A stretch of 64,000 nt of DNA from Paenibacillus sp. FSL H8-0537 (GTDB lineage Bacteria > Bacillota > Bacilli > Paenibacillales > Paenibacillaceae). Numbering within the stretch: the stretch's first letter is position 1; each line of letters begins with the position of its first letter. Shown piece by piece: positions 1 through 64,000 of the stretch. The notes under the pieces are model-generated. The model saw nothing but the letters and a program-made list of their open reading frames with translations. It was not told the DNA's origin and did no database searches. The stretch is from positions 1,413,501 through 1,477,500 of the forward strand of contig NZ_CP150290.1 of NCBI RefSeq assembly GCF_038051995.1. Direction: 5' to 3'. Made by a program: the position numbers and the translations under genes.

Positions 1-1
1 A

Positions 2-787
2 GCTGGAAAAACGACGACGATGCGAATGGTGCTGGGACTTATTTTTCCCGATGGGGGCCAAATCTTATATAACGGCAAGCCTTACAGCCATAATCAGCTG
101 CAAATGCTCGGTTATTTGCCAGAGGAGCGGGGCATGTATCCGCGTGTTCGTGTAAGTGACCAGCTGCTGTATTTGGCGAAGCTGCGGGGGATGTCGAAGC
201 GGGATGCCGATCAAAGCCTAAAGTATTGGCTGGAAAAATTCGGCGTGCCGGAATATTACAATAAGAAGCTGGAGGAGCTGTCGAAGGGCAACCAGCAAAA
301 AATTCAGTTCATTGCTTCGGTCATCCATAAGCCGAAAATCGTCATATTGGATGAAGCCTTTAGTGGGCTTGACCCGGTCAACGTGGAGCTGCTGAAGGCG
401 GCGGTGAAGGAGCTGCGTGAAGAAGGAACGACTATGCTGTTCTCGACACACCGCATGGAGCATGTGGAGGAGCTGTGCCGCAATATTACGATCATGCACC
501 GCTCGAACGCGGTACTGCAAGGCAATCTTAAGGAACTCAAGGGGCAGTATCCACGCGAGCGCGTCATGCTGGGAACCGAGCGCACCGTGAAGGGGCTGGA
601 GACGCTGGAAGGCGTAACGAATGTGCAGCGCAATGAATCAGGTTACGAGCTCCGAATTGAGAACGAAGCGGCGGGCGGGCTTATTTTACGCCATGCGATG
701 GAGCAGACGGAAGTTCGGCGCTTTGAGATTATGGAGCCAACCTTAAACGAAATCTTTATAAAATTGGTGGGTGAAAAGCATGAGTAA
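2..787 (+). CDS. ABC transporter ATP-binding protein, NatA-like (5' end cut by window)
   Basis: ATPase subunit of an ABC-2 type exporter. The window opens inside the Walker A loop: the frame from base 2 reads A-G-K-T-T-T before the first Met. The signature LSKGNQQ and Walker B IVILDEAFSGLDP follow, then the switch His in LFSTHRMEH. The C-terminal part after about residue 180 resembles the accessory domain of NatA/CcmA-type exporters. It overlaps the permease gene by 8 bp, so the two are translationally coupled. What is exported (sodium, a drug or a peptide) cannot be read from the sequence. Confidence 0.9.
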   Translation, partial: AGKTTTMRMVLGLIFPDGGQILYNGKPYSHNQLQMLGYLPEERGMYPRVRVSDQLLYLAKLRGMSKRDADQSLKYWLEKFGVPEYYNKKLEELSKGNQQKIQFIASVIHKPKIVILDEAFSGLDPVNVELLKAAVKELREEGTTMLFSTHRMEHVEELCRNITIMHRSNAVLQGNLKELKGQYPRERVMLGTERTVKGLETLEGVTNVQRNESGYELRIENEAAGGLILRHAMEQTEVRRFEIMEPTLNEIFIKLVGEKHE

Positions 788-2099
788 TTTTTGGACAGTC
801 GTCAGCTTTACCATTCGCAATAAGTTTCGGACAAAATCCTTTCTAGTTATGACATTGATTTTCGCAATCATTATTACGATTGGTACTAATCTTCCTTATC
901 TGATTTCTCTGTTTAACAATGACAGTGTAAAAACGGCCTCCATCGGCTATATTCAGTCGGAAGCGGGCAGCGCGGCCGAGGGCACTAAGCTTGCCGAGCA
1001 GCTCAAAGTCTACTACACGCAGCAGGAGCAGCCGAATGTGGTACTGGTTGATTTTGCGGATACGGGTAGTGATGCGGGCAATGAGCAAGCACTTAAGCAG
1101 GGCATTATCGATCAGAAAATTAAAGGGTATTTGACCTTTGGCGACGTTCAAGCAAATGGCTTGCCAGCTGTAACCTATAAGTCTGAGAAGCTGCTGGATG
1201 AATCCACAACTCGTTCGCTGCAGGGGGCGCTGCAAAACATACGCACCGAAATGATTTTCAAGGAAGCCGGGCTGAGCGAGGAGCAGAAGGTGCAGCTGTT
1301 CGCGCCGGTTTCGATTGAGACGATGCAAATTGCTGCTGAAGCGGGAACAGGGTCCAATACCGAAGGGCTGTCGCCTGAGCAGCAGGCGGTCAATATGGGA
1401 CTTGTATCGATTATTGTCATTATGCTGTTCTTTGTTATTATGGTGACGGGGCAGCTGATTGCGACAGAAATTACATCGGAAAAAGGCTCGCGGGTTATGG
1501 AAATTCTCATTACTAGCGTATCGCCGCTGACACAAATGTTCGGAAAGGTGTTCGGAATGTTCCTCGTAGGCTTGTTCCAGCTGGTGCTGTATGGAGCCGT
1601 GATGATCATTAATTTATCGATGCCGCAAAATAAAAATGCGTTTATGAATTGGAATATTGATTTTAATCAAATTGATCCGTCGCTGATCATGTATGCGGTC
1701 ATCTACTACTTGGCAGGCTATTTCCTTTATGCCATGCTGTATGCGGCGATTGGCTCCATTGTGAGCCGGACGGAGGATTTGGCACAGGCGGTTATGCCGA
1801 TTACGATTTTATCGCTGGCAGGCTTCTACATTAGCACATTCAGCATTTCGAATCCGGATACCATGCTCGTGAAAGTCGCTTCCTTTGTGCCGTTTTTCTC
1901 GCCATTCGTCATGATGCTGCGAATTGGACTGACGAACCCGCCAGTATGGCAGGTGCTGCTATCCTTGGGCATTTTGTTCGTATCGATTTACATCTTCGGC
2001 TGGCTGGGAGCGAAAATCTATCGCACTGGCGTCCTGATGTACGGCAAGCGGCCAACGTTTAAAGAGCTGCGCAAGGCGATGCGGGCTTATAAGGTTTAG
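780..2099 (+). CDS. ABC-2 type permease, NatB-like
   Basis: Membrane partner of the preceding ATPase. One TM helix lies near residues 20-40, followed by a large extracytoplasmic domain. A cluster of about five helices begins near VSIIVIMLFFVIMVTGQLIATEI, the usual ABC-2 membrane_3 layout. The motif TEITSEKGSRVMEILITSV is typical of NatB/YhaP-type permeases. The ATG at 780 is preferred over the in-frame GTG at 771, because a GGTGGG ribosome site sits at suitable distance and the 8-bp overlap with the ATPase gene is normal for this pair. Length (about 439 aa) fits the family. Confidence 0.9.
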   Translation: MSNFWTVVSFTIRNKFRTKSFLVMTLIFAIIITIGTNLPYLISLFNNDSVKTASIGYIQSEAGSAAEGTKLAEQLKVYYTQQEQPNVVLVDFADTGSDAGNEQALKQGIIDQKIKGYLTFGDVQANGLPAVTYKSEKLLDESTTRSLQGALQNIRTEMIFKEAGLSEEQKVQLFAPVSIETMQIAAEAGTGSNTEGLSPEQQAVNMGLVSIIVIMLFFVIMVTGQLIATEITSEKGSRVMEILITSVSPLTQMFGKVFGMFLVGLFQLVLYGAVMIINLSMPQNKNAFMNWNIDFNQIDPSLIMYAVIYYLAGYFLYAMLYAAIGSIVSRTEDLAQAVMPITILSLAGFYISTFSISNPDTMLVKVASFVPFFSPFVMMLRIGLTNPPVWQVLLSLGILFVSIYIFGWLGAKIYRTGVLMYGKRPTFKELRKAMRAYKV

Positions 2100-2401
2100 G
2101 ATACGATTTTCTTGTGTGTAGACTTTATTTAATAATGACGCTAAATTTATGGTGTTTTGTCGGTATTTTTAAGTTGTTTTGTCGTCCAGACTTATCCTTA
2201 ATGCAAGAATCCCCTGATTTTGCTGAGATTTTCTAAATTGACCAGCTATTTATGTGGAAAGAGGAACCCCAGAAACAACAATATGTTGGTTTATGCTAAA
2301 ATGACGTTTTTTTAATAGATGAATGATGTCGTAATGATTTCTTTTTCTCTCCTATATAGGAAGGGCTAAAAAGGAAATTAAAACTTTATATTTCATCAAG
2401 G

Positions 2402-2431
2402 GTAGCCCAAATAGGGCTACTTTTTTATTTT
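2402..2431 (+). terminator. Rho-independent terminator
   Basis: GTAGCCC, a 5-nt loop and GGGCTAC are followed by TTTTTTATTTT. It lies about 300 bp after the NatB-like gene. The AT-rich stretch 2100-2401 before it contains no gene I can support. Confidence 0.75.
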
Positions 2432-2717
2432 GTAAGATTGTTAAAGTTGCTAATCAATGCTTGTAGTAACCATAAGACGGGAGGCACATTTTTAATTCTC
2501 TTCATGACGGGTACGACTATATATGTGAGTTTTGTCGTTTATTACTTACAAAAGGCAGGAGAAAAGACTCCAACTGGTGAATATTTACAAGACGATGGAA
2601 CTATTTCAGAAGTCATACTTTGAAGTGATAGCCAACGAGAAAAGTATTGGAGGATTCATAAGTATTGAGGAACTTAGTTGATAAGCTGACCGGCAAAGAC
2701 AAGTTATTTGAAAAAGT
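2432..2717. other. AT-rich stretch without a convincing gene
   Basis: A 61-codon frame (2438-2623, TTG start) could encode one hydrophobic helix, but it has no good ribosome site and no recognisable family. The last 40 bases read K-L-T-G-K-D-K-L-F-E-K-V-W-K and then a stop. This may be remnant transposon coding sequence upstream of the truncated IS. Confidence 0.3.
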
Positions 2718-3600
2718 TTGGAAATAATCGAATCTTATACAAAAGACGGCAAGCCCGTTAGCGATGAGCAGATCTGTGAATGGATCATGGCGTTCTTAGC
2801 GGGCGAAGGCGCGAACTACGGTTACCGCAAGCTAACCGTGCTTCTTCGAAGACGGCATGAACTGAACATAAACAAAAAGAAAGTCTATCGTCTATGCAAG
2901 CAAATGAAGGTGCTGCGTCCACAGCGGACACGCAAGATGAAACATCCCAAGCGACTTGCTAACAATCGCGTCATAACGGCCTCTAATCAGCTATGGGAGA
3001 CCGACATAAAGTATGGCTGGATTAGCGGTGAACAACGTTTCTTCTTTCTGATGAGCATCTTAGACGTATTTGACCGCGCCGTAGTCACTTATCATTTGGG
3101 ACTGACGTGCGAAGCCAAGCATCTCGTGCAGATCACGCAGGAAGCGGTTATGAAACGCCAGCTCTTTGACAAGGTAGAAAAGCCAGTCATTCGTTCGGAC
3201 AACGGTCCGCAATTTATCAGCAACCTGTTTGAGGAAGCTTGTAACGAGTTTGTCATGATTCATGAGCGAATCCCGCCAAAAACGCCGAATAAAAACGCGC
3301 ATATCGAATCGTATCATTCGATTATAGAAGCAGAGTGCTACCAGCGACATGAGTTTGAAACGTATCCACAAGCCTATGAAATCGTAAGTCAGTTTATTCA
3401 GGATTACAATCGAATTCGCATTCATGGCAGCATTTACGATTTGTCCCCGTATGAATATATGGAAGCATTGAAGCAAGGTAGAGTTAAGCCGAAGGAGATT
3501 AAGGTTTAATCGTCAGATGGTGAAAAACAAAGCCATTTAAAGCCATTCTACGATTAATGTCGAATAAGAGGTGCAGTGTCCACTATAAGGGAGTTTAACC
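2690..3600 (+). mobile_element. Truncated IS3-family element
   Basis: The right end is inferred near 3600, where GTGTCCACTATAAGGGAG-type terminal sequence passes directly into uvrA-like coding sequence on the other strand. The left boundary is not identifiable. No uvrA sequence is found on the left side, so the insertion was accompanied or followed by a deletion. Confidence 0.6.
2718..3509 (+). pseudogene. IS3-family transposase OrfB, 5'-truncated
   Basis: An rve/DDE integrase domain with all three catalytic acidic residues: D in ETDIKYG, D in RSDNGPQF, and E in NAHIESYHS. The HTH_21-type segment (YGYRKL...VYRLCKQMKVLRPQR) precedes it. Related OrfB proteins carry extra N-terminal residues before the TKDGKPVSDEQI block, and an OrfA upstream. 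Neither is present, and the only start is a TTG without a ribosome site. The element has lost its left end and is probably not autonomous. Confidence 0.8.
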
Positions 3601-3903
3601 GGTGCCTACAGTAGAGCGTGGATTTCGTGAAGTTGTTTTTTGTTCGATTGCGACAGCAGGAGATAGCCCTTCAATAGAGTCGACATCTGGCGTAGTAGCT
3701 TGTCCTAAAAATTGTCGAGCATAGGCTGACAGTGATTCAACATATCTTTTTAGACCCTCAGCATACAACGTATCGAAAGCCAAACTTGATTTCTCTGATC
3801 CACTCACCCCTGTGAAAACGACAATTTGGTCTCGGGGAACATCCACATTGATATTTTTCAAGTTATTCTCTCTTGCACCTCTGACATTTATAATTTTTTT
3901 CAT
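3595..3903 (-). pseudogene. UvrA-like ABC ATPase, N-terminal fragment cut by IS
   Basis: The 102 residues match the start of excinuclease subunit UvrA or its paralogues: [41 protein letters not shown], and [11 protein letters not shown] through RSTVGT. UvrA is normally over 900 aa, and the frame stops where the IS end begins. Walker A reads GVSGSEKSS, so residue 37 is Glu where UvrA has an invariant Gly; the ATP site was damaged as well as truncated. A good ribosome site (AGGAGGA) precedes the ATG. The neighbouring efflux gene suggests an imported resistance-like module, but that is inference. Confidence 0.85.
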
Positions 3904-4216
3904 TATTATTCCTCCTGTCTAAAACATAAAAAGACAAAAAAAACAAAAAATGTCGTATCATTTCACTTTTATTAACTCAGTAACAATCTTTAGATTATAG
4001 ATAAGTAAACATACCTTTTTTTTACTAGGTATAAGGGAACACGTTACGTTATTAAATTGATTGTTTTACATGCAAGGATGCAAAATTCATGCTTCATGAC
4101 TAGTTTCAATGATGTAATTCAAATAAGATAATCACAACATTGTAATCTTATTTTGTAAGCATATACTTTTTGTTATACTCTATGATTATTGGGTCAACGG
4201 TAGTTTTACAACCTTT
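3904..4216. other. AT-rich upstream region of the uvrA fragment
   Basis: No gene is seen on either strand. It holds homopolymeric A/T runs and a short ATACC...GGTAT inverted repeat near 4010-4031. It presumably contains the promoter of the minus-strand uvrA fragment, but no clear -35/-10 pair was found. Confidence 0.4.
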
Positions 4217-4267
4217 TGAAAAACACCCTACAAGATGGACTTTTTCAAAGTGTCTATCTTATAGGGT
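4217..4267 (-). terminator. Terminator of the MFS gene
   Basis: A 16-bp imperfect inverted repeat (4225-4240 with 4252-4267, 14 of 16 paired) is followed on the minus strand by GTTTTTC. It lies about 120 nt after the MFS stop codon. Confidence 0.75.
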
Positions 4268-4386
4268 ACAATTTAGTCTTTTAAAAAGATGATCTGTATC
4301 TCAACTTATTAGATCATCATCAAATCAGTATTCGGGAAAGTTGTCTCATAATAGTAGTCCACTGATCTGGCAGAGCTAGATTATGA

Positions 4387-5850
4387 CTATTCCGAGTCTC
4401 CAGACCACTTCTGGACTTTCACTCGTCTTACAAATACACCTAGAACAAGTCCGGCAAGGGCTACAAACATCGTGAAGAATAATGCGTTCTGCATACCAGC
4501 CGTTAACGCCAATGTTGCATTTCCCGGCTCCGTAGGATCAGCCACACTCTTAATAAAGTCTGCGGTTCCGGTTGTCATGATACTTACTGCCATTGCAATA
4601 CCGATAGCTCCTGCGATTTGTTGAAGTGTGTTCAATATAGCCGCACCATCGGGGTACATATCAGAAGGTAGCTGATTCAGACCATTTGTCTGAGCAGGCA
4701 TCCATACCATAAGAATTCCGACAATCAGACAGGTGTGCAAGACCATAATCAAAGCAATGGACGAAGCAACCGTAATATCAGAACAGAACCATAGAGTGGC
4801 TGCAACTACGATAAGACCAGGTACTACCAAAAACTTAGGTCCGAATTTGTCAAATAGTGCCCCTACGACAGGAGAAAGTACAGCTGAAATTACACTGCCT
4901 GGTAGAAGAATAAGTCCAGTCGTCAGTGCGCTTAATTCAAGAACACGAATCATAAACATGGGAAGAATGAACATGGACGATAGAAAAACCATCATACATA
5001 TGAATACCAGCAAAGTACCTATAGCAAACATAGGGTTCTGTAGAGTTCTTAAGTTCATAAGAGGTTTTTTCATGTTCAGTTGACGAATGACAAATAGGAT
5101 TAATGCGATAACCCCGGCAATTAGGGGTACAATAACAACAGGGTTACTCCAACCATGATCTCCCTCTCCTGCACTACTAATACCATAAACTAGTCCACCA
5201 AAACCAATTGTCGACAAGACTAGAGAGTATATATCGATACGTGGTTTGGTTATAGGTGCTACATTTTTCATAAACGCTACGCCTGCCAACAAAGCAAGCA
5301 CCAGAGCCATCAACGATACCCAGAATATCCAATGCCAGCTTAGATAATCAATTAAAAGACCTGAGATGGCTGGGCCTAAGGCAGGTCCCGCTGTGAACAC
5401 AAGACTGACTAGTCCCATCGCTTTTCCGCGTTTCTCGGCTGGGAATATAATAAGAGCCGTATTAAGCATCAATGGGAATAATAGCCCTGCTCCAGCTGCT
5501 TGAAGTATCCTCCCTAATAGCAAGATATCAAAACTTCCCGCCATAGCACCAATTGCAGATCCTACGATAGACATACTGACTGATGTCAGGAAAAGTTGAC
5601 GTGTTGAAAACCATTGTATCAATAGTCCAGAAAGAGGAACTAAAATTCCCAATGTAAGTAAGTAACCACTTGTTAACCATTGTACTTTAGCTTCCGTAAT
5701 CGCGAACTGATTAATAATATCACTTATAGCAATATTAATTGCCGTTTCATTAAAGGTACCTATGATACCAGCAAGCATCAATGCAAACATAATAGGGAAA
5801 ACCTTAACATTTGGAACTTTTTGATTTTCAGAAATAGTACCTGATTGCAA
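4387..5850 (-). CDS. MFS multidrug efflux transporter, DHA2 (14-TM) family
   Basis: A proton-coupled drug exporter of the EmrB/QacA/LmrB type in the cytoplasmic membrane. It has about fourteen hydrophobic helices. Motif A-like and C-like features include LLLGRILQAAGAGLLFPL, FPAEKRGKAMG (loop 4-5) and GPALGPAISGLL (motif C). I place the start at the TTG at 5850, because GAGGAG lies 8 nt upstream. The GTG at 5859 overlaps that ribosome site. A 14-codon leader peptide and an extended -10 promoter lie upstream, suggesting drug-inducible translation or attenuation. The specific drug is unknown; lincosamide- or macrolide-type substrates are a guess from LmrB kinship. Confidence 0.88.
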   Translation of the reverse strand: MQSGTISENQKVPNVKVFPIMFALMLAGIIGTFNETAINIAISDIINQFAITEAKVQWLTSGYLLTLGILVPLSGLLIQWFSTRQLFLTSVSMSIVGSAIGAMAGSFDILLLGRILQAAGAGLLFPLMLNTALIIFPAEKRGKAMGLVSLVFTAGPALGPAISGLLIDYLSWHWIFWVSLMALVLALLAGVAFMKNVAPITKPRIDIYSLVLSTIGFGGLVYGISSAGEGDHGWSNPVVIVPLIAGVIALILFVIRQLNMKKPLMNLRTLQNPMFAIGTLLVFICMMVFLSSMFILPMFMIRVLELSALTTGLILLPGSVISAVLSPVVGALFDKFGPKFLVVPGLIVVAATLWFCSDITVASSIALIMVLHTCLIVGILMVWMPAQTNGLNQLPSDMYPDGAAILNTLQQIAGAIGIAMAVSIMTTGTADFIKSVADPTEPGNATLALTAGMQNALFFTMFVALAGLVLGVFVRRVKVQKWSGDSE

Positions 5851-5930
5851 AACCCTCACTCCTCAGTGTCTTTCTAATTTTTGATTCATGTTAGAAATTA
5901 AGTAGAACAAAATACCTCTGTCTGCATATG

Positions 5931-5975
5931 TTAACCAGAACTGCAATAACAGGAAAGGCATTGTGTTTTGCTCAT
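5931..5975 (-). CDS. 14-aa leader peptide upstream of efflux gene
   Basis: The minus strand encodes MSKTQCLSCYCSSG and a stop. A near-perfect AAAAGGAGG lies 7 nt before the ATG, a better ribosome site than that of the MFS gene. The stop is about 80 nt upstream of the MFS start. A TTTCTAA/TTAGAAA hairpin lies in between, just ahead of the MFS ribosome site. This layout is that of ribosome-stalling leader peptides that induce antibiotic resistance genes. Whether stalling occurs is inference. Confidence 0.65.
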   Translation of the reverse strand: MSKTQCLSCYCSSG

Positions 5976-6044
5976 ATATAAACCTCCTTTTGAAAAGTTA
6001 TCTGATTCTCGTTTAAAATCTGTAGGAGAACTTTCAACTTTTTG

Positions 6045-6053
6045 ATCATAACA
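6045..6053 (-). promoter_or_regulatory. Probable extended -10 promoter of leader peptide/MFS operon
   Basis: The minus strand reads TG-T-TATGAT, an extended -10. It is about 70 nt upstream of the leader peptide ATG. A TTGACA nearby is too close (9 nt) to serve as its -35. Transcription would begin near 6038. Confidence 0.45.
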
Positions 6054-6212
6054 TACGCCTGTCAAGGCCCCCCCTGAACCAAAGAGAAAGTCAACCCCCC
6101 TTTTTTTTAGATTCACAAAAAAACCGCAACGATGTGTGAAGTGCACCCCTTAGAATGGACATTGGAATAAACCCCTGGTTTATCCGATGAAATTCTAGGG
6201 GGTGCATTTTTT

Positions 6213-6557
6213 ATGCCGGTAAAGGGACAGAAGTTTAAACGATACACGCATGAGCTGAGATTGGAAGCAATCAGACTCCATGTTGTGGAGGGATGGACCT
6301 ATCGTCAGATTATTAATCATTTAGGGATAGCAGACGTATGTCGGATGAAAGTGTGGATGAGGAAGTATCGGAAGCAAGGCGAGTTTGGATTATTGGATCG
6401 ACGTGGTCGGCAAGAGGAATACATCGACGAGAATCGTCACATTCAAAGCCTTAAACGGGAGAATGAGATGCTAAAAAAGGGTTTGGAAATCTGGATGCGG
6501 GAGACGTGCGCCATAAGTACAGAACCATTGAACAAGCATCGAAGTGGTATACGGTAG
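6213..6557 (+). CDS. IS3-family transposase OrfA (DNA-binding)
   Basis: A 114-aa helix-turn-helix protein (YTHELRLEAIRLHVVEGWTYRQI...) that binds the IS ends. A leucine/charged C-terminal segment (HIQSLKRENEMLKKG) is the usual dimerisation zipper. The ribosome site is AGGGGGTGC, and translation starts at ATG 6213. It is expected to be made alone and, by -1 frameshifting at 6473-6479, as part of an OrfAB fusion. Confidence 0.85.
   Translation: MPVKGQKFKRYTHELRLEAIRLHVVEGWTYRQIINHLGIADVCRMKVWMRKYRKQGEFGLLDRRGRQEEYIDENRHIQSLKRENEMLKKGLEIWMRETCAISTEPLNKHRSGIR
6473..6479 (+). promoter_or_regulatory. -1 programmed frameshift slippery site (A AAA AAG)
   Basis: The heptamer AAAAAAG is in the zero-frame register of orfA (cta-aaa-aag). 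Slipping by -1 enters the orfB frame without a stop codon, reading G-F-G-N-L-D-A-G-D-V-R-H-K into OrfB. This is the standard IS3-family arrangement for making OrfAB transposase. Confidence 0.8.
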
Positions 6558-7363
6558 CTGAACTTTGTAAAACATTCCACGTTTCACGAAGCGGTTATTA
6601 CGCCTACTTAAAGCGAAAGTCTGTGGATCGGGATAAGGAAGTCATGGGGGAAATCCAAGCCTTATACGCGAAGTATGACGGTAAATACGGGTACAGGCAG
6701 CTACAGCTCTTTCTCTTGCAGGAGCATGGGATTTGGGTCAATCATAAGAAGGTTCTGCGCCTCATGCAGGAGCTTGGGCTACGCTCTAAAATTCGGCGCA
6801 AGCATCGTTGTAACTACGCTTCCTCCGCAGGTGGCCGCGTCGCAGAAAACTTACTGAAACGGGAATTTCATGCCGAATTGCCAAATCAAAAATGGGTCAC
6901 CGATGTCACGCAGTACCGCGTCGCGGATACTTGGCTGTACCTGTCTGCGATCAAGGATCTGTATAACAACGAAATTGTTGCGTACCACATGGGGCTTCGG
7001 AACGATAATCAGCTTGTTCTACAGACTTTTGAGAAAGCATTTGAAAAGCAAAAAGACGTGACGGGATTGATCGTTCACAGCGATCAAGGATTCCAGTACA
7101 CGTCCCTTGCTTACCACGACATGCTGCCAAAGGTTGGCTCCCAAATCAGCATGTCTCGCCGAGGCAATTGTTATGACAATGCCTCAATGGAGAGCTTCTT
7201 CTCGCATCTCAAAACGGAAGGACTCTATCCCTATGATATACGAAGTATCGAAGAGGCACAAAGGCGAATTGAAACGTATATCACATTTTATAACAACGCT
7301 AGACCGCAAAGAAAACTAAAAAAATGGACGTCGATTGCGTATCGGCGCCAGCATGTTGCTTAG
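6506..7363 (+). CDS. IS3-family transposase OrfB (DDE integrase)
   Basis: The catalytic half of the transposase. An HTH_21-like region (GKYGYRQLQLFL...HKKVLRLMQELGL) is followed by the rve domain. The DDE residues are D in KWVTDVTQY, D in IVHSDQGFQY, and E in NASMESFFSHLK. It ends with the NNARPQRKLK-type tail. The frame is open and full length (285 aa), so the element looks active. It overlaps orfA in the -1 frame; the independent GTG start at 6506 has no good ribosome site, in keeping with expression by frameshift. Confidence 0.9.
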   Translation: MRHKYRTIEQASKWYTVAELCKTFHVSRSGYYAYLKRKSVDRDKEVMGEIQALYAKYDGKYGYRQLQLFLLQEHGIWVNHKKVLRLMQELGLRSKIRRKHRCNYASSAGGRVAENLLKREFHAELPNQKWVTDVTQYRVADTWLYLSAIKDLYNNEIVAYHMGLRNDNQLVLQTFEKAFEKQKDVTGLIVHSDQGFQYTSLAYHDMLPKVGSQISMSRRGNCYDNASMESFFSHLKTEGLYPYDIRSIEEAQRRIETYITFYNNARPQRKLKKWTSIAYRRQHVA

Positions 7364-7507
7364 GTGTTTTTTTCATTGTCCGCTAAATGGGGGTCAGTTC
7401 CTACCTCCACCAGATTTTTATTTATAGCGTATTAAATTCTTTACGATAGGCCGCCATTATTTGCGGCTTATTGTTTTGTTTCATAGCCGACTGAAGGAAG
7501 GCATGTC

Positions 7508-7550
7508 TTGACAATGAGTTCGGTTTGCGTTAACTTATATGCTATAGCAT
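7508..7550 (+). promoter_or_regulatory. marR promoter with palindromic operator
   Basis: TTGACA (7508-7513) and TAACTT (7531-7536) are 17 nt apart. The perfect palindrome ATGCTATAGCAT at 7539-7550 lies directly after the -10, where bound repressor would block initiation. The same palindrome recurs upstream of the DoxX gene, so autorepression by the MarR protein is likely. Confidence 0.65.
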
Positions 7551-7613
7551 TTAAATTACAGTCTAGAAACAAGGGGTTTTCGTAAATAATCGAATTTAAA
7601 GTTGGGGATAATT

Positions 7614-8042
7614 ATGGAGCTGAAAAATATAACGGGGTTTTTGATCCATCGAACAGATGTTAAGATGACCAATTACTTTACAAAGCAATTGAAGCCGTAT
7701 GAGATGACACCAGAGCAGTGGAGTATTATAAGTGTCCTAGATAGGGATAGAGCAACAACTCAAAAAGAACTTGCGGAAGCAATTGACCGAGATCAAAGTA
7801 CCGTTGTTCGAATGATCCATTCGCTTGAAAAGAAGGGAATCGTCAAACGGGTTGTAAATAACACGGATAAAAGATCTCACAACTTATATTTGAGCAATAA
7901 AGGAATAACGCTTAAAACAGAGCTTCTGCCCGTAGTCAATGAAGCGCACAATTATGTAACAAGGTTCTTAAGTGAACAAGAAATTCAGAATTTAAAAATT
8001 ATTCTAGATAAATTATACGCTAGCGTTAAAGAAGAGAGTTAA
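7614..8042 (+). CDS. MarR-family transcriptional regulator
   Basis: A winged-helix dimeric repressor. The recognition region is TQKELAEAIDRDQSTVVRMIHSLEKKGIVKRVVNNTDKRSHNLYLSNKG, with the wing motif DKRSHNLYL. N- and C-terminal helices form the dimer interface. ATG 7614 is chosen because GGGGA is 5 nt upstream; an in-frame TTG at 7602 is less likely. It is followed 28 bp later by the thioredoxin-like gene. It probably represses itself and the DoxX gene through ATGCTATAGCAT and releases DNA on binding a phenolic or oxidant signal, as family members do. Confidence 0.88.
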   Translation: MELKNITGFLIHRTDVKMTNYFTKQLKPYEMTPEQWSIISVLDRDRATTQKELAEAIDRDQSTVVRMIHSLEKKGIVKRVVNNTDKRSHNLYLSNKGITLKTELLPVVNEAHNYVTRFLSEQEIQNLKIILDKLYASVKEES

Positions 8043-8070
8043 ATCAATAGGGAGGAAGAGGTGTTAGCCC

Positions 8071-8634
8071 GTGCTAAAAACTGAACAGCAATATTTTGAA
8101 GAAGGTAAGCCAATTCAAAGTTATATGGATGTAATGAGCAGCCTTAAAAACGAAAGTTTTTCCGTTTACAATCAATTTGAGATATCGGATTATGAATGTA
8201 TTCAAAAGATTAAGGTTTCAAAATTCCATTTTTTGGTAATTACAGAGGACTGGTGTGGCGATGCCATGATGATTAATCCAATCATTCGTAAAATAACGGA
8301 AGCTGCAAATTTGGAAATGAGAGTAGCCCTGCGCGATTCAAACGTTGAATTAATAGATCGGTATCTAACCAATGGCGGCCGTGCAATTCCGATCGTAATT
8401 ATTCTTGATTCCAAAGGAGAGGTAGTTGGGAAGTGGGGGCCGCGGGCACCCAAAGTCCAAGAGATCGTCGATAATCTCCGCGCCATTTTACCGGATAAAG
8501 AGGATCCTTCATTCGCTGATAAACAGAAAGAGGTTTTCGGCTCGTTGAGAAATCGATATGCGCAGGATCCGTTCCTTTGGAGTTACGTTTACGACAGCTT
8601 TAAGGAAACGATTTTGGCAATCAGCGATAAATAA
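8071..8634 (+). CDS. Thioredoxin-family protein (single-Cys WCGDA type)
   Basis: A 187-aa cytoplasmic thioredoxin-fold protein. The active-site strand reads ITEDWCGDAMM, with one Cys instead of CxxC. The cis-Pro loop follows in GGRAIPIVIILDSKGEVVGKWGPR. The C-terminal region is helical. This matches the WCGD-S/A thioredoxin-like family (Pfam Thioredoxin_9 type), of unknown substrate. It starts at GTG 8071 behind GGGAGGAAGAGG. Its place after a MarR gene and before DoxX suggests an oxidative or thiol-stress role. Confidence 0.8.
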   Translation: MLKTEQQYFEEGKPIQSYMDVMSSLKNESFSVYNQFEISDYECIQKIKVSKFHFLVITEDWCGDAMMINPIIRKITEAANLEMRVALRDSNVELIDRYLTNGGRAIPIVIILDSKGEVVGKWGPRAPKVQEIVDNLRAILPDKEDPSFADKQKEVFGSLRNRYAQDPFLWSYVYDSFKETILAISDK

Positions 8635-8648
8635 ATTTTTTAAATAAA

Positions 8649-8664
8649 ACATGCTATAGCATGT
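8649..8664 (+). promoter_or_regulatory. MarR-type operator upstream of DoxX gene
   Basis: ACATGCTATAGCATGT is a perfect 16-bp palindrome. Its central 12 bp are identical to the operator at 7539-7550. It lies about 30 nt before the DoxX start, after the thioredoxin gene. This suggests a second promoter or a road-block site for the same repressor. Confidence 0.65.
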
Positions 8665-8692
8665 AAAATCATCGAGAAAAGAGGAAATTGTT

Positions 8693-9040
8693 TTGGTGAT
8701 TCATATTCTTCAAGTTATTGTAGGCATATTCTTTATATTTACGGGGAGCAAAATAATTTCCGGGAAAATGGCTAAAGAATTTAAGCGTTTCGGCATGCCT
8801 CCCATCTTTAATTTTTTGACTGGTTTTATTGAGATTACGTCCGCAATCGGTTTAATTTTAGGTATTTGGTATTCGATAGCGGCCATTATTGCAGGGCTCC
8901 TTCTGGCGGCAACCATGTTTTTCGCAGCTTTTGTTCTCGTTGTGGTAGCTAAAGATCCTTTTTCAAAGGCTATACCGGCTATTGTGCTGTGCTTCTTGTC
9001 AGTCATTATCAGTGTGACTCATGTGATATGGATGGCTTAA
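8693..9040 (+). CDS. DoxX-family membrane protein
   Basis: A 115-aa protein with four TM helices. It shows the DoxX-like pattern: FIFTGSKIISGKMAKEFKRFGMPPIFNFLTGFIEITSAIGLILGIW, then a helix pair. Family members are often controlled by MarR/HTH regulators and linked to redox stress; a molecular function is not established. The start is TTG 8693 or GTG 8696 behind GAGGAAA. Confidence 0.8.
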   Translation: MVIHILQVIVGIFFIFTGSKIISGKMAKEFKRFGMPPIFNFLTGFIEITSAIGLILGIWYSIAAIIAGLLLAATMFFAAFVLVVVAKDPFSKAIPAIVLCFLSVIISVTHVIWMA

Positions 9041-9084
9041 TTGTGTATAGATAGTAACTCAATTTTCAGTGAAGGAGCTTAATA

Positions 9085-9513
9085 GTGACGCAAACATTCC
9101 TCTATATTCATGTTTTAAGTGCGGTCCTCATGGGTTTTTATCTTGTTCTACCCTTGCTGGCATTCAAGATCTCGGCTCAGCTTGAAGTACAGGGAAAGAA
9201 AAGCCAGCTTGAATTGTTATTCAGTTTAAACCGATTTGGCCAATTGGCTGTTGTTATTGCCTTCTTGTCAGGCGGTTATCTTGTAAGCCAGGCAGAATAC
9301 CCTACACTTTGGTGGATTCTCGCGATTCTTTTATTATTAGCAATCGCTGCTGTTGGAGGTATCCTTGGCAGTAATATGCGCAAAGTAATCCGTGATTCCG
9401 ACGCATCAGAGATCTTAAAGAGAATGGGGAAGATTCGTTCTCTCAGTGTGTTTGCTTGTCTGCTTTATTTTCTTATGATTACGCTTATGCTTTTCCCGAA
9501 CGTTTTCATTTAA
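9085..9513 (+). CDS. Four-TM membrane protein, DUF2269-like
   Basis: A 142-aa integral membrane protein with helices near residues 1-30, 50-70, 75-95 and 115-140. The spacing and the HVLSAVLMGFYLVLPLL start resemble DUF2269-like/YndJ-type small proteins. No catalytic motif is visible. GTG start 9085 follows GAAGGAG. It is 44 bp after the DoxX gene and probably co-transcribed with it. Confidence 0.65.
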   Translation: MTQTFLYIHVLSAVLMGFYLVLPLLAFKISAQLEVQGKKSQLELLFSLNRFGQLAVVIAFLSGGYLVSQAEYPTLWWILAILLLLAIAAVGGILGSNMRKVIRDSDASEILKRMGKIRSLSVFACLLYFLMITLMLFPNVFI

Positions 9514-9672
9514 TAAAGTTATCTGCTTTTTAATGGTTTCCGAGTATTCACCTCATCGAAGGTTTGGAGCCGAACTGAGTATCGATGCTGAAAAACTTTA
9601 ATGCTTGTATGCCAATCTTCAACGGTAGCTCATTAAACTATCGGGAGACGTTAGCTCCATTAGACAACCACG

Positions 9673-9712
9673 ACGAGGCTGCCGATTTTATCGGTAGCCT
9701 CGTTAAGCTTTT
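9673..9712 (+). terminator. Terminator of the MarR-DoxX operon
   Basis: ACGAGGCTGCCGAT, a 3-nt loop and ATCGGTAGCCTCGT (13 of 14 paired, one GT wobble) are followed by TAAGCTTTT. A 66-codon frame across this hairpin (9585-9785) is treated as non-coding. Confidence 0.7.
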
Positions 9713-9781
9713 GGGCAGAATAACGGAGATTTTGGTGAAATTTCTGGGTAGGAAAATTTTTTGTATTTGGTGGTGGATAAA

Positions 9782-9988
9782 ATGAACATTGTTAATCTCA
9801 GTGCAGATGGAACCATGACTAATGATATTAAATACGAAGTTGAAGTAAATGAATATGTGGAATTACGCTTTGATGAGGATTTTATAATTGTTCCTGCGGC
9901 TCATGATCTTGTTTCCGAAATACGAATTGTTCCTATGCAGGTAGTTGCTACACCACCGTGTGAGACAATTAAGTGTAGTGAAAAATGA
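9782..9988 (+). CDS. Small hypothetical protein
   Basis: A 68-aa acidic protein (MNIVNLSADGTMTNDIKYEVEVNEYVELRFDED in segments), with no signal peptide or TM helix. The sequence alternates as if beta-rich. ATG 9782 is preceded by TGGTGG. It overlaps the next frame by about 11 bp, hinting at coupling. I do not recognise a family. Confidence 0.45.
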   Translation: MNIVNLSADGTMTNDIKYEVEVNEYVELRFDEDFIIVPAAHDLVSEIRIVPMQVVATPPCETIKCSEK

Positions 9989-10295
9989 GCCATACAAAGG
10001 TTTATATAAAGCCGCTTTACAAAACACAGATTCCGTTGCAAGATTTATGTTCTTATGTAGTATCCTTTTTGATGTACTAAATGCTGCTGGCCAATCAGAT
10101 GTAGATAATCATATTAGGTGTCTAGCTGTTTATGACATTAATGAAGATAGAAGTAGCACGAGAAATCCTAATAAAAAGGAAACTATCTTTACTCGGCTAC
10201 TGCATCTGAATGGCTTACCGATCGAATGGATGTTGCGCATACATCGCATGATTAATGATGAATACGGGCATCTTTCGGTTACATATTCTGGTTAA
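9978..10295 (+). CDS. Hypothetical protein, possibly MauJ/HEPN-like fragment
   Basis: A helical protein of about 105 aa (KNEPYKGLYKAALQNTDSVARFMFLCSILFDVL...KKETIFTRL). The YKxLYxAL, RFMFL and ETIFTRL blocks recall MauJ/HEPN-type proteins, in which ETIYTRLRNEIGH normally follows. Here the sequence after ETIFTRL departs from that pattern, so this may be a frameshifted or diverged relic. GTG 9978 is a reasonable start; an upstream TTG at 9945 is possible. The family call is tentative. Confidence 0.4.
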   Translation: MKNEPYKGLYKAALQNTDSVARFMFLCSILFDVLNAAGQSDVDNHIRCLAVYDINEDRSSTRNPNKKETIFTRLLHLNGLPIEWMLRIHRMINDEYGHLSVTYSG

Positions 10296-10321
10296 TCAAC
10301 AGGCCTGCAAAAGGATATAAG

Positions 10322-10693
10322 TTGGCTAGTACTGATCGCACGTTCGTGAAGCATAGCGAGAAAAGGGGAATTATTAACGGATGGCCTGGAGGTATGAAAG
10401 TGGAACCGAAAACTCTATCGTTAATTCCTGAGTTTCATAAACTTATCGCTACTTCAATTGATTACAATACGTTAGGTAACAGAAAAGTGAGAATATCCTT
10501 AAAAGATTTATCAAACAGACTTAATAAACTCAATGAACAAAGTGATTTGAAAAAAAATTGGTTGCGTACCTACCGGTGGTGGGGAAAAGTAACCGTACAA
10601 CTCCCAGAAGCTAAATCATTAGAGTTAATTGGTAATGGTCATCCTTACGATAAACTACACCTTATAGATAAGATCTTAAATAGTGAGGCTTAG
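10322..10693 (+). CDS. Hypothetical protein
   Basis: Up to 123 aa, basic and soluble, of no family I recognise. The GTG at 10400 follows GGAGGT by 6 nt and is a better initiation site than the TTG at 10322. The real product may therefore be about 97 aa beginning V-E-P-K-T-L-S-L. It lies between small unknown genes and the kinase/isomerase operon, so it may belong to that island. Confidence 0.4.
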   Translation: MASTDRTFVKHSEKRGIINGWPGGMKVEPKTLSLIPEFHKLIATSIDYNTLGNRKVRISLKDLSNRLNKLNEQSDLKKNWLRTYRWWGKVTVQLPEAKSLELIGNGHPYDKLHLIDKILNSEA

Positions 10694-10740
10694 TCTTAAA
10701 CAATGTTCTGATAACTACGAGGAAGGGGGCGAATTACATT

Positions 10741-11709
10741 TTGGAAAAGCAAGTGATTAATTTAAATTCTATTGTTCGTCGAATGTATGATCGCACGATT
10801 AGCTGGTTCATAAAAACATATGGATATCATTATATTAATGATAAAAAATATCCGTTTTTAGCAACCAGCTCCACGTTTGATTTAACTAAAAGTGAAAATG
10901 AGGGTACTTTGTTGGTCAGTGGTCCATGTTTGGATCATGCGGTTGAGGAGGGGAGTAGCGGTGTAAGTTTTCAAATTGCCTTGGAGACATACTTTTTAAT
11001 AAAAAAAGCCCAGATAATGCAAGTTCCTGTATTACTATTAATAATGTCACCTTGTTTGGTAGAAGTTAAGACATTAGATACGTGGAATCAGCTTAAAGAA
11101 AGCTATCGAAGGCTGGTCTTTAGTATTTGTCGGATAGTCGGTTATCCAGTGGCCGATCTTCAGTTAGTCCAGATATGGGAAAGTGATTATGTGTTTAACC
11201 ACATGCGTAAAGTGTATCCATTAAACGACAAGATTCTGCCATTTTTGAAAACGTTGTATCAACCTAGTCGGGCGCTGGATTACACTGATGACAGACAGCT
11301 GAATGATTTATTAATACGTAGTTATCATGATAATCTGCTTGCATATCATCCAGAGGTAATAAGGAGACTTTCAAATCGTCCCTTTAATTCAATTTTGCAT
11401 GTTGAAAACATTCAGCAAATTCGTGCTTTCTATTCCGCAGCCAAATGGTTTGATATTTCTGTATTGACCAATCGTCAACTTGTTTTTGTTACAACACCAT
11501 CTCCAAACGGTGGCATACGCATGACGAGAGCTGATGGGCATGATAGGCTCCCGGCAAACTTAGGAGCTATGGCTATATTAGAGAAAATAGAAAAATCTGA
11601 ATTATTGAGCAATTATATATTGACATACACTACAAAAACAGAGTTAGAAGCTCTAGTGAATGTTTTTGTTAATAGTTTTGTAGAAGAAAGGATAATGAAG
11701 TATGACTAA
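10741..11709 (+). CDS. Uncharacterised protein, first gene of a small biosynthetic-like operon
   Basis: A 322-aa soluble protein. I recognise no confident family. Visible features are a hydrophobic strand PVLLLIMSPCLVEVK near residue 100, and a GGIRMTRADGHDRLPANLGA segment near residue 260 whose shape recalls nucleotide-binding loops of class I synthetase-like or nucleotidyltransferase folds. That resemblance is weak. TTG 10741 follows AGGAAGGGGG. It overlaps the APH-like kinase gene by 8 bp, so the two proteins are probably made in equal amounts and act in one pathway. Confidence 0.6.
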   Translation: MEKQVINLNSIVRRMYDRTISWFIKTYGYHYINDKKYPFLATSSTFDLTKSENEGTLLVSGPCLDHAVEEGSSGVSFQIALETYFLIKKAQIMQVPVLLLIMSPCLVEVKTLDTWNQLKESYRRLVFSICRIVGYPVADLQLVQIWESDYVFNHMRKVYPLNDKILPFLKTLYQPSRALDYTDDRQLNDLLIRSYHDNLLAYHPEVIRRLSNRPFNSILHVENIQQIRAFYSAAKWFDISVLTNRQLVFVTTPSPNGGIRMTRADGHDRLPANLGAMAILEKIEKSELLSNYILTYTTKTELEALVNVFVNSFVEERIMKYD

Positions 11710-12655
11710 CGAGGTACTTGATGTACTGAAATTTGGGTGGGCTGTTGATCTCAAAGTAATGACAGATGAAATAGGAATAAATAACACGACGTGGAAGGTT
11801 GGAGATTCAGCTTGGCTTACTAGATATACTTTAGATGATGTAGATCGCGTAAGTCTCGAAATGAATCTATTAGAACATTTAAATGATAAACATGTTGCGG
11901 ATTCTAGTGGTCTAAAGGTTACTGAGATAATTAAAACACGTCAAGGCAATAAAATATATAAGTATGGTAAATATTTGTGGAGATTAAGCAAACACATGGA
12001 TGGGGAAATGCCCTCACCCGAAGATGCAAGTCTATACCCTATTATTTCCAAAGGGTTGGGGGACTTTCATAGAATTCTTCGAGAAGTACCCTTGAGTTTC
12101 GCGGTGACAAATAATCAACTGATTCAGGCAGTTGAACGGTATGTTTATCAATTTTTAAATAATTCTCAAGAGATTAATCATAAATCAGTGATAAATGACA
12201 CTGAAAGTGAAAATTATATTCTGATTTATGATGCAGCACAGCGCTTATCTAAAAATTTTGAGAAAATCCAGAAACTCCCGGTTCAATTAATACACGGAGA
12301 CTTTACTCATCCGAATCTACGAATCAATAAAGATCATTCGAAGCTAACTGGTGTACTTGATTTAGAGTTCTGTAGTGTAGACCCAGCGATTTTTGATCTT
12401 GCTTCTGTTGTTCTAACGTTGTTCACACGATCAAAGCTGAGAGATCCATTAAAACTTTATAAGGAAATAATTATTACCTATGAAGATAGGGGAGGCGAGG
12501 TCGAGCCAGATTTATTAGAAGTAGCGATACTAGCTAAAAAGCTCGATAGTTACTTTTATCACCGTGAAAGATTATTGAATGGTAGAGGATCAGTAGATAC
12601 ATATCTTAGACAGATAGAACAATTAAAACTCGTTTTGTCGATTTTTGATCGGTAA
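11702..12655 (+). CDS. Aminoglycoside phosphotransferase/choline kinase-fold kinase
   Basis: A 317-aa kinase of the APH superfamily. The catalytic loop is LIHGDFTHPNLRIN (H198, D200, N205), followed by the metal-binding Asp in GVLDLEFCSVDPAIFDLA. The N-lobe contains a beta-rich region that positions ATP. Substrates of this fold include aminoglycosides, homoserine and sugars. Its place between an unknown protein, a sugar-isomerase-like protein and a DegT aminotransferase suggests it phosphorylates a sugar or cyclitol intermediate. Resistance to a self-made product is an alternative. Confidence 0.82.
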   Translation: MTNEVLDVLKFGWAVDLKVMTDEIGINNTTWKVGDSAWLTRYTLDDVDRVSLEMNLLEHLNDKHVADSSGLKVTEIIKTRQGNKIYKYGKYLWRLSKHMDGEMPSPEDASLYPIISKGLGDFHRILREVPLSFAVTNNQLIQAVERYVYQFLNNSQEINHKSVINDTESENYILIYDAAQRLSKNFEKIQKLPVQLIHGDFTHPNLRINKDHSKLTGVLDLEFCSVDPAIFDLASVVLTLFTRSKLRDPLKLYKEIIITYEDRGGEVEPDLLEVAILAKKLDSYFYHRERLLNGRGSVDTYLRQIEQLKLVLSIFDR

Positions 12656-12666
12656 GGAGTATGCAT

Positions 12667-13476
12667 ATGAGATTTGGATATCGGGTTCGTAGATATGACC
12701 TAAGAGAACCACTAGTTGAAAAACTGGTATGTAATGGTTTCGCACATCTGGAGTGGGATTGGAGGTGGAGTGGCGATGGATATTCACCAGTTCCTTCTGT
12801 GGAAGAATTAAATTATGCAAAGGATATATGTTCTCAATATGGACTATCTATTAGTATAGCTGGACCTAATGGCATAAGCATTGCTGAGAAGGTTGTGCCT
12901 CTAAGAAAAGTATCAATAGGCTTATGGAAAGAAATTTATCTGGCGAGTAAGTTCCTGGAAGCAAAATGGTTGGTTCTAGAGTTAGGGTCGGCTGGATTTA
13001 AATCAGAAGACTCAGCGAAAAAGAGAGAGAGAGTAAGTATAGCTAAAGACGCTATTGGCGATATCATCCAAAATACTGAAGATGGGCCACTTTTATTAAT
13101 TGAGAATATGAGGAAATTGCCTGAGGGAAGTCTAAAGTGTTACCTCGGAGACGATGCTACGGATCTATTATATTGCATTGATGGACTAGTGGATCGTTGT
13201 GGTCTCATATTTGACACTGGGCATGCGCTTATTGGGGAAAACCCAGAACAGTGTTTTAATTTATTGAAATCATCTATTAAAGCATTTCATGTGCATACTA
13301 ATAATAGGATTAGTGATATCCATAGAGCACTAACGAGAGAAGATATCTCAGTAAATGGCGACTATTGGACGTCAGTAATTAATTTAATTCATTTAGGAGT
13401 TCCTGCAGTACTTGAAATTGACTCCTTAAGCGCTGCGCTGCAAACGAAACAACTAATTACAGAATATAGGAGTTGA
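12667..13476 (+). CDS. Sugar phosphate isomerase/epimerase-like TIM barrel
   Basis: A 269-aa xylose-isomerase-like (AP_endonuc_2) barrel. The metal-ligand strands are LLLIENM (Glu), LIFDTGHAL (Asp/His), KAFHVHTNN (His) and AVLEIDSL (Glu). This is the set used by divalent-metal sugar isomerases and epimerases such as IolE/IolI. The ATG at 12667 has AAGGAG 7 nt upstream and is preferred over the ATG at 12661. It is 5-11 bp after the kinase gene and 7 bp before the aminotransferase, so it is part of one operon. Confidence 0.8.
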   Translation: MRFGYRVRRYDLREPLVEKLVCNGFAHLEWDWRWSGDGYSPVPSVEELNYAKDICSQYGLSISIAGPNGISIAEKVVPLRKVSIGLWKEIYLASKFLEAKWLVLELGSAGFKSEDSAKKRERVSIAKDAIGDIIQNTEDGPLLLIENMRKLPEGSLKCYLGDDATDLLYCIDGLVDRCGLIFDTGHALIGENPEQCFNLLKSSIKAFHVHTNNRISDIHRALTREDISVNGDYWTSVINLIHLGVPAVLEIDSLSAALQTKQLITEYRS

Positions 13477-13483
13477 GTAGTAT

Positions 13484-13744
13484 ATGACTAAATTAGCAAT
13501 ACACGGCGGAATGCCAGTACGTAATAAGAAGAAGAGTACACAACCTTATATTTCAAGTGAGGCTAAAGCTGAAGTGAACAAGGCCTTAGACTTAGGTTAT
13601 TTGGCAAGATTTTATGGAGGAGTCTATGTACATCAATTTGAGGCGGAATATGCCGAACACTTTAATCGGGAATATGGAATCGCAGTAAACTCAGGAACGG
13701 CAGCTCTACACATTGCATATTTAGGTGCAGAACTTCCCCCTTAA
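13484..13744 (+). pseudogene. DegT/DnrJ/EryC1 aminotransferase, N-terminal fragment
   Basis: Only 86 aa of a family usually 370-430 aa long. The start (LAIHGGMPVRNKK...), the KALDLGYLARFYGG block, and the PLP-pocket segment VNSGTAALHIAYLGAEL are clear. The frame then ends in PP and a stop, where unrelated sequence joins. The Lys that binds PLP is missing, so the product is inactive. The family makes amino sugars, cyclitols or AHBA-type precursors, which fits the kinase and isomerase upstream. The break marks a recombination or deletion point. Confidence 0.85.
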
Positions 13745-13788
13745 CTAATGGTGATTTTTATCTTCATTATAGTGGGTAGGAATAATTT

Positions 13789-14092
13789 TACGATGCTGCT
13801 GCAGAGTCATGCGGGCGAGCTTCATCTGCTCCCGGCGCTTCCGGCAGCTTGGTCAACGGGCTTCGTTCAAGGGCTGCGCGCTAGAGGCGGCTATACGGTC
13901 GACTTGGAATGGAAGGACGGCAGTCTGACGAAGGCCGTAATTGCCTCTACTGCCAGTGGACCATGCTGTATCCGAAGCGCGATCAGTTGTTCGATTACAG
14001 TGGAAGGGAAACCGGTCGAATCCGAGAGGCTGGCCGGCCTTCTCCGCTTTCATGCGGATGCCGGCGTCGTCTACACCGTGCTTCCGGATTGA
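13789..14092 (+). pseudogene. GH95 alpha-L-fucosidase, C-terminal fragment
   Basis: From about 13789 the frame reads [40 protein letters not shown] and a terminal domain ending in YTVLPD. These match the tails of the two complete GH95 genes in this window (20.1-20.4 kb and 32.3-32.5 kb). The catalytic barrel is missing. About 45 bp of unassigned sequence separates it from the DegT fragment. Confidence 0.82.
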
Positions 14093-14207
14093 AACGATTG
14101 CTTGCGTCAACGCCAATGCCCAAGCAGGGAAGAGTGAAATAAAACCGCTTGTCGCTACAGTTTAATCCTTGATCAAAGCAGAACTAGGCCGCACTAGCAT
14201 TGGCCGG

Positions 14208-14256
14208 TAGATGACCCTCGGAATTCGTCAATTCGTCGGGGGTCATCTATTTTTTG
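14208..14256 (+). terminator. Terminator after the GH95 fragment
   Basis: TAGATGACCC (14208-14217) pairs with GGGTCATCTA (14240-14249), followed by TTTTTTG. The region on to 14452 holds no gene I can see, apart from the upstream region of the permease operon. Confidence 0.8.
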
Positions 14257-14452
14257 TCCAGAAACGGAAGCGTACGAGGGACGATATCGCCGCGTTCTAT
14301 GCGGATCGCAAACCGATTTGAACGGCGGCAACGTGATGCTATTGTCCGGGCACCTTGCCATCCGATCTTTAAAAATGACAACGCTTTCTTAAGAATGTTG
14401 GCTTTCGACGCTCTGATTCGAAGAGTACACTGAAAACAAAGGAGGAGCAGAT

Positions 14453-15436
14453 ATGGAGTTGGATACACGCGTAACCGGAATTAAGGGAAAAACAGAACAG
14501 CGAACGCAGTTTTGGAAGCGGTTTAAAAAACAAAAAACGCTGCACCTGTTCGTTGGGCTCGGTATGATATTTTTGCTTGTCTTCGCCTATACGCCGATGT
14601 TCGGCATTCTAATGGCATTTAAGCAGTATTCCATCTCTACCGGAATTAAGGGCATTTTTACAAGCGAATGGGTGGGATTAAAGCATTTCAAGGAGTTCTT
14701 TAATGACTATCAGTTTGGAACAATCGTTCGAAATACGCTGGCATTGAGTCTGCTAAAAATCCTTTTTGCTTTTCCGGCCCCCATATTGCTGGCCATTCTA
14801 TTAAGCGAAGTAAAAAATTTGAAGTTTAAGCGTTTTGTCCAAACGATCAGCTATTTGCCCCATTTCATCTCGTGGGTTGTCGTCGCAGGCATCGCTTTCG
14901 CCTTTCTGTCGACGGATATCGGGATGGTCAATAAAGCGCTTCTAGGGCTAGGCATAATCGACAAGCCGCTTGACATATTGACGAACCCCAACTATTTCTG
15001 GGGACTGGCGACTGGAAGTGCCGTCTGGAAGGAGATGGGCTGGTGGACGATTATCTTCCTGGCCGCCATAGCGGGCATTAACCCGTCATTATACGAAGCC
15101 GCGCAGATCGACGGAGCGGGCCGCTTGGCTCGAATTCGCCATATTACGTTCCCTGGAATGAAAGGAACGATCGTCGTTGTACTTATTCTGACGATCGGAA
15201 GCATTCTGGGCGGAGGACTGGTGGGCTCCAACTTCGAGCAGGCGTTTCTGTTCGGCAACAGCATCAACAATTCGACCTCGGAGATCGTGCAAACTTATGC
15301 GTTTAAGGTCGGATTAAGAGACGGGAGATTTTCCTATGCGGCAGCGATTGATTTGATCCAATCCGTCATTTCCGTCATCCTGATTTTCTCCAGCAACTAC
15401 ATTGCCAAACGCACTTCGGGATCAAGTCTATTCTAG
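14453..15436 (+). CDS. Carbohydrate ABC transporter permease, LplB-like
   Basis: A 327-aa integral membrane protein with six TM helices. It carries the EAA loop typical of sugar importers (YEAAQIDGAGRLARIRHITFPGM). The N-terminus LHLFVGLGMIFLLVFAYTPMFGILMAFKQYS is characteristic of the LplB/YtcP subfamily in Paenibacillus. The start ATG follows AAAGGAGGAG. It is the first gene of a permease-permease-binding protein-GH95-YesM-YesN run. No ATPase gene is nearby; such importers commonly share a MsmX-type ATPase encoded elsewhere. Confidence 0.92.
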   Translation: MELDTRVTGIKGKTEQRTQFWKRFKKQKTLHLFVGLGMIFLLVFAYTPMFGILMAFKQYSISTGIKGIFTSEWVGLKHFKEFFNDYQFGTIVRNTLALSLLKILFAFPAPILLAILLSEVKNLKFKRFVQTISYLPHFISWVVVAGIAFAFLSTDIGMVNKALLGLGIIDKPLDILTNPNYFWGLATGSAVWKEMGWWTIIFLAAIAGINPSLYEAAQIDGAGRLARIRHITFPGMKGTIVVVLILTIGSILGGGLVGSNFEQAFLFGNSINNSTSEIVQTYAFKVGLRDGRFSYAAAIDLIQSVISVILIFSSNYIAKRTSGSSLF

Positions 15437-15451
15437 GAAAGGGGAGCGTGC

Positions 15452-16333
15452 ATGCAGCTCAGCCAAAAACAAAAAGATCGTATCATGGACGCTATGATTT
15501 ATGCATTACTAGCCATTCTGACGTTATCGATGCTTTATCCGTTCTATTACGTCCTGATTCTTTCCTTCAATAAAGGAACCGATTCGCTTCTTGGGGGCGT
15601 CTATCTATGGCCAAGGACCTTTTCCTTTGAAAATTACGCGCGATTTTTGGATGACCCCCACTGGTACCGTGCTTTTTTGGTCACGATTATGAGAACGCTT
15701 GCGGGAACCGCCCTAGGCGTCCTTTTTACCTGTTTGGTTGCTTATGGGCTGTCTCACCGCGATCTTCTGTTTCGCAAAGGTTATTTCACGGTCATTATAT
15801 TCGCGATGTACTTTTCCGGCGGTTTGATACCGTATTACGTCGTTCTGCGCTCACTGGGGCTGCTGAACACGTTTGGTGTCTATGTCATTCCTTCCATGTT
15901 AAGTACGTTTTTTCTGCTGATAGCCATTTCGTTCTTTCAGGAAATTCCGAGTGAACTCAAGGAGTCGGCTTACATGGACGGGGCTACCGAGCTCGTTATT
16001 TTCTACCGGATCATCCTTCCCGTCTCTATGCCGCTGATCGCAACCATGTCGCTTTTCTTGGGGGTTGGTCAATGGAACTCTTGGCTGGATTCCGCTTACT
16101 TCGTGCAGTCGGAAGGTCTGCGGACGCTCGCTTTCCGGATGATGGAGGTTATCAACAAGAGCAATGCGCCGATGGACGCTATAGCCGTTGCGAACAGCGC
16201 TTCAGCGGGCGTCACCAGCTATTCTCTTCAGGTAGCGGCTATGGTTATATCTATCGCGCCTATCGTGTGCGTCTATCCGTTCCTCCAGAGGTTTTTCATT
16301 CAAGGCATTATGCTGGGTTCCGTGAAGGGTTGA
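15452..16333 (+). CDS. Carbohydrate ABC transporter permease, LplC-like
   Basis: A 293-aa protein with six TM helices and an EAA loop (LKESAYMDGATELVIFYRIILPVSMP). The C-terminus YPFLQRFFIQGIMLGSVKG is the family signature. It starts 16 bp after the first permease, behind AAAGGGGAG. It forms the heterodimeric channel with the LplB-like protein. Confidence 0.92.
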   Translation: MQLSQKQKDRIMDAMIYALLAILTLSMLYPFYYVLILSFNKGTDSLLGGVYLWPRTFSFENYARFLDDPHWYRAFLVTIMRTLAGTALGVLFTCLVAYGLSHRDLLFRKGYFTVIIFAMYFSGGLIPYYVVLRSLGLLNTFGVYVIPSMLSTFFLLIAISFFQEIPSELKESAYMDGATELVIFYRIILPVSMPLIATMSLFLGVGQWNSWLDSAYFVQSEGLRTLAFRMMEVINKSNAPMDAIAVANSASAGVTSYSLQVAAMVISIAPIVCVYPFLQRFFIQGIMLGSVKG

Positions 16334-16344
16334 TTTTGTTGGCA

Positions 16345-16372
16345 TTATATTAAAGCGTTTGCTTTAATATAA
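16345..16372 (+). promoter_or_regulatory. Intercistronic hairpin (12-bp perfect stem)
   Basis: TTATATTAAAGC, a GTTT loop and GCTTTAATATAA sit between the permease and binding-protein genes, without a following T run. Such hairpins often stabilise the upstream mRNA end or set unequal expression of the binding protein. The core AAAGCGTTTGCTTT also resembles a LacI/CcpA-type operator, as a less likely reading. Confidence 0.55.
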
Positions 16373-16396
16373 ACATCACTTGTTGGAGGGGTTATT

Positions 16397-17962
16397 TTGA
16401 AAAGAAACAAAGGGAAGAAGGCACTGCTCTTATCGCTCATCCTAATGATGACGATAGCGCTGATGTCCGCATGCGGAAATAACAACGATGGTCAAGTCAA
16501 TAACTCGGTGGGGAGCGAACCGCCCGCCAAAAGCAACGAGGTGAAGGAGCTATCCCTGTTTATCGATGCCTCCTGGTATCCGGTGAAGGAATGGACGGGA
16601 GCGGTTGCCGAGAAAATTACCGAAAAGACGGGAATCAAGCTGAAAGTGACAGTAGCCACGGACGACAAGCAGCTTCCGCTCATGATCGCGTCCGGCGATC
16701 TCCCGGATCTGGTTTTTACTAACGCGAACATCGCACGGATGTCCGATTCGAAGCTTTCTTATCCTTGGAACGAGCTGATCGAGAAATACGCGCCTGACTT
16801 TAAGATCGATCCGATACGAATTGCGATCCACACGATGGATGACGGCAATTTCTATACGGTGCGCAACTCCTTCGCGACGCAGGAGGAAATGGTGCAGAAC
16901 AAATACTCGGTCGGCAGCGACGGCAACCCGGGTATCGCGGTGCGCGAGGATATTCTGCAAGAGCTCGGCAATCCGTCAATAGACACCATTGACGACTTTA
17001 TGAAGGTTTTGGGCATGGTCAAAGAAAAATATCCGGACATGATCCCTCTGATCATGGACAAAGATTGGATCGAGCAATACTTCCTGACGCAGTTCGGCGT
17101 CGAGGGCCTTCTGGACGGCTGGTATGAGCGGGACGGAAAAGTGGACTATGCGATCAGACAGCCGGAAATGCTGGATTTCTTCAAGTTTATGAACCGTCTG
17201 TACCGCGAAGGGGACATTCTGGCGGAGAACTTCGCCTATACGAACGATCAGATCGACGATCAGTATTCGACCAGCGGGAAGGCATTCGCGCATATGCATA
17301 CGGTCAGCATAGCAGACTCGGACAATATCAAGGTCAAAAACGCCGGCGGTTCGTATACGTTCCAAATGCTGCCTAGCTCCATTTCGAAAGATGCGAAAGC
17401 GGTCAGCTCCGGACTGGGCTTTGCAGGTACGTTTATCACGAAGAAAAACAAGGATCCGGAGGCGTCGATCAAGTTCCTTCAATATCTGGCGAGCGACGAA
17501 GGCAAAAAGTTAACGATGTTCGGCGTCGAGGGCAAGCATTGGACCTGGAACGACGAAGGGCATCCGAATTTGAAATACGATCCGTCCGACGCCGATTTCG
17601 TCAACAGCAACGGAATCAAATGGTGGTACCTGTACAACGACGGCGTTACAGAAGGCATGTTGAGCTACGTACCGGGAGCGCAGAAGACGAAAGCGTTGAT
17701 GGAAAGAAAGGCGTTCACGGTTTACAAGCCGGAGCTCGGCTTGATTCAGCTGCAGCCGGATTCGGACGAGAAGACGATCAAAACGAAGATCGACGAGATG
17801 ATCAAAAACGAGAAGGTTAAAATCTACTTGGCGAAGTCGGAGGAAGAAGCCGTGGCAAACTACGAGAGCATGGTGAAGAACGCCGAGAAGATCGGTCTGG
17901 ATCGCTTGGTGGATTGGGCTAACCAAACCTATCAGAAGAAGAAGGATTTGTTTAAAAAATAA
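16397..17962 (+). CDS. Extracellular solute-binding lipoprotein, LplA-like
   Basis: A 521-aa sugar-binding protein of the ABC importer. The signal peptide ends in the lipobox ALMSAC (Cys near residue 26), followed by a GNNN linker, so it is membrane-anchored. The body has the SBP_bac_1 fold (MIASGDLPDLVFTN, FAGTFITKKNKDPEASIKFLQYLASDEGKK). It starts behind GGAGGGG. By context it captures fucose-containing oligosaccharides handled by the GH95 downstream; that specificity is inference. Confidence 0.92.
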   Translation: MKRNKGKKALLLSLILMMTIALMSACGNNNDGQVNNSVGSEPPAKSNEVKELSLFIDASWYPVKEWTGAVAEKITEKTGIKLKVTVATDDKQLPLMIASGDLPDLVFTNANIARMSDSKLSYPWNELIEKYAPDFKIDPIRIAIHTMDDGNFYTVRNSFATQEEMVQNKYSVGSDGNPGIAVREDILQELGNPSIDTIDDFMKVLGMVKEKYPDMIPLIMDKDWIEQYFLTQFGVEGLLDGWYERDGKVDYAIRQPEMLDFFKFMNRLYREGDILAENFAYTNDQIDDQYSTSGKAFAHMHTVSIADSDNIKVKNAGGSYTFQMLPSSISKDAKAVSSGLGFAGTFITKKNKDPEASIKFLQYLASDEGKKLTMFGVEGKHWTWNDEGHPNLKYDPSDADFVNSNGIKWWYLYNDGVTEGMLSYVPGAQKTKALMERKAFTVYKPELGLIQLQPDSDEKTIKTKIDEMIKNEKVKIYLAKSEEEAVANYESMVKNAEKIGLDRLVDWANQTYQKKKDLFKK

Positions 17963-17968
17963 GACTGG

Positions 17969-18001
17969 GTCCGTCAGGAGCGCTGCGCGTTCCTGACGGA
18001 C
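17969..18001 (+). terminator. Hairpin between binding-protein and GH95 genes
   Basis: GTCCGTCAGGA pairs perfectly with TCCTGACGGAC across an 11-nt GC-rich loop, followed by only TTTG. It is probably a weak or partial terminator that lowers downstream expression relative to the binding protein. Confidence 0.6.
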
Positions 18002-18057
18002 TTTGCACGCTATATTGCAGGTGAAGGCAAATGGGAGAACGGAAAGGCGGGAAAATG

Positions 18058-20382
18058 ATGAAGCTGGAGTATGATTCGCCCGGTACGGCATGGAAAGAGG
18101 CTCTTCCGATTGGCAACGGACGGCTGGGAGCAATGGTGTTCGGAGCAGCGGAAACGGAAAGAATCCAGATCAACGAGGAGACGTTGTGGTCGGGGGCGCC
18201 GCACGATTATAACCGGCCGGACGCGGGGCAATATTTGCAAGAAGTCCGGAGCCTGATTTTCAATGATCGGATCGAGGAGGCGGAGCGGCTGTTTCTGGAC
18301 CGCATGATGGGCGAGCCGATCCATCTGCAAGCCTACCTGCCTTTTTGCGAGCTGAATCTGGCGTTCCCCGGGCATCGCGAGGTTACGCGATATCGGCGTG
18401 AATTGGATCTGCGGCGGGCGGTGGCGACCGTATCCTATGAAGCCGACGGATGCGAATACACGCGCGAAATCTTCTGTTCCCGCCCGAGCGGCTGCCTGGT
18501 GATTCGGCTTTCGTGCGGCGAGCGGGGCAGTATCGCCGTAGACGCGTCTTTGTCCAGCGTCCACCCCGATGCGTCCGTTCAATCGGACGGCAGCCGTGCG
18601 ATTCGGCTGACTGGACGGACCGGAACGCGCAAGGGTCCAAGAAATTGGAGCGGCTCTTGGGAAGGTCCGGGACTCCGATTCGAAGGGAGGCTCACGGCTT
18701 TTTGCGAAGGCGGCTCGTGCACGGCCGGCGACGGCGTCCTGCGCATAGCGGAAGCGAGTGCCGTAACCCTCGTTTTTTCCGGAGCGACAAGCTTCTTGAA
18801 CTACCGGGACATGGGGGGCGATCCTTCGGAATTGAACAATCGGTATATGGCGCGCGTCTCCGAACGACCTTATCGCGAGTTGCTGGACGAACACGTCGAA
18901 GACCATAAAGCCTTGTATGAACGAGTCTCGATAAGGCTGGGGGGAGCCGGGGCGGACGAGCGAACTGGCGGCAAGCGGCGTCCGACGGATCGGCGCGTAC
19001 TCGACATTCGGGAGACGGAGGACCCGTCGCTCGCCGCGTTATATTTTCAGTTCGGCCGGTATTTGCTCATTGCGTCTTCCAGACCGGGCGATCAGCCTTC
19101 CAACTTGCAAGGCATATGGAATGAAGAAGAATGGCCGGAATGGGGAAGCAAATGGACGACCAACATCAACGTCCAGATGAATTACTGGCCGGCGGAGGTC
19201 GGAAACTTGCCGGAATGCCACCTGCCGCTGTTCGATCTGATCGACGATCTTCGCGTCACCGGCGCGCGCACGGCGGAACTCTATTACGGCGCGAAGGGCT
19301 TCGTCGTCCACCACAATACCGATTTATGGCGCGCCGCGGCCCCGGTCGACATCCATGCCGGAATATGGCCGATGGGCGGGGTATGGTTGGTCCAGCACTT
19401 ATGGGATCACTTCGAATACAATCCCGACCTTGACTTTCTGAGGGTACGGGCCTACCCTGCCATGAAAGAAGCCGCCCGATTCGTGATGGACTTCCTGGTG
19501 GAGGCTCCCGAAGGCGTTAAATTCGCCGGTCTGCTGATTACCAATCCTTCCTATTCGCCGGAGAACGCGTATCGGGACGGCCACGATCGAAGAAGGCATC
19601 TCACGATCTCGTCCACGATGGACGTGCAGTTGATCCGAGACTTGCTCGAACGTTGTTTGATCGCAAGCGAGCTGCTGGGCGAAAATTCGGCGTTCGAACA
19701 CGAAATCCGAAAGGTTCTGGACCGGATCCCCCCCATGCAAATCGGACGATTCGGCCAATTGCAGGAATGGCCGGAGGATTGGGATCGACCAGAAGATTCG
19801 AACGGCCACGTTTCTCACCTTTACGGCTTATATCCCGGCAATCAGATATCCGAGGATACGCCCGAAACGTTCGAGGGGGCGCGCAAAAGCCTCGAGCTTC
19901 GCCATCGGAGCAAGGACCGAATCCTGGCTTGGCCGGCTGCTTGGCGGATAGCGCTGCACGCCAGATTGCGAGACGGGGAGAGCGCGCGCAAGCGGCTCGT
20001 CGATCTCTTGGCGGGATCGACCAATCCGAATCTGCTCAATCAGCATGAGCCGTTTCCGATGCAGATCGACGCCAATTTCGGCGGAACCGCGGGCATTGCG
20101 GAAATGCTGCTGCAAAGCCGATCCCGCTATCGAAACGGAAAAGCCGAATACGAAATCGAATTGCTTCCTGCCTTGCCGGAAACATGGCCGGAAGGCTCCA
20201 TCTCGGGCTTTCGCGCCAGAGGGGGATTCGAAGTCGGCATGACTTGGGCGGAAGGAAGCTTAATCGGCGCCGAGATCCGTTCCCTTTGCGGAATGCCTTG
20301 TACGTTGCGCTATAGGAAGCGATCGATCCGATACACCGTGAAGGCTGGGATATCGTTTCAATTTGATCCGTTCTCACGTTAA
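18058..20382 (+). CDS. GH95 alpha-L-fucosidase (cytoplasmic)
   Basis: About 774 aa of glycoside hydrolase family 95, an inverting 1,2-alpha-L-fucosidase fold. The N-terminal beta domain begins [20 protein letters not shown], the family hallmark. Catalytic-region motifs present are NINVQMNYWPAE (paired Asn), NPSYSPEN (general-acid Glu region) and QIDANFGGTAGIAEML (Asp). There is no signal peptide, so it acts on imported oligosaccharides. AAAGGCGGG favours ATG 18058 over the upstream ATG at 18031. Base composition is visibly more GC-rich than the island before 14 kb. Some GH95 enzymes are alpha-L-galactosidases, so the exact sugar is unsure. Confidence 0.9.
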   Translation: MKLEYDSPGTAWKEALPIGNGRLGAMVFGAAETERIQINEETLWSGAPHDYNRPDAGQYLQEVRSLIFNDRIEEAERLFLDRMMGEPIHLQAYLPFCELNLAFPGHREVTRYRRELDLRRAVATVSYEADGCEYTREIFCSRPSGCLVIRLSCGERGSIAVDASLSSVHPDASVQSDGSRAIRLTGRTGTRKGPRNWSGSWEGPGLRFEGRLTAFCEGGSCTAGDGVLRIAEASAVTLVFSGATSFLNYRDMGGDPSELNNRYMARVSERPYRELLDEHVEDHKALYERVSIRLGGAGADERTGGKRRPTDRRVLDIRETEDPSLAALYFQFGRYLLIASSRPGDQPSNLQGIWNEEEWPEWGSKWTTNINVQMNYWPAEVGNLPECHLPLFDLIDDLRVTGARTAELYYGAKGFVVHHNTDLWRAAAPVDIHAGIWPMGGVWLVQHLWDHFEYNPDLDFLRVRAYPAMKEAARFVMDFLVEAPEGVKFAGLLITNPSYSPENAYRDGHDRRRHLTISSTMDVQLIRDLLERCLIASELLGENSAFEHEIRKVLDRIPPMQIGRFGQLQEWPEDWDRPEDSNGHVSHLYGLYPGNQISEDTPETFEGARKSLELRHRSKDRILAWPAAWRIALHARLRDGESARKRLVDLLAGSTNPNLLNQHEPFPMQIDANFGGTAGIAEMLLQSRSRYRNGKAEYEIELLPALPETWPEGSISGFRARGGFEVGMTWAEGSLIGAEIRSLCGMPCTLRYRKRSIRYTVKAGISFQFDPFSR

Positions 20383-20490
20383 CCGGGGTTTGCGGAATTG
20401 CAAATCTGGAAGGGATGCGCCTCTATCAGAATTCTTTAGTACATGATATGTTAACGATATATGGATTCCACATCGGAGGGAAACGCCGCC

Positions 20491-22272
20491 TTGAGCATCA
20501 TGCGCAAAATCGTGCTTGGTTACGTGATTATGATCTTTATCCCTGTTCTGGCATTCGGTTATCACTATTACACGCAAATCTACGGCAACCTGACGCAACA
20601 ATTCGTGGAGAGCAGGCAGAAAATCCTGGAGCAGGCTTACGCCAATCTGAAAACGGATTTCGCCCGAATTCAGTCGGTCCACCGGGTGCTGCAATACAAT
20701 CCTTACTTGACCGATTATCTGGACGGCGTATACGAATCCGACGCGGACAGCATCTACGCGCTGACCCGCTATATTCTCCCGCTGAACACGCAATCGATGT
20801 TCGCTAATCCGGAGATCGAATCCATCGTCATTTATAAGATGAAGGATCGGGTATTGCCCATCACCAATCTGTTTCGCGATCGGTCTATGCTGGATCCGCA
20901 AACGGAACAAACCGTCTCGTCCCTGAAAGCCGGACAGGGGAAATGGCTGCGCGCCGATCCCGCGGCGTCGGATCCGGACCTGATCTATTACCAGTACATT
21001 TACAATACGCAAATTACGGAGCGAATCGGCCTTCTTGAAATTCGGGTACGCAAAAGTTTAATCCATAACTTCTATGCGGCCGCGGGTGTGGAAGGAAGTT
21101 GGAGAGCGTTGCTGTTGTCCGGACAGGGCGATCCGTTGACGAACGAAGCGCCGGCGTTGGACAAGAAGACATTGCGTCTTCTGCAAGCGGATGACAGGAA
21201 ATTTTTTATCAACCGGCAAACGATCGTCAATCAGCTGAAGCTCGAGCCGCTGGACGTTCGCGTCATCGTCACCGGTCAGGTGGGAGACGTATTCCATTCC
21301 GTGAAGAAGAAGGAAATCGTCTTGGTGACGATGATCGTGCTGCTGTTGATCGCTTTATCCATCGCCTATTACCTGCTGGCTTCGACGATTACCAAACGGA
21401 TTCTTCGGTTGGCCCGGCATATGCGTACGCTGAACGACAATAACCTCAGGCAGCTGACGATCAAAAACGGCAAGTTCGAAAAGGATGAAATCGGCTTCCT
21501 GATCGTCACCTATAACGCGATGGTCCGGCGAATGGATGAGCTCATCAACAACGTCCACCGAGCTGAATTGCGCAACAAAGAAGCGGCATACCAGGTACTG
21601 CAAGCGCAGATCAAGCCTCATTTCCTCTATAACACGCTCGAGACGATCCGCATGGTCGCCGAGGCTAACGACGACAAGGAAGTCGCCGATATTTCCTTCT
21701 GGTTCGGGAAACTGATGCGGTACAGCTTGTCATCCGCGCGGGAAGAAACGGTTCTTGCGAAGGAAATCGAGATGGTTTCCTTTTATATGAACATCCACAA
21801 AATGAGGCTCCAAAGCAGGCTGACTTTTGAAATTCAAGTTGCGCTGGATGCCGAACGGCTGGCTTGTCCGCGATTCCTTTTGCAGCCGCTTATCGAAAAT
21901 GCGATCGTGCATGGAGCTTCCGCCGTCCTTCGACCCGTCCACATCTCGCTGCAGGCGACGGAAACGGAAAGCGAGATTACGATCGACGTTACCGACAGCG
22001 GCAACGGAATTACGCCGGAGAAGCTTCTCGCGCTTCGCGAACGGCTGTCCAGGCACGACGAGCCTAGAAAGGCAGAGGAGCGGGTCGGCGTAGGTTTGAA
22101 AAACGTCAACGAACGAGTCAAAAGCTTCTTCGGAGGAGAATCCCGACTGGAAATCCTCAGCGAGTCGGGCAAAGGAGCCTGCTTGCGCATTATCATCGTG
22201 AAAAGGAAGGTGGCGGACGTTGAAGATCTTGATCGTAGACGACGAACCTTTGATTCTGAAAGGGTTAGTTAA
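20491..22272 (+). CDS. Sensor histidine kinase, YesM family
   Basis: A membrane sensor kinase of about 593 aa. TM1 (VLGYVIMIFIPVLAFGYHYY) and TM2 (IVLVTMIVLLLIALSIAYYLL) flank a large extracellular sensor domain. A HAMP-like linker follows, then the His_kinase domain with phospho-acceptor IKPHFLYNTLE, and an HATPase domain with LLQPLIENAIVHGA, DSGNGI and GVGLKNVNERV. TTG 20491 lies 10 nt after GGAGGG. Its end overlaps the YesN-type regulator by 53 bp. It probably senses the sugar or the binding protein of this locus. Confidence 0.9.
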   Translation: MSIMRKIVLGYVIMIFIPVLAFGYHYYTQIYGNLTQQFVESRQKILEQAYANLKTDFARIQSVHRVLQYNPYLTDYLDGVYESDADSIYALTRYILPLNTQSMFANPEIESIVIYKMKDRVLPITNLFRDRSMLDPQTEQTVSSLKAGQGKWLRADPAASDPDLIYYQYIYNTQITERIGLLEIRVRKSLIHNFYAAAGVEGSWRALLLSGQGDPLTNEAPALDKKTLRLLQADDRKFFINRQTIVNQLKLEPLDVRVIVTGQVGDVFHSVKKKEIVLVTMIVLLLIALSIAYYLLASTITKRILRLARHMRTLNDNNLRQLTIKNGKFEKDEIGFLIVTYNAMVRRMDELINNVHRAELRNKEAAYQVLQAQIKPHFLYNTLETIRMVAEANDDKEVADISFWFGKLMRYSLSSAREETVLAKEIEMVSFYMNIHKMRLQSRLTFEIQVALDAERLACPRFLLQPLIENAIVHGASAVLRPVHISLQATETESEITIDVTDSGNGITPEKLLALRERLSRHDEPRKAEERVGVGLKNVNERVKSFFGGESRLEILSESGKGACLRIIIVKRKVADVEDLDRRRRTFDSERVS

Positions 22273-22960
22273 AATCGTCGAGGAAGTCGCGCCTGTCGGT
22301 TCCGACATTTGCTCGGCCCTCAATGCCCCGGAGGCATTAGAGACAATGAAGCGCTTTATGCCCGATGTGACGATAACGGATATCCATATGCCGGAGAAGA
22401 ACGGATTCGAATTAATTCAGGAGGCCAGGCTTGAGGGGGTATGCGATCGATTTATTATCCTGACCGGCTATGACGAGTTCGACTATGTCCGTCAGGCCCT
22501 TCGCTCGGGCGTCGTAGATTACTTGCTGAAGCCTTTGGACAAAAAGGAAATCGCGTCCCTGCTGAGCCGCGTGAAGGAGGAGCTCCCCGCCGCATCGGAT
22601 TCGGATTACAGTCGGCACGCCGAACGGATATTGGCCTATTTGCAAATGAACTATATGAACGATCTGTCCCTCGACCATCTTGCGGATCGCATGAGTCTGC
22701 ATCCGAATTATATTAGCAGCTTGTTCAAGAAGGAGACGGGAGACACCCTCGTCAATTACTTGAATGCGTTACGAATCCGGGAAGCGCAAAAGCTGCTGAA
22801 AACGCAGCCTCATTCGACCGTTTGCGCGATCAGCCGGCAGGTCGGCTTCGATACCAAGCACTACTTCGCGAAGGTGTTCAAAAAATACACGGGAACGACT
22901 CCCGGCACCTACCGCGAAAATCAAGAAGAAATCGAACGTCATGAATCGCCTAATACCTGA
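22220..22960 (+). CDS. Response regulator, YesN/AraC type
   Basis: A 246-aa protein. The receiver domain (ILIVDDEP, phospho-acceptor D54 in TDIHMP, conserved Lys in LLKPLDKKE) is joined to an AraC-type double helix-turn-helix (SLDHLADRMSLHPNYISSLFKKETG ... CAISRQVGFDTKHYFAKVFKKYTGTTPGTYRE). It starts at TTG 22220 behind AAGGAAGGTGG. It is translationally coupled to the kinase, and most likely activates the permease-GH95 operon. Confidence 0.9.
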   Translation: MKILIVDDEPLILKGLVKIVEEVAPVGSDICSALNAPEALETMKRFMPDVTITDIHMPEKNGFELIQEARLEGVCDRFIILTGYDEFDYVRQALRSGVVDYLLKPLDKKEIASLLSRVKEELPAASDSDYSRHAERILAYLQMNYMNDLSLDHLADRMSLHPNYISSLFKKETGDTLVNYLNALRIREAQKLLKTQPHSTVCAISRQVGFDTKHYFAKVFKKYTGTTPGTYRENQEEIERHESPNT

Positions 22961-23067
22961 AGGTTTTCTTCATTCGCGCTTCACAGGCGAACAACTTAAC
23001 AATTCCTTGCTTCCTTTTCTGATTTTTTATTAAGCAAGATCCTCCTGCCCTTTGCTTAGTTTCTTGC

Positions 23068-23907
23068 TTATCTGTGGCGGTTACGGATATAACGTCCTGG
23101 AGGCATTCCTTCCGATTTCGTAAATTGCTTGGTAAAGGAATAAATATCCCCATAACCAAGACTAACGGCTACGTGTTTAATGGGGAGTCCGGAGAGGAGC
23201 ATCATTTTGGCCTGTTCCATTAAATGTTCAATGTGGTACCGCTGAGGGGAAACTCCGGTTGTGGCTTTAAATAGCTTCCTGAAATTCTCATAGCCCATAT
23301 TTACGGCTGCTGCGGCTTCCTTAATATTGTAATGGATATCATTGGCGCCGCCGATTAGTTGGCAAGCTTTTGAGATTTTATGATCATTGTGCTCTCTCTG
23401 AGTATGATGTACGCTGCCGTGCAAACGGATAATGAGTTCTTGAGCTTTCATCAGCAAATAGGGGAGCCTTTCATCTACAGCGGCTTTAAGAGAGTTCAGC
23501 AGGGCGGCAAATTCATTCAAAATATCGCTTGTATGTCGTGTCGGCTGCACCTCTTGGTCGGAATTTATGATGCCTAGCGTTTTGAGGTAATGATAGACAG
23601 GATAACCTATGCTGATATAAAACTCGATCCATTCCCCATTCGGCTCGATTTCGGTGGAGTGCATACGATCGGGCAAACGTTGTACCAGATCCCCTGCTTG
23701 CATTGTAATAACAGTGCCTTCCTTTGAGATAAATCGCCCGTTGCCTTGCAGGACCAACAAACAGCTGTAATATCCGATCCTGAAGTCATACTGGGAGCGC
23801 TCTGCCGTTCTTTTTCTCATAAAGCCGCATGACAAAATGCCCTGGTCGAAATCGTCTCCGATACACCGGTATACGACATCGTTTTCTTTTATAGCATCGA
23901 AATTCAT
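23068..23907 (-). CDS. AraC-family regulator divergent from beta-galactosidase
   Basis: A 279-aa protein. The N-terminal cupin-like ligand domain (CLLVLQGNGRFISKEGTVITMQAGDLVQRLPDRMHS) is followed by an AraC DNA-binding domain (NIKEAAAAVNMGYENFRKLFKATTGVSPQRYHIEHLMEQAKMMLL, then IKHVAVSLGYGDIYSFTKQFTKSEGMPPGRYI). It is transcribed away from the GH2 gene across a 141-bp shared region, suggesting it controls that gene in response to a sugar. Confidence 0.9.
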   Translation of the reverse strand: MNFDAIKENDVVYRCIGDDFDQGILSCGFMRKRTAERSQYDFRIGYYSCLLVLQGNGRFISKEGTVITMQAGDLVQRLPDRMHSTEIEPNGEWIEFYISIGYPVYHYLKTLGIINSDQEVQPTRHTSDILNEFAALLNSLKAAVDERLPYLLMKAQELIIRLHGSVHHTQREHNDHKISKACQLIGGANDIHYNIKEAAAAVNMGYENFRKLFKATTGVSPQRYHIEHLMEQAKMMLLSGLPIKHVAVSLGYGDIYSFTKQFTKSEGMPPGRYIRNRHR

Positions 23908-23974
23908 ATCGTCACCGCACCTACCAAAATGGATAAATGAATTACCAGACCTAACATTTTATGTGAAAACTTGT

Positions 23975-23989
23975 CCTTATATTATAAGG
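23975..23989. promoter_or_regulatory. Palindrome in the AraC/GH2 divergent promoter region
   Basis: CCTTATA-T-TATAAGG is a perfect 7-1-7 inverted repeat. It lies roughly midway between the divergent starts and contains -10-like TATATT/TATAAT. It could be a promoter element or operator; AraC proteins more often use direct repeats, so its partner is uncertain. Confidence 0.4.
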
Positions 23990-24030
23990 GTATCGACTTT
24001 CATAGCACAACCAATTAAGACAATTTATGA

Positions 24031-27150
<3,120 letters not shown>

Positions 27151-27311
27151 ATAGTAGATCCTCGAAAGCGAAGGATAGAAGTGAATTTTTGATAAAGGCA
27201 CTGGCCAAAGTCAGAGGTCTTTATTGATTAACGACGATTCATTGGCATTGGCTTCTAGTACATCGGATCGGACTCCGCAATGTGCATCAGCGCCTTATTC
27301 TGACTTACGGG

Positions 27312-27917
27312 GAAGGATATGGGCTGAAGCAATTCCTTGACTACCTGGCGTCCGAACAGGCTCAAGTCCTGATCAACTGGGGCGTTGAAGGAAAGCATTA
27401 TGTAATAGAGAACGGCAAACGCGTCGTTCCGGCAGACGTGCAGAAGCGTATCATCGAGGATAACGAGGCGTTCAAGAAGGAATCCGGCGTTGAATCCTAT
27501 GTCACCATGGGACTCCACTATGGCGATGGCGTCAAGGATTCTACCGGCAATTTCTTCACGAAGAAGAACCCTGAAGAAATTCAGAACAAGTATACGGCCG
27601 CGGACAAGGAAACTTTGAAGGCCTATGGCGCCACGGTTTGGGCGGATTTCTTCACGCCAGTGAACGACATGCCGGCGAAGCCTTGGGGAGCGGCCTGGAA
27701 TCTCTCCTTACCGGCCGACGACGAGGTCTCGATCCTGCAAACCAAGGTGAAGGATATTACCTGGAGTCGGCTCCCCCAGGCCATTATGGCTAAGCCGGAG
27801 AAATTCGACCAAATTTGGGATGAATATCAACAAGAACTGATCAGTACCGGTGTAGAGAGAATGGAAAAAGGATTTTCGAAATACATCCAGGATCGCGTCA
27901 AGCTTTGGAACGAATAG
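27312..27917 (+). pseudogene. Solute-binding protein (LplA-like), C-terminal fragment
   Basis: About 200 aa matching the last 40 percent of an LplA-type binding protein: GLKQFLDYLASEQAQVLINWGVEGKHYVIENGKR-type blocks, then ...FEKYIQDRVKLWNE-like end. There is no start, signal peptide or N-terminal lobe. It joins the sequence after the GH2 gene at about 27280-27312. It is a relic of another transporter operon. Confidence 0.85.
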
Positions 27918-27994
27918 GAACTAGTTAAGATTATTCGCAGCCAAGATCTAGTCCATCGGGACCGGATCGGGTCAGTACGATTTGGAGAAAGTTA

Positions 27995-28027
27995 AATTCC
28001 GTGAGCCTAACTGGCTCGCGGAATTTT
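27995..28027 (+). terminator. Terminator after the binding-protein fragment
   Basis: AATTCCGTGAGCC pairs with GGCTCGCGGAATT (one GU wobble) around TAACT, followed by TTTTT. Confidence 0.8.
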
Positions 28028-28396
28028 TTACTTCCTCGGCCAACTGACAAACGATACGGCGGCAGTCATCGATCCGTTCTCGCCAGCCACTCCTCCCATT
28101 TTCCTCTGTCTCCCCGACTTTCAATATAAACGCTCGTACAGCACCAATTCTGGGAAGGCAACAACTTCTTCGTTTCCGCAAGCAAATGCCGGTACGCTCT
28201 CTCTATGCGGTTGCCCGGACGCTCCGACATCATCCGCAAACGTTGTTGACGCCGATCAGGATGCTGATCAGATCCGGATTTAAGCTGATCGCGTCATCGT
28301 CCCAGCGGGCGTAAAAATCTGCGACCCGATTGCCGCCGACTCCCCGGTTGATGAACTGCGGCTGGTTGCCGACCAATTCGAGGCCGAGCTTGCCAG
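28028..28396 (-). pseudogene. SGNH/GDSL hydrolase, degenerate remnant
   Basis: On the minus strand one frame reads GLELVGNQPQFINRGVGGN, then RVADFYARWDDDAISLNPD and LISILIGVNNVCG and a stop. This is the central block of SGNH esterases (Asn/Gly oxyanion region, GVND motif altered to GVNN). A second frame then gives YRHLLAETKKLLP, and a third gives FILKVGETEENGRSG...IVCQLAEE, both from the C-terminal part of the same family. At least one internal deletion and two frameshifts are needed, and the GDS start is missing. Confidence 0.75.
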
Positions 28397-28397
28397 C

Positions 28398-28427
28398 AGC
28401 AGCCGCAAGTAAGCGGCTGCTATTTTT
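28398..28427 (+). terminator. Orphan terminator-like hairpin
   Basis: AGCAGCCGC, AAGTAA and GCGGCTGCT form a 9-bp perfect stem followed by ATTTTT. No intact plus-strand gene precedes it, so it is probably left over from the lost neighbour of the SGNH remnant. Confidence 0.65.
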
Positions 28428-28521
28428 ATGAAAGTAACGGGCTGATTAATTCAATAATGAGTCTAGCATCTCTCCTGGAATTAGGTTATTATTGGAAGAA
28501 TTGCTTTGAGGAGAGATGCAG

Positions 28522-29325
28522 ATGTCGGACATACAGGCAATTGTATTAGACCTGGATGGAACATTGCTCGGCAGCGACAAATTCATATCGCCTAGAAATT
28601 ACGAGGCTGTTAAACGGTGTTATGATTCCGGAATCCATATTATCGTCGCCACGGCGCGACCACCCAGAGCGGCCAATCAATTTGTAAAGAATTTTCCTTT
28701 TGTAGACTACTTGGTCTATTACAATGGTGCTCAAACAATATGCAAGTCTAAGCAAACACAACGGCACATTAGTATCCCAATGGAGATTAGCCACCAGATC
28801 AACAATTTCATTGAGTTACATGCACCTCAATCGATAATTAATTACGAGGTCTATGACTCATGCTATACGTGTACACCAGTTCCTGACTCGCAACTTACTC
28901 ATTTCGGTATCCGTTCAAATGATCCTAAACCCCTGGTTGTTGATAAGAATTTTATTAGATCACTATCCCCAACCAAAATATTGGTTCATGGTTACAGCAC
29001 ATGGATGGATGTTATCGAGCAATTCGGTAATCATGTGAACGTAATCGCAACTGATGGAGGAGTATTGATTCAAATCATGCAAAAATCAGCTTCAAAGGAA
29101 GAAGCAGTGCGATGGGTACTTGACGAGATCGGGGTGAAGCCAGAAAATGCAATGGTGTTCGGGGATGATTATAACGATTTGGGATTATTCCAATTGTGCG
29201 GATTCCCGATCGCCATGGGGAACGCAATTATCGAACTTAAGAATTGCGCAGCCCATGTAACCGATTCAAATGATAACGATGGTGTTGCTATTACTCTAGA
29301 GAGATTGGTGGGTGTAAACAGTTAG
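28522..29325 (+). CDS. HAD-superfamily sugar phosphatase, Cof type
   Basis: A 267-aa cytoplasmic phosphatase. Motif I is IVLDLDGTLLGSD (nucleophile Asp and acid Asp). Motif II Thr lies in IIVATARP, and motif IV is MVFGDDYNDLGLF. A C2-type cap sits between motifs II and III. Cof-type HADs remove phosphate from sugar phosphates, nucleotides or FMN; the substrate is not evident. ATG 28522 has GAGGAG 7 nt upstream and is preferred over the ATG at 28516. Confidence 0.88.
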   Translation: MSDIQAIVLDLDGTLLGSDKFISPRNYEAVKRCYDSGIHIIVATARPPRAANQFVKNFPFVDYLVYYNGAQTICKSKQTQRHISIPMEISHQINNFIELHAPQSIINYEVYDSCYTCTPVPDSQLTHFGIRSNDPKPLVVDKNFIRSLSPTKILVHGYSTWMDVIEQFGNHVNVIATDGGVLIQIMQKSASKEEAVRWVLDEIGVKPENAMVFGDDYNDLGLFQLCGFPIAMGNAIIELKNCAAHVTDSNDNDGVAITLERLVGVNS

Positions 29326-29420
29326 ATCAACAAAGCAACGGCAGTCTAATACTTTATTTTCTTTCAACAGTAAGTACGTTTCTAACTTAAATTAAGCAAA
29401 CGAGGAACGATAGTTCAATC

Positions 29421-29461
29421 AAAAAAGCTGCGGCGGATCGAAGGATCTACTGCAGCTTTTG
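29421..29461. terminator. Bidirectional terminator hairpin
   Basis: AAAAGCTGC (29423-29431) pairs with GCAGCTTTT (29452-29460), flanked by A and T runs on both sides. It follows the HAD gene. Confidence 0.7.
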
Positions 29462-29538
29462 TTCAAGTAAAGGGCAGGATACTTCCAATATGTGTTAGTA
29501 TAAAACTGCTCTGATTAAAGCTTGAGCCGGGGGGTTTT

Positions 29539-29931
29539 ATGAAATTTTACATAGCGTCTAGTCTCAAAAATATAGAAAATGTACGACGAGTAGCAGAGAG
29601 TTTGAAGGCACGTGGTTTTCAACATACTTATGACTGGACAACTCATTCAAGCATAGACACCTTAACAAAACTCCGTAACATTGGCCAAGAAGAAGTAGCA
29701 GGGGTTATGGATGCAGATGTTGTAATTGTCATGTTCCCAGCAGGGAAAGGGAGTCATGTTGAGTTAGGAATTGCGCTGGGGGCTGGTAAGAAAAATTATT
29801 TATACTCCTCAACAAATGAACTGAATGAAATTGGAAACACTTGTACGTTTTATCATATTGATGGCATTCTTATTCCTACCCCTGATTCAATAAAGTTGAC
29901 ACCATGGCCAAAAAACATAAATGAGACTTAA
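29539..29931 (+). CDS. Nucleoside 2-deoxyribosyltransferase-like protein
   Basis: A 130-aa Rossmann-like protein. The motif DADVVIVMFPAGKGSHVELGIALGAGK carries the conserved Glu (HVELG) that is the nucleophile in nucleoside 2-deoxyribosyltransferases. YDWTTHSS recalls the substrate strand. Such proteins swap bases on deoxynucleosides or cleave nucleotides (DNPH1/MilB-like). It starts behind GGGGGG, and a strong terminator follows 6 bp after the stop, so it is a single-gene unit. Confidence 0.78.
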   Translation: MKFYIASSLKNIENVRRVAESLKARGFQHTYDWTTHSSIDTLTKLRNIGQEEVAGVMDADVVIVMFPAGKGSHVELGIALGAGKKNYLYSSTNELNEIGNTCTFYHIDGILIPTPDSIKLTPWPKNINET

Positions 29932-29936
29932 ATATA

Positions 29937-29976
29937 CCCTGATAAGATCAAGAACGTTGATCTTATCAGGGCTTTT
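29937..29976 (+). terminator. Strong terminator after the deoxyribosyltransferase-like gene
   Basis: A 15-bp perfect stem, CCCTGATAAGATCAA with TTGATCTTATCAGGG around a short loop, is followed by CTTTTC. Confidence 0.85.
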
Positions 29977-30255
29977 CAAGTTTAGGCTCAGTGCAGCATA
30001 CAAGAGGATAGAATTGTTCATGCAAAAGTTAATTTACTACATTCTTTGTTTACGGAGCTTCACTTAGAATGAAAGAGTCATTTTAATAGAAGCTATAGCA
30101 CGTTCATTTAAGGAGTGAATAGGCTTTACACTTCTGAAAAGAGAGGTTTATACACGGTAACAAGTGTAAATTACAAGCTTATTTCTATCCCGTTTATTTA
30201 TATAATGTCTATATACATAATCGGAGACAACCATATTTACAAGGGAGGGATTTTG

Positions 30256-32520
30256 TTGAATAACGAACAAAAGAATAAATTGTGGTATAAAGAGCCAGCC
30301 TCAGAGTGGAATGAGGCACTTCCTATTGGTAATGGTCGATTTGGTGCGATGATTTTCGGCGGCATATACGAAGAGAAGCTTCAGCTAAATGAGGATACGG
30401 TATGGTACGGCGGACCACGGGATAGAAATAATGAAGACGCGCTTCCTCATTTGCCGCAGCTGCGGGAGCTGCTAATGCAAGGAAGGTTGAAGGATGCCGA
30501 GGAGCTTGCAGCACTGACACTGCCGGGTATGCCGGAAACCCAGCGGCATTATTTGCCGCTCGGTGACCTGCTCCTTACTATGGGTGGACATGACCAAGAG
30601 GCTGCGGATTACCGGCGGGAGCTGGATCTGTCTGACGGAGTGGCACGGGTCAGTTATCGTTTAGGTGATGTAAGCTGCACCCGGGAGCTGTTCGCCAGCC
30701 ATCCTGACCAGACGATCGTGCTGCGGTTTACTGCCGATACACCAGGAGCTATATCACTGAAGGCCCGATTCAACCGCAAGCAGTGGAAGTATATGGAGAA
30801 GACAGAAAAATGGGGTCATAACGGACTGGTCATGAGAGGCGAATGTGGAGGTGAAGGGGGAAGTCAGTTCCGGGTGGTGCTTAAGGCTGTCCTTGAAGGG
30901 GGGAGCTGCCGGACGCTTGGTGAACATCTCCTTATTGAGAAGGCGGACAGTGTAACTCTATTGCTGATGGCAGCTACTACTTTTCGTTACAGCGACCCCG
31001 AGACACACTGCAAATCACAGCTGAGCACATTGGAGAAGCTGTCCTATAATGAATTACTTGTGCGACACACTCAGGATTACAGAGCCCTATACAATCGGGT
31101 GGAGCTGGAGCTCCCGGGTAATGGTGGGGAAATGGGCGAGCTGCCAACTGATGAAAGGCTAGGAAGGATCAAAGAAGGGAAGGAGGACAATGGTTTAGTC
31201 GCTCTGTATTTTCAATATGGGCGCTATCTGCTGATCTCCTCCAGCCGTCCCGGTTCTTTGCCGGCCAATTTGCAGGGCATCTGGAATGACAGTTTTCTGC
31301 CGCCATGGGACAGTAAATTTACGATTAATATTAACACTCAGATGAACTACTGGCTGGCGGAAAATTGTAATTTAGCGGAGTGTCACGAGCCTTTATTTGA
31401 GCTGATTGAGCGGATGAGAGAACCGGGCAGCCGAACTGCCAGGGTAATGTATAACTGCCGAGGCTTCACAGCCCATCATAATACAGACATTTGGGCGGAT
31501 ACTGCCCCGCAGGATACTTATTTGCCGGCTTCCTTCTGGCCGATGGGCGCAGCATGGCTCTGCCTGCATCTCTGGGAGCATTATCGTTTTGGAAAGGACC
31601 GCTTCTTTCTGGAACAGGCCTATGGGACGATGAAGGAGGCGGCAGAGTTTTTATTGGATTATTTAATAGAAGATACAGAAGGAAGGCTGGTCACCTGTCC
31701 GTCTGTATCTCCTGAGAACCGATATACCCTTCCCGGGGGAGAGAGCGGTGTACTCTGTGTAGGTGCCTCTATGGATTTTCAAATCATTAGGGCGCTGTTC
31801 GGCGCCTGCATAACAAGCTGCGAAATTCTAAACCGGGATCAGCCGTTCGCTGAAGAGCTTGCCGCGACGCTGGAACGGCTGCCGAGGCCGCAGATCGGCC
31901 AATATGGACAGGTTCAGGAATGGATGGAGGATTATGAGGAGCCGGAACCGGGTCACCGTCATATATCCCATCTGTTTGCCCTCTATCCTGGCGACGAGTT
32001 TAACCTGGAGCAGACGCCAGAGCTTGCGGCTGCATCCCGTGTAACACTGGAGCGAAGGCTGAGCGCAGGCGGCGGGCACACGGGATGGAGCCGTGCCTGG
32101 ATTATTAATTTCTGGGCGCGTCTTCAGGATGGGGAGAAAGCTTTCTCCAATGTGCTAGCATTATTAGATCATTCGACACTGCCTAATTTGTTCGACAATC
32201 ATCCCCCGTTCCAAATAGACGGCAACTTTGGTGGAGCTGCAGGCATCGCCGAGATGCTTTTGCAGAGTCATATCGGAGAAATCCTGCTCCTGCCAGCACT
32301 GCCGGCAGCCTGGGATAGTGGATTCGTCCGTGGTCTTAGAGCGCGTGGAGGATTTACTGTAAGCCTGCAGTGGTCGGAAATGAAGGTGGTAGAGGCCAGG
32401 GTAGAGTGCACAGAAGCTGGCCTATGCAGAATAAGCGGGCCGGGTCTCGCGAGGGTTGAATTTATGGCTGAAGCAGGACAGACCTATTCCTTCTCCTCGA
32501 ATAAGGAAATTAATTTATAG
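30256..32520 (+). CDS. GH95 alpha-L-fucosidase, second copy
   Basis: About 754 aa with the same family hallmarks as the copy at 18-20 kb: [42 protein letters not shown] and [16 protein letters not shown]. There is no signal peptide. TTG 30256 (or 30253) follows AGGGAGGG by 6 nt; the open frame back to 30115 is judged upstream readthrough. Sequence divergence from the other copy is large, so the two are old paralogues rather than a recent duplication, and may differ in substrate. It stands alone without transporter genes. Confidence 0.88.
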
Positions 32521-32585
32521 TCTTGTATATAACCTCAAACATATCCTCAAAATTCAATAATCAGTAAGCCAAACGGCGATTTCTC

Positions 32586-32686
32586 AAATATAGAGAAAGG
32601 ATGTGATTTTTCGATCCTTCTCTATATTTCTACGCGAAACGGTAGCTTTGCCGCCAGAGGACGGCGACAGCCATTTACGCTTGTGT
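32586..32686 (+). repeat. Structured intergenic element, copy 1
   Basis: A 16-bp hairpin with outer arms AAATATA.../...TATATTT (32586-32602 with 32614-32629, one bulged base) is followed by GAAACG, then GCCGCCAGAGGACGGC, GACAGCC and CTTGTGT. The same order occurs at 57333-57436. The inner hairpin bases differ but remain complementary. See the findings for the comparison. Confidence 0.6.
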
Positions 32687-32788
32687 ATGAGGGAATCGTT
32701 GTTTGGCTTCTTTGCGAGCATTGAACCATATTGGATAAGAAATGCTTATTTTCCATTTATGACTGATTATATGAATGGTATACATGAC

Positions 32789-32852
32789 TTGACACCATTT
32801 GTTTTTTACGCTAAATTAAATGCATGCGCATGCTTTTAATTAATTTGGCGTA
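32789..32852 (+). promoter_or_regulatory. Promoter with overlapping palindrome upstream of reductase gene
   Basis: TTGACA (32789-32794) and TAAATT (32812-32817) are 17 nt apart. An imperfect palindrome centred on GCATGCGCATGC runs from 32807 to 32852 (TACGC...GGCGTA outer arms) and covers the -10 and the start point. This is the placement of a repressor operator. Confidence 0.5.
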
Positions 32853-32991
32853 AGGATCAATCATGTTGTTAACTGATCACAGATCGTTTGCGCACAAAAG
32901 CGTCCTTTACCCACAATACTCAAGCATTGCTGGTATCCGTAGGAGCTATCGCAATAGACTGGCAATATTTCATAACGAGGAGGGTTTGAAT

Positions 32992-33636
32992 ATGAAGGTG
33001 CTAGTAGTCGGATCGAATGGACAAATCGGACAGCGCCTTATTCAACTGTTGAGAGCAAGCCAAGAGCACACCGTCCGGGCGATGGTGCGAAAAAAAGAAC
33101 AAGCCGATGCCTATGAGAAGCAGGGCGTCGAAACGGTGCTTGCAGATTTGGAAGGAACGGTAGATTCCATTGCCGCAGTCGCTGAGGGCTGTGACGCCAT
33201 TGTGTTTACCGCGGGCTCAGGAGGCAAGACTGGTCATGATAAAACATTGTTGATTGACTTGGATGGTGCTGTGAAAACGATTGAAGCGGCTGAAAAAGCA
33301 GGCATTGGCAGATTTATTATGATTAGTGCCATTCAGGCGAATAACCGTGAGAACTGGCACACTGAGATTGTTCCGTATTACGCAGCAAAGCATTATGCAG
33401 ACAGACTACTGGAAAGCAGCAAGTTGACATACACGATTATACGGCCAGGCATTCTTTTGAATGAACCGGGTACAGGAAAAGTATTTGCTGCTGAGAATAT
33501 CACTTCTGGCAGTATTCCTCGTGAAGATGCAGCTCATGCTATTTTGGCCGCATTGGATGAGAAGCATACCTACAAGCGTGCGTTTGACTTAATTGCTGGT
33601 GACGATTTAATTGCCGATGCATTGAAAAAAGTCTAA
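32992..33636 (+). CDS. NAD(P)-binding atypical SDR (NmrA/YhfK-like)
   Basis: A 214-aa Rossmann protein starting MKVLVVGSNGQIGQRLIQLL, with the GxxGxxG dinucleotide loop at the N-terminus and VLADLEG, AIVFTAGSGG and RFIMISA strands. These are the signs of short atypical SDRs such as YhfK/YwnB. GGAGGG lies before the ATG at 32992; the frame extends to 32863 without a start of comparable quality. Function in the family is loosely tied to redox or quinone stress. Confidence 0.85.
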   Translation: MKVLVVGSNGQIGQRLIQLLRASQEHTVRAMVRKKEQADAYEKQGVETVLADLEGTVDSIAAVAEGCDAIVFTAGSGGKTGHDKTLLIDLDGAVKTIEAAEKAGIGRFIMISAIQANNRENWHTEIVPYYAAKHYADRLLESSKLTYTIIRPGILLNEPGTGKVFAAENITSGSIPREDAAHAILAALDEKHTYKRAFDLIAGDDLIADALKKV

Positions 33637-33688
33637 AAAGCAGCTGCCGTACCGTATAAATCCGAATGAAATAAGAGAGGGCTTCGGG

Positions 33689-34033
33689 ATGTTCTGGTTG
33701 ATTTTTTTAGCCGTTATAATCACAATGTTCGTTGTTATACGTCAGTTATGGCCCATGCCAAACCTTAAACATATCGATTATCAAGATTTTTTGAAACGGC
33801 GGGATGAATTTCGTGAATATAAAGTGATTGATATTCGAGATTCACTCGAGTATTTGGCCGATCCTACAGCTGGGACGATCAATATCTCGCTAGGCCGCCT
33901 TCCTTACGTATGGAAAAATCATCTTATCCGTGAGGATAATGTCATCATATTGTCTACTAGGGCATTTAAATCAAAAAAAGCTGCGCGGATTTTGCGAAAG
34001 CGAGGATTTGAATTTCTCTATGTAGTTAAATAA
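33689..34033 (+). CDS. Membrane-anchored rhodanese-like protein without active Cys
   Basis: 114 aa: one N-terminal TM helix (FWLIFLAVIITMFVVI) and a short rhodanese fold (YQDFLKRRDEFREYKVIDIRDSLEYLAD...INISLGRLP...VIILSTRAFKSKKAARILRKRGF). Where active rhodaneses have Cys at the head of the catalytic loop (YCRSG), this one has STRA, so sulphur transfer is unlikely; a binding or regulatory role is more plausible. It starts behind AGAGGG. Confidence 0.8.
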   Translation: MFWLIFLAVIITMFVVIRQLWPMPNLKHIDYQDFLKRRDEFREYKVIDIRDSLEYLADPTAGTINISLGRLPYVWKNHLIREDNVIILSTRAFKSKKAARILRKRGFEFLYVVK

Positions 34034-34316
34034 AGAGAGGAGTCTTTCTCAACTTATTGGGCATTGGAAGCCGCATCAAATCTGGGCAAAGAAACCGATA
34101 TCCCTAAACAGTATTCTTCTGGATTCTAAGAGCTGAACGAATAGAAGAAAAAATGTCGACAGCTCTAGCTTGAACGTACAATGTGCGTTATCGGTTTGTC
34201 ATTTCCCACCCTCTATAAATAGTAAAATGCATAGTGACAACTTATATCCCCAGCATATTGGCAATTCTGTTAAGAAACAGGATTTGAGTAGTCTGGTCCC
34301 AGTCGATATATGCTGT

Positions 34317-34368
34317 TTTAAAAAGGTTATCAAATGCTGAACGAACCTCTCAGCAGATGATAACCTTT
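34317..34368 (-). terminator. Terminator of the M6 protease gene
   Basis: AAAGGTTATCA pairs with TGATAACCTTT, with an inner TGCTGA/TCAGCA stem. On the minus strand it ends in CCTTTTTA, about 50 nt after the protease stop. No gene is visible between 34034 and here. Confidence 0.75.
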
Positions 34369-34417
34369 CGGGTAGCATTAGCGTACAATCATTTCAATAG
34401 CTGCCCTCACAAATACA

Positions 34418-36424
34418 TTATTGCGTCACTCCAAATACATTAAGTTCAGCCACACTTGTCCATGGGTTATTGTTTACCTCACTTAAGGCTCGCAGTCTAA
34501 TATATCGACCTGTCTTGGCTGCAAAGCTGACTTCTTTCAAAGTGGTATCATTTGTAAAGGCACCTGAGGCTACAGATGTTCCCCAGTTTACCCCATCAGT
34601 GCTGACGTAGAACTCATAGTCCTTGATCGTTCCGTTCACTTGGCCATCTTGTCTTGGCAGATAGCTGAATTTGGAGAGAGTATAGGATGCACCCAGATCA
34701 ATTTGAATCTCGTGCGGCATTGGAGCTACTGGGGACCATTTCGTGTGCCACAACGTGCTGTTGTTCCCATCAAAGGCTTTCAGGGCTTCATTGTACAATT
34801 CATCGCTGTCTACATATTTTAGCGTCCAATTCGTTTGCGGAATCAGATGGGCTCCTCCTACTGTTACTGTCGTATTCATAGCGGAATTACTTGTACTTGT
34901 CGTCGTAATTGTAACTCCTGAATTATTTCCAGTGTAGGTATTACTGTTTGGATTGGTACCTGGACCAAAGGAAGCAGCATGATTATTATTCGTGTAATAG
35001 AACGAGTCCTGATATTCACTGACGGATTGCTCAATATCGATGAAAGGGTGAGGATCATTTTGGAAATTATTCATGGATTCATCAATATGCCAAATCGCGA
35101 TGCCGCCAGAAACGGTTGGCAAGCTTGCATCATATCCAACTTTTTGGCGATTCTCAACTAAAAAATATGAATTATCCGCTAAAGGAATCTTTATAACATT
35201 ATAGTTATTAAGGATGCTATTCAGAGTAACATTGTTTGTTGTATTTACTACAACAGGTGTTACAAATCCTAATTTTACTTTTGACCAGGCATCCATATGA
35301 GTGGGTGTAGCTCCATAATCTTCTCCTTGAAGACTATTCCAGGATCCATTAGCCATTATACTTAGCTCACCCACATGATTATTAGAACCATAGAGATCTG
35401 GAAGACCAAAGGAATGCCCTAATTCATGAGCAAGGAGACCAATCGTTGCCATATGACCATATTGTTTTTCGCCCTGTGCCGTAAACATACCTGATACTGT
35501 AACACCATCGTGATTGGTGTCGGGAGCAAACGACTGATGTGCCCAAACATTTGGTGCTGAACCACCACTAGCCTCTTCATTACCAGCAAGAATAGTTACA
35601 ATGTAGAAACCATCTTTAGAATCGATGACCTGATCATTATTGGTATCGAAACTAGCATAATTCACCGCAAGATCAGCTTTAGTAAGTGCATCTGTTATAA
35701 CTGTTCCCATGCTTTTTCCCGATGTATCCGGATGATCGTAGTCTAGTTTTACCTTTACTACCCCGTCATTTTGCGTGCCATATAAATCGGACGCTGGAGT
35801 GAGCTGCACTTTTCCATTACTCACTTCATTATAGTAATCTTTAATTGACTTTTGATTTGCTGAAAAGAATTTGTTGCTCCAATCGTTGTCGCTATATGCG
35901 ATATCAATATTTGTAAACTCAATTAACAAAACTAGTAATTTTTTGGTTCCTGAAACTGAAGTGACAGTTCCATCAATATTTTGTAGTGATCCCGTAAACT
36001 CTTTCGATTCTGAACGTTCAAGAGAAGATGAGGATTCCTTTTGCAGCTCATTTATCAGCTCCTGTTTTTTCTGAGCTTGAGGATTGTATTTGTTTACCCA
36101 TGTGGTTAAATGGTTCTCATCTACTGCTTTTGCAGGCCTCTTGTCAATTTTATATTTTTCTCCCGTCGATTTCAGGTCGTTTGATGTAAGTTCAGCGTAA
36201 TTCCAATACCCCTGCTGATCTTGTATAAGTACGTCGCCATCGCTTGTACTTGCCCAATGGAACCATTCATCTCCATGCAACGTAGCTTGAAACGACTCGC
36301 CTGACGGTTGCTCCATTTCGACAACCCCATTGTATGCTGGTGCGGCAAAAACGCTCGTATGAATGCACAAAACACAAATCAAAGAAAAAACGGATGTGAA
36401 CAGAAACTTGAAACTATTCTTCAT
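34418..36424 (-). CDS. Secreted M6-family metalloprotease with discoidin-type C-terminus
   Basis: 668 aa. The signal peptide FKFLFTSVFSLICVLCIHTSVFA is followed by a propeptide-like region to about residue 130. The M6 catalytic domain has the zinc motif HELGHSFGLPDLYG (H333, E334). The last 140 residues form an F5/8 type C (CBM32-like) domain (ALKAFDGNNSTLWHTKWSP ... KTGRYIRLRALSE), a carbohydrate- or surface-binding module. ATG 36424 has GGAGG upstream; the longer frame to 36505 is not used. The family degrades extracellular proteins, and the bacterial relatives include immune inhibitor A. Confidence 0.92.
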   Translation of the reverse strand: MKNSFKFLFTSVFSLICVLCIHTSVFAAPAYNGVVEMEQPSGESFQATLHGDEWFHWASTSDGDVLIQDQQGYWNYAELTSNDLKSTGEKYKIDKRPAKAVDENHLTTWVNKYNPQAQKKQELINELQKESSSSLERSESKEFTGSLQNIDGTVTSVSGTKKLLVLLIEFTNIDIAYSDNDWSNKFFSANQKSIKDYYNEVSNGKVQLTPASDLYGTQNDGVVKVKLDYDHPDTSGKSMGTVITDALTKADLAVNYASFDTNNDQVIDSKDGFYIVTILAGNEEASGGSAPNVWAHQSFAPDTNHDGVTVSGMFTAQGEKQYGHMATIGLLAHELGHSFGLPDLYGSNNHVGELSIMANGSWNSLQGEDYGATPTHMDAWSKVKLGFVTPVVVNTTNNVTLNSILNNYNVIKIPLADNSYFLVENRQKVGYDASLPTVSGGIAIWHIDESMNNFQNDPHPFIDIEQSVSEYQDSFYYTNNNHAASFGPGTNPNSNTYTGNNSGVTITTTSTSNSAMNTTVTVGGAHLIPQTNWTLKYVDSDELYNEALKAFDGNNSTLWHTKWSPVAPMPHEIQIDLGASYTLSKFSYLPRQDGQVNGTIKDYEFYVSTDGVNWGTSVASGAFTNDTTLKEVSFAAKTGRYIRLRALSEVNNNPWTSVAELNVFGVTQ

Positions 36425-36952
36425 AAATATTCCTCCTTTAGATTTTTTTGTTGGTGATAAAATCGTTTTCTTTATAGATTCATAAAGGTCGTCCCTCCCT
36501 TTCATTGATATGAGGAATATTCTGTTGATAATCGCACCAGATTCATAGATAGATTAAATCGACAGATGCATCTAACAGAAGACTGCAATACCTCCTATCA
36601 CAATATGAGTAAATTTTTACAATATGTCTAATTTTTTGTGTATATTCTATTTTTATGAAATAATCTTAATGTGGGCAGATGAATAGCCGGATTCCCAGGA
36701 TTTCATCTAGCCATGCATGCTCAAGTATAAAGAATCTAATAAATCGAAAGGCTCAATCTATTAGTTTTGTATAATAGGTTGAGCCTTTTTTCGAACTATA
36801 GCAGGGGCCCGTTTAGATTCCATCAAAGAAAGCCTGACCGGAAAGAGGAATGTACGATTTTCGATATAAGGTTAAAAACCGAATATATAAACAGCCGCTC
36901 TATGACCCTATAATTAGCTTTGTACCATCAATGTATAGAAATGGGGTAAAAC
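36425..36952. other. Intergenic region between the M6 gene and the GH127 relic
   Basis: It holds the presumed promoter of the minus-strand protease and the orphan terminator at 36750-36792. I see no other coding or structured feature. Confidence 0.4.
36750..36792 (+). terminator. Orphan terminator
   Basis: GGCTCAATCTATTA pairs with AATAGGTTGAGCC, followed by TTTTTT. No plus-strand gene precedes it, which suggests a lost upstream gene. Confidence 0.7.
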
Positions 36953-37337
36953 ATGGTTCATTATGTTAAGTTCGCAAAGTTGTTAGCGCTTTCTATTGCG
37001 ATAGGAGTATTGCCGACTTCGGGCAGATGCTGGCAAAGTGGCCATTCAGCGTGGTCCGCTCGTCTATTGCCTGGAGGAAGCCGACAATGGAGCTCCGATT
37101 ACCTCGCTTGAATTGGCCGAGGAACCAAACTTGACAGAGTATGCCGTTCAAAATCTTCTTGGAGGCTGCGTTATTGTAGAAGGTGATGGAGTAATGACAG
37201 ATCCAGCTTCATGGTCCGATGTTAAGCCTTACCGCCCTTACACGAAGCAGAGGAACGCGGTTCGCTTCAAGTCCATTCCATATTATTTATGGGGCAAGCG
37301 CCAGCCTGGCGAAATGAGCGTCTGGCTGCAGAGCTGA
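36953..37337 (+). pseudogene. Signal-peptide start joined out of frame to a GH127 C-terminal fragment
   Basis: From 37023 the frame reads ADAGKVAIQRGPLVYCLEEADNG and ends IPYYLWGKRQPGEMSVWLQ. This is the C-terminal end of GH127 beta-L-arabinofuranosidases (DUF1680). The barrel and catalytic residues are missing. Just upstream, in another frame, ATG 36953 begins MVHYVKFAKLLALSIAIGVL, which looks like the signal peptide of an unrelated secreted protein. The two pieces meet near 37020, marking a deletion joint. Confidence 0.7.
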
Positions 37338-37406
37338 AATAGGTGAATGTATAGGCTGCAGGACCGATACAGCTTGCGATAAGGATACAAGGTAACGAGG
37401 AGGAAA

Positions 37407-37437
37407 AGGACAGGAGAGCGTATCCTGTCCTTTTTTT
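37407..37437 (+). terminator. Terminator after the GH127 fragment
   Basis: AGGACAGGA pairs with TCCTGTCCT around a 7-nt loop, followed by TTTTTT. Confidence 0.85.
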
Positions 37438-37477
37438 GTATTCGGGTCGGATAAAGTGGAAATTGAAAATTTAAACA

Positions 37478-37506
37478 TTGACTTTCAGTAAAATGGTAGC
37501 TAATAT
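37478..37506 (+). promoter_or_regulatory. SigA promoter of the iron-uptake operon
   Basis: TTGACT (37478-37483), a 17-nt spacer and TAATAT (37501-37506). The Fur box lies about 19 nt downstream of the -10. Confidence 0.7.
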
Positions 37507-37524
37507 AGCTATTGTATCTAATGA

Positions 37525-37539
37525 TGATAATCATTATCA
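37525..37539 (+). promoter_or_regulatory. Fur box (perfect 7-1-7)
   Basis: TGATAATCATTATCA matches the Bacillus Fur 7-1-7 palindrome exactly. A partial second site (ATAATGATAAACACTATCA) follows at 37542-37560. Fe-Fur binding here would block the promoter. Confidence 0.85.
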
Positions 37540-37605
37540 ACATAATGATAAACACTATCACAGTAGGATAGCTTTGATTTTTGGAATAATAGGGGGATAA
37601 ACAAA

Positions 37606-38631
37606 ATGAACAAAAGGCTAATGGGTTTAATTATGGTTATCGTTGTTGTGCTGGTCGCAGCGGGCTGTGGATCTAACACTACGAATAATTCGGCAGCAGA
37701 AGGAACCGCAACTGACCATGCAGCTGCTGCAAATTCGAATGGGGAGTCCGCTGCGGCTGGACCTATTATATTAAAGGATGCTAAAGGCGAGGTTAAGCTG
37801 GATAAGCCTGCGCAAAAGGTTGTCGTACTAGAGTGGACATTTACAGAGGATGTGATTGCGCTTGGCGTGCAGCCAGTTGGTAATGCCGATAACGCACAAT
37901 ATAAGCTGTATGTGACATCAGAAGCGCCGCTGGATGAAAACGTGACGGATGTTGGTATGCGTGACGCTCCGAATCTAGAGACAATTGCGGCTTTGAAGCC
38001 CGATTTGATTATAGCGAATACGGATAGCCACGAAGCGATTTATGATCAATTGAAAGGCATTGCGCCAACGTTGATTTTTAGTCTATACCCGCTTGAAGGG
38101 GACACCAATCAATATGACCAGATGGAAGAAGTGTTCAAAACGATTGCAGCTGCTGTTGGAAAAACAGAGGAAGGTACTAAAGTTCTAGCTGACCTGGATG
38201 CTCATTATGCGGATGCAAAGGCTGCGCTTGCTGCGGCAGGAAAGGGTGGCTTCAACTACGTGCTGACACAAGCTTACAGCTACCAAAATGCAGCAACGCT
38301 GCGTCTTTTTACTGACAACTCGCTTGCCGTACAAACGCTGGATCGGATTGGCCTGAAAAACGATTGGAAATCGGAAAACTTTGAGGTTTACGGATTTAGC
38401 ACTTCGACGGTTGAAGCGCTGCCGGCGGTTCAAGACACCAATCTGATCTACATTGTTCAAAAGGATGATAATATTTTTTCGAAAGAACTAAAGGATAACT
38501 CGGTTTGGAACGGTCTTACTTTCGTTAAGGAGAAACGCATCTACGGATTAGATAGCGCGACCTGGGTGTTCGGCGGTCCAATCTCCTCGAAAGTGATCGT
38601 TGATGAAGTTGTGAATACATTAACGAAATGA
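37606..38631 (+). CDS. Iron-siderophore binding lipoprotein
   Basis: 341 aa. The signal peptide ends in the lipobox LVAAGC, followed by a Ser/Asn/Ala-rich linker and a Peripla_BP_2 (FecB/FhuD-like) domain (KVVVLEWTFTEDVIALGVQPVG, LETIAALKPDLIIANTDSHEAIYDQLKGIAPTL). It delivers ferric chelates to the downstream permease. Its stop overlaps the permease start (ATGA). Fur-controlled. The siderophore is unknown; the closest-feeling group is the YfmC/YfiY citrate/schizokinen type. Confidence 0.9.
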   Translation: MNKRLMGLIMVIVVVLVAAGCGSNTTNNSAAEGTATDHAAAANSNGESAAAGPIILKDAKGEVKLDKPAQKVVVLEWTFTEDVIALGVQPVGNADNAQYKLYVTSEAPLDENVTDVGMRDAPNLETIAALKPDLIIANTDSHEAIYDQLKGIAPTLIFSLYPLEGDTNQYDQMEEVFKTIAAAVGKTEEGTKVLADLDAHYADAKAALAAAGKGGFNYVLTQAYSYQNAATLRLFTDNSLAVQTLDRIGLKNDWKSENFEVYGFSTSTVEALPAVQDTNLIYIVQKDDNIFSKELKDNSVWNGLTFVKEKRIYGLDSATWVFGGPISSKVIVDEVVNTLTK

Positions 38632-40697
38632 GTGCCAAGATGAACGATAATCTTAACAATGAAGCCACTACCGGAATGACCTGGCGGGTAATTGGAATAT
38701 TTGGGGGCGGCCTTGCCGCCCTTTTCGTTTTATCCCTTCTTAGTCTTTGCTTCGGGGAAGCTAAAATCCCAGCAGCCACCGTGTTAGATGGATTGCTCAG
38801 CCGCCAAGATGTGATGGAGCATAATCTGCTATGGGATATCCGCATGCCGCGCACGGTTATTGGCATTTTGGCCGGGGCTGCGCTCGCTGCGGCTGGCGCC
38901 TTACTGCAAACGATAACGAAAAATCCGCTCGCTGCTTCCGATACACTGGGAATCAATGCTGGGGCTTACTTTATGGTTGTCCTTGGCGTGGTAGCTTTTC
39001 CTGCTCTGCAGCAGCAGTTCCCATTTTTAATGGCGGCAGCGGGGGGAATGCTGGCGGCGTTAATTGCCTATTTCCTGAGCGGCGGCCGGAAGGCCACACC
39101 TATCAGGCTTGCCTTATCAGGCATGATCGTATCCATGGTGCTTGGGGCGTTTACAACGGCCATTCATATTTTTAAGCAAACGGAAACGCAAAATTTATTT
39201 TTATGGGGCTCAGGTTCCTTAATTCAGCTGAACTGGAGCGGAGTCGAGTATGCATGGCCTTTCGTCATTGCTTTGCTTGGAATCACAATGCTCGCAGGAA
39301 GGCAATTTGATGCCTTGGAGCTCGATGAGTCTACCGCTCGTTCGCTTGGGCAGCGCGTAGGCTTAATACGGGCAATGGGGCTTGGCCTCTCGGTACTGCT
39401 TGCGGCGATTGTAGTCAGTGTAGTTGGTCCGATTGGCTTCGTTGGTCTGGTCGCCCCCCATCTTGTCCGGCTTAGCGGTATTCGCAAGCATCGCCTGCTT
39501 ATTCCCGCCAGCGCATTGTGGGGAGCGCTGCTTATTACGGCGGCGGATTTGCTTGCTCGTATGGTGCGGAGCCATTTAGGGGAAATGCCGGTTGGCGCGG
39601 TCATGGCGATTATTGGAGCGCCTTGGCTCATCTGGCTCGTACTGAACAAGATGGAAAATATATCCGGTTCAGGCTCTGGGCAGTCATCTATGAACATCGG
39701 CGGGGTAGCGCTGCGTATGCGCTTCGCTCCGACTGCGATATCCATGACCGTGCTGCTCATCGTTATCATTCTCGTAAGCTTGTCGCTTGGGGGAACTAGA
39801 ATACCGATTGCCGATTTGCTAGGCAGCCTTATCGGTGGAGGAGACTCAACCTATTCCGTGCTGCTGAATTTAAGGCTCCCGCGTACACTCGTTGCGGCTG
39901 GGGGTGGAATTGCGCTTGCCATTAGCGGCGTCTTAATTCAAAGCGCCGTCCGAAATCCATTGGCTGATGCCTCGATTATTGGCGTGACGTCGGGGGCGGG
40001 GTTTGGCGCGCTAATCGTATTGGTTGCGCTGCCGAATTTAACAATCTTCGCTCTCCCGTTTGCGGCAATTGCAGGTGGGATTCTTGCCGCAGCTTTTGTC
40101 TTTTTCTTAGCTTGGCGCAAATCTTTAAATCCGTCTGTTCTTATTTTGCTTGGCATCGCAGTATCGGCAATCGGCTCTGCGGGCATACAGGCGATGATCG
40201 TCAAGGCGAGCCTTTGGAATAGTACAGCCCTGATTTGGTTAACGGGCACAACCTATGGGAGAGGCTGGAATCAATTTTATAGCATTATGCTGTTTCTGAT
40301 TATCCTTTTACCGATTGCCTACTATTTAGGCCGAAAATTCGATTTGCTGGCGTTTGGCGACGAAAGCTCGATAGGCCTTGGCCTGCCGGTTCGAGGAACG
40401 CGGCTCTGGGCGATGATTATCGGCGTGTTGCTAGCAGCGGGAGCTGTTGCGAGCGTAGGTACGATAGGTTTTCTCGGGCTTATGGCACCGCATGTCGTGC
40501 GCATGATGATTGGGCATCACACGAGACGCTCCATTATTTTGTCAGGACTGCTCGGCGGCTTGCTGCTCGTCATTGCCGATACGCTCGGTAGAACAATCAT
40601 GGCACCGAAAGAAATTCCATCAGGTCTAATTATTATGCTGATCGGCAGTCCGTATTTCCTGTTCCTCATGTACCGCTCGGTGGTTAGGAAGTTTTAG
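38628..40697 (+). CDS. FhuB-type fused iron-siderophore permease
   Basis: 689 aa with two FecCD permease halves in one chain, giving about 18-20 TM helices. Each half has the motif series LRLPRTxxxxxxGxxLAxxGxxxQ (IRMPRTVIGILAGAALAAAGALLQ and LRLPRTLVAAGGGIALAISG) and a GxxxPHxxR ending (GLVAPHLVRL, GLMAPHVVRM). Most Firmicutes use two separate permeases; here they are fused. The ATPase is not encoded nearby, so a shared YusV/FhuC-type ATPase is expected. Confidence 0.92.
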   Translation: MSAKMNDNLNNEATTGMTWRVIGIFGGGLAALFVLSLLSLCFGEAKIPAATVLDGLLSRQDVMEHNLLWDIRMPRTVIGILAGAALAAAGALLQTITKNPLAASDTLGINAGAYFMVVLGVVAFPALQQQFPFLMAAAGGMLAALIAYFLSGGRKATPIRLALSGMIVSMVLGAFTTAIHIFKQTETQNLFLWGSGSLIQLNWSGVEYAWPFVIALLGITMLAGRQFDALELDESTARSLGQRVGLIRAMGLGLSVLLAAIVVSVVGPIGFVGLVAPHLVRLSGIRKHRLLIPASALWGALLITAADLLARMVRSHLGEMPVGAVMAIIGAPWLIWLVLNKMENISGSGSGQSSMNIGGVALRMRFAPTAISMTVLLIVIILVSLSLGGTRIPIADLLGSLIGGGDSTYSVLLNLRLPRTLVAAGGGIALAISGVLIQSAVRNPLADASIIGVTSGAGFGALIVLVALPNLTIFALPFAAIAGGILAAAFVFFLAWRKSLNPSVLILLGIAVSAIGSAGIQAMIVKASLWNSTALIWLTGTTYGRGWNQFYSIMLFLIILLPIAYYLGRKFDLLAFGDESSIGLGLPVRGTRLWAMIIGVLLAAGAVASVGTIGFLGLMAPHVVRMMIGHHTRRSIILSGLLGGLLLVIADTLGRTIMAPKEIPSGLIIMLIGSPYFLFLMYRSVVRKF

Positions 40698-40791
40698 CAG
40701 CGTTTGTGAGGCTGCTTGAAGCCTTCTGCTTTCCATTTCAGGTGGGAACGGAACGGTAAGGAAAACACCCTGCACAAAGACAGGTTTGGCG

Positions 40792-40970
40792 GCGGACACA
40801 GCAGCCGCTATTTCAGCAGAATCACGGATATGACGCAGGCTGCGGACTCAGGGGACGCTAATGCGCTGCCATAAGCCATTTTGATAGGATATTAAGGGCA
40901 ATAACGAATTTCCTGTCCGCTTATGGCCTGAAATGGGATCAAAAGCCAAAATAGCGGAGCCTCAGTCCGC
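40792..40970. repeat. Nested inverted-repeat intergenic element (about 180 bp)
   Basis: Outer arms GCGGAC...CCGCTATTT (40792-40813) pair with AAATAGCGG...GTCCGC (40949-40970), each with a 7-nt unpaired insert at matching distance. Inside, CATAAG/CTTATG repeats the symmetry, and GCGGACTCAGGGGACGCTA at 40842 is a diverged direct copy of the left arm. It is non-coding, and has the look of a MITE-like dispersed element. Confidence 0.6.
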
Positions 40971-41107
40971 GAAAAAAAAGCATGAGCGGGCCCGAGGTAA
41001 GCGAACGGAGTAACGATCTAATGCTGCCGTTCCCAGGCTGCCGTTCCCAGTTTTGAATCGTCAGAGGAAATTGCCTCGAATATTCGCTAAGCAAGAGCAG
41101 TTGCATC

Positions 41108-41153
41108 AAACAGTTCGATTATGGTTAGATATTACCATGATTGGCCTGTTTTT
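41108..41153 (+). terminator. Terminator upstream of the AraC-lipoprotein gene
   Basis: AAACAG and ATGGT arms pair with ACCAT and CTGTTT, followed by TTTTTTG and a further T run. It ends transcription of the permease operon before the regulator gene. Confidence 0.65.
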
Positions 41154-41218
41154 TGCTTTTTTTATTCATTTTTTCAAATAAAGACGAGTGCAGCGTAAGA
41201 GCAAGGAGTGAAGAACAA

Positions 41219-43180
41219 GTGGAAGTCACGAACGACAAGATAAACATGGAGGAGCAGCTGTTTTGGTTCACGCATAGTGCCATTAAAGTGATGGACGTTC
41301 GGCATATTAAAATGAAGCTAGGGGAAGCGCTTAGCGCCTATCGGCTGCCGGCCAATGCGTTTTTATTTGCGCTAAGAGGCAGTGCGGCGGTTGCTTTGGA
41401 CAATCGGGAATATGCATTCAAAAGATTTCAAATATTGCATGGCGGGAAAGGCTTTTATTTGGATATTGGCCCCATAGATGAGCTTTTTGAATATTATCTC
41501 ATCCTCTACAAAACGGTTCAGCCGCTTCGGAATATGCCAGAAAAACAGCGGCTGCTGGAGACAAATCCTTTTCGCATGCAATACGGTATTACGCCCGTTT
41601 TTCCAATATCCCTTTATGGGAAGCTGAAGCAGCTGAACGAAGAATTTCATAAGGACGGCAAGCTTGCCGAACTGCATGTGAAAACGTTGTTCTACGACTT
41701 CATCTATGAATTGCTGCGGCAGCTTGAGGAGCAGGAGGTTCCCGTTATAAAAGCGGATCTGGTCGCCCAGGCGGTCAGGTTTATCCATGAGCATTATGCG
41801 GAATCGATTACACTGGAGCGGCTGGCGAATGTGCTGGATTGCACGCCAAGGCATTTAACGCGCCTATTCAAAAATCAAATCCACCATAGTCCGATTGATT
41901 ATCTCATTCAGCTTCGCATCCAGAAGGCGAAAGATCTACTGACGAGCACGGAGGGGACTTTACAGGAAATAGCCACCGGTGTCGGCTATCCGGACGTTTA
42001 TTTTTTCAGCCGTATTTTTAAAAAGCATACGGGCATTTCGCCGATTCATTATAAAATGGATGCGAGTCCCCCAAGAAAACGCCCTTATAATCCATTATTG
42101 ATGTCCCGATACCCCATTGTATCCAGGAGGCGCAGCGGGCATACTGTTATTGGTGATAATCATTATCAAAAAAGAGGCGAAGGGGTATTAAGAATGAACA
42201 GAGTTTCCAAACAATCAATTGCCATTATGATGCTGCTTGCAGTGACTCTATTGGTCAGTGCATGCGGAAGTTCGGCAAATTCTCCAGCGACAAATGGGGC
42301 TGCGCCAGCCGCAAGCAGCCATACAGCGGAACAGACAGCGGGTGAGCGGGTACTGAAGGATGGTTTGGGGAATGAAGTTAAGGTTCCAGCTAATCCTCAA
42401 CGCGTTATAGCCTCTTATTTGGAAGATCATTTGGTAGCGCTAGGCGTCATTCCGGTTGCTCAGTGGTCGGTAAGTGATGGGAAGGTGCAAAATTATTTGC
42501 AGAAGGAGCTGGCGAATATCCCTGCTATTCCATCCGAGCTTCCCTATGAAGTCGTGCTGAGCTACCAGCCTGATCTTATTATTATCGACAATGCGGAAAT
42601 GGTAATGGGGGACAAGTATGCACAATATGCTAAAATTGCCCCAACCTATACAGTAGGCAGCGATGTCAACAATGATTGGCGGCAGGAGCTGCTGACGGTA
42701 GGAGAATTGCTGAATAAGAGTGAGGAAGCGAAGCAGGTGCTGGCTGATTATGAAGCGAAAGCTACAGATGCCAAGGATAAGCTGCACCAAGCAATCGGTG
42801 ACAAGTCGGCTGCGGTTCTCTGGGTAACAGCTAAAAATGTCTACGTCGTCAACCAAAGCTTATCCAGCGGCGATTTGCTTTATCGGGATCTGGGTTTGGC
42901 CGTTCCGAACGTGGTTGCAGAAATATCCTCTACGGCGAAGGCGAATTGGAGTGCGATTTCCAAGGAGAAGCTCGCCGAGCTGGACGCCGATTACCTGTTT
43001 ATTGTGAACAGCAGGGAGGCGACGAAAGAGGAAGTTTTGAGCGATCCGATCTGGCAGGGCATTCCTGCAGTGAAAAATAACAACGTCTACGCGTATGACA
43101 ACAATGCCAGCTGGCTGTACACAGGAACGATTGCCAACTCGCAAATGATTGATGATGTGCTTGAGAGTATTGTGAAATAA
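41219..43180 (+). CDS. AraC-type regulator in frame with iron-siderophore binding lipoprotein
   Basis: One uninterrupted frame of about 653 aa. The N-terminal part has an AraC ligand domain and a double HTH (ITLERLANVLDCTPRHLTRLFKNQIHHS ... LQEIATGVGYPDVYFFSRIFKKHTGISPIHYK). A 45-residue basic linker follows. Then, from Met at 42194, comes a complete lipoprotein (signal peptide SIAIMMLLAVTLLVSAC, then a Peripla_BP_2 domain). An AraC-SBP fusion exists in B. subtilis Btr, but without a signal peptide. Here the linker DNA carries a Fur box, and GAAGGGG lies before ATG 42194. The second half is therefore very likely also made as a separate lipoprotein. GTG 41219 follows AAGGAG; ATG 41249 is an alternative. 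Confidence 0.85.
   Translation: MEVTNDKINMEEQLFWFTHSAIKVMDVRHIKMKLGEALSAYRLPANAFLFALRGSAAVALDNREYAFKRFQILHGGKGFYLDIGPIDELFEYYLILYKTVQPLRNMPEKQRLLETNPFRMQYGITPVFPISLYGKLKQLNEEFHKDGKLAELHVKTLFYDFIYELLRQLEEQEVPVIKADLVAQAVRFIHEHYAESITLERLANVLDCTPRHLTRLFKNQIHHSPIDYLIQLRIQKAKDLLTSTEGTLQEIATGVGYPDVYFFSRIFKKHTGISPIHYKMDASPPRKRPYNPLLMSRYPIVSRRRSGHTVIGDNHYQKRGEGVLRMNRVSKQSIAIMMLLAVTLLVSACGSSANSPATNGAAPAASSHTAEQTAGERVLKDGLGNEVKVPANPQRVIASYLEDHLVALGVIPVAQWSVSDGKVQNYLQKELANIPAIPSELPYEVVLSYQPDLIIIDNAEMVMGDKYAQYAKIAPTYTVGSDVNNDWRQELLTVGELLNKSEEAKQVLADYEAKATDAKDKLHQAIGDKSAAVLWVTAKNVYVVNQSLSSGDLLYRDLGLAVPNVVAEISSTAKANWSAISKEKLAELDADYLFIVNSREATKEEVLSDPIWQGIPAVKNNNVYAYDNNASWLYTGTIANSQMIDDVLESIVK
42154..42168 (+). 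promoter_or_regulatory. Fur box inside the AraC-lipoprotein reading frame
   Basis: TGATAATCATTATCA is identical to the site at 37525-37539. It is 26 bp before the internal ATG at 42194, within sequence that is also read as codons (V-I-G-D-N-H-Y-Q). Only weak -35/-10 candidates (TTGTAT, CATACT, 17 nt apart) precede it. It implies a separate iron-regulated transcript for the lipoprotein half. Confidence 0.8.
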
Positions 43181-43195
43181 ATAAACAATTAAATC

Positions 43196-43247
43196 TAACC
43201 CGTAAAGTGGACTCTCTAAGAGTTTCCACTTTACGGGTTATTTTCTT
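43196..43247 (+). terminator. Strong terminator after the AraC-lipoprotein gene
   Basis: A 16-bp perfect stem, TAACCCGTAAAGTGGA with TCCACTTTACGGGTTA, is followed by TTTTCTT. Confidence 0.9.
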
Positions 43248-43357
43248 GTAAGGCTTAAATAAGTGCAGGAATAGTGATTTTATTGCCATATCAAAATCCC
43301 CTCCTATATTGTAGAATGATGCACATAAGCGCTGCAGGATAGAAAAGGAGACAACAG

Positions 43358-45157
43358 ATGAAGAGCTTTCAGCTAAGCAAGCTGTATATACCATTTACGT
43401 ATAAAATGATGATTCCTTACATGGCGCTTGTGCTGCTGACGGATGTGCTGGTCGGCTATATCTCATATACGATGCTCGTTCAGTCACGAACGGAGATGGC
43501 GGAGACGAATATTCGCACCGCGATGGAGCAGACGCGCAATAATATTGAATACCAAATGGATGAGATAGAACGTATATCGAGCACGCTTTTCAGCAGCTTA
43601 ACGTTTCAGAATGCCCTGCAAAACACGGGAGAACCGCTGGAGATTATGCTGAAAATGAAGGATGACATCATACCGCAGATGAGAGCGCCGCTCCAGCTGT
43701 ATGGGAACAATATCCGGCTCGCAGTTTACACGGTAGACGAGAAAATGTACGAGGTGCTGGGCGATGATATGGACAAGCCTATTCAGCGCAGAGACTATTA
43801 TGTGCTTTCGATGCATCATATCGAGAATACGGACTGGTTCAAGTCACTCCAAGCATCCAATCAGGATAATCTTTGGATACAGCTGGCTTCCGACCGCAAA
43901 CTAGAAAACGTTTCGCATTTTCGCAAGCTGGTGTCCTCCAGCGGCATGGCTTCTGTTATCGGCTATGTGCGCGTGACGGCTCGCTTTGATGAGCTGCTTG
44001 GCAACTTCGATACGTTCCCGATTGATCAAGGCATCAGCTTGCGACTTCTAAACACTCAATCAGGCGAGGTCATGTATACGCGCGGCTTGGCGAACCATCA
44101 GTCTAATCCGGCTTCCTACCTCAGTGTGAAAGAAGAAATACCCGGAACGCCGTTCGTGATTGAGACGCTCGTGCCCCATGCCTATTTAAGTAAAGACGCC
44201 AGCAAAATGCAGAAGGTCATCGTTGCCGTGTGTCTGATCAGCTTCCTGGTCATGGCGTTTATTGGCTACATTGTTGCCCGGTTGTCTGGCAAAAAAATGA
44301 AGCGAATTGTTATGCTGGTTCGCTCCTTCCAAGAAGGGAACTTTCATAAGCGGATTGGTTTTACCGGCAATGACGAGTTTGTTCATATTGCCAATTCCTT
44401 CAACCAAATGGCGACGAGCATTCAAGAGCTGATTAAAAATGTCTACGTGCAGGGCATTCAGAAAAAGCAGGCGGAGCTGGATGTGCTGCAAGCGCAGATC
44501 AGCCCTCATTTTTTGTATAACACGCTCTCGACGATTGGCAGTTTGGCTAATTTGGGTGAGACGGACAAGGTGACGGCGATGGTTCAGGGGCTGTCGAAGT
44601 TTTACCGTTTAACGCTGAATGGCGGCAATGTGTACATTACGCTGGAGAAGGAGATTGAACAGGTAAAAACGTATTTGGACATTCAACGGGTAAAATATGC
44701 CGATACGTTCGAGGTTTATTACGACATCGAGCCGGATATTTTGCAAACACCGATTATTAAGCTTATTTTACAGCCATTTGTGGAAAATATATTTAAGCAC
44801 GCTTGGTTTGGCAAAACGATAGCGATACGCATAACGGGCAGACGGCTGGGCGACCGCATTGAGCTGAAAATTATTGATACCGGCATCGGGATGCGGCCGG
44901 ATACGATCAAAAAAATGCTCTCGAATACATCCTTGCCAATGCCTATGCCTGTTCCTGCGGGACAAACGGATAAAGTGGAAGACGCCAAATCGGATAAATA
45001 TGGTCTGAAAAACGTCGAAGAGCGAATCAAGCTGCGCTACGGCACGGATTTTGGCATTCGAATCGGCAGCCATTATGGCGCGGGCACAACGGTGCAAATT
45101 ATTCTTCCGGTCGAAAATGCCGAGATGAGGGAGGATGCAGAAGGGATTTGGCTATAG
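43358..45157 (+). CDS. Sensor histidine kinase, YesM family (second set)
   Basis: A 599-aa membrane kinase. TM1 lies near residues 13-38 and TM2 near 285-310 (VIVAVCLISFLVMAFIGYIVARL), with a Cache-like extracellular domain between. A HAMP linker (FHKRIGFTGNDEFVHIANSFNQM) follows. The phospho-acceptor is H384 in ISPHFLYNTLST, and the HATPase domain has LILQPFVENIFKHAW, DTGIGM and YGLKNVEERI. Translation starts at ATG 43358 after AAAAGGAG. It is followed 25 bp later by its response regulator. Confidence 0.92.
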   Translation: MKSFQLSKLYIPFTYKMMIPYMALVLLTDVLVGYISYTMLVQSRTEMAETNIRTAMEQTRNNIEYQMDEIERISSTLFSSLTFQNALQNTGEPLEIMLKMKDDIIPQMRAPLQLYGNNIRLAVYTVDEKMYEVLGDDMDKPIQRRDYYVLSMHHIENTDWFKSLQASNQDNLWIQLASDRKLENVSHFRKLVSSSGMASVIGYVRVTARFDELLGNFDTFPIDQGISLRLLNTQSGEVMYTRGLANHQSNPASYLSVKEEIPGTPFVIETLVPHAYLSKDASKMQKVIVAVCLISFLVMAFIGYIVARLSGKKMKRIVMLVRSFQEGNFHKRIGFTGNDEFVHIANSFNQMATSIQELIKNVYVQGIQKKQAELDVLQAQISPHFLYNTLSTIGSLANLGETDKVTAMVQGLSKFYRLTLNGGNVYITLEKEIEQVKTYLDIQRVKYADTFEVYYDIEPDILQTPIIKLILQPFVENIFKHAWFGKTIAIRITGRRLGDRIELKIIDTGIGMRPDTIKKMLSNTSLPMPMPVPAGQTDKVEDAKSDKYGLKNVEERIKLRYGTDFGIRIGSHYGAGTTVQIILPVENAEMREDAEGIWL

Positions 45158-45182
45158 GCAGCTTAGAGGGGAGCATGCGGGG

Positions 45183-46757
45183 ATGGATATTAGTTTATTG
45201 CTCGTGGATGATGAGGCAATCGATTTGGAATGGCTACGGCGACGGGTAGTCGGCAATGAGCGCCTGCAATTGCAGGATGTGTCCGTTGCCACTAGCGGGT
45301 TCGAGGCGCTGGAAATGATGGAGCAGAAGCGCATCGACCTGATTCTCTCGGATATTCGCATGCCGATTATGTCGGGGATGGAATTTGCCCGCAGGGCGAA
45401 GGCGATTAACCCGATGGCGCATCTTGTTTTTATAAGCGGCCATCAGGATTTCAGCTACGCGAGGGAAGCGATCCAGCTGAACGCCTCCGGATATTTGCTT
45501 AAGCCGGTTGATGATACCGAGCTTCATGATATGCTGCTGGAGCTATGCAACAAAATCGAGCAGGAGCGGCTGCAAAACCAGTCGCTGACCGAGACGCTGA
45601 CGCTGGTGCATCAGGAGCTGCTGCTGCGTTGGTTTAACGAGCCGACATCGGGGCGGGTAGAGCAGCATCTTCACAGCTTCCTTATGCCGCTGCTGCAGGG
45701 CGGAGCAGCTGTTGCCATTATTGAAATGGATGATATGGAGTGGAAGCTGGGCAAGATGGCAGCGGGTGAGCGACGTTCCTTAACAGCGGAGATGGCGTTG
45801 TTTATTCGCGCCTTTGTTGACCGTCATCAAGTTGGAACGCTGCTGACCAGCTATGACTATCATTTTGTGCTGCTGGCGACGGTGCAGGAGGCGGAATGCA
45901 AAGCGCTGCTTGAAAAGCTGGTGCAAGCGTTTAACGAAGCTTTTCCCTATTCGATTACCATCGGGGCTGGCATGCATACAACGGTTATTGCCAAGCTGCA
46001 TGACGCCTATCAGCAGGCACAGGCAGCTCTGAGCATCAAATGGATTGTCGGGAAAAACAGGCTCATTCACGATGCAGCATCCTGGTCGCCTAAAGAAGCG
46101 ATGGCGTACAGCCTCGAAGAGACAGTAGACCGGATGCTGCGGGCGATGCTGGAATATGATCTGACGACGGTTGATGATTGCTTGCGGGAGCTGTTCAGCG
46201 GCGACCAGCCGCTAACCGGGAAAAACGACATCTACGACCTCATCATTCGCATTACGTCCAAGCTGCATGCGGATCTCCAGCAAATGAACGAGCATTTATA
46301 TGAAATTTTAAAATGGGACTCCCATCAGCCGTTTGTCTTGTTTCAATTTGAGACGGTGCATGACATTCTCTCTTGGCTGAGAAGGCGGTTTTTCGAGCTG
46401 TCCGAGCTGCTGTATTTGAAGAAGCAGCGGCAAAAGCGGAAGCTGATCGAAGAAATCGCACTTTATGTGGAGCAGCGGCTCGATCAGAAAATTACGCTCA
46501 ATGAGGTGGCGGCCCACTTTGATTTTACGCCGAACTACTTGGGCCAGCTGTTCAAAGCAGAGACGAATACGCTGTTCAGCGATTTTCTAAGCGAGCTGCG
46601 TATGAAGCATGTGTGCAAGCTGCTGGAGGACCCGACCAAGAAGATATATGAAATTGCCGAGCTGGCTGGCTATAAAAATATTATTTATTTTAATCGCCAA
46701 TTCAAGCAGCAGGTTGGCATGTCGCCGGGGGAATATCGGAAAAAACATAACATTTAA
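45183..46757 (+). CDS. Response regulator, YesN/AraC type (long form)
   Basis: 524 aa. The receiver (LLLVDDE, phospho-acceptor D57 in LSDIRMP, Lys in LLKPVDD) is followed by a long middle region of about 280 aa and a C-terminal AraC HTH (ITLNEVAAHFDFTPNYLGQLFKAETN ... IYEIAELAGYKNIIYFNRQFKQQVGMSPGEYRK). ATG 45183 has GAGGGGAG 8 nt upstream; an earlier in-frame start at 45135 would overlap the kinase gene and lacks a ribosome site. It probably activates the transporter operon downstream. Confidence 0.92.
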   Translation: MDISLLLVDDEAIDLEWLRRRVVGNERLQLQDVSVATSGFEALEMMEQKRIDLILSDIRMPIMSGMEFARRAKAINPMAHLVFISGHQDFSYAREAIQLNASGYLLKPVDDTELHDMLLELCNKIEQERLQNQSLTETLTLVHQELLLRWFNEPTSGRVEQHLHSFLMPLLQGGAAVAIIEMDDMEWKLGKMAAGERRSLTAEMALFIRAFVDRHQVGTLLTSYDYHFVLLATVQEAECKALLEKLVQAFNEAFPYSITIGAGMHTTVIAKLHDAYQQAQAALSIKWIVGKNRLIHDAASWSPKEAMAYSLEETVDRMLRAMLEYDLTTVDDCLRELFSGDQPLTGKNDIYDLIIRITSKLHADLQQMNEHLYEILKWDSHQPFVLFQFETVHDILSWLRRRFFELSELLYLKKQRQKRKLIEEIALYVEQRLDQKITLNEVAAHFDFTPNYLGQLFKAETNTLFSDFLSELRMKHVCKLLEDPTKKIYEIAELAGYKNIIYFNRQFKQQVGMSPGEYRKKHNI

Positions 46758-46786
46758 TCGTTTTTCTGTGTTTATCTCATCGTAAT

Positions 46787-46822
46787 GGCCCGGGGTCCGA
46801 CGGATTCCGGGTTATTTTTTAA
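46787..46822 (+). terminator. Terminator after the second YesMN pair
   Basis: GGCCCGG...TCC pairs with GGA...CCGGGTT, followed by ATTTTTT. It separates the two-component genes from the transporter operon. Confidence 0.7.
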
Positions 46823-46936
46823 CCGCTATTTTATGCAATCGTTGAATTAGTATAAGTTTTAGTTGTTCCCCTTAATTATGCGGACGCCCTGCTTTTCTTA
46901 TAATGAAAGCAGACAAGAGAAGAGAGGGGAGCACAG

Positions 46937-47857
46937 ATGAAGCGACACGGATTTATACAGGATGTCATCAAATATCGGGCTATTTTGCTCATGCTGCTGC
47001 CCGCCGTTTTGTTTTTTCTACTGTTTGCTTATATACCGATGGCGGGCATTATTATTGCTTTCAAGCATTATGATTATGCCGGCGGAATCTTCGGCAGCGC
47101 GTGGAATGGGCTGGACAACTTTCGGTTTTTCTTTGAATCGGGCGATGCCTGGCGCATAACAAGAAATACGGCGCTCTATAATATCGCTTTTATTGTAGTC
47201 AACAATGTGCTGCAAATTTTCACGGCAATTTTGCTGTTCGAGGTTGGGGGCAAATGGTTCCGCAAAATCGCTCAGTCGATTTTGTTTCTGCCTTACTTTA
47301 TTTCTTGGGTTGTCGTGGGCGCGATTGCCTACAACCTGCTCAGCTTTGACATCGGAACGGTTAATTCCCTGCTGAGAAATATTGGGATGGAGCCGATTGA
47401 TATTTATAATACGCCTGCCTATTGGCCAATTATTCTCGTACTGGTCGCGGCGTGGAAAACGCTCGGTTATGGTACGATCATGTATTTGGCGGCGATTACG
47501 AGCATTGATACCGAAATGTATGAGGCCGCGGAAATCGATGGCGCGAATATTTTTCAGCGTATCTTCAAGGTAACGATTCCTAATTTATATCCAACCGTCA
47601 TTATATTGGTGCTGCTGGCAGTGGGCAATATTTTCAAAGGCGATTTTGGGATGTTTTACAATATGGTCGGCAATAATGGTGTGTTGTTCTCGTCTACTGA
47701 TGTTATTGATACATTCGTATTCAGGTCGCTCATCACTTCGAATGACATTGGCATGTCGGCCGCTGCGGGGGTTTATCAATCGGTTCTCGGATTTACCACC
47801 ATTATGCTGTTTAACTATGCCGTTCGCAAGTATGACAAAGATCGCGCCTTATTCTAG
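46937..47857 (+). CDS. Carbohydrate ABC transporter permease, LplB-like (second set)
   Basis: A 306-aa, six-TM permease with EAA loop MYEAAEIDGANIFQRIFKVTIPNL and N-terminal LMLLPAVLFFLLFAYIPMAGIIIAFKHYD. It starts behind AGAGGGGAG. It is the first gene of a three-gene uptake operon next to a YesMN pair. No ATPase is encoded locally. Confidence 0.92.
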   Translation: MKRHGFIQDVIKYRAILLMLLPAVLFFLLFAYIPMAGIIIAFKHYDYAGGIFGSAWNGLDNFRFFFESGDAWRITRNTALYNIAFIVVNNVLQIFTAILLFEVGGKWFRKIAQSILFLPYFISWVVVGAIAYNLLSFDIGTVNSLLRNIGMEPIDIYNTPAYWPIILVLVAAWKTLGYGTIMYLAAITSIDTEMYEAAEIDGANIFQRIFKVTIPNLYPTVIILVLLAVGNIFKGDFGMFYNMVGNNGVLFSSTDVIDTFVFRSLITSNDIGMSAAAGVYQSVLGFTTIMLFNYAVRKYDKDRALF

Positions 47858-47866
47858 TGGGAGGTC

Positions 47867-48805
47867 ATGAAAATGAGTGTATCTGATGCTAATATCGGCA
47901 GTAAAGCCGTCAAGTCTGTGAAAAGCGGTCAGCTCGACCGCCAACTTCTTGCCATTATCGGCTATACTTCCTTAACCGTATTGTCGGTTCTGTGCATATT
48001 GCCTTTTATTCTGATCGTATCCTCTTCGTTTACGGAGGAAAGCACCATTGTGCGCGAGGGTTATCAATTTTTCCCAACTGCCTTCTCTGTGGAGCCTTAT
48101 AAAATCCTGTTCAAATATCCCGAACAAATGATTCGGGCATATGGGGTAACCATCTCTGTTACCGTTATCGGTACAGCGATCGGCCTGTTCCTGACCGCTA
48201 TGACCGCCTATTGCTTATCACGCAAAGATTTCAAATGGCGCAATTTTTTCTCCTTCTTCTTTTTCTTTACGACGCTGTTCAGCGGCGGGCTTGTGCCTTG
48301 GTACCTGCTCATCGTCAACTATCTCCATATGAAGGATACGGCGCTGGCGCTGATTGTGCCGCTGCTGCTGAACGTGTTTTATATTATCGTCATGAAATCG
48401 TTTATGAGCAACATTCCAGAAGCGATTGTTGAATCGGCCAAAATCGATGGCGCAGGCGATTTCCTTATTTTCATGAAACTTATTCTTCCGCTGTCCAAGC
48501 CTGCTCTCGCAACGATCGGTCTCTTCCTTGCCCTTGGCTATTGGAATGATTGGTATAATGCCCTGTTGTTCGTTGCGGACGACAAGCTGATGCCACTGCA
48601 GTATTATTTGTACAAAATGCTGGGCAACATGGATGGTATGCGCAAGGCAATGATGGGCTCAGGCGCTGTTGTGACGACAAGCCTGCCGACAGAGGGCCTT
48701 AAGATGGCAATGACGGTTGTAGCCAGCGGTCCGATCCTGCTTGCCTATCCCTTCATCCAGAAGTACTTTGTAAAAGGCTTGACGATTGGCGCAGTGAAAG
48801 GATAA
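47867..48805 (+). CDS. Carbohydrate ABC transporter permease, LplC-like (second set)
   Basis: 312 aa, six TM helices, EAA loop IVESAKIDGAGDFLIFMKLILPLSKP, C-terminus YPFIQKYFVKGLTIGAVKG. It starts 9 bp after the first permease behind GGGAGGT; ATG 47873 is an alternative start with better spacing. Confidence 0.92.
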   Translation: MKMSVSDANIGSKAVKSVKSGQLDRQLLAIIGYTSLTVLSVLCILPFILIVSSSFTEESTIVREGYQFFPTAFSVEPYKILFKYPEQMIRAYGVTISVTVIGTAIGLFLTAMTAYCLSRKDFKWRNFFSFFFFFTTLFSGGLVPWYLLIVNYLHMKDTALALIVPLLLNVFYIIVMKSFMSNIPEAIVESAKIDGAGDFLIFMKLILPLSKPALATIGLFLALGYWNDWYNALLFVADDKLMPLQYYLYKMLGNMDGMRKAMMGSGAVVTTSLPTEGLKMAMTVVASGPILLAYPFIQKYFVKGLTIGAVKG

Positions 48806-48874
48806 TCCCAAGGGAACTTGGTTTATCAAGATAGATGGGCAAAACAACAGTTACATTTAAGGGGGAAATTCAAT

Positions 48875-50446
48875 ATGCAAAAGAAGAAAAAAGTCGTTAT
48901 ACCGGCGGTAGCCTTAACTTTAGCCATGGTTCTTGGTGCATGCGGCAACGGTGGCAATACAGGAACAGAAGCAAGCACTGCACCAGCGGCAGGCACAAAT
49001 TCTTCAGCAGCACAGTCACAGACGAAGGACGGCGTAGATATTTCTAAAGAGGTTAAGCTGAAAATGGTGTTTGTCGGCCCGAAGCCGGTTGATTATGATG
49101 CCGTATTCGCTGAAATCAATAAAAAGCTCAAGGAAGAAATCAATGCGACTGTCGATGCCGAATTTCTAGATTGGTCCGATTGGGCACAAAAATATCCGCT
49201 GAAGCTTGCGGCGAATGAAGATTTTGACCTTATCTATTCTGCGAACTGGGCGGGCTATAACGATCAGGCACTCAAAGGCGGTTTTCTGGAGCTGACCGAC
49301 GATATGCTGTCCAAATATATGCCAGAAACGTGGAAAGCGATGGACAAGGTTGGCTGGGATCAGGCGAAAGTAAACGGCAAGCTGTACATGGTTCCGCAAA
49401 ACAGAGGCGAATCGGTAGAGAAGCTGATTTTGTACCGGGAGGATCTGCGTAAAAAATACAATCTTCCTGCTATCGACAGCCCGGAGGCGTATGCTAATTA
49501 TTTGAAAACAATCGCTCAAAATGAGAAGGGCGTTACGCCTTTCACACCGGAAACCGGCGACTGGAAGCTGCATAATTTAGACCGTATTCTGCTCAAGCAG
49601 CAACATGACTGGAACATGCTCGATTTCGACCTGCCGATCGGCTTTAAACTGTCAGATGAAGCGGGCAAAGTGTTTAACGTCTATGAAACACCGGAATTCA
49701 AGGAATTGCTGTATTACTACAAAGACCTTGCTGACAATAATGCCTGGTCGAAAAACGTATTAAACAATAAAAATGATCATCAGCAGGATTTCAAGGAAGG
49801 CAAAACAGCATCTATTACGCATAATATGGGAACGCTCAGCTCACTCATGGCATTGATGCGCATGGAAAAATCGCCTTATGAGCTTGCGCTTGCGGACATT
49901 ACGCCAAATACGAAAAAATCGAATGCCGTATCGACGCAAAACGGCGTTTCTGTCCATGCAACCTCCAAAAATCCGGAGCGTGCGCTGATGTTCGTCGATC
50001 TGATGCAAAATGACAAAGAGCTTCATGACTTGGTGCAATACGGTATCCCAGGGGTACATTTCACAGCCGTTGGCGACGATAAATACGATACGACCGATAA
50101 AAGCGTGAACTTTACAGGCTTCTCCAGCTGGGGCTTCAACTCACCGCTTAACCGTGACAACGCGTCCTTCCCAGAGGAAGCCAAAGTGATCACGAAGGAT
50201 TGGGAAGCGAAGGTCTACCACTACCCGCTGGAAACCTTCGTTTTTGACAACAGCAAGGTGAAGACGGAAGTGGCGAATGTTGGAAATGTGATGCTCCGCT
50301 TTGCTATTCCGCTGGAATATGGCGCGATCAAGGATGTAGATAAAGGCCTTGAGGATTTGAACAAGCAGGTGAAGGCGGCCGGCATTGATAAAATTCTCGC
50401 AGAAGTACAAAGCCAAATCGATGCTTTTCTAGCAGCGAAAAAATAA
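48875..50446 (+). CDS. Extracellular solute-binding lipoprotein, LplA-like (second set)
   Basis: 523 aa. The signal peptide ends in lipobox MVLGAC, followed by a Gly/Thr/Ala/Ser-rich linker and the SBP_bac_1 body (YPLKLAANEDFDLIYSANWAGY ... NGVSVHATSKNPERALMFVDLMQND). The DUF3502-type C-terminal region is present. AAGGGGG lies before ATG 48875; the longer frame to 48818 is not used. It supplies the two permeases upstream; the ligand is unknown. Confidence 0.92.
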   Translation: MQKKKKVVIPAVALTLAMVLGACGNGGNTGTEASTAPAAGTNSSAAQSQTKDGVDISKEVKLKMVFVGPKPVDYDAVFAEINKKLKEEINATVDAEFLDWSDWAQKYPLKLAANEDFDLIYSANWAGYNDQALKGGFLELTDDMLSKYMPETWKAMDKVGWDQAKVNGKLYMVPQNRGESVEKLILYREDLRKKYNLPAIDSPEAYANYLKTIAQNEKGVTPFTPETGDWKLHNLDRILLKQQHDWNMLDFDLPIGFKLSDEAGKVFNVYETPEFKELLYYYKDLADNNAWSKNVLNNKNDHQQDFKEGKTASITHNMGTLSSLMALMRMEKSPYELALADITPNTKKSNAVSTQNGVSVHATSKNPERALMFVDLMQNDKELHDLVQYGIPGVHFTAVGDDKYDTTDKSVNFTGFSSWGFNSPLNRDNASFPEEAKVITKDWEAKVYHYPLETFVFDNSKVKTEVANVGNVMLRFAIPLEYGAIKDVDKGLEDLNKQVKAAGIDKILAEVQSQIDAFLAAKK

Positions 50447-50467
50447 TAGCAGCTAAGTCAATAAGCT

Positions 50468-50516
50468 GCCCGCAGTCCGAACATCTGGCAACAGGTGCTC
50501 CGACTGCGGGCTTTTG
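50468..50516 (+). terminator. Terminator of the second transporter operon
   Basis: GCCCGCAGTC pairs with GACTGCGGGC across a 24-nt loop, followed by TTTTGCTTTTT. Confidence 0.85.
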
Positions 50517-50541
50517 CTTTTTCAGCAGTGCGACTGCCGGT

Positions 50542-51654
50542 TTAAAGCCTGTCAGGTTTGCTTTTCTTTTTGTTATTACTGCGAATCATACCGACAATCC
50601 ACAGCAGCAGCGGCAGTAAAATAAAATGGAAGGGCAAATTAATCGGTACGGCGACGAGCTTAGGATAAAGGATGGAGCTGTCAACAAAGTTGCGTGGCAG
50701 CATCGCGAGTACAAGCGCGACGGGGGCAGCAATAAAGATGAAAATTCGCCAGCGCTTCACTCCGAACCATTGGGCGCTGCCGTAAGAGGCAACGAACAAA
50801 TATAGCGATACTTTAATGAAAATGCCCATAATCCAGATGGCGACGACGATGGCATCAAGATTTTGCAAAAAACCGAAGGAAATGAAGCGAACCAAATTGA
50901 GAAACGGATAGGTCTGCCGAGCAGCTGTTGAGTAGCCAAAGATGGCGATGCACTCCATTGCGGAAAACAACGTAAATACTCCTGCTACTACGGAGCCGAG
51001 CACAGCGCTTTTTGTCCCCTCGCGCGGCTTCGAAAGGAAGGGGAGAATCATCATCAGCATAATGTTATCACCAAGAAAGGAAGCGGTAGGCAGCGCGCCC
51101 TTGAGCAGCACGAGCGGGCTACCATCGACCATAAACGGCAGTAAATTGTTTATTTTTATTTGCGAAATATTCAGCAGAAGCGGCACCATAATGCCAAGCA
51201 GCACTAAAGGGCCAAATACCTCGCTGCACCTTGCAAGCACCTCAATTCCAGCAAAGGAAACATAGGCTGCCACAAGGAGCATGCCAATAATCGGAACTAG
51301 GACGGGCGTGAGCGGCAAAATGGTGCCAATCATGAAATCGGCATACTGCCGTAAAATAATGGCAAGCACCGTATACCAATAAATGAAATACAACAAAATG
51401 ATTGTGTGTCCAAGGAACTTGCCCAATATTTTCGGCGCATAGGTGACTAGAGAATCGCCAGGATACATGATACTGATGCGTGACAGCACATAGGCAAGAC
51501 CCATGGAGAACAGCGTAGAGATGGCAATCGATAACCATGCATCCTGCTTGGCAACCGCAATGGAAGGATTGAGGGTCAGCAATATGGTCATGCCGATCTG
51601 CATCGTGGAAATCATCCAGAAAATTTGATTGCCGTTGATTTTCTCCTTAATCAT
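50542..51654 (-). CDS. Spore germination permease, GerB/GerKB type
   Basis: A 370-aa membrane protein of the endospore germination permease family (APC fold), with about ten TM helices. The start KINGNQIFWMISTMQIGMTILLTL and YPGDSLVTYAPKILGK are typical. It forms the germinant receptor with the A and C subunits upstream and probably contributes the ligand pocket. It is the last gene of the gerA-gerC-gerB order, 15 bp after the lipoprotein gene. Confidence 0.9.
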   Translation of the reverse strand: MIKEKINGNQIFWMISTMQIGMTILLTLNPSIAVAKQDAWLSIAISTLFSMGLAYVLSRISIMYPGDSLVTYAPKILGKFLGHTIILLYFIYWYTVLAIILRQYADFMIGTILPLTPVLVPIIGMLLVAAYVSFAGIEVLARCSEVFGPLVLLGIMVPLLLNISQIKINNLLPFMVDGSPLVLLKGALPTASFLGDNIMLMMILPFLSKPREGTKSAVLGSVVAGVFTLFSAMECIAIFGYSTAARQTYPFLNLVRFISFGFLQNLDAIVVAIWIMGIFIKVSLYLFVASYGSAQWFGVKRWRIFIFIAAPVALVLAMLPRNFVDSSILYPKLVAVPINLPFHFILLPLLLWIVGMIRSNNKKKSKPDRL

Positions 51655-51669
51655 TCGGCTTCCTCCTTC

Positions 51670-52848
51670 CTACTTGGATTCTTGGGTATTGAACATGCCC
51701 GGGCGCAAAATTTCTGCTTTTGCTTTTACAATTACCTTTATTTCTGGGAAAATCGCATCCCAATCCTTTTGATTTTGCTTCCATACACGTGGATAAGCGC
51801 GATGGAATGCTCCTGCAAAGTTGAAAATATCCGCCTTATAGCTATTTTTAGCTTTGGTAACAGCTAGGCTAATGCGCTCCTCAATGTTGCGCTCCAGCTG
51901 ATCCTCGATTTTTTGAAGGCTTTCGCTGCTCTGGGTCAAGTTGATGTCCGATGTATTTTGCAGCAGTTGATTTTTGCAGGAGACGTGAATCGTCATTTCC
52001 CATTGTCCATTATGAAAGCGGGGCTTCATAGAGGAACGGTTCCGCAGCAATTTAACAGAGACAGTCCCGCTAGCGCCCTCTGGCTGGATTGTAACAATCG
52101 CATTGTCCATTTCGTTAATAATCCACAAAATGCCGCGCGTCACCCGGTTGTCGGCAACACCTACCAGCTTGCCATTATGTAGGATGGCAGTCCCATTTAT
52201 GTAGCCGATACTCTGCGTAGGATTTTCTTGATTCGGTGGCGGCAGCGGCACTACCCAAGGCAGCAAGGCGGTTTTGCTATCATCCTCCAGCATTTCGGAT
52301 AAATGAGCCAATGAGGAGGTAATGCTCGTTTTATTGTTGGCCATTTCCCGCAGCACCTCAGATGTATTCCGCTCCAAAATCGAATGATACTCCAAAATCT
52401 TTTTGGCTTTTCCTTTGCTTACGAACACAAAAGCCCGCTCACGAGGCTCTGAATCCCGCATGAGAAAGTCCAAATCCTCCTTCACGCCTTGCTTGACCTT
52501 AGCTTCGCCAAAGATGAATACCTCGGCATGCCCCCAAAAGATTTTACGCGAAAACTTTTGCTGAAGCTGGGACAGCGCGTCGGCAATATTTTCACCATGA
52601 GCCGATTGAACGAAGGTTGTCCCTGTTCCTCCTGATGCTTCGCCGACAGCTTGATCCCCTTGTGTAGAGCCCTGGGGAATAAAGATTTGTACGCTCACCT
52701 CGATGAGCTTATCGTCTTTCTTATCGATGGCTACTCCTGTTACGAGCGCAAGATCATTGATTTCCTTGCGGTCCCAGCAACTGCTCATTATAAGACAAAG
52801 CAATAGGGATAATAGGGAGAGCAGTACGGTACGCATCATCTGGCTCAT
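51670..52848 (-). CDS. Spore germination lipoprotein, Ger(x)C family
   Basis: 392 aa. The signal peptide has lipobox IMSSC, followed by WDRKEINDLALVTGVAIDKKDD, the clear Ger(x)C hallmark. It anchors to the spore inner membrane as the C subunit of the receptor. It overlaps the A-subunit gene by 4 bp (ATGA). GGAGAGG is 7 nt before the ATG. Confidence 0.93.
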   Translation of the reverse strand: MSQMMRTVLLSLLSLLLCLIMSSCWDRKEINDLALVTGVAIDKKDDKLIEVSVQIFIPQGSTQGDQAVGEASGGTGTTFVQSAHGENIADALSQLQQKFSRKIFWGHAEVFIFGEAKVKQGVKEDLDFLMRDSEPRERAFVFVSKGKAKKILEYHSILERNTSEVLREMANNKTSITSSLAHLSEMLEDDSKTALLPWVVPLPPPNQENPTQSIGYINGTAILHNGKLVGVADNRVTRGILWIINEMDNAIVTIQPEGASGTVSVKLLRNRSSMKPRFHNGQWEMTIHVSCKNQLLQNTSDINLTQSSESLQKIEDQLERNIEERISLAVTKAKNSYKADIFNFAGAFHRAYPRVWKQNQKDWDAIFPEIKVIVKAKAEILRPGMFNTQESK

Positions 52849-54362
52849 GAGGAAGCCTCTCCTTCTCCCTGCTCAGGACGGTTGTAAGGGGACTGCCTGA
52901 TTTCGTTTTTACGCCCAGTAAAGCTCGGTCTTTTACGGTTGCTCCATATAGGGGCACGCATGAGCGTATCCAGTATTTCACTCCATTTCATTGGCGCAAG
53001 CGGCTGCAAGTATGGCACTCCAAGCGAGCGGATGGAGCATAAATGGATAATGATGGCGATGACGCCAAGCATTAAGCCGAGCAGGCCAAACATGCCCGCC
53101 AGAAACATAATCGGGAAACGCAATACGCGTATGGCGATGCCAGCGCTGTATTGCGGCAGGAGGAATGACGCGATGCCCGTAATCGCCACGACCATGACCA
53201 TTGGCGAGGAGACGAGTCCGGCAGAGGTCGCCGCTTGCCCGATAACGAGTGCGCCGACGATACTGACGGCGGAGCCTACCTGCTTGGGCAGGCGAACGCC
53301 GGCTTCCCGCAGCGCCTCGAAGGAAACCTCCATCAGCAGCGCCTCAATCAGCGCGGGGAAGGGGATGTCTTCCCGAGACTTGGCAATGCTGAGCAGCAGC
53401 GAAGTCGGCACCATTTCCTGATGGAACGTCAGCACCGCGACATAAAGGGAGGGCAGCAGCAGCGAAATGAAGAGGAACAGAAAGCGCAGCCAGCGGATGA
53501 AGGTGCTGATCATAAAGCGCTGGTAGTAATCCTCTGGCGATTGCAGCATAGACATGAAAGTCGTCGGCGCAATCAGGCAAAAGGGCGTACCCTCTACCAT
53601 GATGCCTATCTTCCCCTCCAGCAGCGAGGCGCTGACCACATCAGGACGTTCGGTTACTTGGATTTGAGGGAAAGGCGAATACGGATGATCCTCAATTAAT
53701 GCTTCGATATAGCCGCTTTCCAATACCCCATCAATGTCGATTTTCTCGATGCGATGTCTGACTTCCTCGACAAGCGAGTGATTAGCAATGCCATCAATAT
53801 GGGCAATGACGACTTCCGTCTTTGTGTAGCGCCCAACCTGCACAGAGCTCAGCTTTAGGGCAGCATCTTTAATTTTGCGCCGCAGCATCGAGGTGTTGAC
53901 ACTCATCGTCTCGGTAAAGCCTTCGCGCGGACCACGAATAATTGATTCTGCTGCTGGTTCCTCGATACCGCGCTGCTGCCAGCCAGATAAATTAATGGCG
54001 ATGCCAAACGGCAGATGATTAACGAGTAGGGCAGCGCTCCCGGTCGAAATATATTGAAGAAGCTCATTAAAGGAGGTGGCGATGGAAAGCTGGCTCGTCG
54101 ATACGACGGAGCGGATATAGGCAAAATCAAGCTCAGACGCTTCGGTTCGGGTTTGCAGAAGCGGAGCAAGAACATGCAGGTCGATGAGCGATTCGTTAAC
54201 CATGCCATCGATAAACAAAAGAAAAGCCTCGGTTTTTCCAGCGATCGGAAAGGTCCGGCTTTTAATATCAACGGAATCATTATAAATCGTGTTGAGAATT
54301 TCGATATTGGCTGCTAGCTCGGTACTGAAAGGCATCAGCCGGTAATCCATTATGTCAACCAT
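52845..54362 (-). CDS. Spore germination receptor subunit A (GerA family)
   Basis: 505 aa. A soluble N-terminal domain (residues 1-260) is followed by about five TM helices and a C-terminal cytoplasmic tail. The GTPFCLIAPTTFMSMLQSPEDYYQRF, SLYVAVLTFHQEMVPTSLLLSIAKSRE and SIVGALVIGQAATSAGLVS blocks are family signatures. ATG 54362 has AAGGAGA at 7 nt; ATG 54368 sits against the ribosome site. It is the first gene of the operon and presumably read by a forespore sigma factor, though no clear SigG promoter was identified. Confidence 0.93.
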   Translation of the reverse strand: MVDIMDYRLMPFSTELAANIEILNTIYNDSVDIKSRTFPIAGKTEAFLLFIDGMVNESLIDLHVLAPLLQTRTEASELDFAYIRSVVSTSQLSIATSFNELLQYISTGSAALLVNHLPFGIAINLSGWQQRGIEEPAAESIIRGPREGFTETMSVNTSMLRRKIKDAALKLSSVQVGRYTKTEVVIAHIDGIANHSLVEEVRHRIEKIDIDGVLESGYIEALIEDHPYSPFPQIQVTERPDVVSASLLEGKIGIMVEGTPFCLIAPTTFMSMLQSPEDYYQRFMISTFIRWLRFLFLFISLLLPSLYVAVLTFHQEMVPTSLLLSIAKSREDIPFPALIEALLMEVSFEALREAGVRLPKQVGSAVSIVGALVIGQAATSAGLVSSPMVMVVAITGIASFLLPQYSAGIAIRVLRFPIMFLAGMFGLLGLMLGVIAIIIHLCSIRSLGVPYLQPLAPMKWSEILDTLMRAPIWSNRKRPSFTGRKNEIRQSPYNRPEQGEGEASS

Positions 54363-54485
54363 CGCCATTCTCCTTGAATAATAAGAGTGGTTAAATCCGA
54401 ATAAGTTAAGGATATATTTACCGACAGCGGCATTTATTATTCTGCTGATTGAATAGGATGGGCAAAAAGGGTCTGCTGGCAGGCA

Positions 54486-54523
54486 ACAAAAAAAGCAGTG
54501 CTCTCCTGAGAGAACGCTGCTTT
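54486..54523 (-). terminator. Terminator of the XRE-cupin gene
   Basis: On the minus strand AAAGCAGCGTTCTC and GAGcACTGCTTT arms form a hairpin followed by TTTTTTTG, about 25 nt after the stop codon. Confidence 0.85.
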
Positions 54524-54544
54524 GATCCGGCTTAGCGTTATAGG

Positions 54545-55081
54545 CTAAACCAATTGTGTATCGTTATTAATGGAAATGAGCACAATGGCTTTATCCTCGC
54601 CAATATTTTTGGCATAGTGGGGCATGCAGGCTTTCCAGCTAAAGGAATCGCCTGCGTAGATAGTTGCCGATTCGTCTCCCTGCTCTACATAGATCGTGCC
54701 GGAGAGGAGGAAGTGAATTTCTTCCCCCGCATGGGCATGCTCCTCTGCCGTCGAGGCGCCGGGCTCAAGCTCGACCAGCATCATTTTGACGCTGCCGCGC
54801 TCGCTGAGCTGCTCGACCTTCATCTTCCCGCCGCCGTACAAAGTGTGCCGACGCTCATCCTTGCGCAAAATCTGCATCCGCTCATCCTTTTTGAGCAGCA
54901 GGAAGGCGAGCGGAACGTTCAGGGCTCCGGCAATATGATCGAGCGTAGAAATGGATGGCGATGTTTTGTTATTTTCTACTTGGCTTAGGAACCCTTGTGA
55001 TAGTCCGGTAAGCTCCGCAACCTGTTGGATGGAGAGTTGTTTCTTCTTGCGAATTGAGCGAATGGTATTGCCAATATCCAT
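54545..55081 (-). CDS. XRE-family regulator with cupin domain
   Basis: 178 aa. An N-terminal HTH_3 (IRSIRKKKQLSIQQVAELTGLSQGFLSQVENNKTSPSISTL) is followed by a cupin_2 sensor (VELEPGASTAEEHAHAGEEIHFLLSGTIYVEQGDESATIYAGDSFSW). Family members repress amine, redox or detoxification genes. CAGGAGG before ATG 55081 sets the start. It is divergent from the CatE-like gene, across a 193-bp region, and likely controls it. Confidence 0.9.
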   Translation of the reverse strand: MDIGNTIRSIRKKKQLSIQQVAELTGLSQGFLSQVENNKTSPSISTLDHIAGALNVPLAFLLLKKDERMQILRKDERRHTLYGGGKMKVEQLSERGSVKMMLVELEPGASTAEEHAHAGEEIHFLLSGTIYVEQGDESATIYAGDSFSWKACMPHYAKNIGEDKAIVLISINNDTQLV

Positions 55082-55187
55082 GAGTACCTCCTGAAACATT
55101 GGTTGCCTCTTAACCGATGTCGTTAAGCTGTGGCGGTTGAGCCTGTGTATGTGGCATTAAGCTTCATCCATAGTAGCAAATGTTTTA

Positions 55188-55216
55188 TTGACTTGCCAGC
55201 ATTCACATGATAATAT
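55188..55216 (+). promoter_or_regulatory. Promoter of the CatE-like gene
   Basis: TTGACT, a 17-nt spacer and TAATAT. The AT-rich palindromic run ATATATTCTTATAACAAATATA downstream (about 55227-55250) could be the operator of the divergent XRE regulator. Confidence 0.6.
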
Positions 55217-55274
55217 TTCTCATATAAAATATATATTCTTATAACAAATATATCAGATAAAGAGGCGATGGACA

Positions 55275-56135
55275 ATGACTATTTCCATTCATCCAGCTGC
55301 ACATATTGGATATGTGAAGCTTAAAGTAAGTAATATGGAGCGCTCGCTCCTTTTTTATAAAGCGGTTGTGGGCTTTAAGGAGCTTTCCCGAAGCGGGAAC
55401 GAAGTGCAGCTGACGGCTGACGGCAAGCGTCCGCTGCTCATATTGCAGGAGCAGCAGGGTGCGGTTGTGCTGCCGGAGCGTGCAGCGGCGGGACTGTATC
55501 ATTTTGCGATTTTATTGCCAAGCCGTGAAGCGCTGGGGCTTGCTTTGCGGAATTTGGCGAACCATAATGTACCGGTTGGGCAGGGCGACCATTTGGTTAG
55601 CGAAGCGCTCTATTTCAATGATCCAGACAACAATGGCATTGAAATTTACCGCGATCGCCCCCGCGAGCAATGGGAGAAGCTGGAGGGCGGCGGCTACAAG
55701 ATGGCGACTGATCCCGTTGACATTCAGGGTCTGCTGGATGTTTCCGAAGGCACGGTTTGGAATGGGCTGCCCGAAGGCACGGTTATTGGGCATGTGCATT
55801 TGCATGTGAGCCATTTGCCGCAAGCCCAGCAGTTTTATTGCGACACATTAGGCTTTGATATTATTTTCAACATGGGCGGGTCCGCATTGTTCATCTCGGC
55901 GGGCGGCTACCATCATCACCTCGGCCTGAATACATGGGCAGGCGTAGGTGTACCCGCAGCTCCAGCGAATGCGGCAGGTCTGGACTACTACACGATTGTG
56001 CTTCCTAATCAAGCAGCGTTGGATGAAGTGCTGGCTAGACTGGGGCAAAAGCAAATACAATTCCGCAAGCAGGCAGATGGCTGGATGGTCACAGATCCTT
56101 CTGGCATTTCCAGTTTGCTGACGATTGGTGGATAA
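55275..56135 (+). CDS. VOC-family extradiol dioxygenase, CatE-like
   Basis: 286 aa with two glyoxalase/VOC modules, each of two beta-alpha-beta3 units. Expected metal ligands are visible in the C-terminal module: His in GHVHLHVS and His in GGYHHHLGLNTW. The first module ends NDPDNNGIEIYRDRPREQW. The layout matches B. subtilis CatE (catechol 2,3-dioxygenase). It starts behind AAAGAGG. It is followed 6 bp later by a flavin monooxygenase gene, suggesting an aromatic or quinone detoxification pair. Confidence 0.85.
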   Translation: MTISIHPAAHIGYVKLKVSNMERSLLFYKAVVGFKELSRSGNEVQLTADGKRPLLILQEQQGAVVLPERAAAGLYHFAILLPSREALGLALRNLANHNVPVGQGDHLVSEALYFNDPDNNGIEIYRDRPREQWEKLEGGGYKMATDPVDIQGLLDVSEGTVWNGLPEGTVIGHVHLHVSHLPQAQQFYCDTLGFDIIFNMGGSALFISAGGYHHHLGLNTWAGVGVPAAPANAAGLDYYTIVLPNQAALDEVLARLGQKQIQFRKQADGWMVTDPSGISSLLTIGG

Positions 56136-56141
56136 GCAGCG

Positions 56142-57218
56142 ATGGAGAAGCAAATGGGGGAGCAGCAAACCGGAATTGAAATTGGCATTTATACATTAGG
56201 CGATATATTGCCTGATCCTCATACATCGGAAACGATAAGTGCGAAGCAGCGGATTCAGGATATTATTGCAGCGGCAAAGCTGGCGGATGAGGGCGGCCTG
56301 GACATTTTCGGCCTGGGCGAGCATCATCGCCATGATTTTGTCGTTTCGGCAACGCCAGTTATGCTGGCAGCTATTGCCCGAGAAACGAAGCGAATCAAGC
56401 TGACGAGTGCAACTACCGTGCTCAGTACGGTTGATCCGGTGCGCTTATTTGAGGATTATGCGACACTGGATTTATTATCTGATGGACGTGCGGAAATTAT
56501 TGCGGGACGCGGAGCATTCGTCGAATCGTTCCCGCTGTTTGGCTATGAATTGAGCGATTATGATGAGCTGTTTAGCGAAAATCTGGAGCTGTTCGGCGAG
56601 CTGAGCCGCCAGGATACAGTAACCTGGCAGGGCAAGTATCGCCCTGCCCTTCGGGCCGCTGCGATTGCCCCACGTCCGATTCAGCAGCAAATTCCGGTAT
56701 GGGTTGGCGTTGGCGGTTCGCCGCAGAGCGCTGTGCGCGCAGGGGAATTTGGCCTCGGTATGATAATGGCGATTCTTGGCGGTTCACCAGACAGGTTCAA
56801 GCCGCTCGTCGATATTTATCGCGAAACGGGAGTTGCGTCGGGCTTCGATGCAGCGAGCTTGAAGGTTGGCGTCACTGGTCACGGCTATATCGCGAAGGAT
56901 AGCCAGCAGGCTCGTGCAGAATATTTCCCCTATTACACGAATTATTGGTCGCATATGAACCGCCAGCGCGGCATCGAATTCCGCATTACGCAGGAGGAGT
57001 TCGCCGAAATGACGTCGCCCGATCAGGCCTTGTTTGTCGGGAGTCCAGAGGAAATAGCTGAGAAAATAATTCGCCAGCATGAGCTGTTCGGGCATCAGCG
57101 TTTTATTGCCCAGCTCGATATTGGCGGCATTCCTTATGCCAAAGTTGCCGAAAGCATCGAGCTATTAGCTGGGAAGGTCGCGCCTATCGTGCGTGCAGCG
57201 ACAAAAGCGAAAGCATGA
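56142..57218 (+). CDS. LLM-class flavin-dependent oxidoreductase
   Basis: A 358-aa bacterial-luciferase-like TIM barrel that uses reduced flavin. Signs are FGLGEHHRHDFVVSATPVMLAAIARETKRIKLTSA near the N-terminus, LDLLSDGRAEIIAGRGAFVESFPLFG, and PVWVGVGGSPQSAVRAGEFGLGM. ATG 56142 is used; ATG 56154 has GGAGAAG just upstream and is an alternative. It is co-transcribed with the CatE-like gene. Confidence 0.88.
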   Translation: MEKQMGEQQTGIEIGIYTLGDILPDPHTSETISAKQRIQDIIAAAKLADEGGLDIFGLGEHHRHDFVVSATPVMLAAIARETKRIKLTSATTVLSTVDPVRLFEDYATLDLLSDGRAEIIAGRGAFVESFPLFGYELSDYDELFSENLELFGELSRQDTVTWQGKYRPALRAAAIAPRPIQQQIPVWVGVGGSPQSAVRAGEFGLGMIMAILGGSPDRFKPLVDIYRETGVASGFDAASLKVGVTGHGYIAKDSQQARAEYFPYYTNYWSHMNRQRGIEFRITQEEFAEMTSPDQALFVGSPEEIAEKIIRQHELFGHQRFIAQLDIGGIPYAKVAESIELLAGKVAPIVRAATKAKA

Positions 57219-57289
57219 TTTAAACCTGATCTTTGCCGATTTTGACGAAAGCTGGCGGATAACGACATTTCATTCATAGATTCATAGAC

Positions 57290-57332
57290 AATCTGGCAGG
57301 CGCTGCTTTACGGCGTTTGCCAGATTTTTTTT
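57290..57332 (+). terminator. Terminator of the CatE-LLM operon
   Basis: AATCTGGCA pairs with TGCCAGATT (with an inner GGCG-type stem), followed by TTTTTTTT. Confidence 0.9.
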
Positions 57333-57436
57333 AAATATAAGCCGATTATAAGTTTCACACTTATAATCGGCTTATATTTCTCGGAATGAAACGCGCCGCG
57401 CCGCCAGAGGACGGCGAAAGCCGTTTCACCTTGTGT
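57333..57436 (+). repeat. Structured intergenic element, copy 2
   Basis: A perfect 21-bp stem (57333-57353 with 57359-57379) closes a 5-nt loop, with outer arms AAATATA.../...TATATTT. It is followed by GAAACG, GCCGCCAGAGGACGGC, a GAAA tetraloop hairpin (ACGGC-GAAA-GCCGT), CGTTTC and CTTGTGT. Copy 1 is at 32586-32686 in the same orientation. A separate normal terminator ends just before it, so termination is not needed to explain the hairpin. Confidence 0.65.
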
Positions 57437-57618
57437 GCTCCAAAATATTTTCAATAATCAGACGGTTCTACAATTTTCTCGTAAATGATCCTTTACAATA
57501 GATTTTAGCGAGCTCAGAAAATACATATTTATGGTTTAAAAGGTAATTTGTGATATTTAATAGAAGGGAGGAAAGGTGCGGTTTTTAGTAGAGGGCAAAG
57601 AAAAATAGGAGGGATTTT

Positions 57619-60600
57619 ATGCAGCAATGGTATAAACGTAAAACAAGTCGCAATAAGCAATTATCTATTCTAATCGTCATGGCGCTTTTGCTCACCTTAT
57701 TGTTACCCGCAGGGGCTATGGGGGCGGAAGCAGCGCCGCAAAGCCTTAAATCTTCCATATTGTCAGAGCAGCTGAAGCTGCCGAAATCAGCTTATGATCA
57801 GGTTGATTCAGCCGGCAAGAAGGAGTCGGCGGGGCTGCTTGGCGCGCAGGGAGAGCAGCGCTTCAAGGTGGAAGCGGCAGGCTCTGCGGCAGAGGGAACA
57901 ACACCACTACTCATTACGCCGCAAAACTACGTACCGCATTCGGACAGCGGCAAGACGATTAGCGTCATCGTTGAGCTGGTATCCGATCCAATCGCCGTGC
58001 AGAGCGTCAAGGCACAGCAAGGTCAGGCCAAGTCGATTGCCGGCTATCAGACGATTGTGAAGCAGGAGCAATCCAGCTTTGCTGCTGCTGCGAGGAAGCT
58101 GAATGTGAAGCTTGGGCGCCAGTACCAGCAAATTTTCAATGGCTATTCGGTACAGGTTCCGGCAAATCAGGTGGACAAGCTGCTTGCGCTGCCTGGCGTG
58201 AAGGCGATCTATCCGAATTCGGAAATCATTATAGATCCGCAGCCAAGCGTAGAGGCTAAAATGGACGAGAGTGTTCCATTTATCGGTACCCCTGTTTATT
58301 GGGACAGCGGCCTAACGGGGGAAGGCATTAAGGTTGGGGTTATCGATAGCGGTATTGACTATCTCCATCCAAGCTTGAAGGATGCTTATAAGGGTGGCTA
58401 TGATTTTGTCGACAATGACAATGATCCGTACGAGACGCTTCCCGATCCGAATGATGCCGAGGTGGCAACCTCCCATGGCACGCATGTGGCTGGTACCGTA
58501 GCAGGGCGCGGAGATCCGGAACACCCGGATGGCGAAAGCGGATGGGTAAAAGGCGTCGCATACGGTGCAGATATTTATGCTTACCGCGTACTGGGGCCGA
58601 AAGGCAGAGGCTCGACGGAAAACGTCATTGCCGCGATGGAACGATCGGTTATCGACGGCATGGATATCATTAACCTTTCGCTGGGAGATGACTTTAATGA
58701 TCAGTTCGAGGCTAGTGCCGTCGCGCTGAATAATGTGATGCTGGCAGGCGTTGTGGCGGTTGCGGCGAACGGAAACGATGGACCGGAGCCTTATACGGTA
58801 GGTGTTCCGGCTACAGCGGAGCTTGCGATTTCCGTCGGAGCTTCTTCGCCGCCACTTTCTGTTCCTGTGCTGACAGGAAGCGGAGTAGACACCGTTTATG
58901 GTGGCTATATGACCTACTCCCCTGAGCTTGGCAATCTGGAAAATAATGCTCTGGAGCTTGTATATACGGGCCTAGGAACAGCGGAGGATTTCATTGGCAA
59001 AGATGTAACGGGTAAAGCTGCGCTCATTTCACGAGGCTCCATTACTTTTGGCGAAAAGGCGCTGAATGCCTTAAATGCCGGAGCTGCGGCTGTCATTATT
59101 TATAACAATGCGACAGGAGGCTTCAGTGGAACGCTGAATGCGGGAGTCGATTATGTCCCTACGCTTAGCATTTCCCAGGAGGATGGACTTGCTTTGAAAG
59201 CGAAGGTTGACGCGGCTGCTGGAGCTGGGGCTGGCGGGTATGCGATCGACTTTGGTACAACAGTAGAGCAGGATATGATGGGTGATTTCAGCTCGCGCGG
59301 ACCATCACTGCCGGGTCTAGCTATTAAGCCGGATATAACGGCGCCAGGTGTAGCCATTCGTTCATCCATACCTGCTTATGGCGGCGATTATTCGGATGCT
59401 TATGAAAATAAGCAAGGCACGAGCATGGCGAGTCCGCATATTGCAGGCGCTGCGGCTCTGCTGCTTCAAAAGGAGAGAGGACTTACTCCATTTGAGGTAA
59501 AAGGGCTGCTGATGAACAATGCGAAGAAGCTGGCAGATCGCAGCGGCGAGCGTTATTCGCATATGGATCAAGGGGCAGGACGGATTGACTTGGAGCAAAT
59601 CTCTCATGCAAAAGCGATAGCGCTCGTGGAGGAAACGACAGTTGCAGTAGCAGGTGCTGCCGCTACGTCTTATTTGACGGGCAGCTTATCTTTCGGAGCA
59701 CAGGCTCCAGGGGATGAGTCGGCGAAAACGATCCAAGTAAAGGATATTTCTGGCGCGGCCAGCTCGTATGCAGTATCGACAATATGGTATGGCGATGCAG
59801 CGGGTGAGCTAAGCGTTAGCGAAGAATCGTTTGCGGTGGCGGCAGGCGGTACGGCTTCCTTCGATGTAGCGCTGCAGGTAGCTGAAGCAGCGGAGGATGG
59901 CCGTTACGAGGGCGAAGTCGTCATTCAAGGTGGAGGACAGACTATACAGCTTCCACTCGCTGTTTATGTAGGCGACGTGGAGCTTCCGGCAAAAGTATCG
60001 GAAATTACGCTTGAACCGTTCCTCTTTTCGCCAAATGGAGATGGTGCAGCGGATACGACCGACCTTAAGTTCCGCGTAAATGCTACGCTGCCGTATTTTT
60101 CACTGGATGTTTATGCGGTTTCGGGAAGCAATTTGTCCTGGAAAGGGGCCATTGTGGAAAGCGCGCAGGGGATGACCCCGGGCAGCTACATCGTTGAAGG
60201 CTGGGACGGGGAAATATTGACGGCTCTTGGCCCTCAGCAGCTTGGTGAAGGACATTATGTCGTCGTGCCTTGGGTGGGGTTTGGGGCAGAAGACTTTTTG
60301 CTTGACCAGCTTGCCGAATTTGTCTTGGATGTGCAGGCTCCGGTTGCGGAACTGGCTGACCCGCCAATTGCGGTTACAGGCAATGACGGTGTGATTAGCG
60401 GACGAATTATTAGTGACCGCCTTATTACGTTGTTCGGCGATTATTCGGCAGTTGGCGCTGCTGCCATCGCTGAGGATGCAAACGGCGATTTGCAGCAGTA
60501 TGATGCGACGATTGCAGCAGACGGGCGCTTCGAGATTTCGGTGCCTATTGTTAAAGGAAGCAACGCTTTTGACGTGTATGTGTATGATGCCGCCGATAAT

Positions 60601-61578
60601 GGCGTCATTGAGCCAGCCTTTGTTGTCAACTATGAGAGTGCGAATGAGCAGCCTGCCACATTGGCAGCTGTTGCTTCAAAGTCCAGTGTGCGCACGGGTG
60701 AAACCTTTGATATTGATGTGAATTTTGAGCATGTAAAGGGCTTATATGCAGCGCAATTCAGCTTGACTTATGACAGCGGGCTCGTGAAAGGCACAGTTGC
60801 GCCAAGTGTTACGCTGTCCACGTATCAGCAGCAGGTCAATCCTGGCGGATCGCTTATCGTAAATGAGACGGTTGTCGATCTCGGGAGCGGCGTTGCGCGG
60901 AGCGACTATGTCGTATCGTTGACCGGGGATCACAGCGGCTATAGCGGCTCCGGGACGCTGGCAACATTCCATTTTTCCAGCGGCAGCACCGGAAAACGAG
61001 ATTTTAAACTGTCCAATGCTCGGGCATTGAACAGCGATACGCAAGAAATTGCTTATAGCAGTGTGAGCGACGTTTCTGTGACGGTGACGCCGGGTCCTAC
61101 CGAGCCGGAGCATCGGATTACAGGCAAAATAACGGCGGAAGCTCTCGGCAGCAGTGTGAATTATAGCGAGACGTGGTACCAAGGTGCCGATGGCGTGCAC
61201 AAAGTTGTCGTAGAGGCGGTTACAGCAAGCAAGGAGGTTGCAGCTGTTGGTGAAGTGAAGGCGGATGGAAGCTATACGCTGCTTGTTCCAGCGGGTACTT
61301 ACACCGTGCGTGTAGTCGTGCCAGGCCATGTGGCTTCGGCGTCTTCGGTGACGGTGGCAGGCGAGGATACGACGCTTAATGTCGGACCGCTTCAGGCGGG
61401 CGATGTGAATAGCGACGGTAAAATCGATCTGGCCGATCTCCAGCTTGTCGCCAAGCAGTTCGGCAAGTCACGGAGTACAAGCTGGGCCAATGCGCCGGCA
61501 AGTGCAGCTGACATTAACCGGGATAACGCGGTTGACCTGCTCGATATTTCCTTCGTTTTAGGCAACTTCAAGCTGTAA
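57619..61578 (+). CDS. Secreted S8 subtilisin-like protease with cohesin-like and dockerin-like domains
   Basis: 1319 aa. The signal peptide ends near AMGAEA, followed by an I9-type propeptide (about 110-205: KTISVIVELV ... LLALPGVKAIYPN). The S8 catalytic domain has D243 (GVIDSGIDYLHP), H286 (SHGTHVAGT), oxyanion N384 and S602 (GTSMASPHIAG), with a PA domain inserted at about 430-530. Fn3-like and other beta domains follow. A cohesin-like domain (about 1013-1157) contains VRTGETFDIDVNFEHVKGLY and AAQFSLTYDSG. A carboxypeptidase-regulatory-like domain comes next. The C-terminal type I dockerin-like pair (about 1261-1319) has DVNSDGKIDLAD and DINRDNAVDLLD. AGGAGGG precedes the ATG. The next gene carries a cohesin-like domain and SLH anchors. 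Confidence 0.92.
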   Translation: MQQWYKRKTSRNKQLSILIVMALLLTLLLPAGAMGAEAAPQSLKSSILSEQLKLPKSAYDQVDSAGKKESAGLLGAQGEQRFKVEAAGSAAEGTTPLLITPQNYVPHSDSGKTISVIVELVSDPIAVQSVKAQQGQAKSIAGYQTIVKQEQSSFAAAARKLNVKLGRQYQQIFNGYSVQVPANQVDKLLALPGVKAIYPNSEIIIDPQPSVEAKMDESVPFIGTPVYWDSGLTGEGIKVGVIDSGIDYLHPSLKDAYKGGYDFVDNDNDPYETLPDPNDAEVATSHGTHVAGTVAGRGDPEHPDGESGWVKGVAYGADIYAYRVLGPKGRGSTENVIAAMERSVIDGMDIINLSLGDDFNDQFEASAVALNNVMLAGVVAVAANGNDGPEPYTVGVPATAELAISVGASSPPLSVPVLTGSGVDTVYGGYMTYSPELGNLENNALELVYTGLGTAEDFIGKDVTGKAALISRGSITFGEKALNALNAGAAAVIIYNNATGGFSGTLNAGVDYVPTLSISQEDGLALKAKVDAAAGAGAGGYAIDFGTTVEQDMMGDFSSRGPSLPGLAIKPDITAPGVAIRSSIPAYGGDYSDAYENKQGTSMASPHIAGAAALLLQKERGLTPFEVKGLLMNNAKKLADRSGERYSHMDQGAGRIDLEQISHAKAIALVEETTVAVAGAAATSYLTGSLSFGAQAPGDESAKTIQVKDISGAASSYAVSTIWYGDAAGELSVSEESFAVAAGGTASFDVALQVAEAAEDGRYEGEVVIQGGGQTIQLPLAVYVGDVELPAKVSEITLEPFLFSPNGDGAADTTDLKFRVNATLPYFSLDVYAVSGSNLSWKGAIVESAQGMTPGSYIVEGWDGEILTALGPQQLGEGHYVVVPWVGFGAEDFLLDQLAEFVLDVQAPVAELADPPIAVTGNDGVISGRIISDRLITLFGDYSAVGAAAIAEDANGDLQQYDATIAADGRFEISVPIVKGSNAFDVYVYDAADNGVIEPAFVVNYESANEQPATLAAVASKSSVRTGETFDIDVNFEHVKGLYAAQFSLTYDSGLVKGTVAPSVTLSTYQQQVNPGGSLIVNETVVDLGSGVARSDYVVSLTGDHSGYSGSGTLATFHFSSGSTGKRDFKLSNARALNSDTQEIAYSSVSDVSVTVTPGPTEPEHRITGKITAEALGSSVNYSETWYQGADGVHKVVVEAVTASKEVAAVGEVKADGSYTLLVPAGTYTVRVVVPGHVASASSVTVAGEDTTLNVGPLQAGDVNSDGKIDLADLQLVAKQFGKSRSTSWANAPASAADINRDNAVDLLDISFVLGNFKL

Positions 61579-61616
61579 GCGGCATGAGACTGATCATAAA
61601 ACGGTCGTGAAAAATG

Positions 61617-61650
61617 GAAGGGGAGCGCGATGGGCTCCCCTCCTTATTTT
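61617..61650 (+). terminator. Weak terminator or intercistronic hairpin
   Basis: GGGGAGC and GCTCCCC arms are followed by TTATTTT, between the protease and the SLH protein genes. The interrupted T run suggests partial readthrough. Confidence 0.55.
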
Positions 61651-61697
61651 CAGGATGAGGCATAGGGAGCAAGAAGTCGAAGACAGGAGAGATGAAT

Positions 61698-62930
61698 ATG
61701 AGAGGGAGTCAGCATTCAAAATGGTTGTCATTAATGGGGGTAAGCCTGCTGGTCACTGCTTGGCTTGGTACGGCAGCGGTATCAGGAGCCGAGAAGGCGG
61801 AAACAGACAAGCTGCCGCAAATTCGTATTGTCCCTTCTGCCAATCAGGTGAAGATTGGCGACGTGTTCGAGGTCGCCGTATGGCTGCAAGGCTTTAAGGG
61901 GAGCTACGGCGGAGTTCAAGGCTATGAGGTACATATGAAATACGATTCAAAGCGAATAGCGCCTGTAGTTGAAAAAGAGGCGGGGGCGCTGCTGCGGCCA
62001 GCGGTGTTTGCAGCTTCGGCGAGTCCCATGCAGCTGCTGAACAAGCTTGATGCCGCAGCAGGCCTTATTCAAATTGCCGAGGCGACGGCCCAGCGGGGCC
62101 CGGCATTATTTTCTGGCTACGGCAAGCTGGGCAGCCTGACCTTCAAGGCAGAGAAGGATGGAGCCGCATCCTTCAGCTTGGCGAAGTCGATCATTATTTT
62201 TCCGGATAATCCGGGACTGAATATTCAGCATCGAGTAAATGAGCCGGTCGTCAGCATTGGCGCAGAAGCAGTCAAGGAAGGCCCGGCGAAGGTCGTCGGA
62301 CAAGCGCCTGCGAAAGCGGCAGCACAGTTGACGGTGGAGCAGCGCCTCAAGCAATTCAAGGACTATGAGGCGGTTGCGAAGCTGAAATGGGCTTCGGCAG
62401 CTGTTGGGGAGCTGGCGCTTGCGCAGGTAATGCAAGGGACGGCAGCTGGCGCCTTTGAGCCGGGGCGCCTAATGACGCGGGCAGAGTTCGCGAAGGCCGC
62501 TGTACTTGCGTTCGAGCTGGATATGAAGCAGCAATCCATCCCCGCTTTTACCGATGTGCGCAATAGCGATTGGTCATACGACTATGTGGAGACAGCGGCG
62601 GCAAATGGCCTGCTGCAAGGTGTAGAGCGGCCGCAAGGCAGTGCCTTTCTGCCGAATCAGCCGATTACGCGGGCGGAAATTGCCGCTGTGCTGTCGCGGC
62701 AGCTCAAGGCGCTCGGCCCGGCCGAGCCAGCAGGTGCACAAGAAGAAGCTGCATCTGGTGTACATCCGTTTAGTGATATTAGCGGCCACTGGGCGGAGCA
62801 GGATATGGCGTATTTGTACGAGCTTGAGCTGCTGCAAGGACGGACGGACAAGCTTTTTGCTCCGGGGGACCATGCAGTGCGTGCGGAAGTCAGCGTGCTG
62901 CTGCACCGCGTAATGGAGCGTCTGAACTGA
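61698..62930 (+). CDS. Surface protein with N-terminal cohesin-like domain and three SLH domains
   Basis: 410 aa. The signal peptide (LSLMGVSLLVTAWLGTAAVSG) is followed by a cohesin-like beta-sandwich (about 40-185: NQVKIGDVFEVAVWLQGFKG, GYEVHMKYDSKRIAPV, LGSLTFKAEKDGAASFSL). Three SLH repeats come next (LMTRAEFAKAAV, ITRAEIAAVLSRQL, VRAEVSVLLHRVM, each preceded by a DVRNSDWSYDY or DISGHWAEQDM type helix). SLH domains bind pyruvylated cell-wall polymer, so the cohesin faces outward on the cell surface. ATG 61698 has CAGGAGA 6 nt upstream. It is 119 bp after the dockerin-bearing protease, hinting at a receptor-ligand pair. Confidence 0.9.
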   Translation: MRGSQHSKWLSLMGVSLLVTAWLGTAAVSGAEKAETDKLPQIRIVPSANQVKIGDVFEVAVWLQGFKGSYGGVQGYEVHMKYDSKRIAPVVEKEAGALLRPAVFAASASPMQLLNKLDAAAGLIQIAEATAQRGPALFSGYGKLGSLTFKAEKDGAASFSLAKSIIIFPDNPGLNIQHRVNEPVVSIGAEAVKEGPAKVVGQAPAKAAAQLTVEQRLKQFKDYEAVAKLKWASAAVGELALAQVMQGTAAGAFEPGRLMTRAEFAKAAVLAFELDMKQQSIPAFTDVRNSDWSYDYVETAAANGLLQGVERPQGSAFLPNQPITRAEIAAVLSRQLKALGPAEPAGAQEEAASGVHPFSDISGHWAEQDMAYLYELELLQGRTDKLFAPGDHAVRAEVSVLLHRVMERLN

Positions 62931-62968
62931 CATCAACTATTCACATCGACTAAGGCAGTGCTCCCATG

Positions 62969-63003
62969 CAAAAAAACCTCTGCCACACGGGAGAGGTTTC
63001 TTT
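62969..63003 (-). terminator. Terminator of the WecA/TagO-type gene
   Basis: AAACCTCT pairs with AGAGGTTT across a 10-nt loop. On the minus strand it is followed by a run of seven Ts. It may also stop plus-strand transcription from the SLH gene (TTTCTTT). Confidence 0.8.
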
Positions 63004-63015
63004 GCAATACATGCT

Positions 63016-63975
63016 CTATACCGGAATCATAAGTAAAATAATCGAAAATAGCGAGAAGCAAACGCTGATGAGAAATAGGAACGACAGCACTTGTCCAGGT
63101 TTGAGGCCGGAATGCAGCAGGCGGTAATGAACCTGTGTCGCATCCGCTTGGTAAATGGGCTTGCCTTGAATCATACGCTTGATTACGACGAAAATGTTAT
63201 CGAAGATCGGCACGCCAAGCGCCAAAATCGGAATGAAAATCGACAGCACAGTCGCCTGCTTGAAGGCACCGTCAAGTGCAATGACCCCAAGCATAAAGCC
63301 GAGGAACGTCGCGCCAGCGTCGCCCATAAATATTTTGGCCGGAGGCTTGTTGTAGCGCAAGTACGCAATTGCAGCCCCAATCAAAATAATAGCCAGCATC
63401 GCGGAATCGCTTTGCCCCTTGGTAAGGGCCACAATAAACAGCGTCACAGCTGAAATTGTAGAAAGGCCGCCCGCCAAGCCGTCCATGCCATCGGAGAAGT
63501 TAATGACGGTCGTTACGCCGAAAATCCATAAAATCGTCAATACGAATTGCAAGGCATAAGGCAGATTGACGAACTCCCCGCTGAGCGGATTGTAGAAGCC
63601 CTCGAATGATACACCAGCGAAAAATACGATTGCCGCCGCCGACACTTGAACGAGCATCTTCGGCAATGACGGAAAATCCTTGCCATGCGTCTTGTACCAA
63701 TCGTCAATCGTGCCAATAATGAGCAGCAAAATCGAGCTTATTATAATAGCGACTGTTTTCATTGTAATTTCATCTACAAATACTAAATACGTAGCCATAA
63801 AGCCGACAAAAATAGCATAGCTCGCCGTGAGTGGAATCGGCTCTTTATGTATTTTGCGTTCGACATCCTTGCGGGGCTTGTCCACAAAATCGATGCGGAA
63901 AGCGAGCTTGCGAAGCGGAGGAATAAGCAGCAGCACAATAAAGAATGACATTGCAAATGCAGCAGCGTAACTAAT
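63016..63975 (-). CDS. Undecaprenyl-phosphate N-acetylhexosamine-1-phosphate transferase (WecA/TagO type)
   Basis: A polytopic enzyme that puts GlcNAc-1-phosphate (or a similar sugar) on undecaprenyl phosphate, the first step of secondary wall polymer or teichoic acid synthesis. Motifs are GTIDDWY (Mg-binding Asp pair), NFSDGMDGLAGG, IFMGDAGATFLGF and ATQVHYRLLHSG. The first ATG (63951) is 33 nt from the only ribosome site and would lose part of helix 1. An in-frame ATT at 63973-63975 has AGGAG at 9 nt, and a stop codon directly precedes it, so ATT is the likely start. SLH anchoring by the neighbouring protein depends on such wall polymers. Confidence 0.85.
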   Translation of the reverse strand: MSYAAAFAMSFFIVLLLIPPLRKLAFRIDFVDKPRKDVERKIHKEPIPLTASYAIFVGFMATYLVFVDEITMKTVAIIISSILLLIIGTIDDWYKTHGKDFPSLPKMLVQVSAAAIVFFAGVSFEGFYNPLSGEFVNLPYALQFVLTILWIFGVTTVINFSDGMDGLAGGLSTISAVTLFIVALTKGQSDSAMLAIILIGAAIAYLRYNKPPAKIFMGDAGATFLGFMLGVIALDGAFKQATVLSIFIPILALGVPIFDNIFVVIKRMIQGKPIYQADATQVHYRLLHSGLKPGQVLSFLFLISVCFSLFSIILLMIPV

Positions 63976-64000
63976 CTAGATCATCTCCTGAATGTATAAA

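What the first reader, a model, noticed from the sequence alone, without database searches (positions are those of the whole stretch)
57619..62930. Possible surface-anchored cohesin-dockerin protease pair
Seen: an S8 protease ends in two dockerin-type Ca-loop segments (DVNSDGKIDLAD and DINRDNAVDLLD, with the D1/N3/D5/D12 ligands in place) and also carries a cohesin-like domain. The adjacent gene encodes a secreted cohesin-like domain followed by three SLH repeats. Known: dockerins bind cohesins, and SLH-cohesin proteins anchor cellulosomes to cell walls. Inference: the protease docks on the SLH protein, giving a minimal cell-bound proteolytic complex, and its own cohesin-like domain could recruit a further dockerin protein. 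Cellulase is not involved, which makes this unlike classical cellulosomes.
Basis: partly seen in the sequence, partly recalled or inferred. Interest (0 to 1): 0.78.

Follow-up and report, generated by a model that had tools for sequence, protein, structure and literature searches.

The report
Protease docked on cell-wall anchor
Two neighbouring genes of a soil-type bacterium encode a secreted protein-cutting enzyme with a docking plug and a cell-wall protein with a socket of the matching kind, one of many such plug-and-socket gene pairs in its relatives, so the enzyme is probably held on the cell surface, although binding has not been measured.

Summary
The S8 protease (57619-61578) carries a PA domain, a cohesin, an X-module-like domain and one two-repeat dockerin. 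The next gene (61692-62930) encodes a divergent cohesin plus three SLH repeats; Pfam misses that cohesin, a genus profile without it finds it at E 2.8e-7.

The pair is not isolated. All 4 dockerin proteins over the Pfam cut-off in this 7.0-Mb Paenibacillus-like genome lie beside a cohesin-SLH gene. Among 40 genomes, 23 have dockerins; there, 60 of 120 dockerin ORFs have a cohesin-SLH gene within 500 nt on the same strand. Dockerins co-vary with the neighbouring anchor's cohesin, not independently with its SLH part. The protease tail and a genus profile of anchor cohesins match the two chains of one solved anchoring complex, 4u3s.

Most likely the protease is held on the wall by its X-dockerin. 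Binding is inferred; structure prediction failed.

The genome's GH48 and CBM3 genes lie away from this system. The idea is not new: S8-cohesin-dockerin scaffoldins, a cell-bound S8 double dockerin and a Paenibacillus cohesin-dockerin set are published. Verdict: new variant of a known kind.

The parts
57619..61578 (+). S8 subtilase with probable signal peptide, I9 propeptide, PA insert, cohesin, X-like module and dockerin (1319 aa)
57985..58224 (+). Inhibitor_I9 propeptide
   Evidence: Pfam 34.0 bits, aa 123-202
58318..59553 (+). Peptidase_S8 catalytic domain with PA insert (58954-59196); D/H/S motifs present
   Evidence: Pfam 203.5 and 64.6 bits; motifs
60676..61086 (+). cis cohesin domain of the protease
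   Evidence: Pfam Cohesin 25.6 bits, cut-off 24.1; profile of 22 cis cohesins hits the NagJ cohesin 2jh2 at 1.2e-15
61111..61392 (+). X-module-like Ig domain just before the dockerin
   Evidence: alignment to X-dockerin chains 4u3s_B, 4wi0_B, 2b59_B; CarboxypepD_reg below cut-off
61396..61557 (+). dockerin, two Ca-loop repeats
   Evidence: Pfam Dockerin_1 38.2 bits, cut-off 22.9; alignment A2
61619..61641 (+). intergenic hairpin with short T-rich tail, seen at the same place in all four species: possible weak terminator or attenuator
   Evidence: terminator-like hits in the scanned region are no more than shuffles give (5 found, 6.4 expected)
61692..62930 (+). probably secreted cohesin-SLH anchor protein (412 aa)
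61857..62180 (+). divergent cohesin domain of the anchor
   Evidence: leave-out profile E 2.8e-7; hhalign 95.3%; no Pfam hit
62373..62888 (+). three SLH repeats, motifs TRAE, TRAE, VRAE
   Evidence: Pfam SLH 103.8 bits, 3 stretches; local profile; motifs

Best explanation
The two genes encode a dedicated enzyme-anchor pair. Both proteins are secreted. The SLH repeats fix the small protein to the cell-wall polymer. Its N-terminal cohesin grips, with calcium, the C-terminal X-dockerin of the S8 protease, so that the protease works tethered to the cell that made it. The protease's own cohesin stays free and may take up a further dockerin protein, possibly another copy or one of the three other dockerin proteins of the cell. 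SHOWN: the modules, their order, the gene pairing across species, and covariation of dockerin and anchor cohesin. INFERRED: secretion, wall attachment, the dockerin-cohesin bond, its calcium dependence, and any chain extension.
For: (1) Modules pass Pfam or leave-out profile tests. (2) In the own genome 4 of 4 dockerin proteins over the Pfam cut-off (a fifth match at E 1.06 is below it) lie beside a cohesin-SLH gene, -31 to 113 nt apart; profile A2 finds the same four. (3) Among 40 genomes, own included, 23 have dockerins; of 120 distinct dockerin ORFs, 60 have a cohesin-SLH gene within 500 nt on the same strand, 28 have another cohesin gene but no cohesin-SLH gene (27 of these have a cohesin-dockerin neighbour, 1 a cohesin-only ORF; 2 of the 28 also have an SLH gene), 6 an SLH gene without detected cohesin, 26 none. 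(4) At E<=1e-15 the protease tail occurs in 4 of 51 genomes of the genus, and at E<=1e-25 the anchor with its cohesin in the same 4 of 51 (2 more match only the SLH part); the two genes are neighbours in three, and in the fourth (G013) one GNAT acetyltransferase gene lies between them. (5) Over 68 pairs dockerin distances follow those of the neighbouring anchor's cohesin (r 0.842; 0 of 300 within-genome reshufflings reach it); given the SLH part of the same anchor gene the partial correlation stays 0.785, while dockerin versus SLH given cohesin is -0.113. Thinning to 46, 32 and 12 loci gives r 0.826, 0.777 and 0.388 (0, 0 and 2 of 2000 permutations reach it). (6) The tail (aa 1202-1317) matches the X-dockerin chain 4u3s_B, and a profile of 24 anchor cohesins matches the cohesin chain 4u3s_A of the same entry, over its first half only. 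(7) A PS_pyruv_trans gene, the family of CsaB (recalled), is present.
Against: No binding shown; AlphaFold models have mean pLDDT 37 and 31. Linked genes share history, so covariation can partly reflect co-inheritance or duplication of whole cassettes. The cis cohesin covaries with the dockerin as well as the anchor's does. A genome of another family (G025) has an S8-cohesin-dockerin protein but no cohesin-SLH gene that profile A1 detects; one of its six dockerin genes does lie 236 nt from an SLH gene in which no cohesin was detected. 26 of 120 dockerin ORFs have no cohesin or SLH gene within 500 nt on the same strand; only one of the 26 (G018) is cut by a contig end, and one is the G013 orthologue of the window protease, separated by the GNAT gene. 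The window's anchor cohesin alone has no PDB hit. The window pair itself is found in only four close species.
Confidence: 0.66

Rival explanations
1. The dockerin binds the cohesin of the protease itself, in the same chain or head-to-tail in a second copy, and the anchor cohesin has another partner.
For: In proteins with both, the dockerin covaries with the cis cohesin at least as much as with the anchor cohesin (partial 0.47 versus 0.35, k 53). G025 has S8-cohesin-dockerin and no detected cohesin-SLH anchor.
Against: 14 of the 21 dockerin ORFs without a detected cis cohesin lie beside a cohesin-SLH gene, so an anchor alone seems to suffice. Cis and trans cohesins of the window share only 22% identity. 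The cis covariation has no linkage control because both domains are in one gene.
Confidence: 0.14
2. Pooled network: any of the dockerin proteins can use any of the cohesin-SLH anchors of the cell, so the adjacent gene is not a dedicated partner.
For: Several anchors coexist in one genome. Strict specificity inside a species was not shown.
Against: Dockerin-anchor covariation among loci of the same genome (partial 0.559 over 133 within-genome comparisons).
Confidence: 0.12
3. The genes are neighbours without contact: the anchor's cohesin-like domain is a spacer or binds a sugar, and the dockerin only stabilises the protease tail.
For: The anchor cohesin is divergent. No structure or binding data. 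A terminator-like hairpin lies between the genes in all four species.
Against: The repeated dockerin plus cohesin-SLH gene pairing with varied cargo leaves these modules as the common element.
Confidence: 0.08

Closest known systems
X-dockerin / type II cohesin anchoring of cellulosomes (solved complexes 4u3s, 4wi0, 2b59)
   Same: X-like module plus dockerin on the cargo, cohesin plus SLH on the anchor; the tail and a genus anchor-cohesin profile match the two chains of 4u3s. Clustering of an anchoring-scaffoldin gene with the scaA gene is known too (PMC6780208, table passage)
   Different: The cargo is a protease itself, not a multi-cohesin scaffoldin; one cohesin in the window's anchor
ScaO/ScaP scaffoldins of Acetivibrio cellulolyticus, C. 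alkalicellulosi and A. mesophilus
   Same: S8 or other peptidase, cohesin and dockerin in one chain (PMC6780208 and PMC3413522 passages, PMC11557425 section 12)
   Different: They belong to full cellulosomes of anaerobes and often carry galactose oxidase or Rhs modules; no adjacent SLH partner is described for them in the parts read
S8 protease double dockerin dDoc_0689 of C. thermocellum
   Same: S8 protease with dockerins that prefers the cohesin of a cell-bound scaffoldin, proposed to anchor the protease on the surface (PMC12484212 section 11, reporting Chen et al. 2024, which I did not see). The dockerin profile also hits PDB 8x39/8x3a 'Serine protease', which I take to be this module (inference)
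   Different: Double dockerin, no own cohesin mentioned; cellulosome host
Paenibacillus guangzhouensis cohesin/dockerin proteins
   Same: 35 cohesin proteins, 28 of them dockerin-cohesin 'monovalent adaptors', in many instances with a GH, and five SLH-anchoring scaffoldins (PMC11557425 section 15)
   Different: One genome, from domain counts; no gene pairing, no covariation and no protease mentioned for it in that section
Clostridium perfringens NagJ cohesin and its dockerin partner (2ozn)
   Same: The cis-cohesin profile hits NagJ (2jh2, 1.2e-15; 2ozn_A, 1.6e-15) and the dockerin profile hits 2jnk/2ozn; FIVAR domains also occur among Paenibacillus dockerin proteins. Non-cellulosomal, organism name recalled
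   Different: Glycoside hydrolases of a pathogen; no SLH anchor (recalled)

Membership tests
Dockerin type I (PF00404) | profile match over the curated cut-off, two Ca-loop repeats | tested here: met
   38.2 versus 22.9 bits; both loops present
Cohesin (PF00963), protease domain | profile match over the cut-off | tested here: met
   25.6 versus 24.1 bits, marginal; profile of cis cohesins hits solved cohesins
Cohesin (PF00963), anchor domain | profile match over the Pfam cut-off | tested here: not met
   no Pfam hit at E up to 1; related to cohesins by leave-out profile, E 2.8e-7, and hhalign
SLH (PF00395) | three SLH repeats with a TRAE-like motif | tested here: met
   103.8 bits, 3 stretches; TRAE, TRAE, VRAE
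Type II X-dockerin/cohesin anchoring pair | X module next to the dockerin and SLH-borne cohesin of the matching type | tested here: inconclusive
   tail versus X-dockerin chains: best E 9.3e-6 and 2.8e-6; genus anchor profile versus 4u3s_A 5.7e-8; nothing for the window anchor alone; no structure
Cellulosome | multi-cohesin scaffoldin carrying a CBM | tested here: not met
   at most two cohesins per ORF in the own genome; none of the 8 CBM3 places lies near a cohesin or dockerin place
Cellulosome | dockerin-bearing cellulases | tested here: not met
   none of the 4 dockerin proteins shows a GH domain in Pfam; the GH48 ORF is elsewhere
Any cohesin-dockerin pair | calcium-dependent high-affinity binding | not testable with these tools
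   needs a binding assay; the complex was not modelled

The most novel reading that the evidence does not exclude
Paenibacillus carries a non-cellulosomal, mix-and-match surface display system: a secreted enzyme, here a protease, is encoded beside its own cohesin-SLH anchor with a co-evolved dockerin-cohesin specificity. Because most cargo proteins carry both a dockerin and a cohesin, they link head-to-tail into enzyme chains that grow outward from one wall-bound anchor, without any scaffoldin.
Probability: 0.3. Interest if true: 0.75.

Novelty: new variant of a known kind. Interest (0 to 1): 0.52.

Why it matters
If the dedicated pairing is right, a common genus that can be grown in air (recalled) has a modular way to hold individual secreted enzymes, proteases included, on its wall without a cellulosome, and adjacent genes hand experimenters tens of ready-made candidate cohesin-dockerin pairs. 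It also makes a clear question testable: is a cohesin-dockerin protein an end cargo or a link of a chain? In this genome the system looks separate from cellulose digestion, because the GH48 and CBM3 places lie far from every dockerin and cohesin place.

Tried and rejected
AlphaFold2 of the cohesin-X-dockerin tail (307 aa) and of the anchor cohesin (184 aa), each with a two-sequence alignment: mean pLDDT 37.2 and 31.4. Too poor for a fold search, so none was run; the complex was not modelled.

Protein-database search for homologues could not be made. The genome-contig search with the anchor confirmed one relative only, Paenibacillus algorifonticola, out of 25 stretches that matched a pattern.

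Considered and rejected: (a) the dockerin loops are chance EF-hand-like motifs - rejected by Pfam score and the invariant pattern over 26 dockerins, although the dockerin profile also hits many calmodulins at lower scores; (b) the anchor domain is not a cohesin - rejected; (c) cis and anchor cohesins of a locus are recent duplicates - not supported: 22% identity in the window pair, and the cis cohesin is closest to its own anchor's cohesin in only 13 of 42 cases against 10.0 expected; (d) the system is part of cellulose degradation in this organism - not supported.

Papers: the search for PDB codes 8X39/8X3A gave only unrelated papers among the 8 of 9 listed; the search for dockerin-like subtilases found none; the FIVAR search gave two papers, on mechanics of polyproteins; the double-dockerin search listed two.

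Rows dropped: 11 of the 132 dockerin matches were below the Pfam cut-off and were not used. The cohesin list was cut by the tool and was not used for counts of places. In the pairing statistics only the best cohesin of an anchor was used. The set for the covariation test (68 pairs, 62 anchors, 23 genomes) allows up to 1100 nt, a wider rule than the 500 nt of the adjacency count, and uses dockerins found by my own profile, not Pfam alone; it includes G041 and G064, which are not among the 40 genomes. The alignments hold hand-picked subsets: 24 of the 62 anchor cohesins, 26 of the 68 dockerins and 22 of the 53 cis cohesins. The Pfam tallies show the first 25 of 81, 55 and 56 families.

Full report
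OBSERVATION. The window lies in a 7.0-Mb single-contig genome, place C1:1413501-1477500. Its genus contains a genome (G041) whose 22,556-base contig has the length of Paenibacillus algorifonticola NZ_LAQO01000062.1 and holds the same locus; from this I infer that the host is Paenibacillus or very close to it. Two ORFs on one strand fit the finding: 57619-61578 and 61692-62930. The first has an I9 propeptide, an S8 catalytic domain with PA insert and D/H/S motifs in place, a cohesin just over the Pfam cut-off and a clear dockerin. The second has three SLH repeats; its N-terminal domain has no Pfam hit but is a cohesin relative by a profile from which it and its orthologues were left out (E 2.8e-7) and by profile-profile comparison with 20 other anchor cohesins (95.3%).

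Between cohesin and dockerin lies an Ig-like domain (about aa 1165-1258; CarboxypepD_reg below cut-off). Together with the dockerin it aligns with chains 4u3s_B (9.3e-6) and 4wi0_B (2.4e-5) and more weakly with 3kcp_A (2e-4) and 2b59_B (1.5e-3) (similar). That these chains are X-module-plus-dockerin dyads, and that 4u3s pairs ScaA with ScaB of Acetivibrio cellulolyticus, is recalled; the calls name them 'cellulosomal scaffoldin' and, for 4u3s_A, 'cellulosomal scaffoldin adaptor protein B'. A profile of 24 anchor cohesins, the window's included, hits 3l8q (6.9e-17) and 4u3s_A (5.7e-8, over positions 3-53 of 121). So the window's tail and its anchor's family resemble the two sides of one solved anchoring complex. 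The window anchor by itself, as a four-species profile, finds nothing, so the type assignment leans on its relatives. The cis cohesin belongs to another branch: its profile hits the NagJ cohesin best (2jh2, 1.2e-15).

NOT AN ISOLATED PAIR. The own genome has four dockerin proteins over cut-off; a fifth match (E 1.06) is below it. All four neighbour a cohesin-SLH gene: the window pair (113 nt); a dockerin protein with weak propeller and Ig hits next to a double-cohesin SLH protein (104 nt); a CBM4_9-cohesin-dockerin protein next to a cohesin-SLH protein (1 nt); a dockerin-Big_5 protein overlapping a cohesin-SLH gene by 31 nt. By a rough estimate of my own, five such anchor genes in 7 Mb would lie beside a given gene well under 1% of the time. 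One further cohesin-SLH protein carries an enzyme, a phosphoesterase, in the same chain.

GENUS-WIDE. Of 40 genomes (own included), 23 have Dockerin_1 and 27 have Cohesin. I used the 121 of 132 dockerin matches that pass the cut-off and fetched the DNA around them. They make 120 distinct ORFs. On the same strand within 500 nt, 60 have a cohesin-SLH gene; 28 have no cohesin-SLH gene but another cohesin gene (27 of them a cohesin-dockerin one; 2 of the 28 also an SLH gene); 6 have an SLH gene without detected cohesin; 26 have none of these. 99 of 120 carry a cohesin of their own. The spacer from cohesin to dockerin is 20-39 aa in 60 of 113 ORFs and 80-139 aa in 48 of 113 (window 122 aa), the longer class fitting an X-like module. 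Cargo domains in the listed tallies include GH43, GH2, GH3, GH20, GH98, GH127, GDSL esterase, amidase, a sialidase N-terminal domain and phosphoesterase. S8 is rare: five ORFs in the fetched regions match it, four being this locus and one in G025, a genome of another family (its S8, PA, I9 and dockerin are confirmed by Pfam).

THE WINDOW PAIR IN RELATIVES. The protease tail is found in 4 of 51 genus genomes (E<=1e-15) and the anchor with its cohesin in the same 4 (E<=1e-25); two others match only the SLH part. In G013 a 212-aa GNAT acetyltransferase gene lies between the two, yet both are kept. A hairpin just after the protease stop is present in all four: perhaps a weak terminator or attenuator, though such patterns are no commoner in the region than in shuffles. 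A shared mRNA is therefore not certain.

COVARIATION. For 68 dockerin/anchor pairs (62 anchors, 23 genomes), pairwise distances of dockerins and anchor cohesins correlate at 0.842; shuffling partners within genomes gives 0.436 (sd 0.064; 0 of 300 reach it). The SLH part of the same anchor gene serves as linkage control: dockerin versus cohesin given SLH 0.785, dockerin versus SLH given cohesin -0.113; within genomes only, 0.559 and -0.217. Thinned sets of 46, 32 and 12 loci give 0.826, 0.777 and 0.388. Limits: faster-evolving domains may track each other better than the slower SLH part; broad dockerin classes visible in the alignment probably drive part of the signal; and the cis cohesin covaries at least equally (partials 0.47 cis, 0.35 trans at k 53). 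The result supports an interaction with the anchor but does not single it out.

AGAINST. G025 has six dockerin proteins, one of them S8-cohesin-dockerin. The anchor-cohesin profile finds two cohesins there and Pfam one more that is listed (a second Pfam match is in the unlisted part); the three that I could place all lie in dockerin proteins. One of its dockerin genes lies 236 nt from an SLH gene without detected cohesin. Either its anchor is undetected or such proteins can work without one. Structure prediction failed for want of a deep alignment.

SURFACE AND SUBSTRATE. The genome has one PS_pyruv_trans gene, the family of CsaB, which makes the usual SLH ligand (recalled); the family also occurs in 8 of the 14 control genomes, so this is only a consistency check. 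Both window proteins begin with a basic, then hydrophobic stretch; no signal-peptide program was run. The protease's substrate is unknown; its best solved relative is 8jmw, an S8 family peptidase. The genome also holds GH48 and eight CBM3 places, none near a cohesin or dockerin place: a cellulase set that does not seem to use this docking system.

KNOWN WORK. PMC11557425 (abstract, sections 12 and 15 and passages read) reports 35 cohesin proteins in P. guangzhouensis, 28 of them dockerin-cohesin adaptors, with five SLH anchors, and an S8-bearing scaffoldin in A. mesophilus. PMC6780208 and PMC3413522 (passages) describe ScaO/ScaP with peptidases; a table passage of the former also notes an SLH-anchoring scaffoldin gene clustered with scaA, so gene proximity of anchor and client is known in cellulosomes. 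PMC12484212 (section 11 and passages) reviews an S8 double dockerin that prefers a cell-bound scaffoldin. PMC6823336 (passages) describes a Paenibacillus complex whose S1 protein lacks cohesin and dockerin. PMC5817068 (passages) places cellulosomes in Lachnospiraceae and Clostridiaceae only. Two searches of the held library, Paenibacillus with cohesin and dockerin (46 papers, 40 listed) and with SLH added (9 papers), showed me no report of genus-wide gene-paired dockerin/anchor loci or of this protease; most listed papers were seen only as titles and abstract openings.

VERDICT. A real, well-defined cohesin-dockerin gene pair, very probably a wall-tethered protease; one case of a genus-wide arrangement of which one genome has been described. 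New variant of a known kind; the chain model is the boldest reading left open.

Noticed in passing
L024:7711-11120; L017:7176-12199; L021:7570-12406 (own genome): Three further dockerin plus cohesin-SLH gene pairs in the same genome, with cargo that shows no GH domain in Pfam.
   Followed up: yes
L020:5611-9411 (own genome, minus strand): A metallophosphoesterase-cohesin-SLH protein: enzyme, cohesin and wall anchor in one chain.
   Followed up: no
L018:400-6965 (own genome): A rhamnogalacturonan lyase (RGL11) ending in a cohesin without dockerin, downstream of a PAP2 phosphatase-SLH protein without cohesin.
   Followed up: partly
L023:7736-9133 (own genome, minus strand): A cohesin protein whose end looks by eye like a decayed single dockerin repeat (GDVGSVEKVDLLEVVDAVL); Pfam gives no dockerin there.
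   Followed up: no
L053-L057 and L137 (G003:C11, about 77-124 kb): A run of ten cohesin-dockerin genes, nine of them within 38 kb, downstream of one cohesin-SLH gene: a good place to test chain assembly.
   Followed up: partly
L063:6810-8084 (G010): A 425-aa ORF read as cohesin-dockerin-cohesin-dockerin, beside a cohesin-SLH gene: a possible chain extender.
   Followed up: no
L103:2736-6683 (G025): An S8-cohesin-dockerin protein in another family of the order, with no cohesin-SLH gene detected in that genome.
   Followed up: partly
L044:5541-6179 (G013, minus strand): A GNAT acetyltransferase gene between protease and anchor genes; both are otherwise kept.
   Followed up: yes
own genome C1:1003-1006 kb: GH48 and CBM3 genes side by side, far from any dockerin or cohesin place.
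   Followed up: partly
window 50542-54368, minus strand: Three spore-germination receptor genes: Spore_permease, GerAC and GerA families.
   Followed up: partly
window 63016-63951, minus strand: A glycosyl transferase family 4 gene, converging on the anchor gene; such enzymes start wall polymers (recalled), but no link to SLH anchoring was tested.
   Followed up: no
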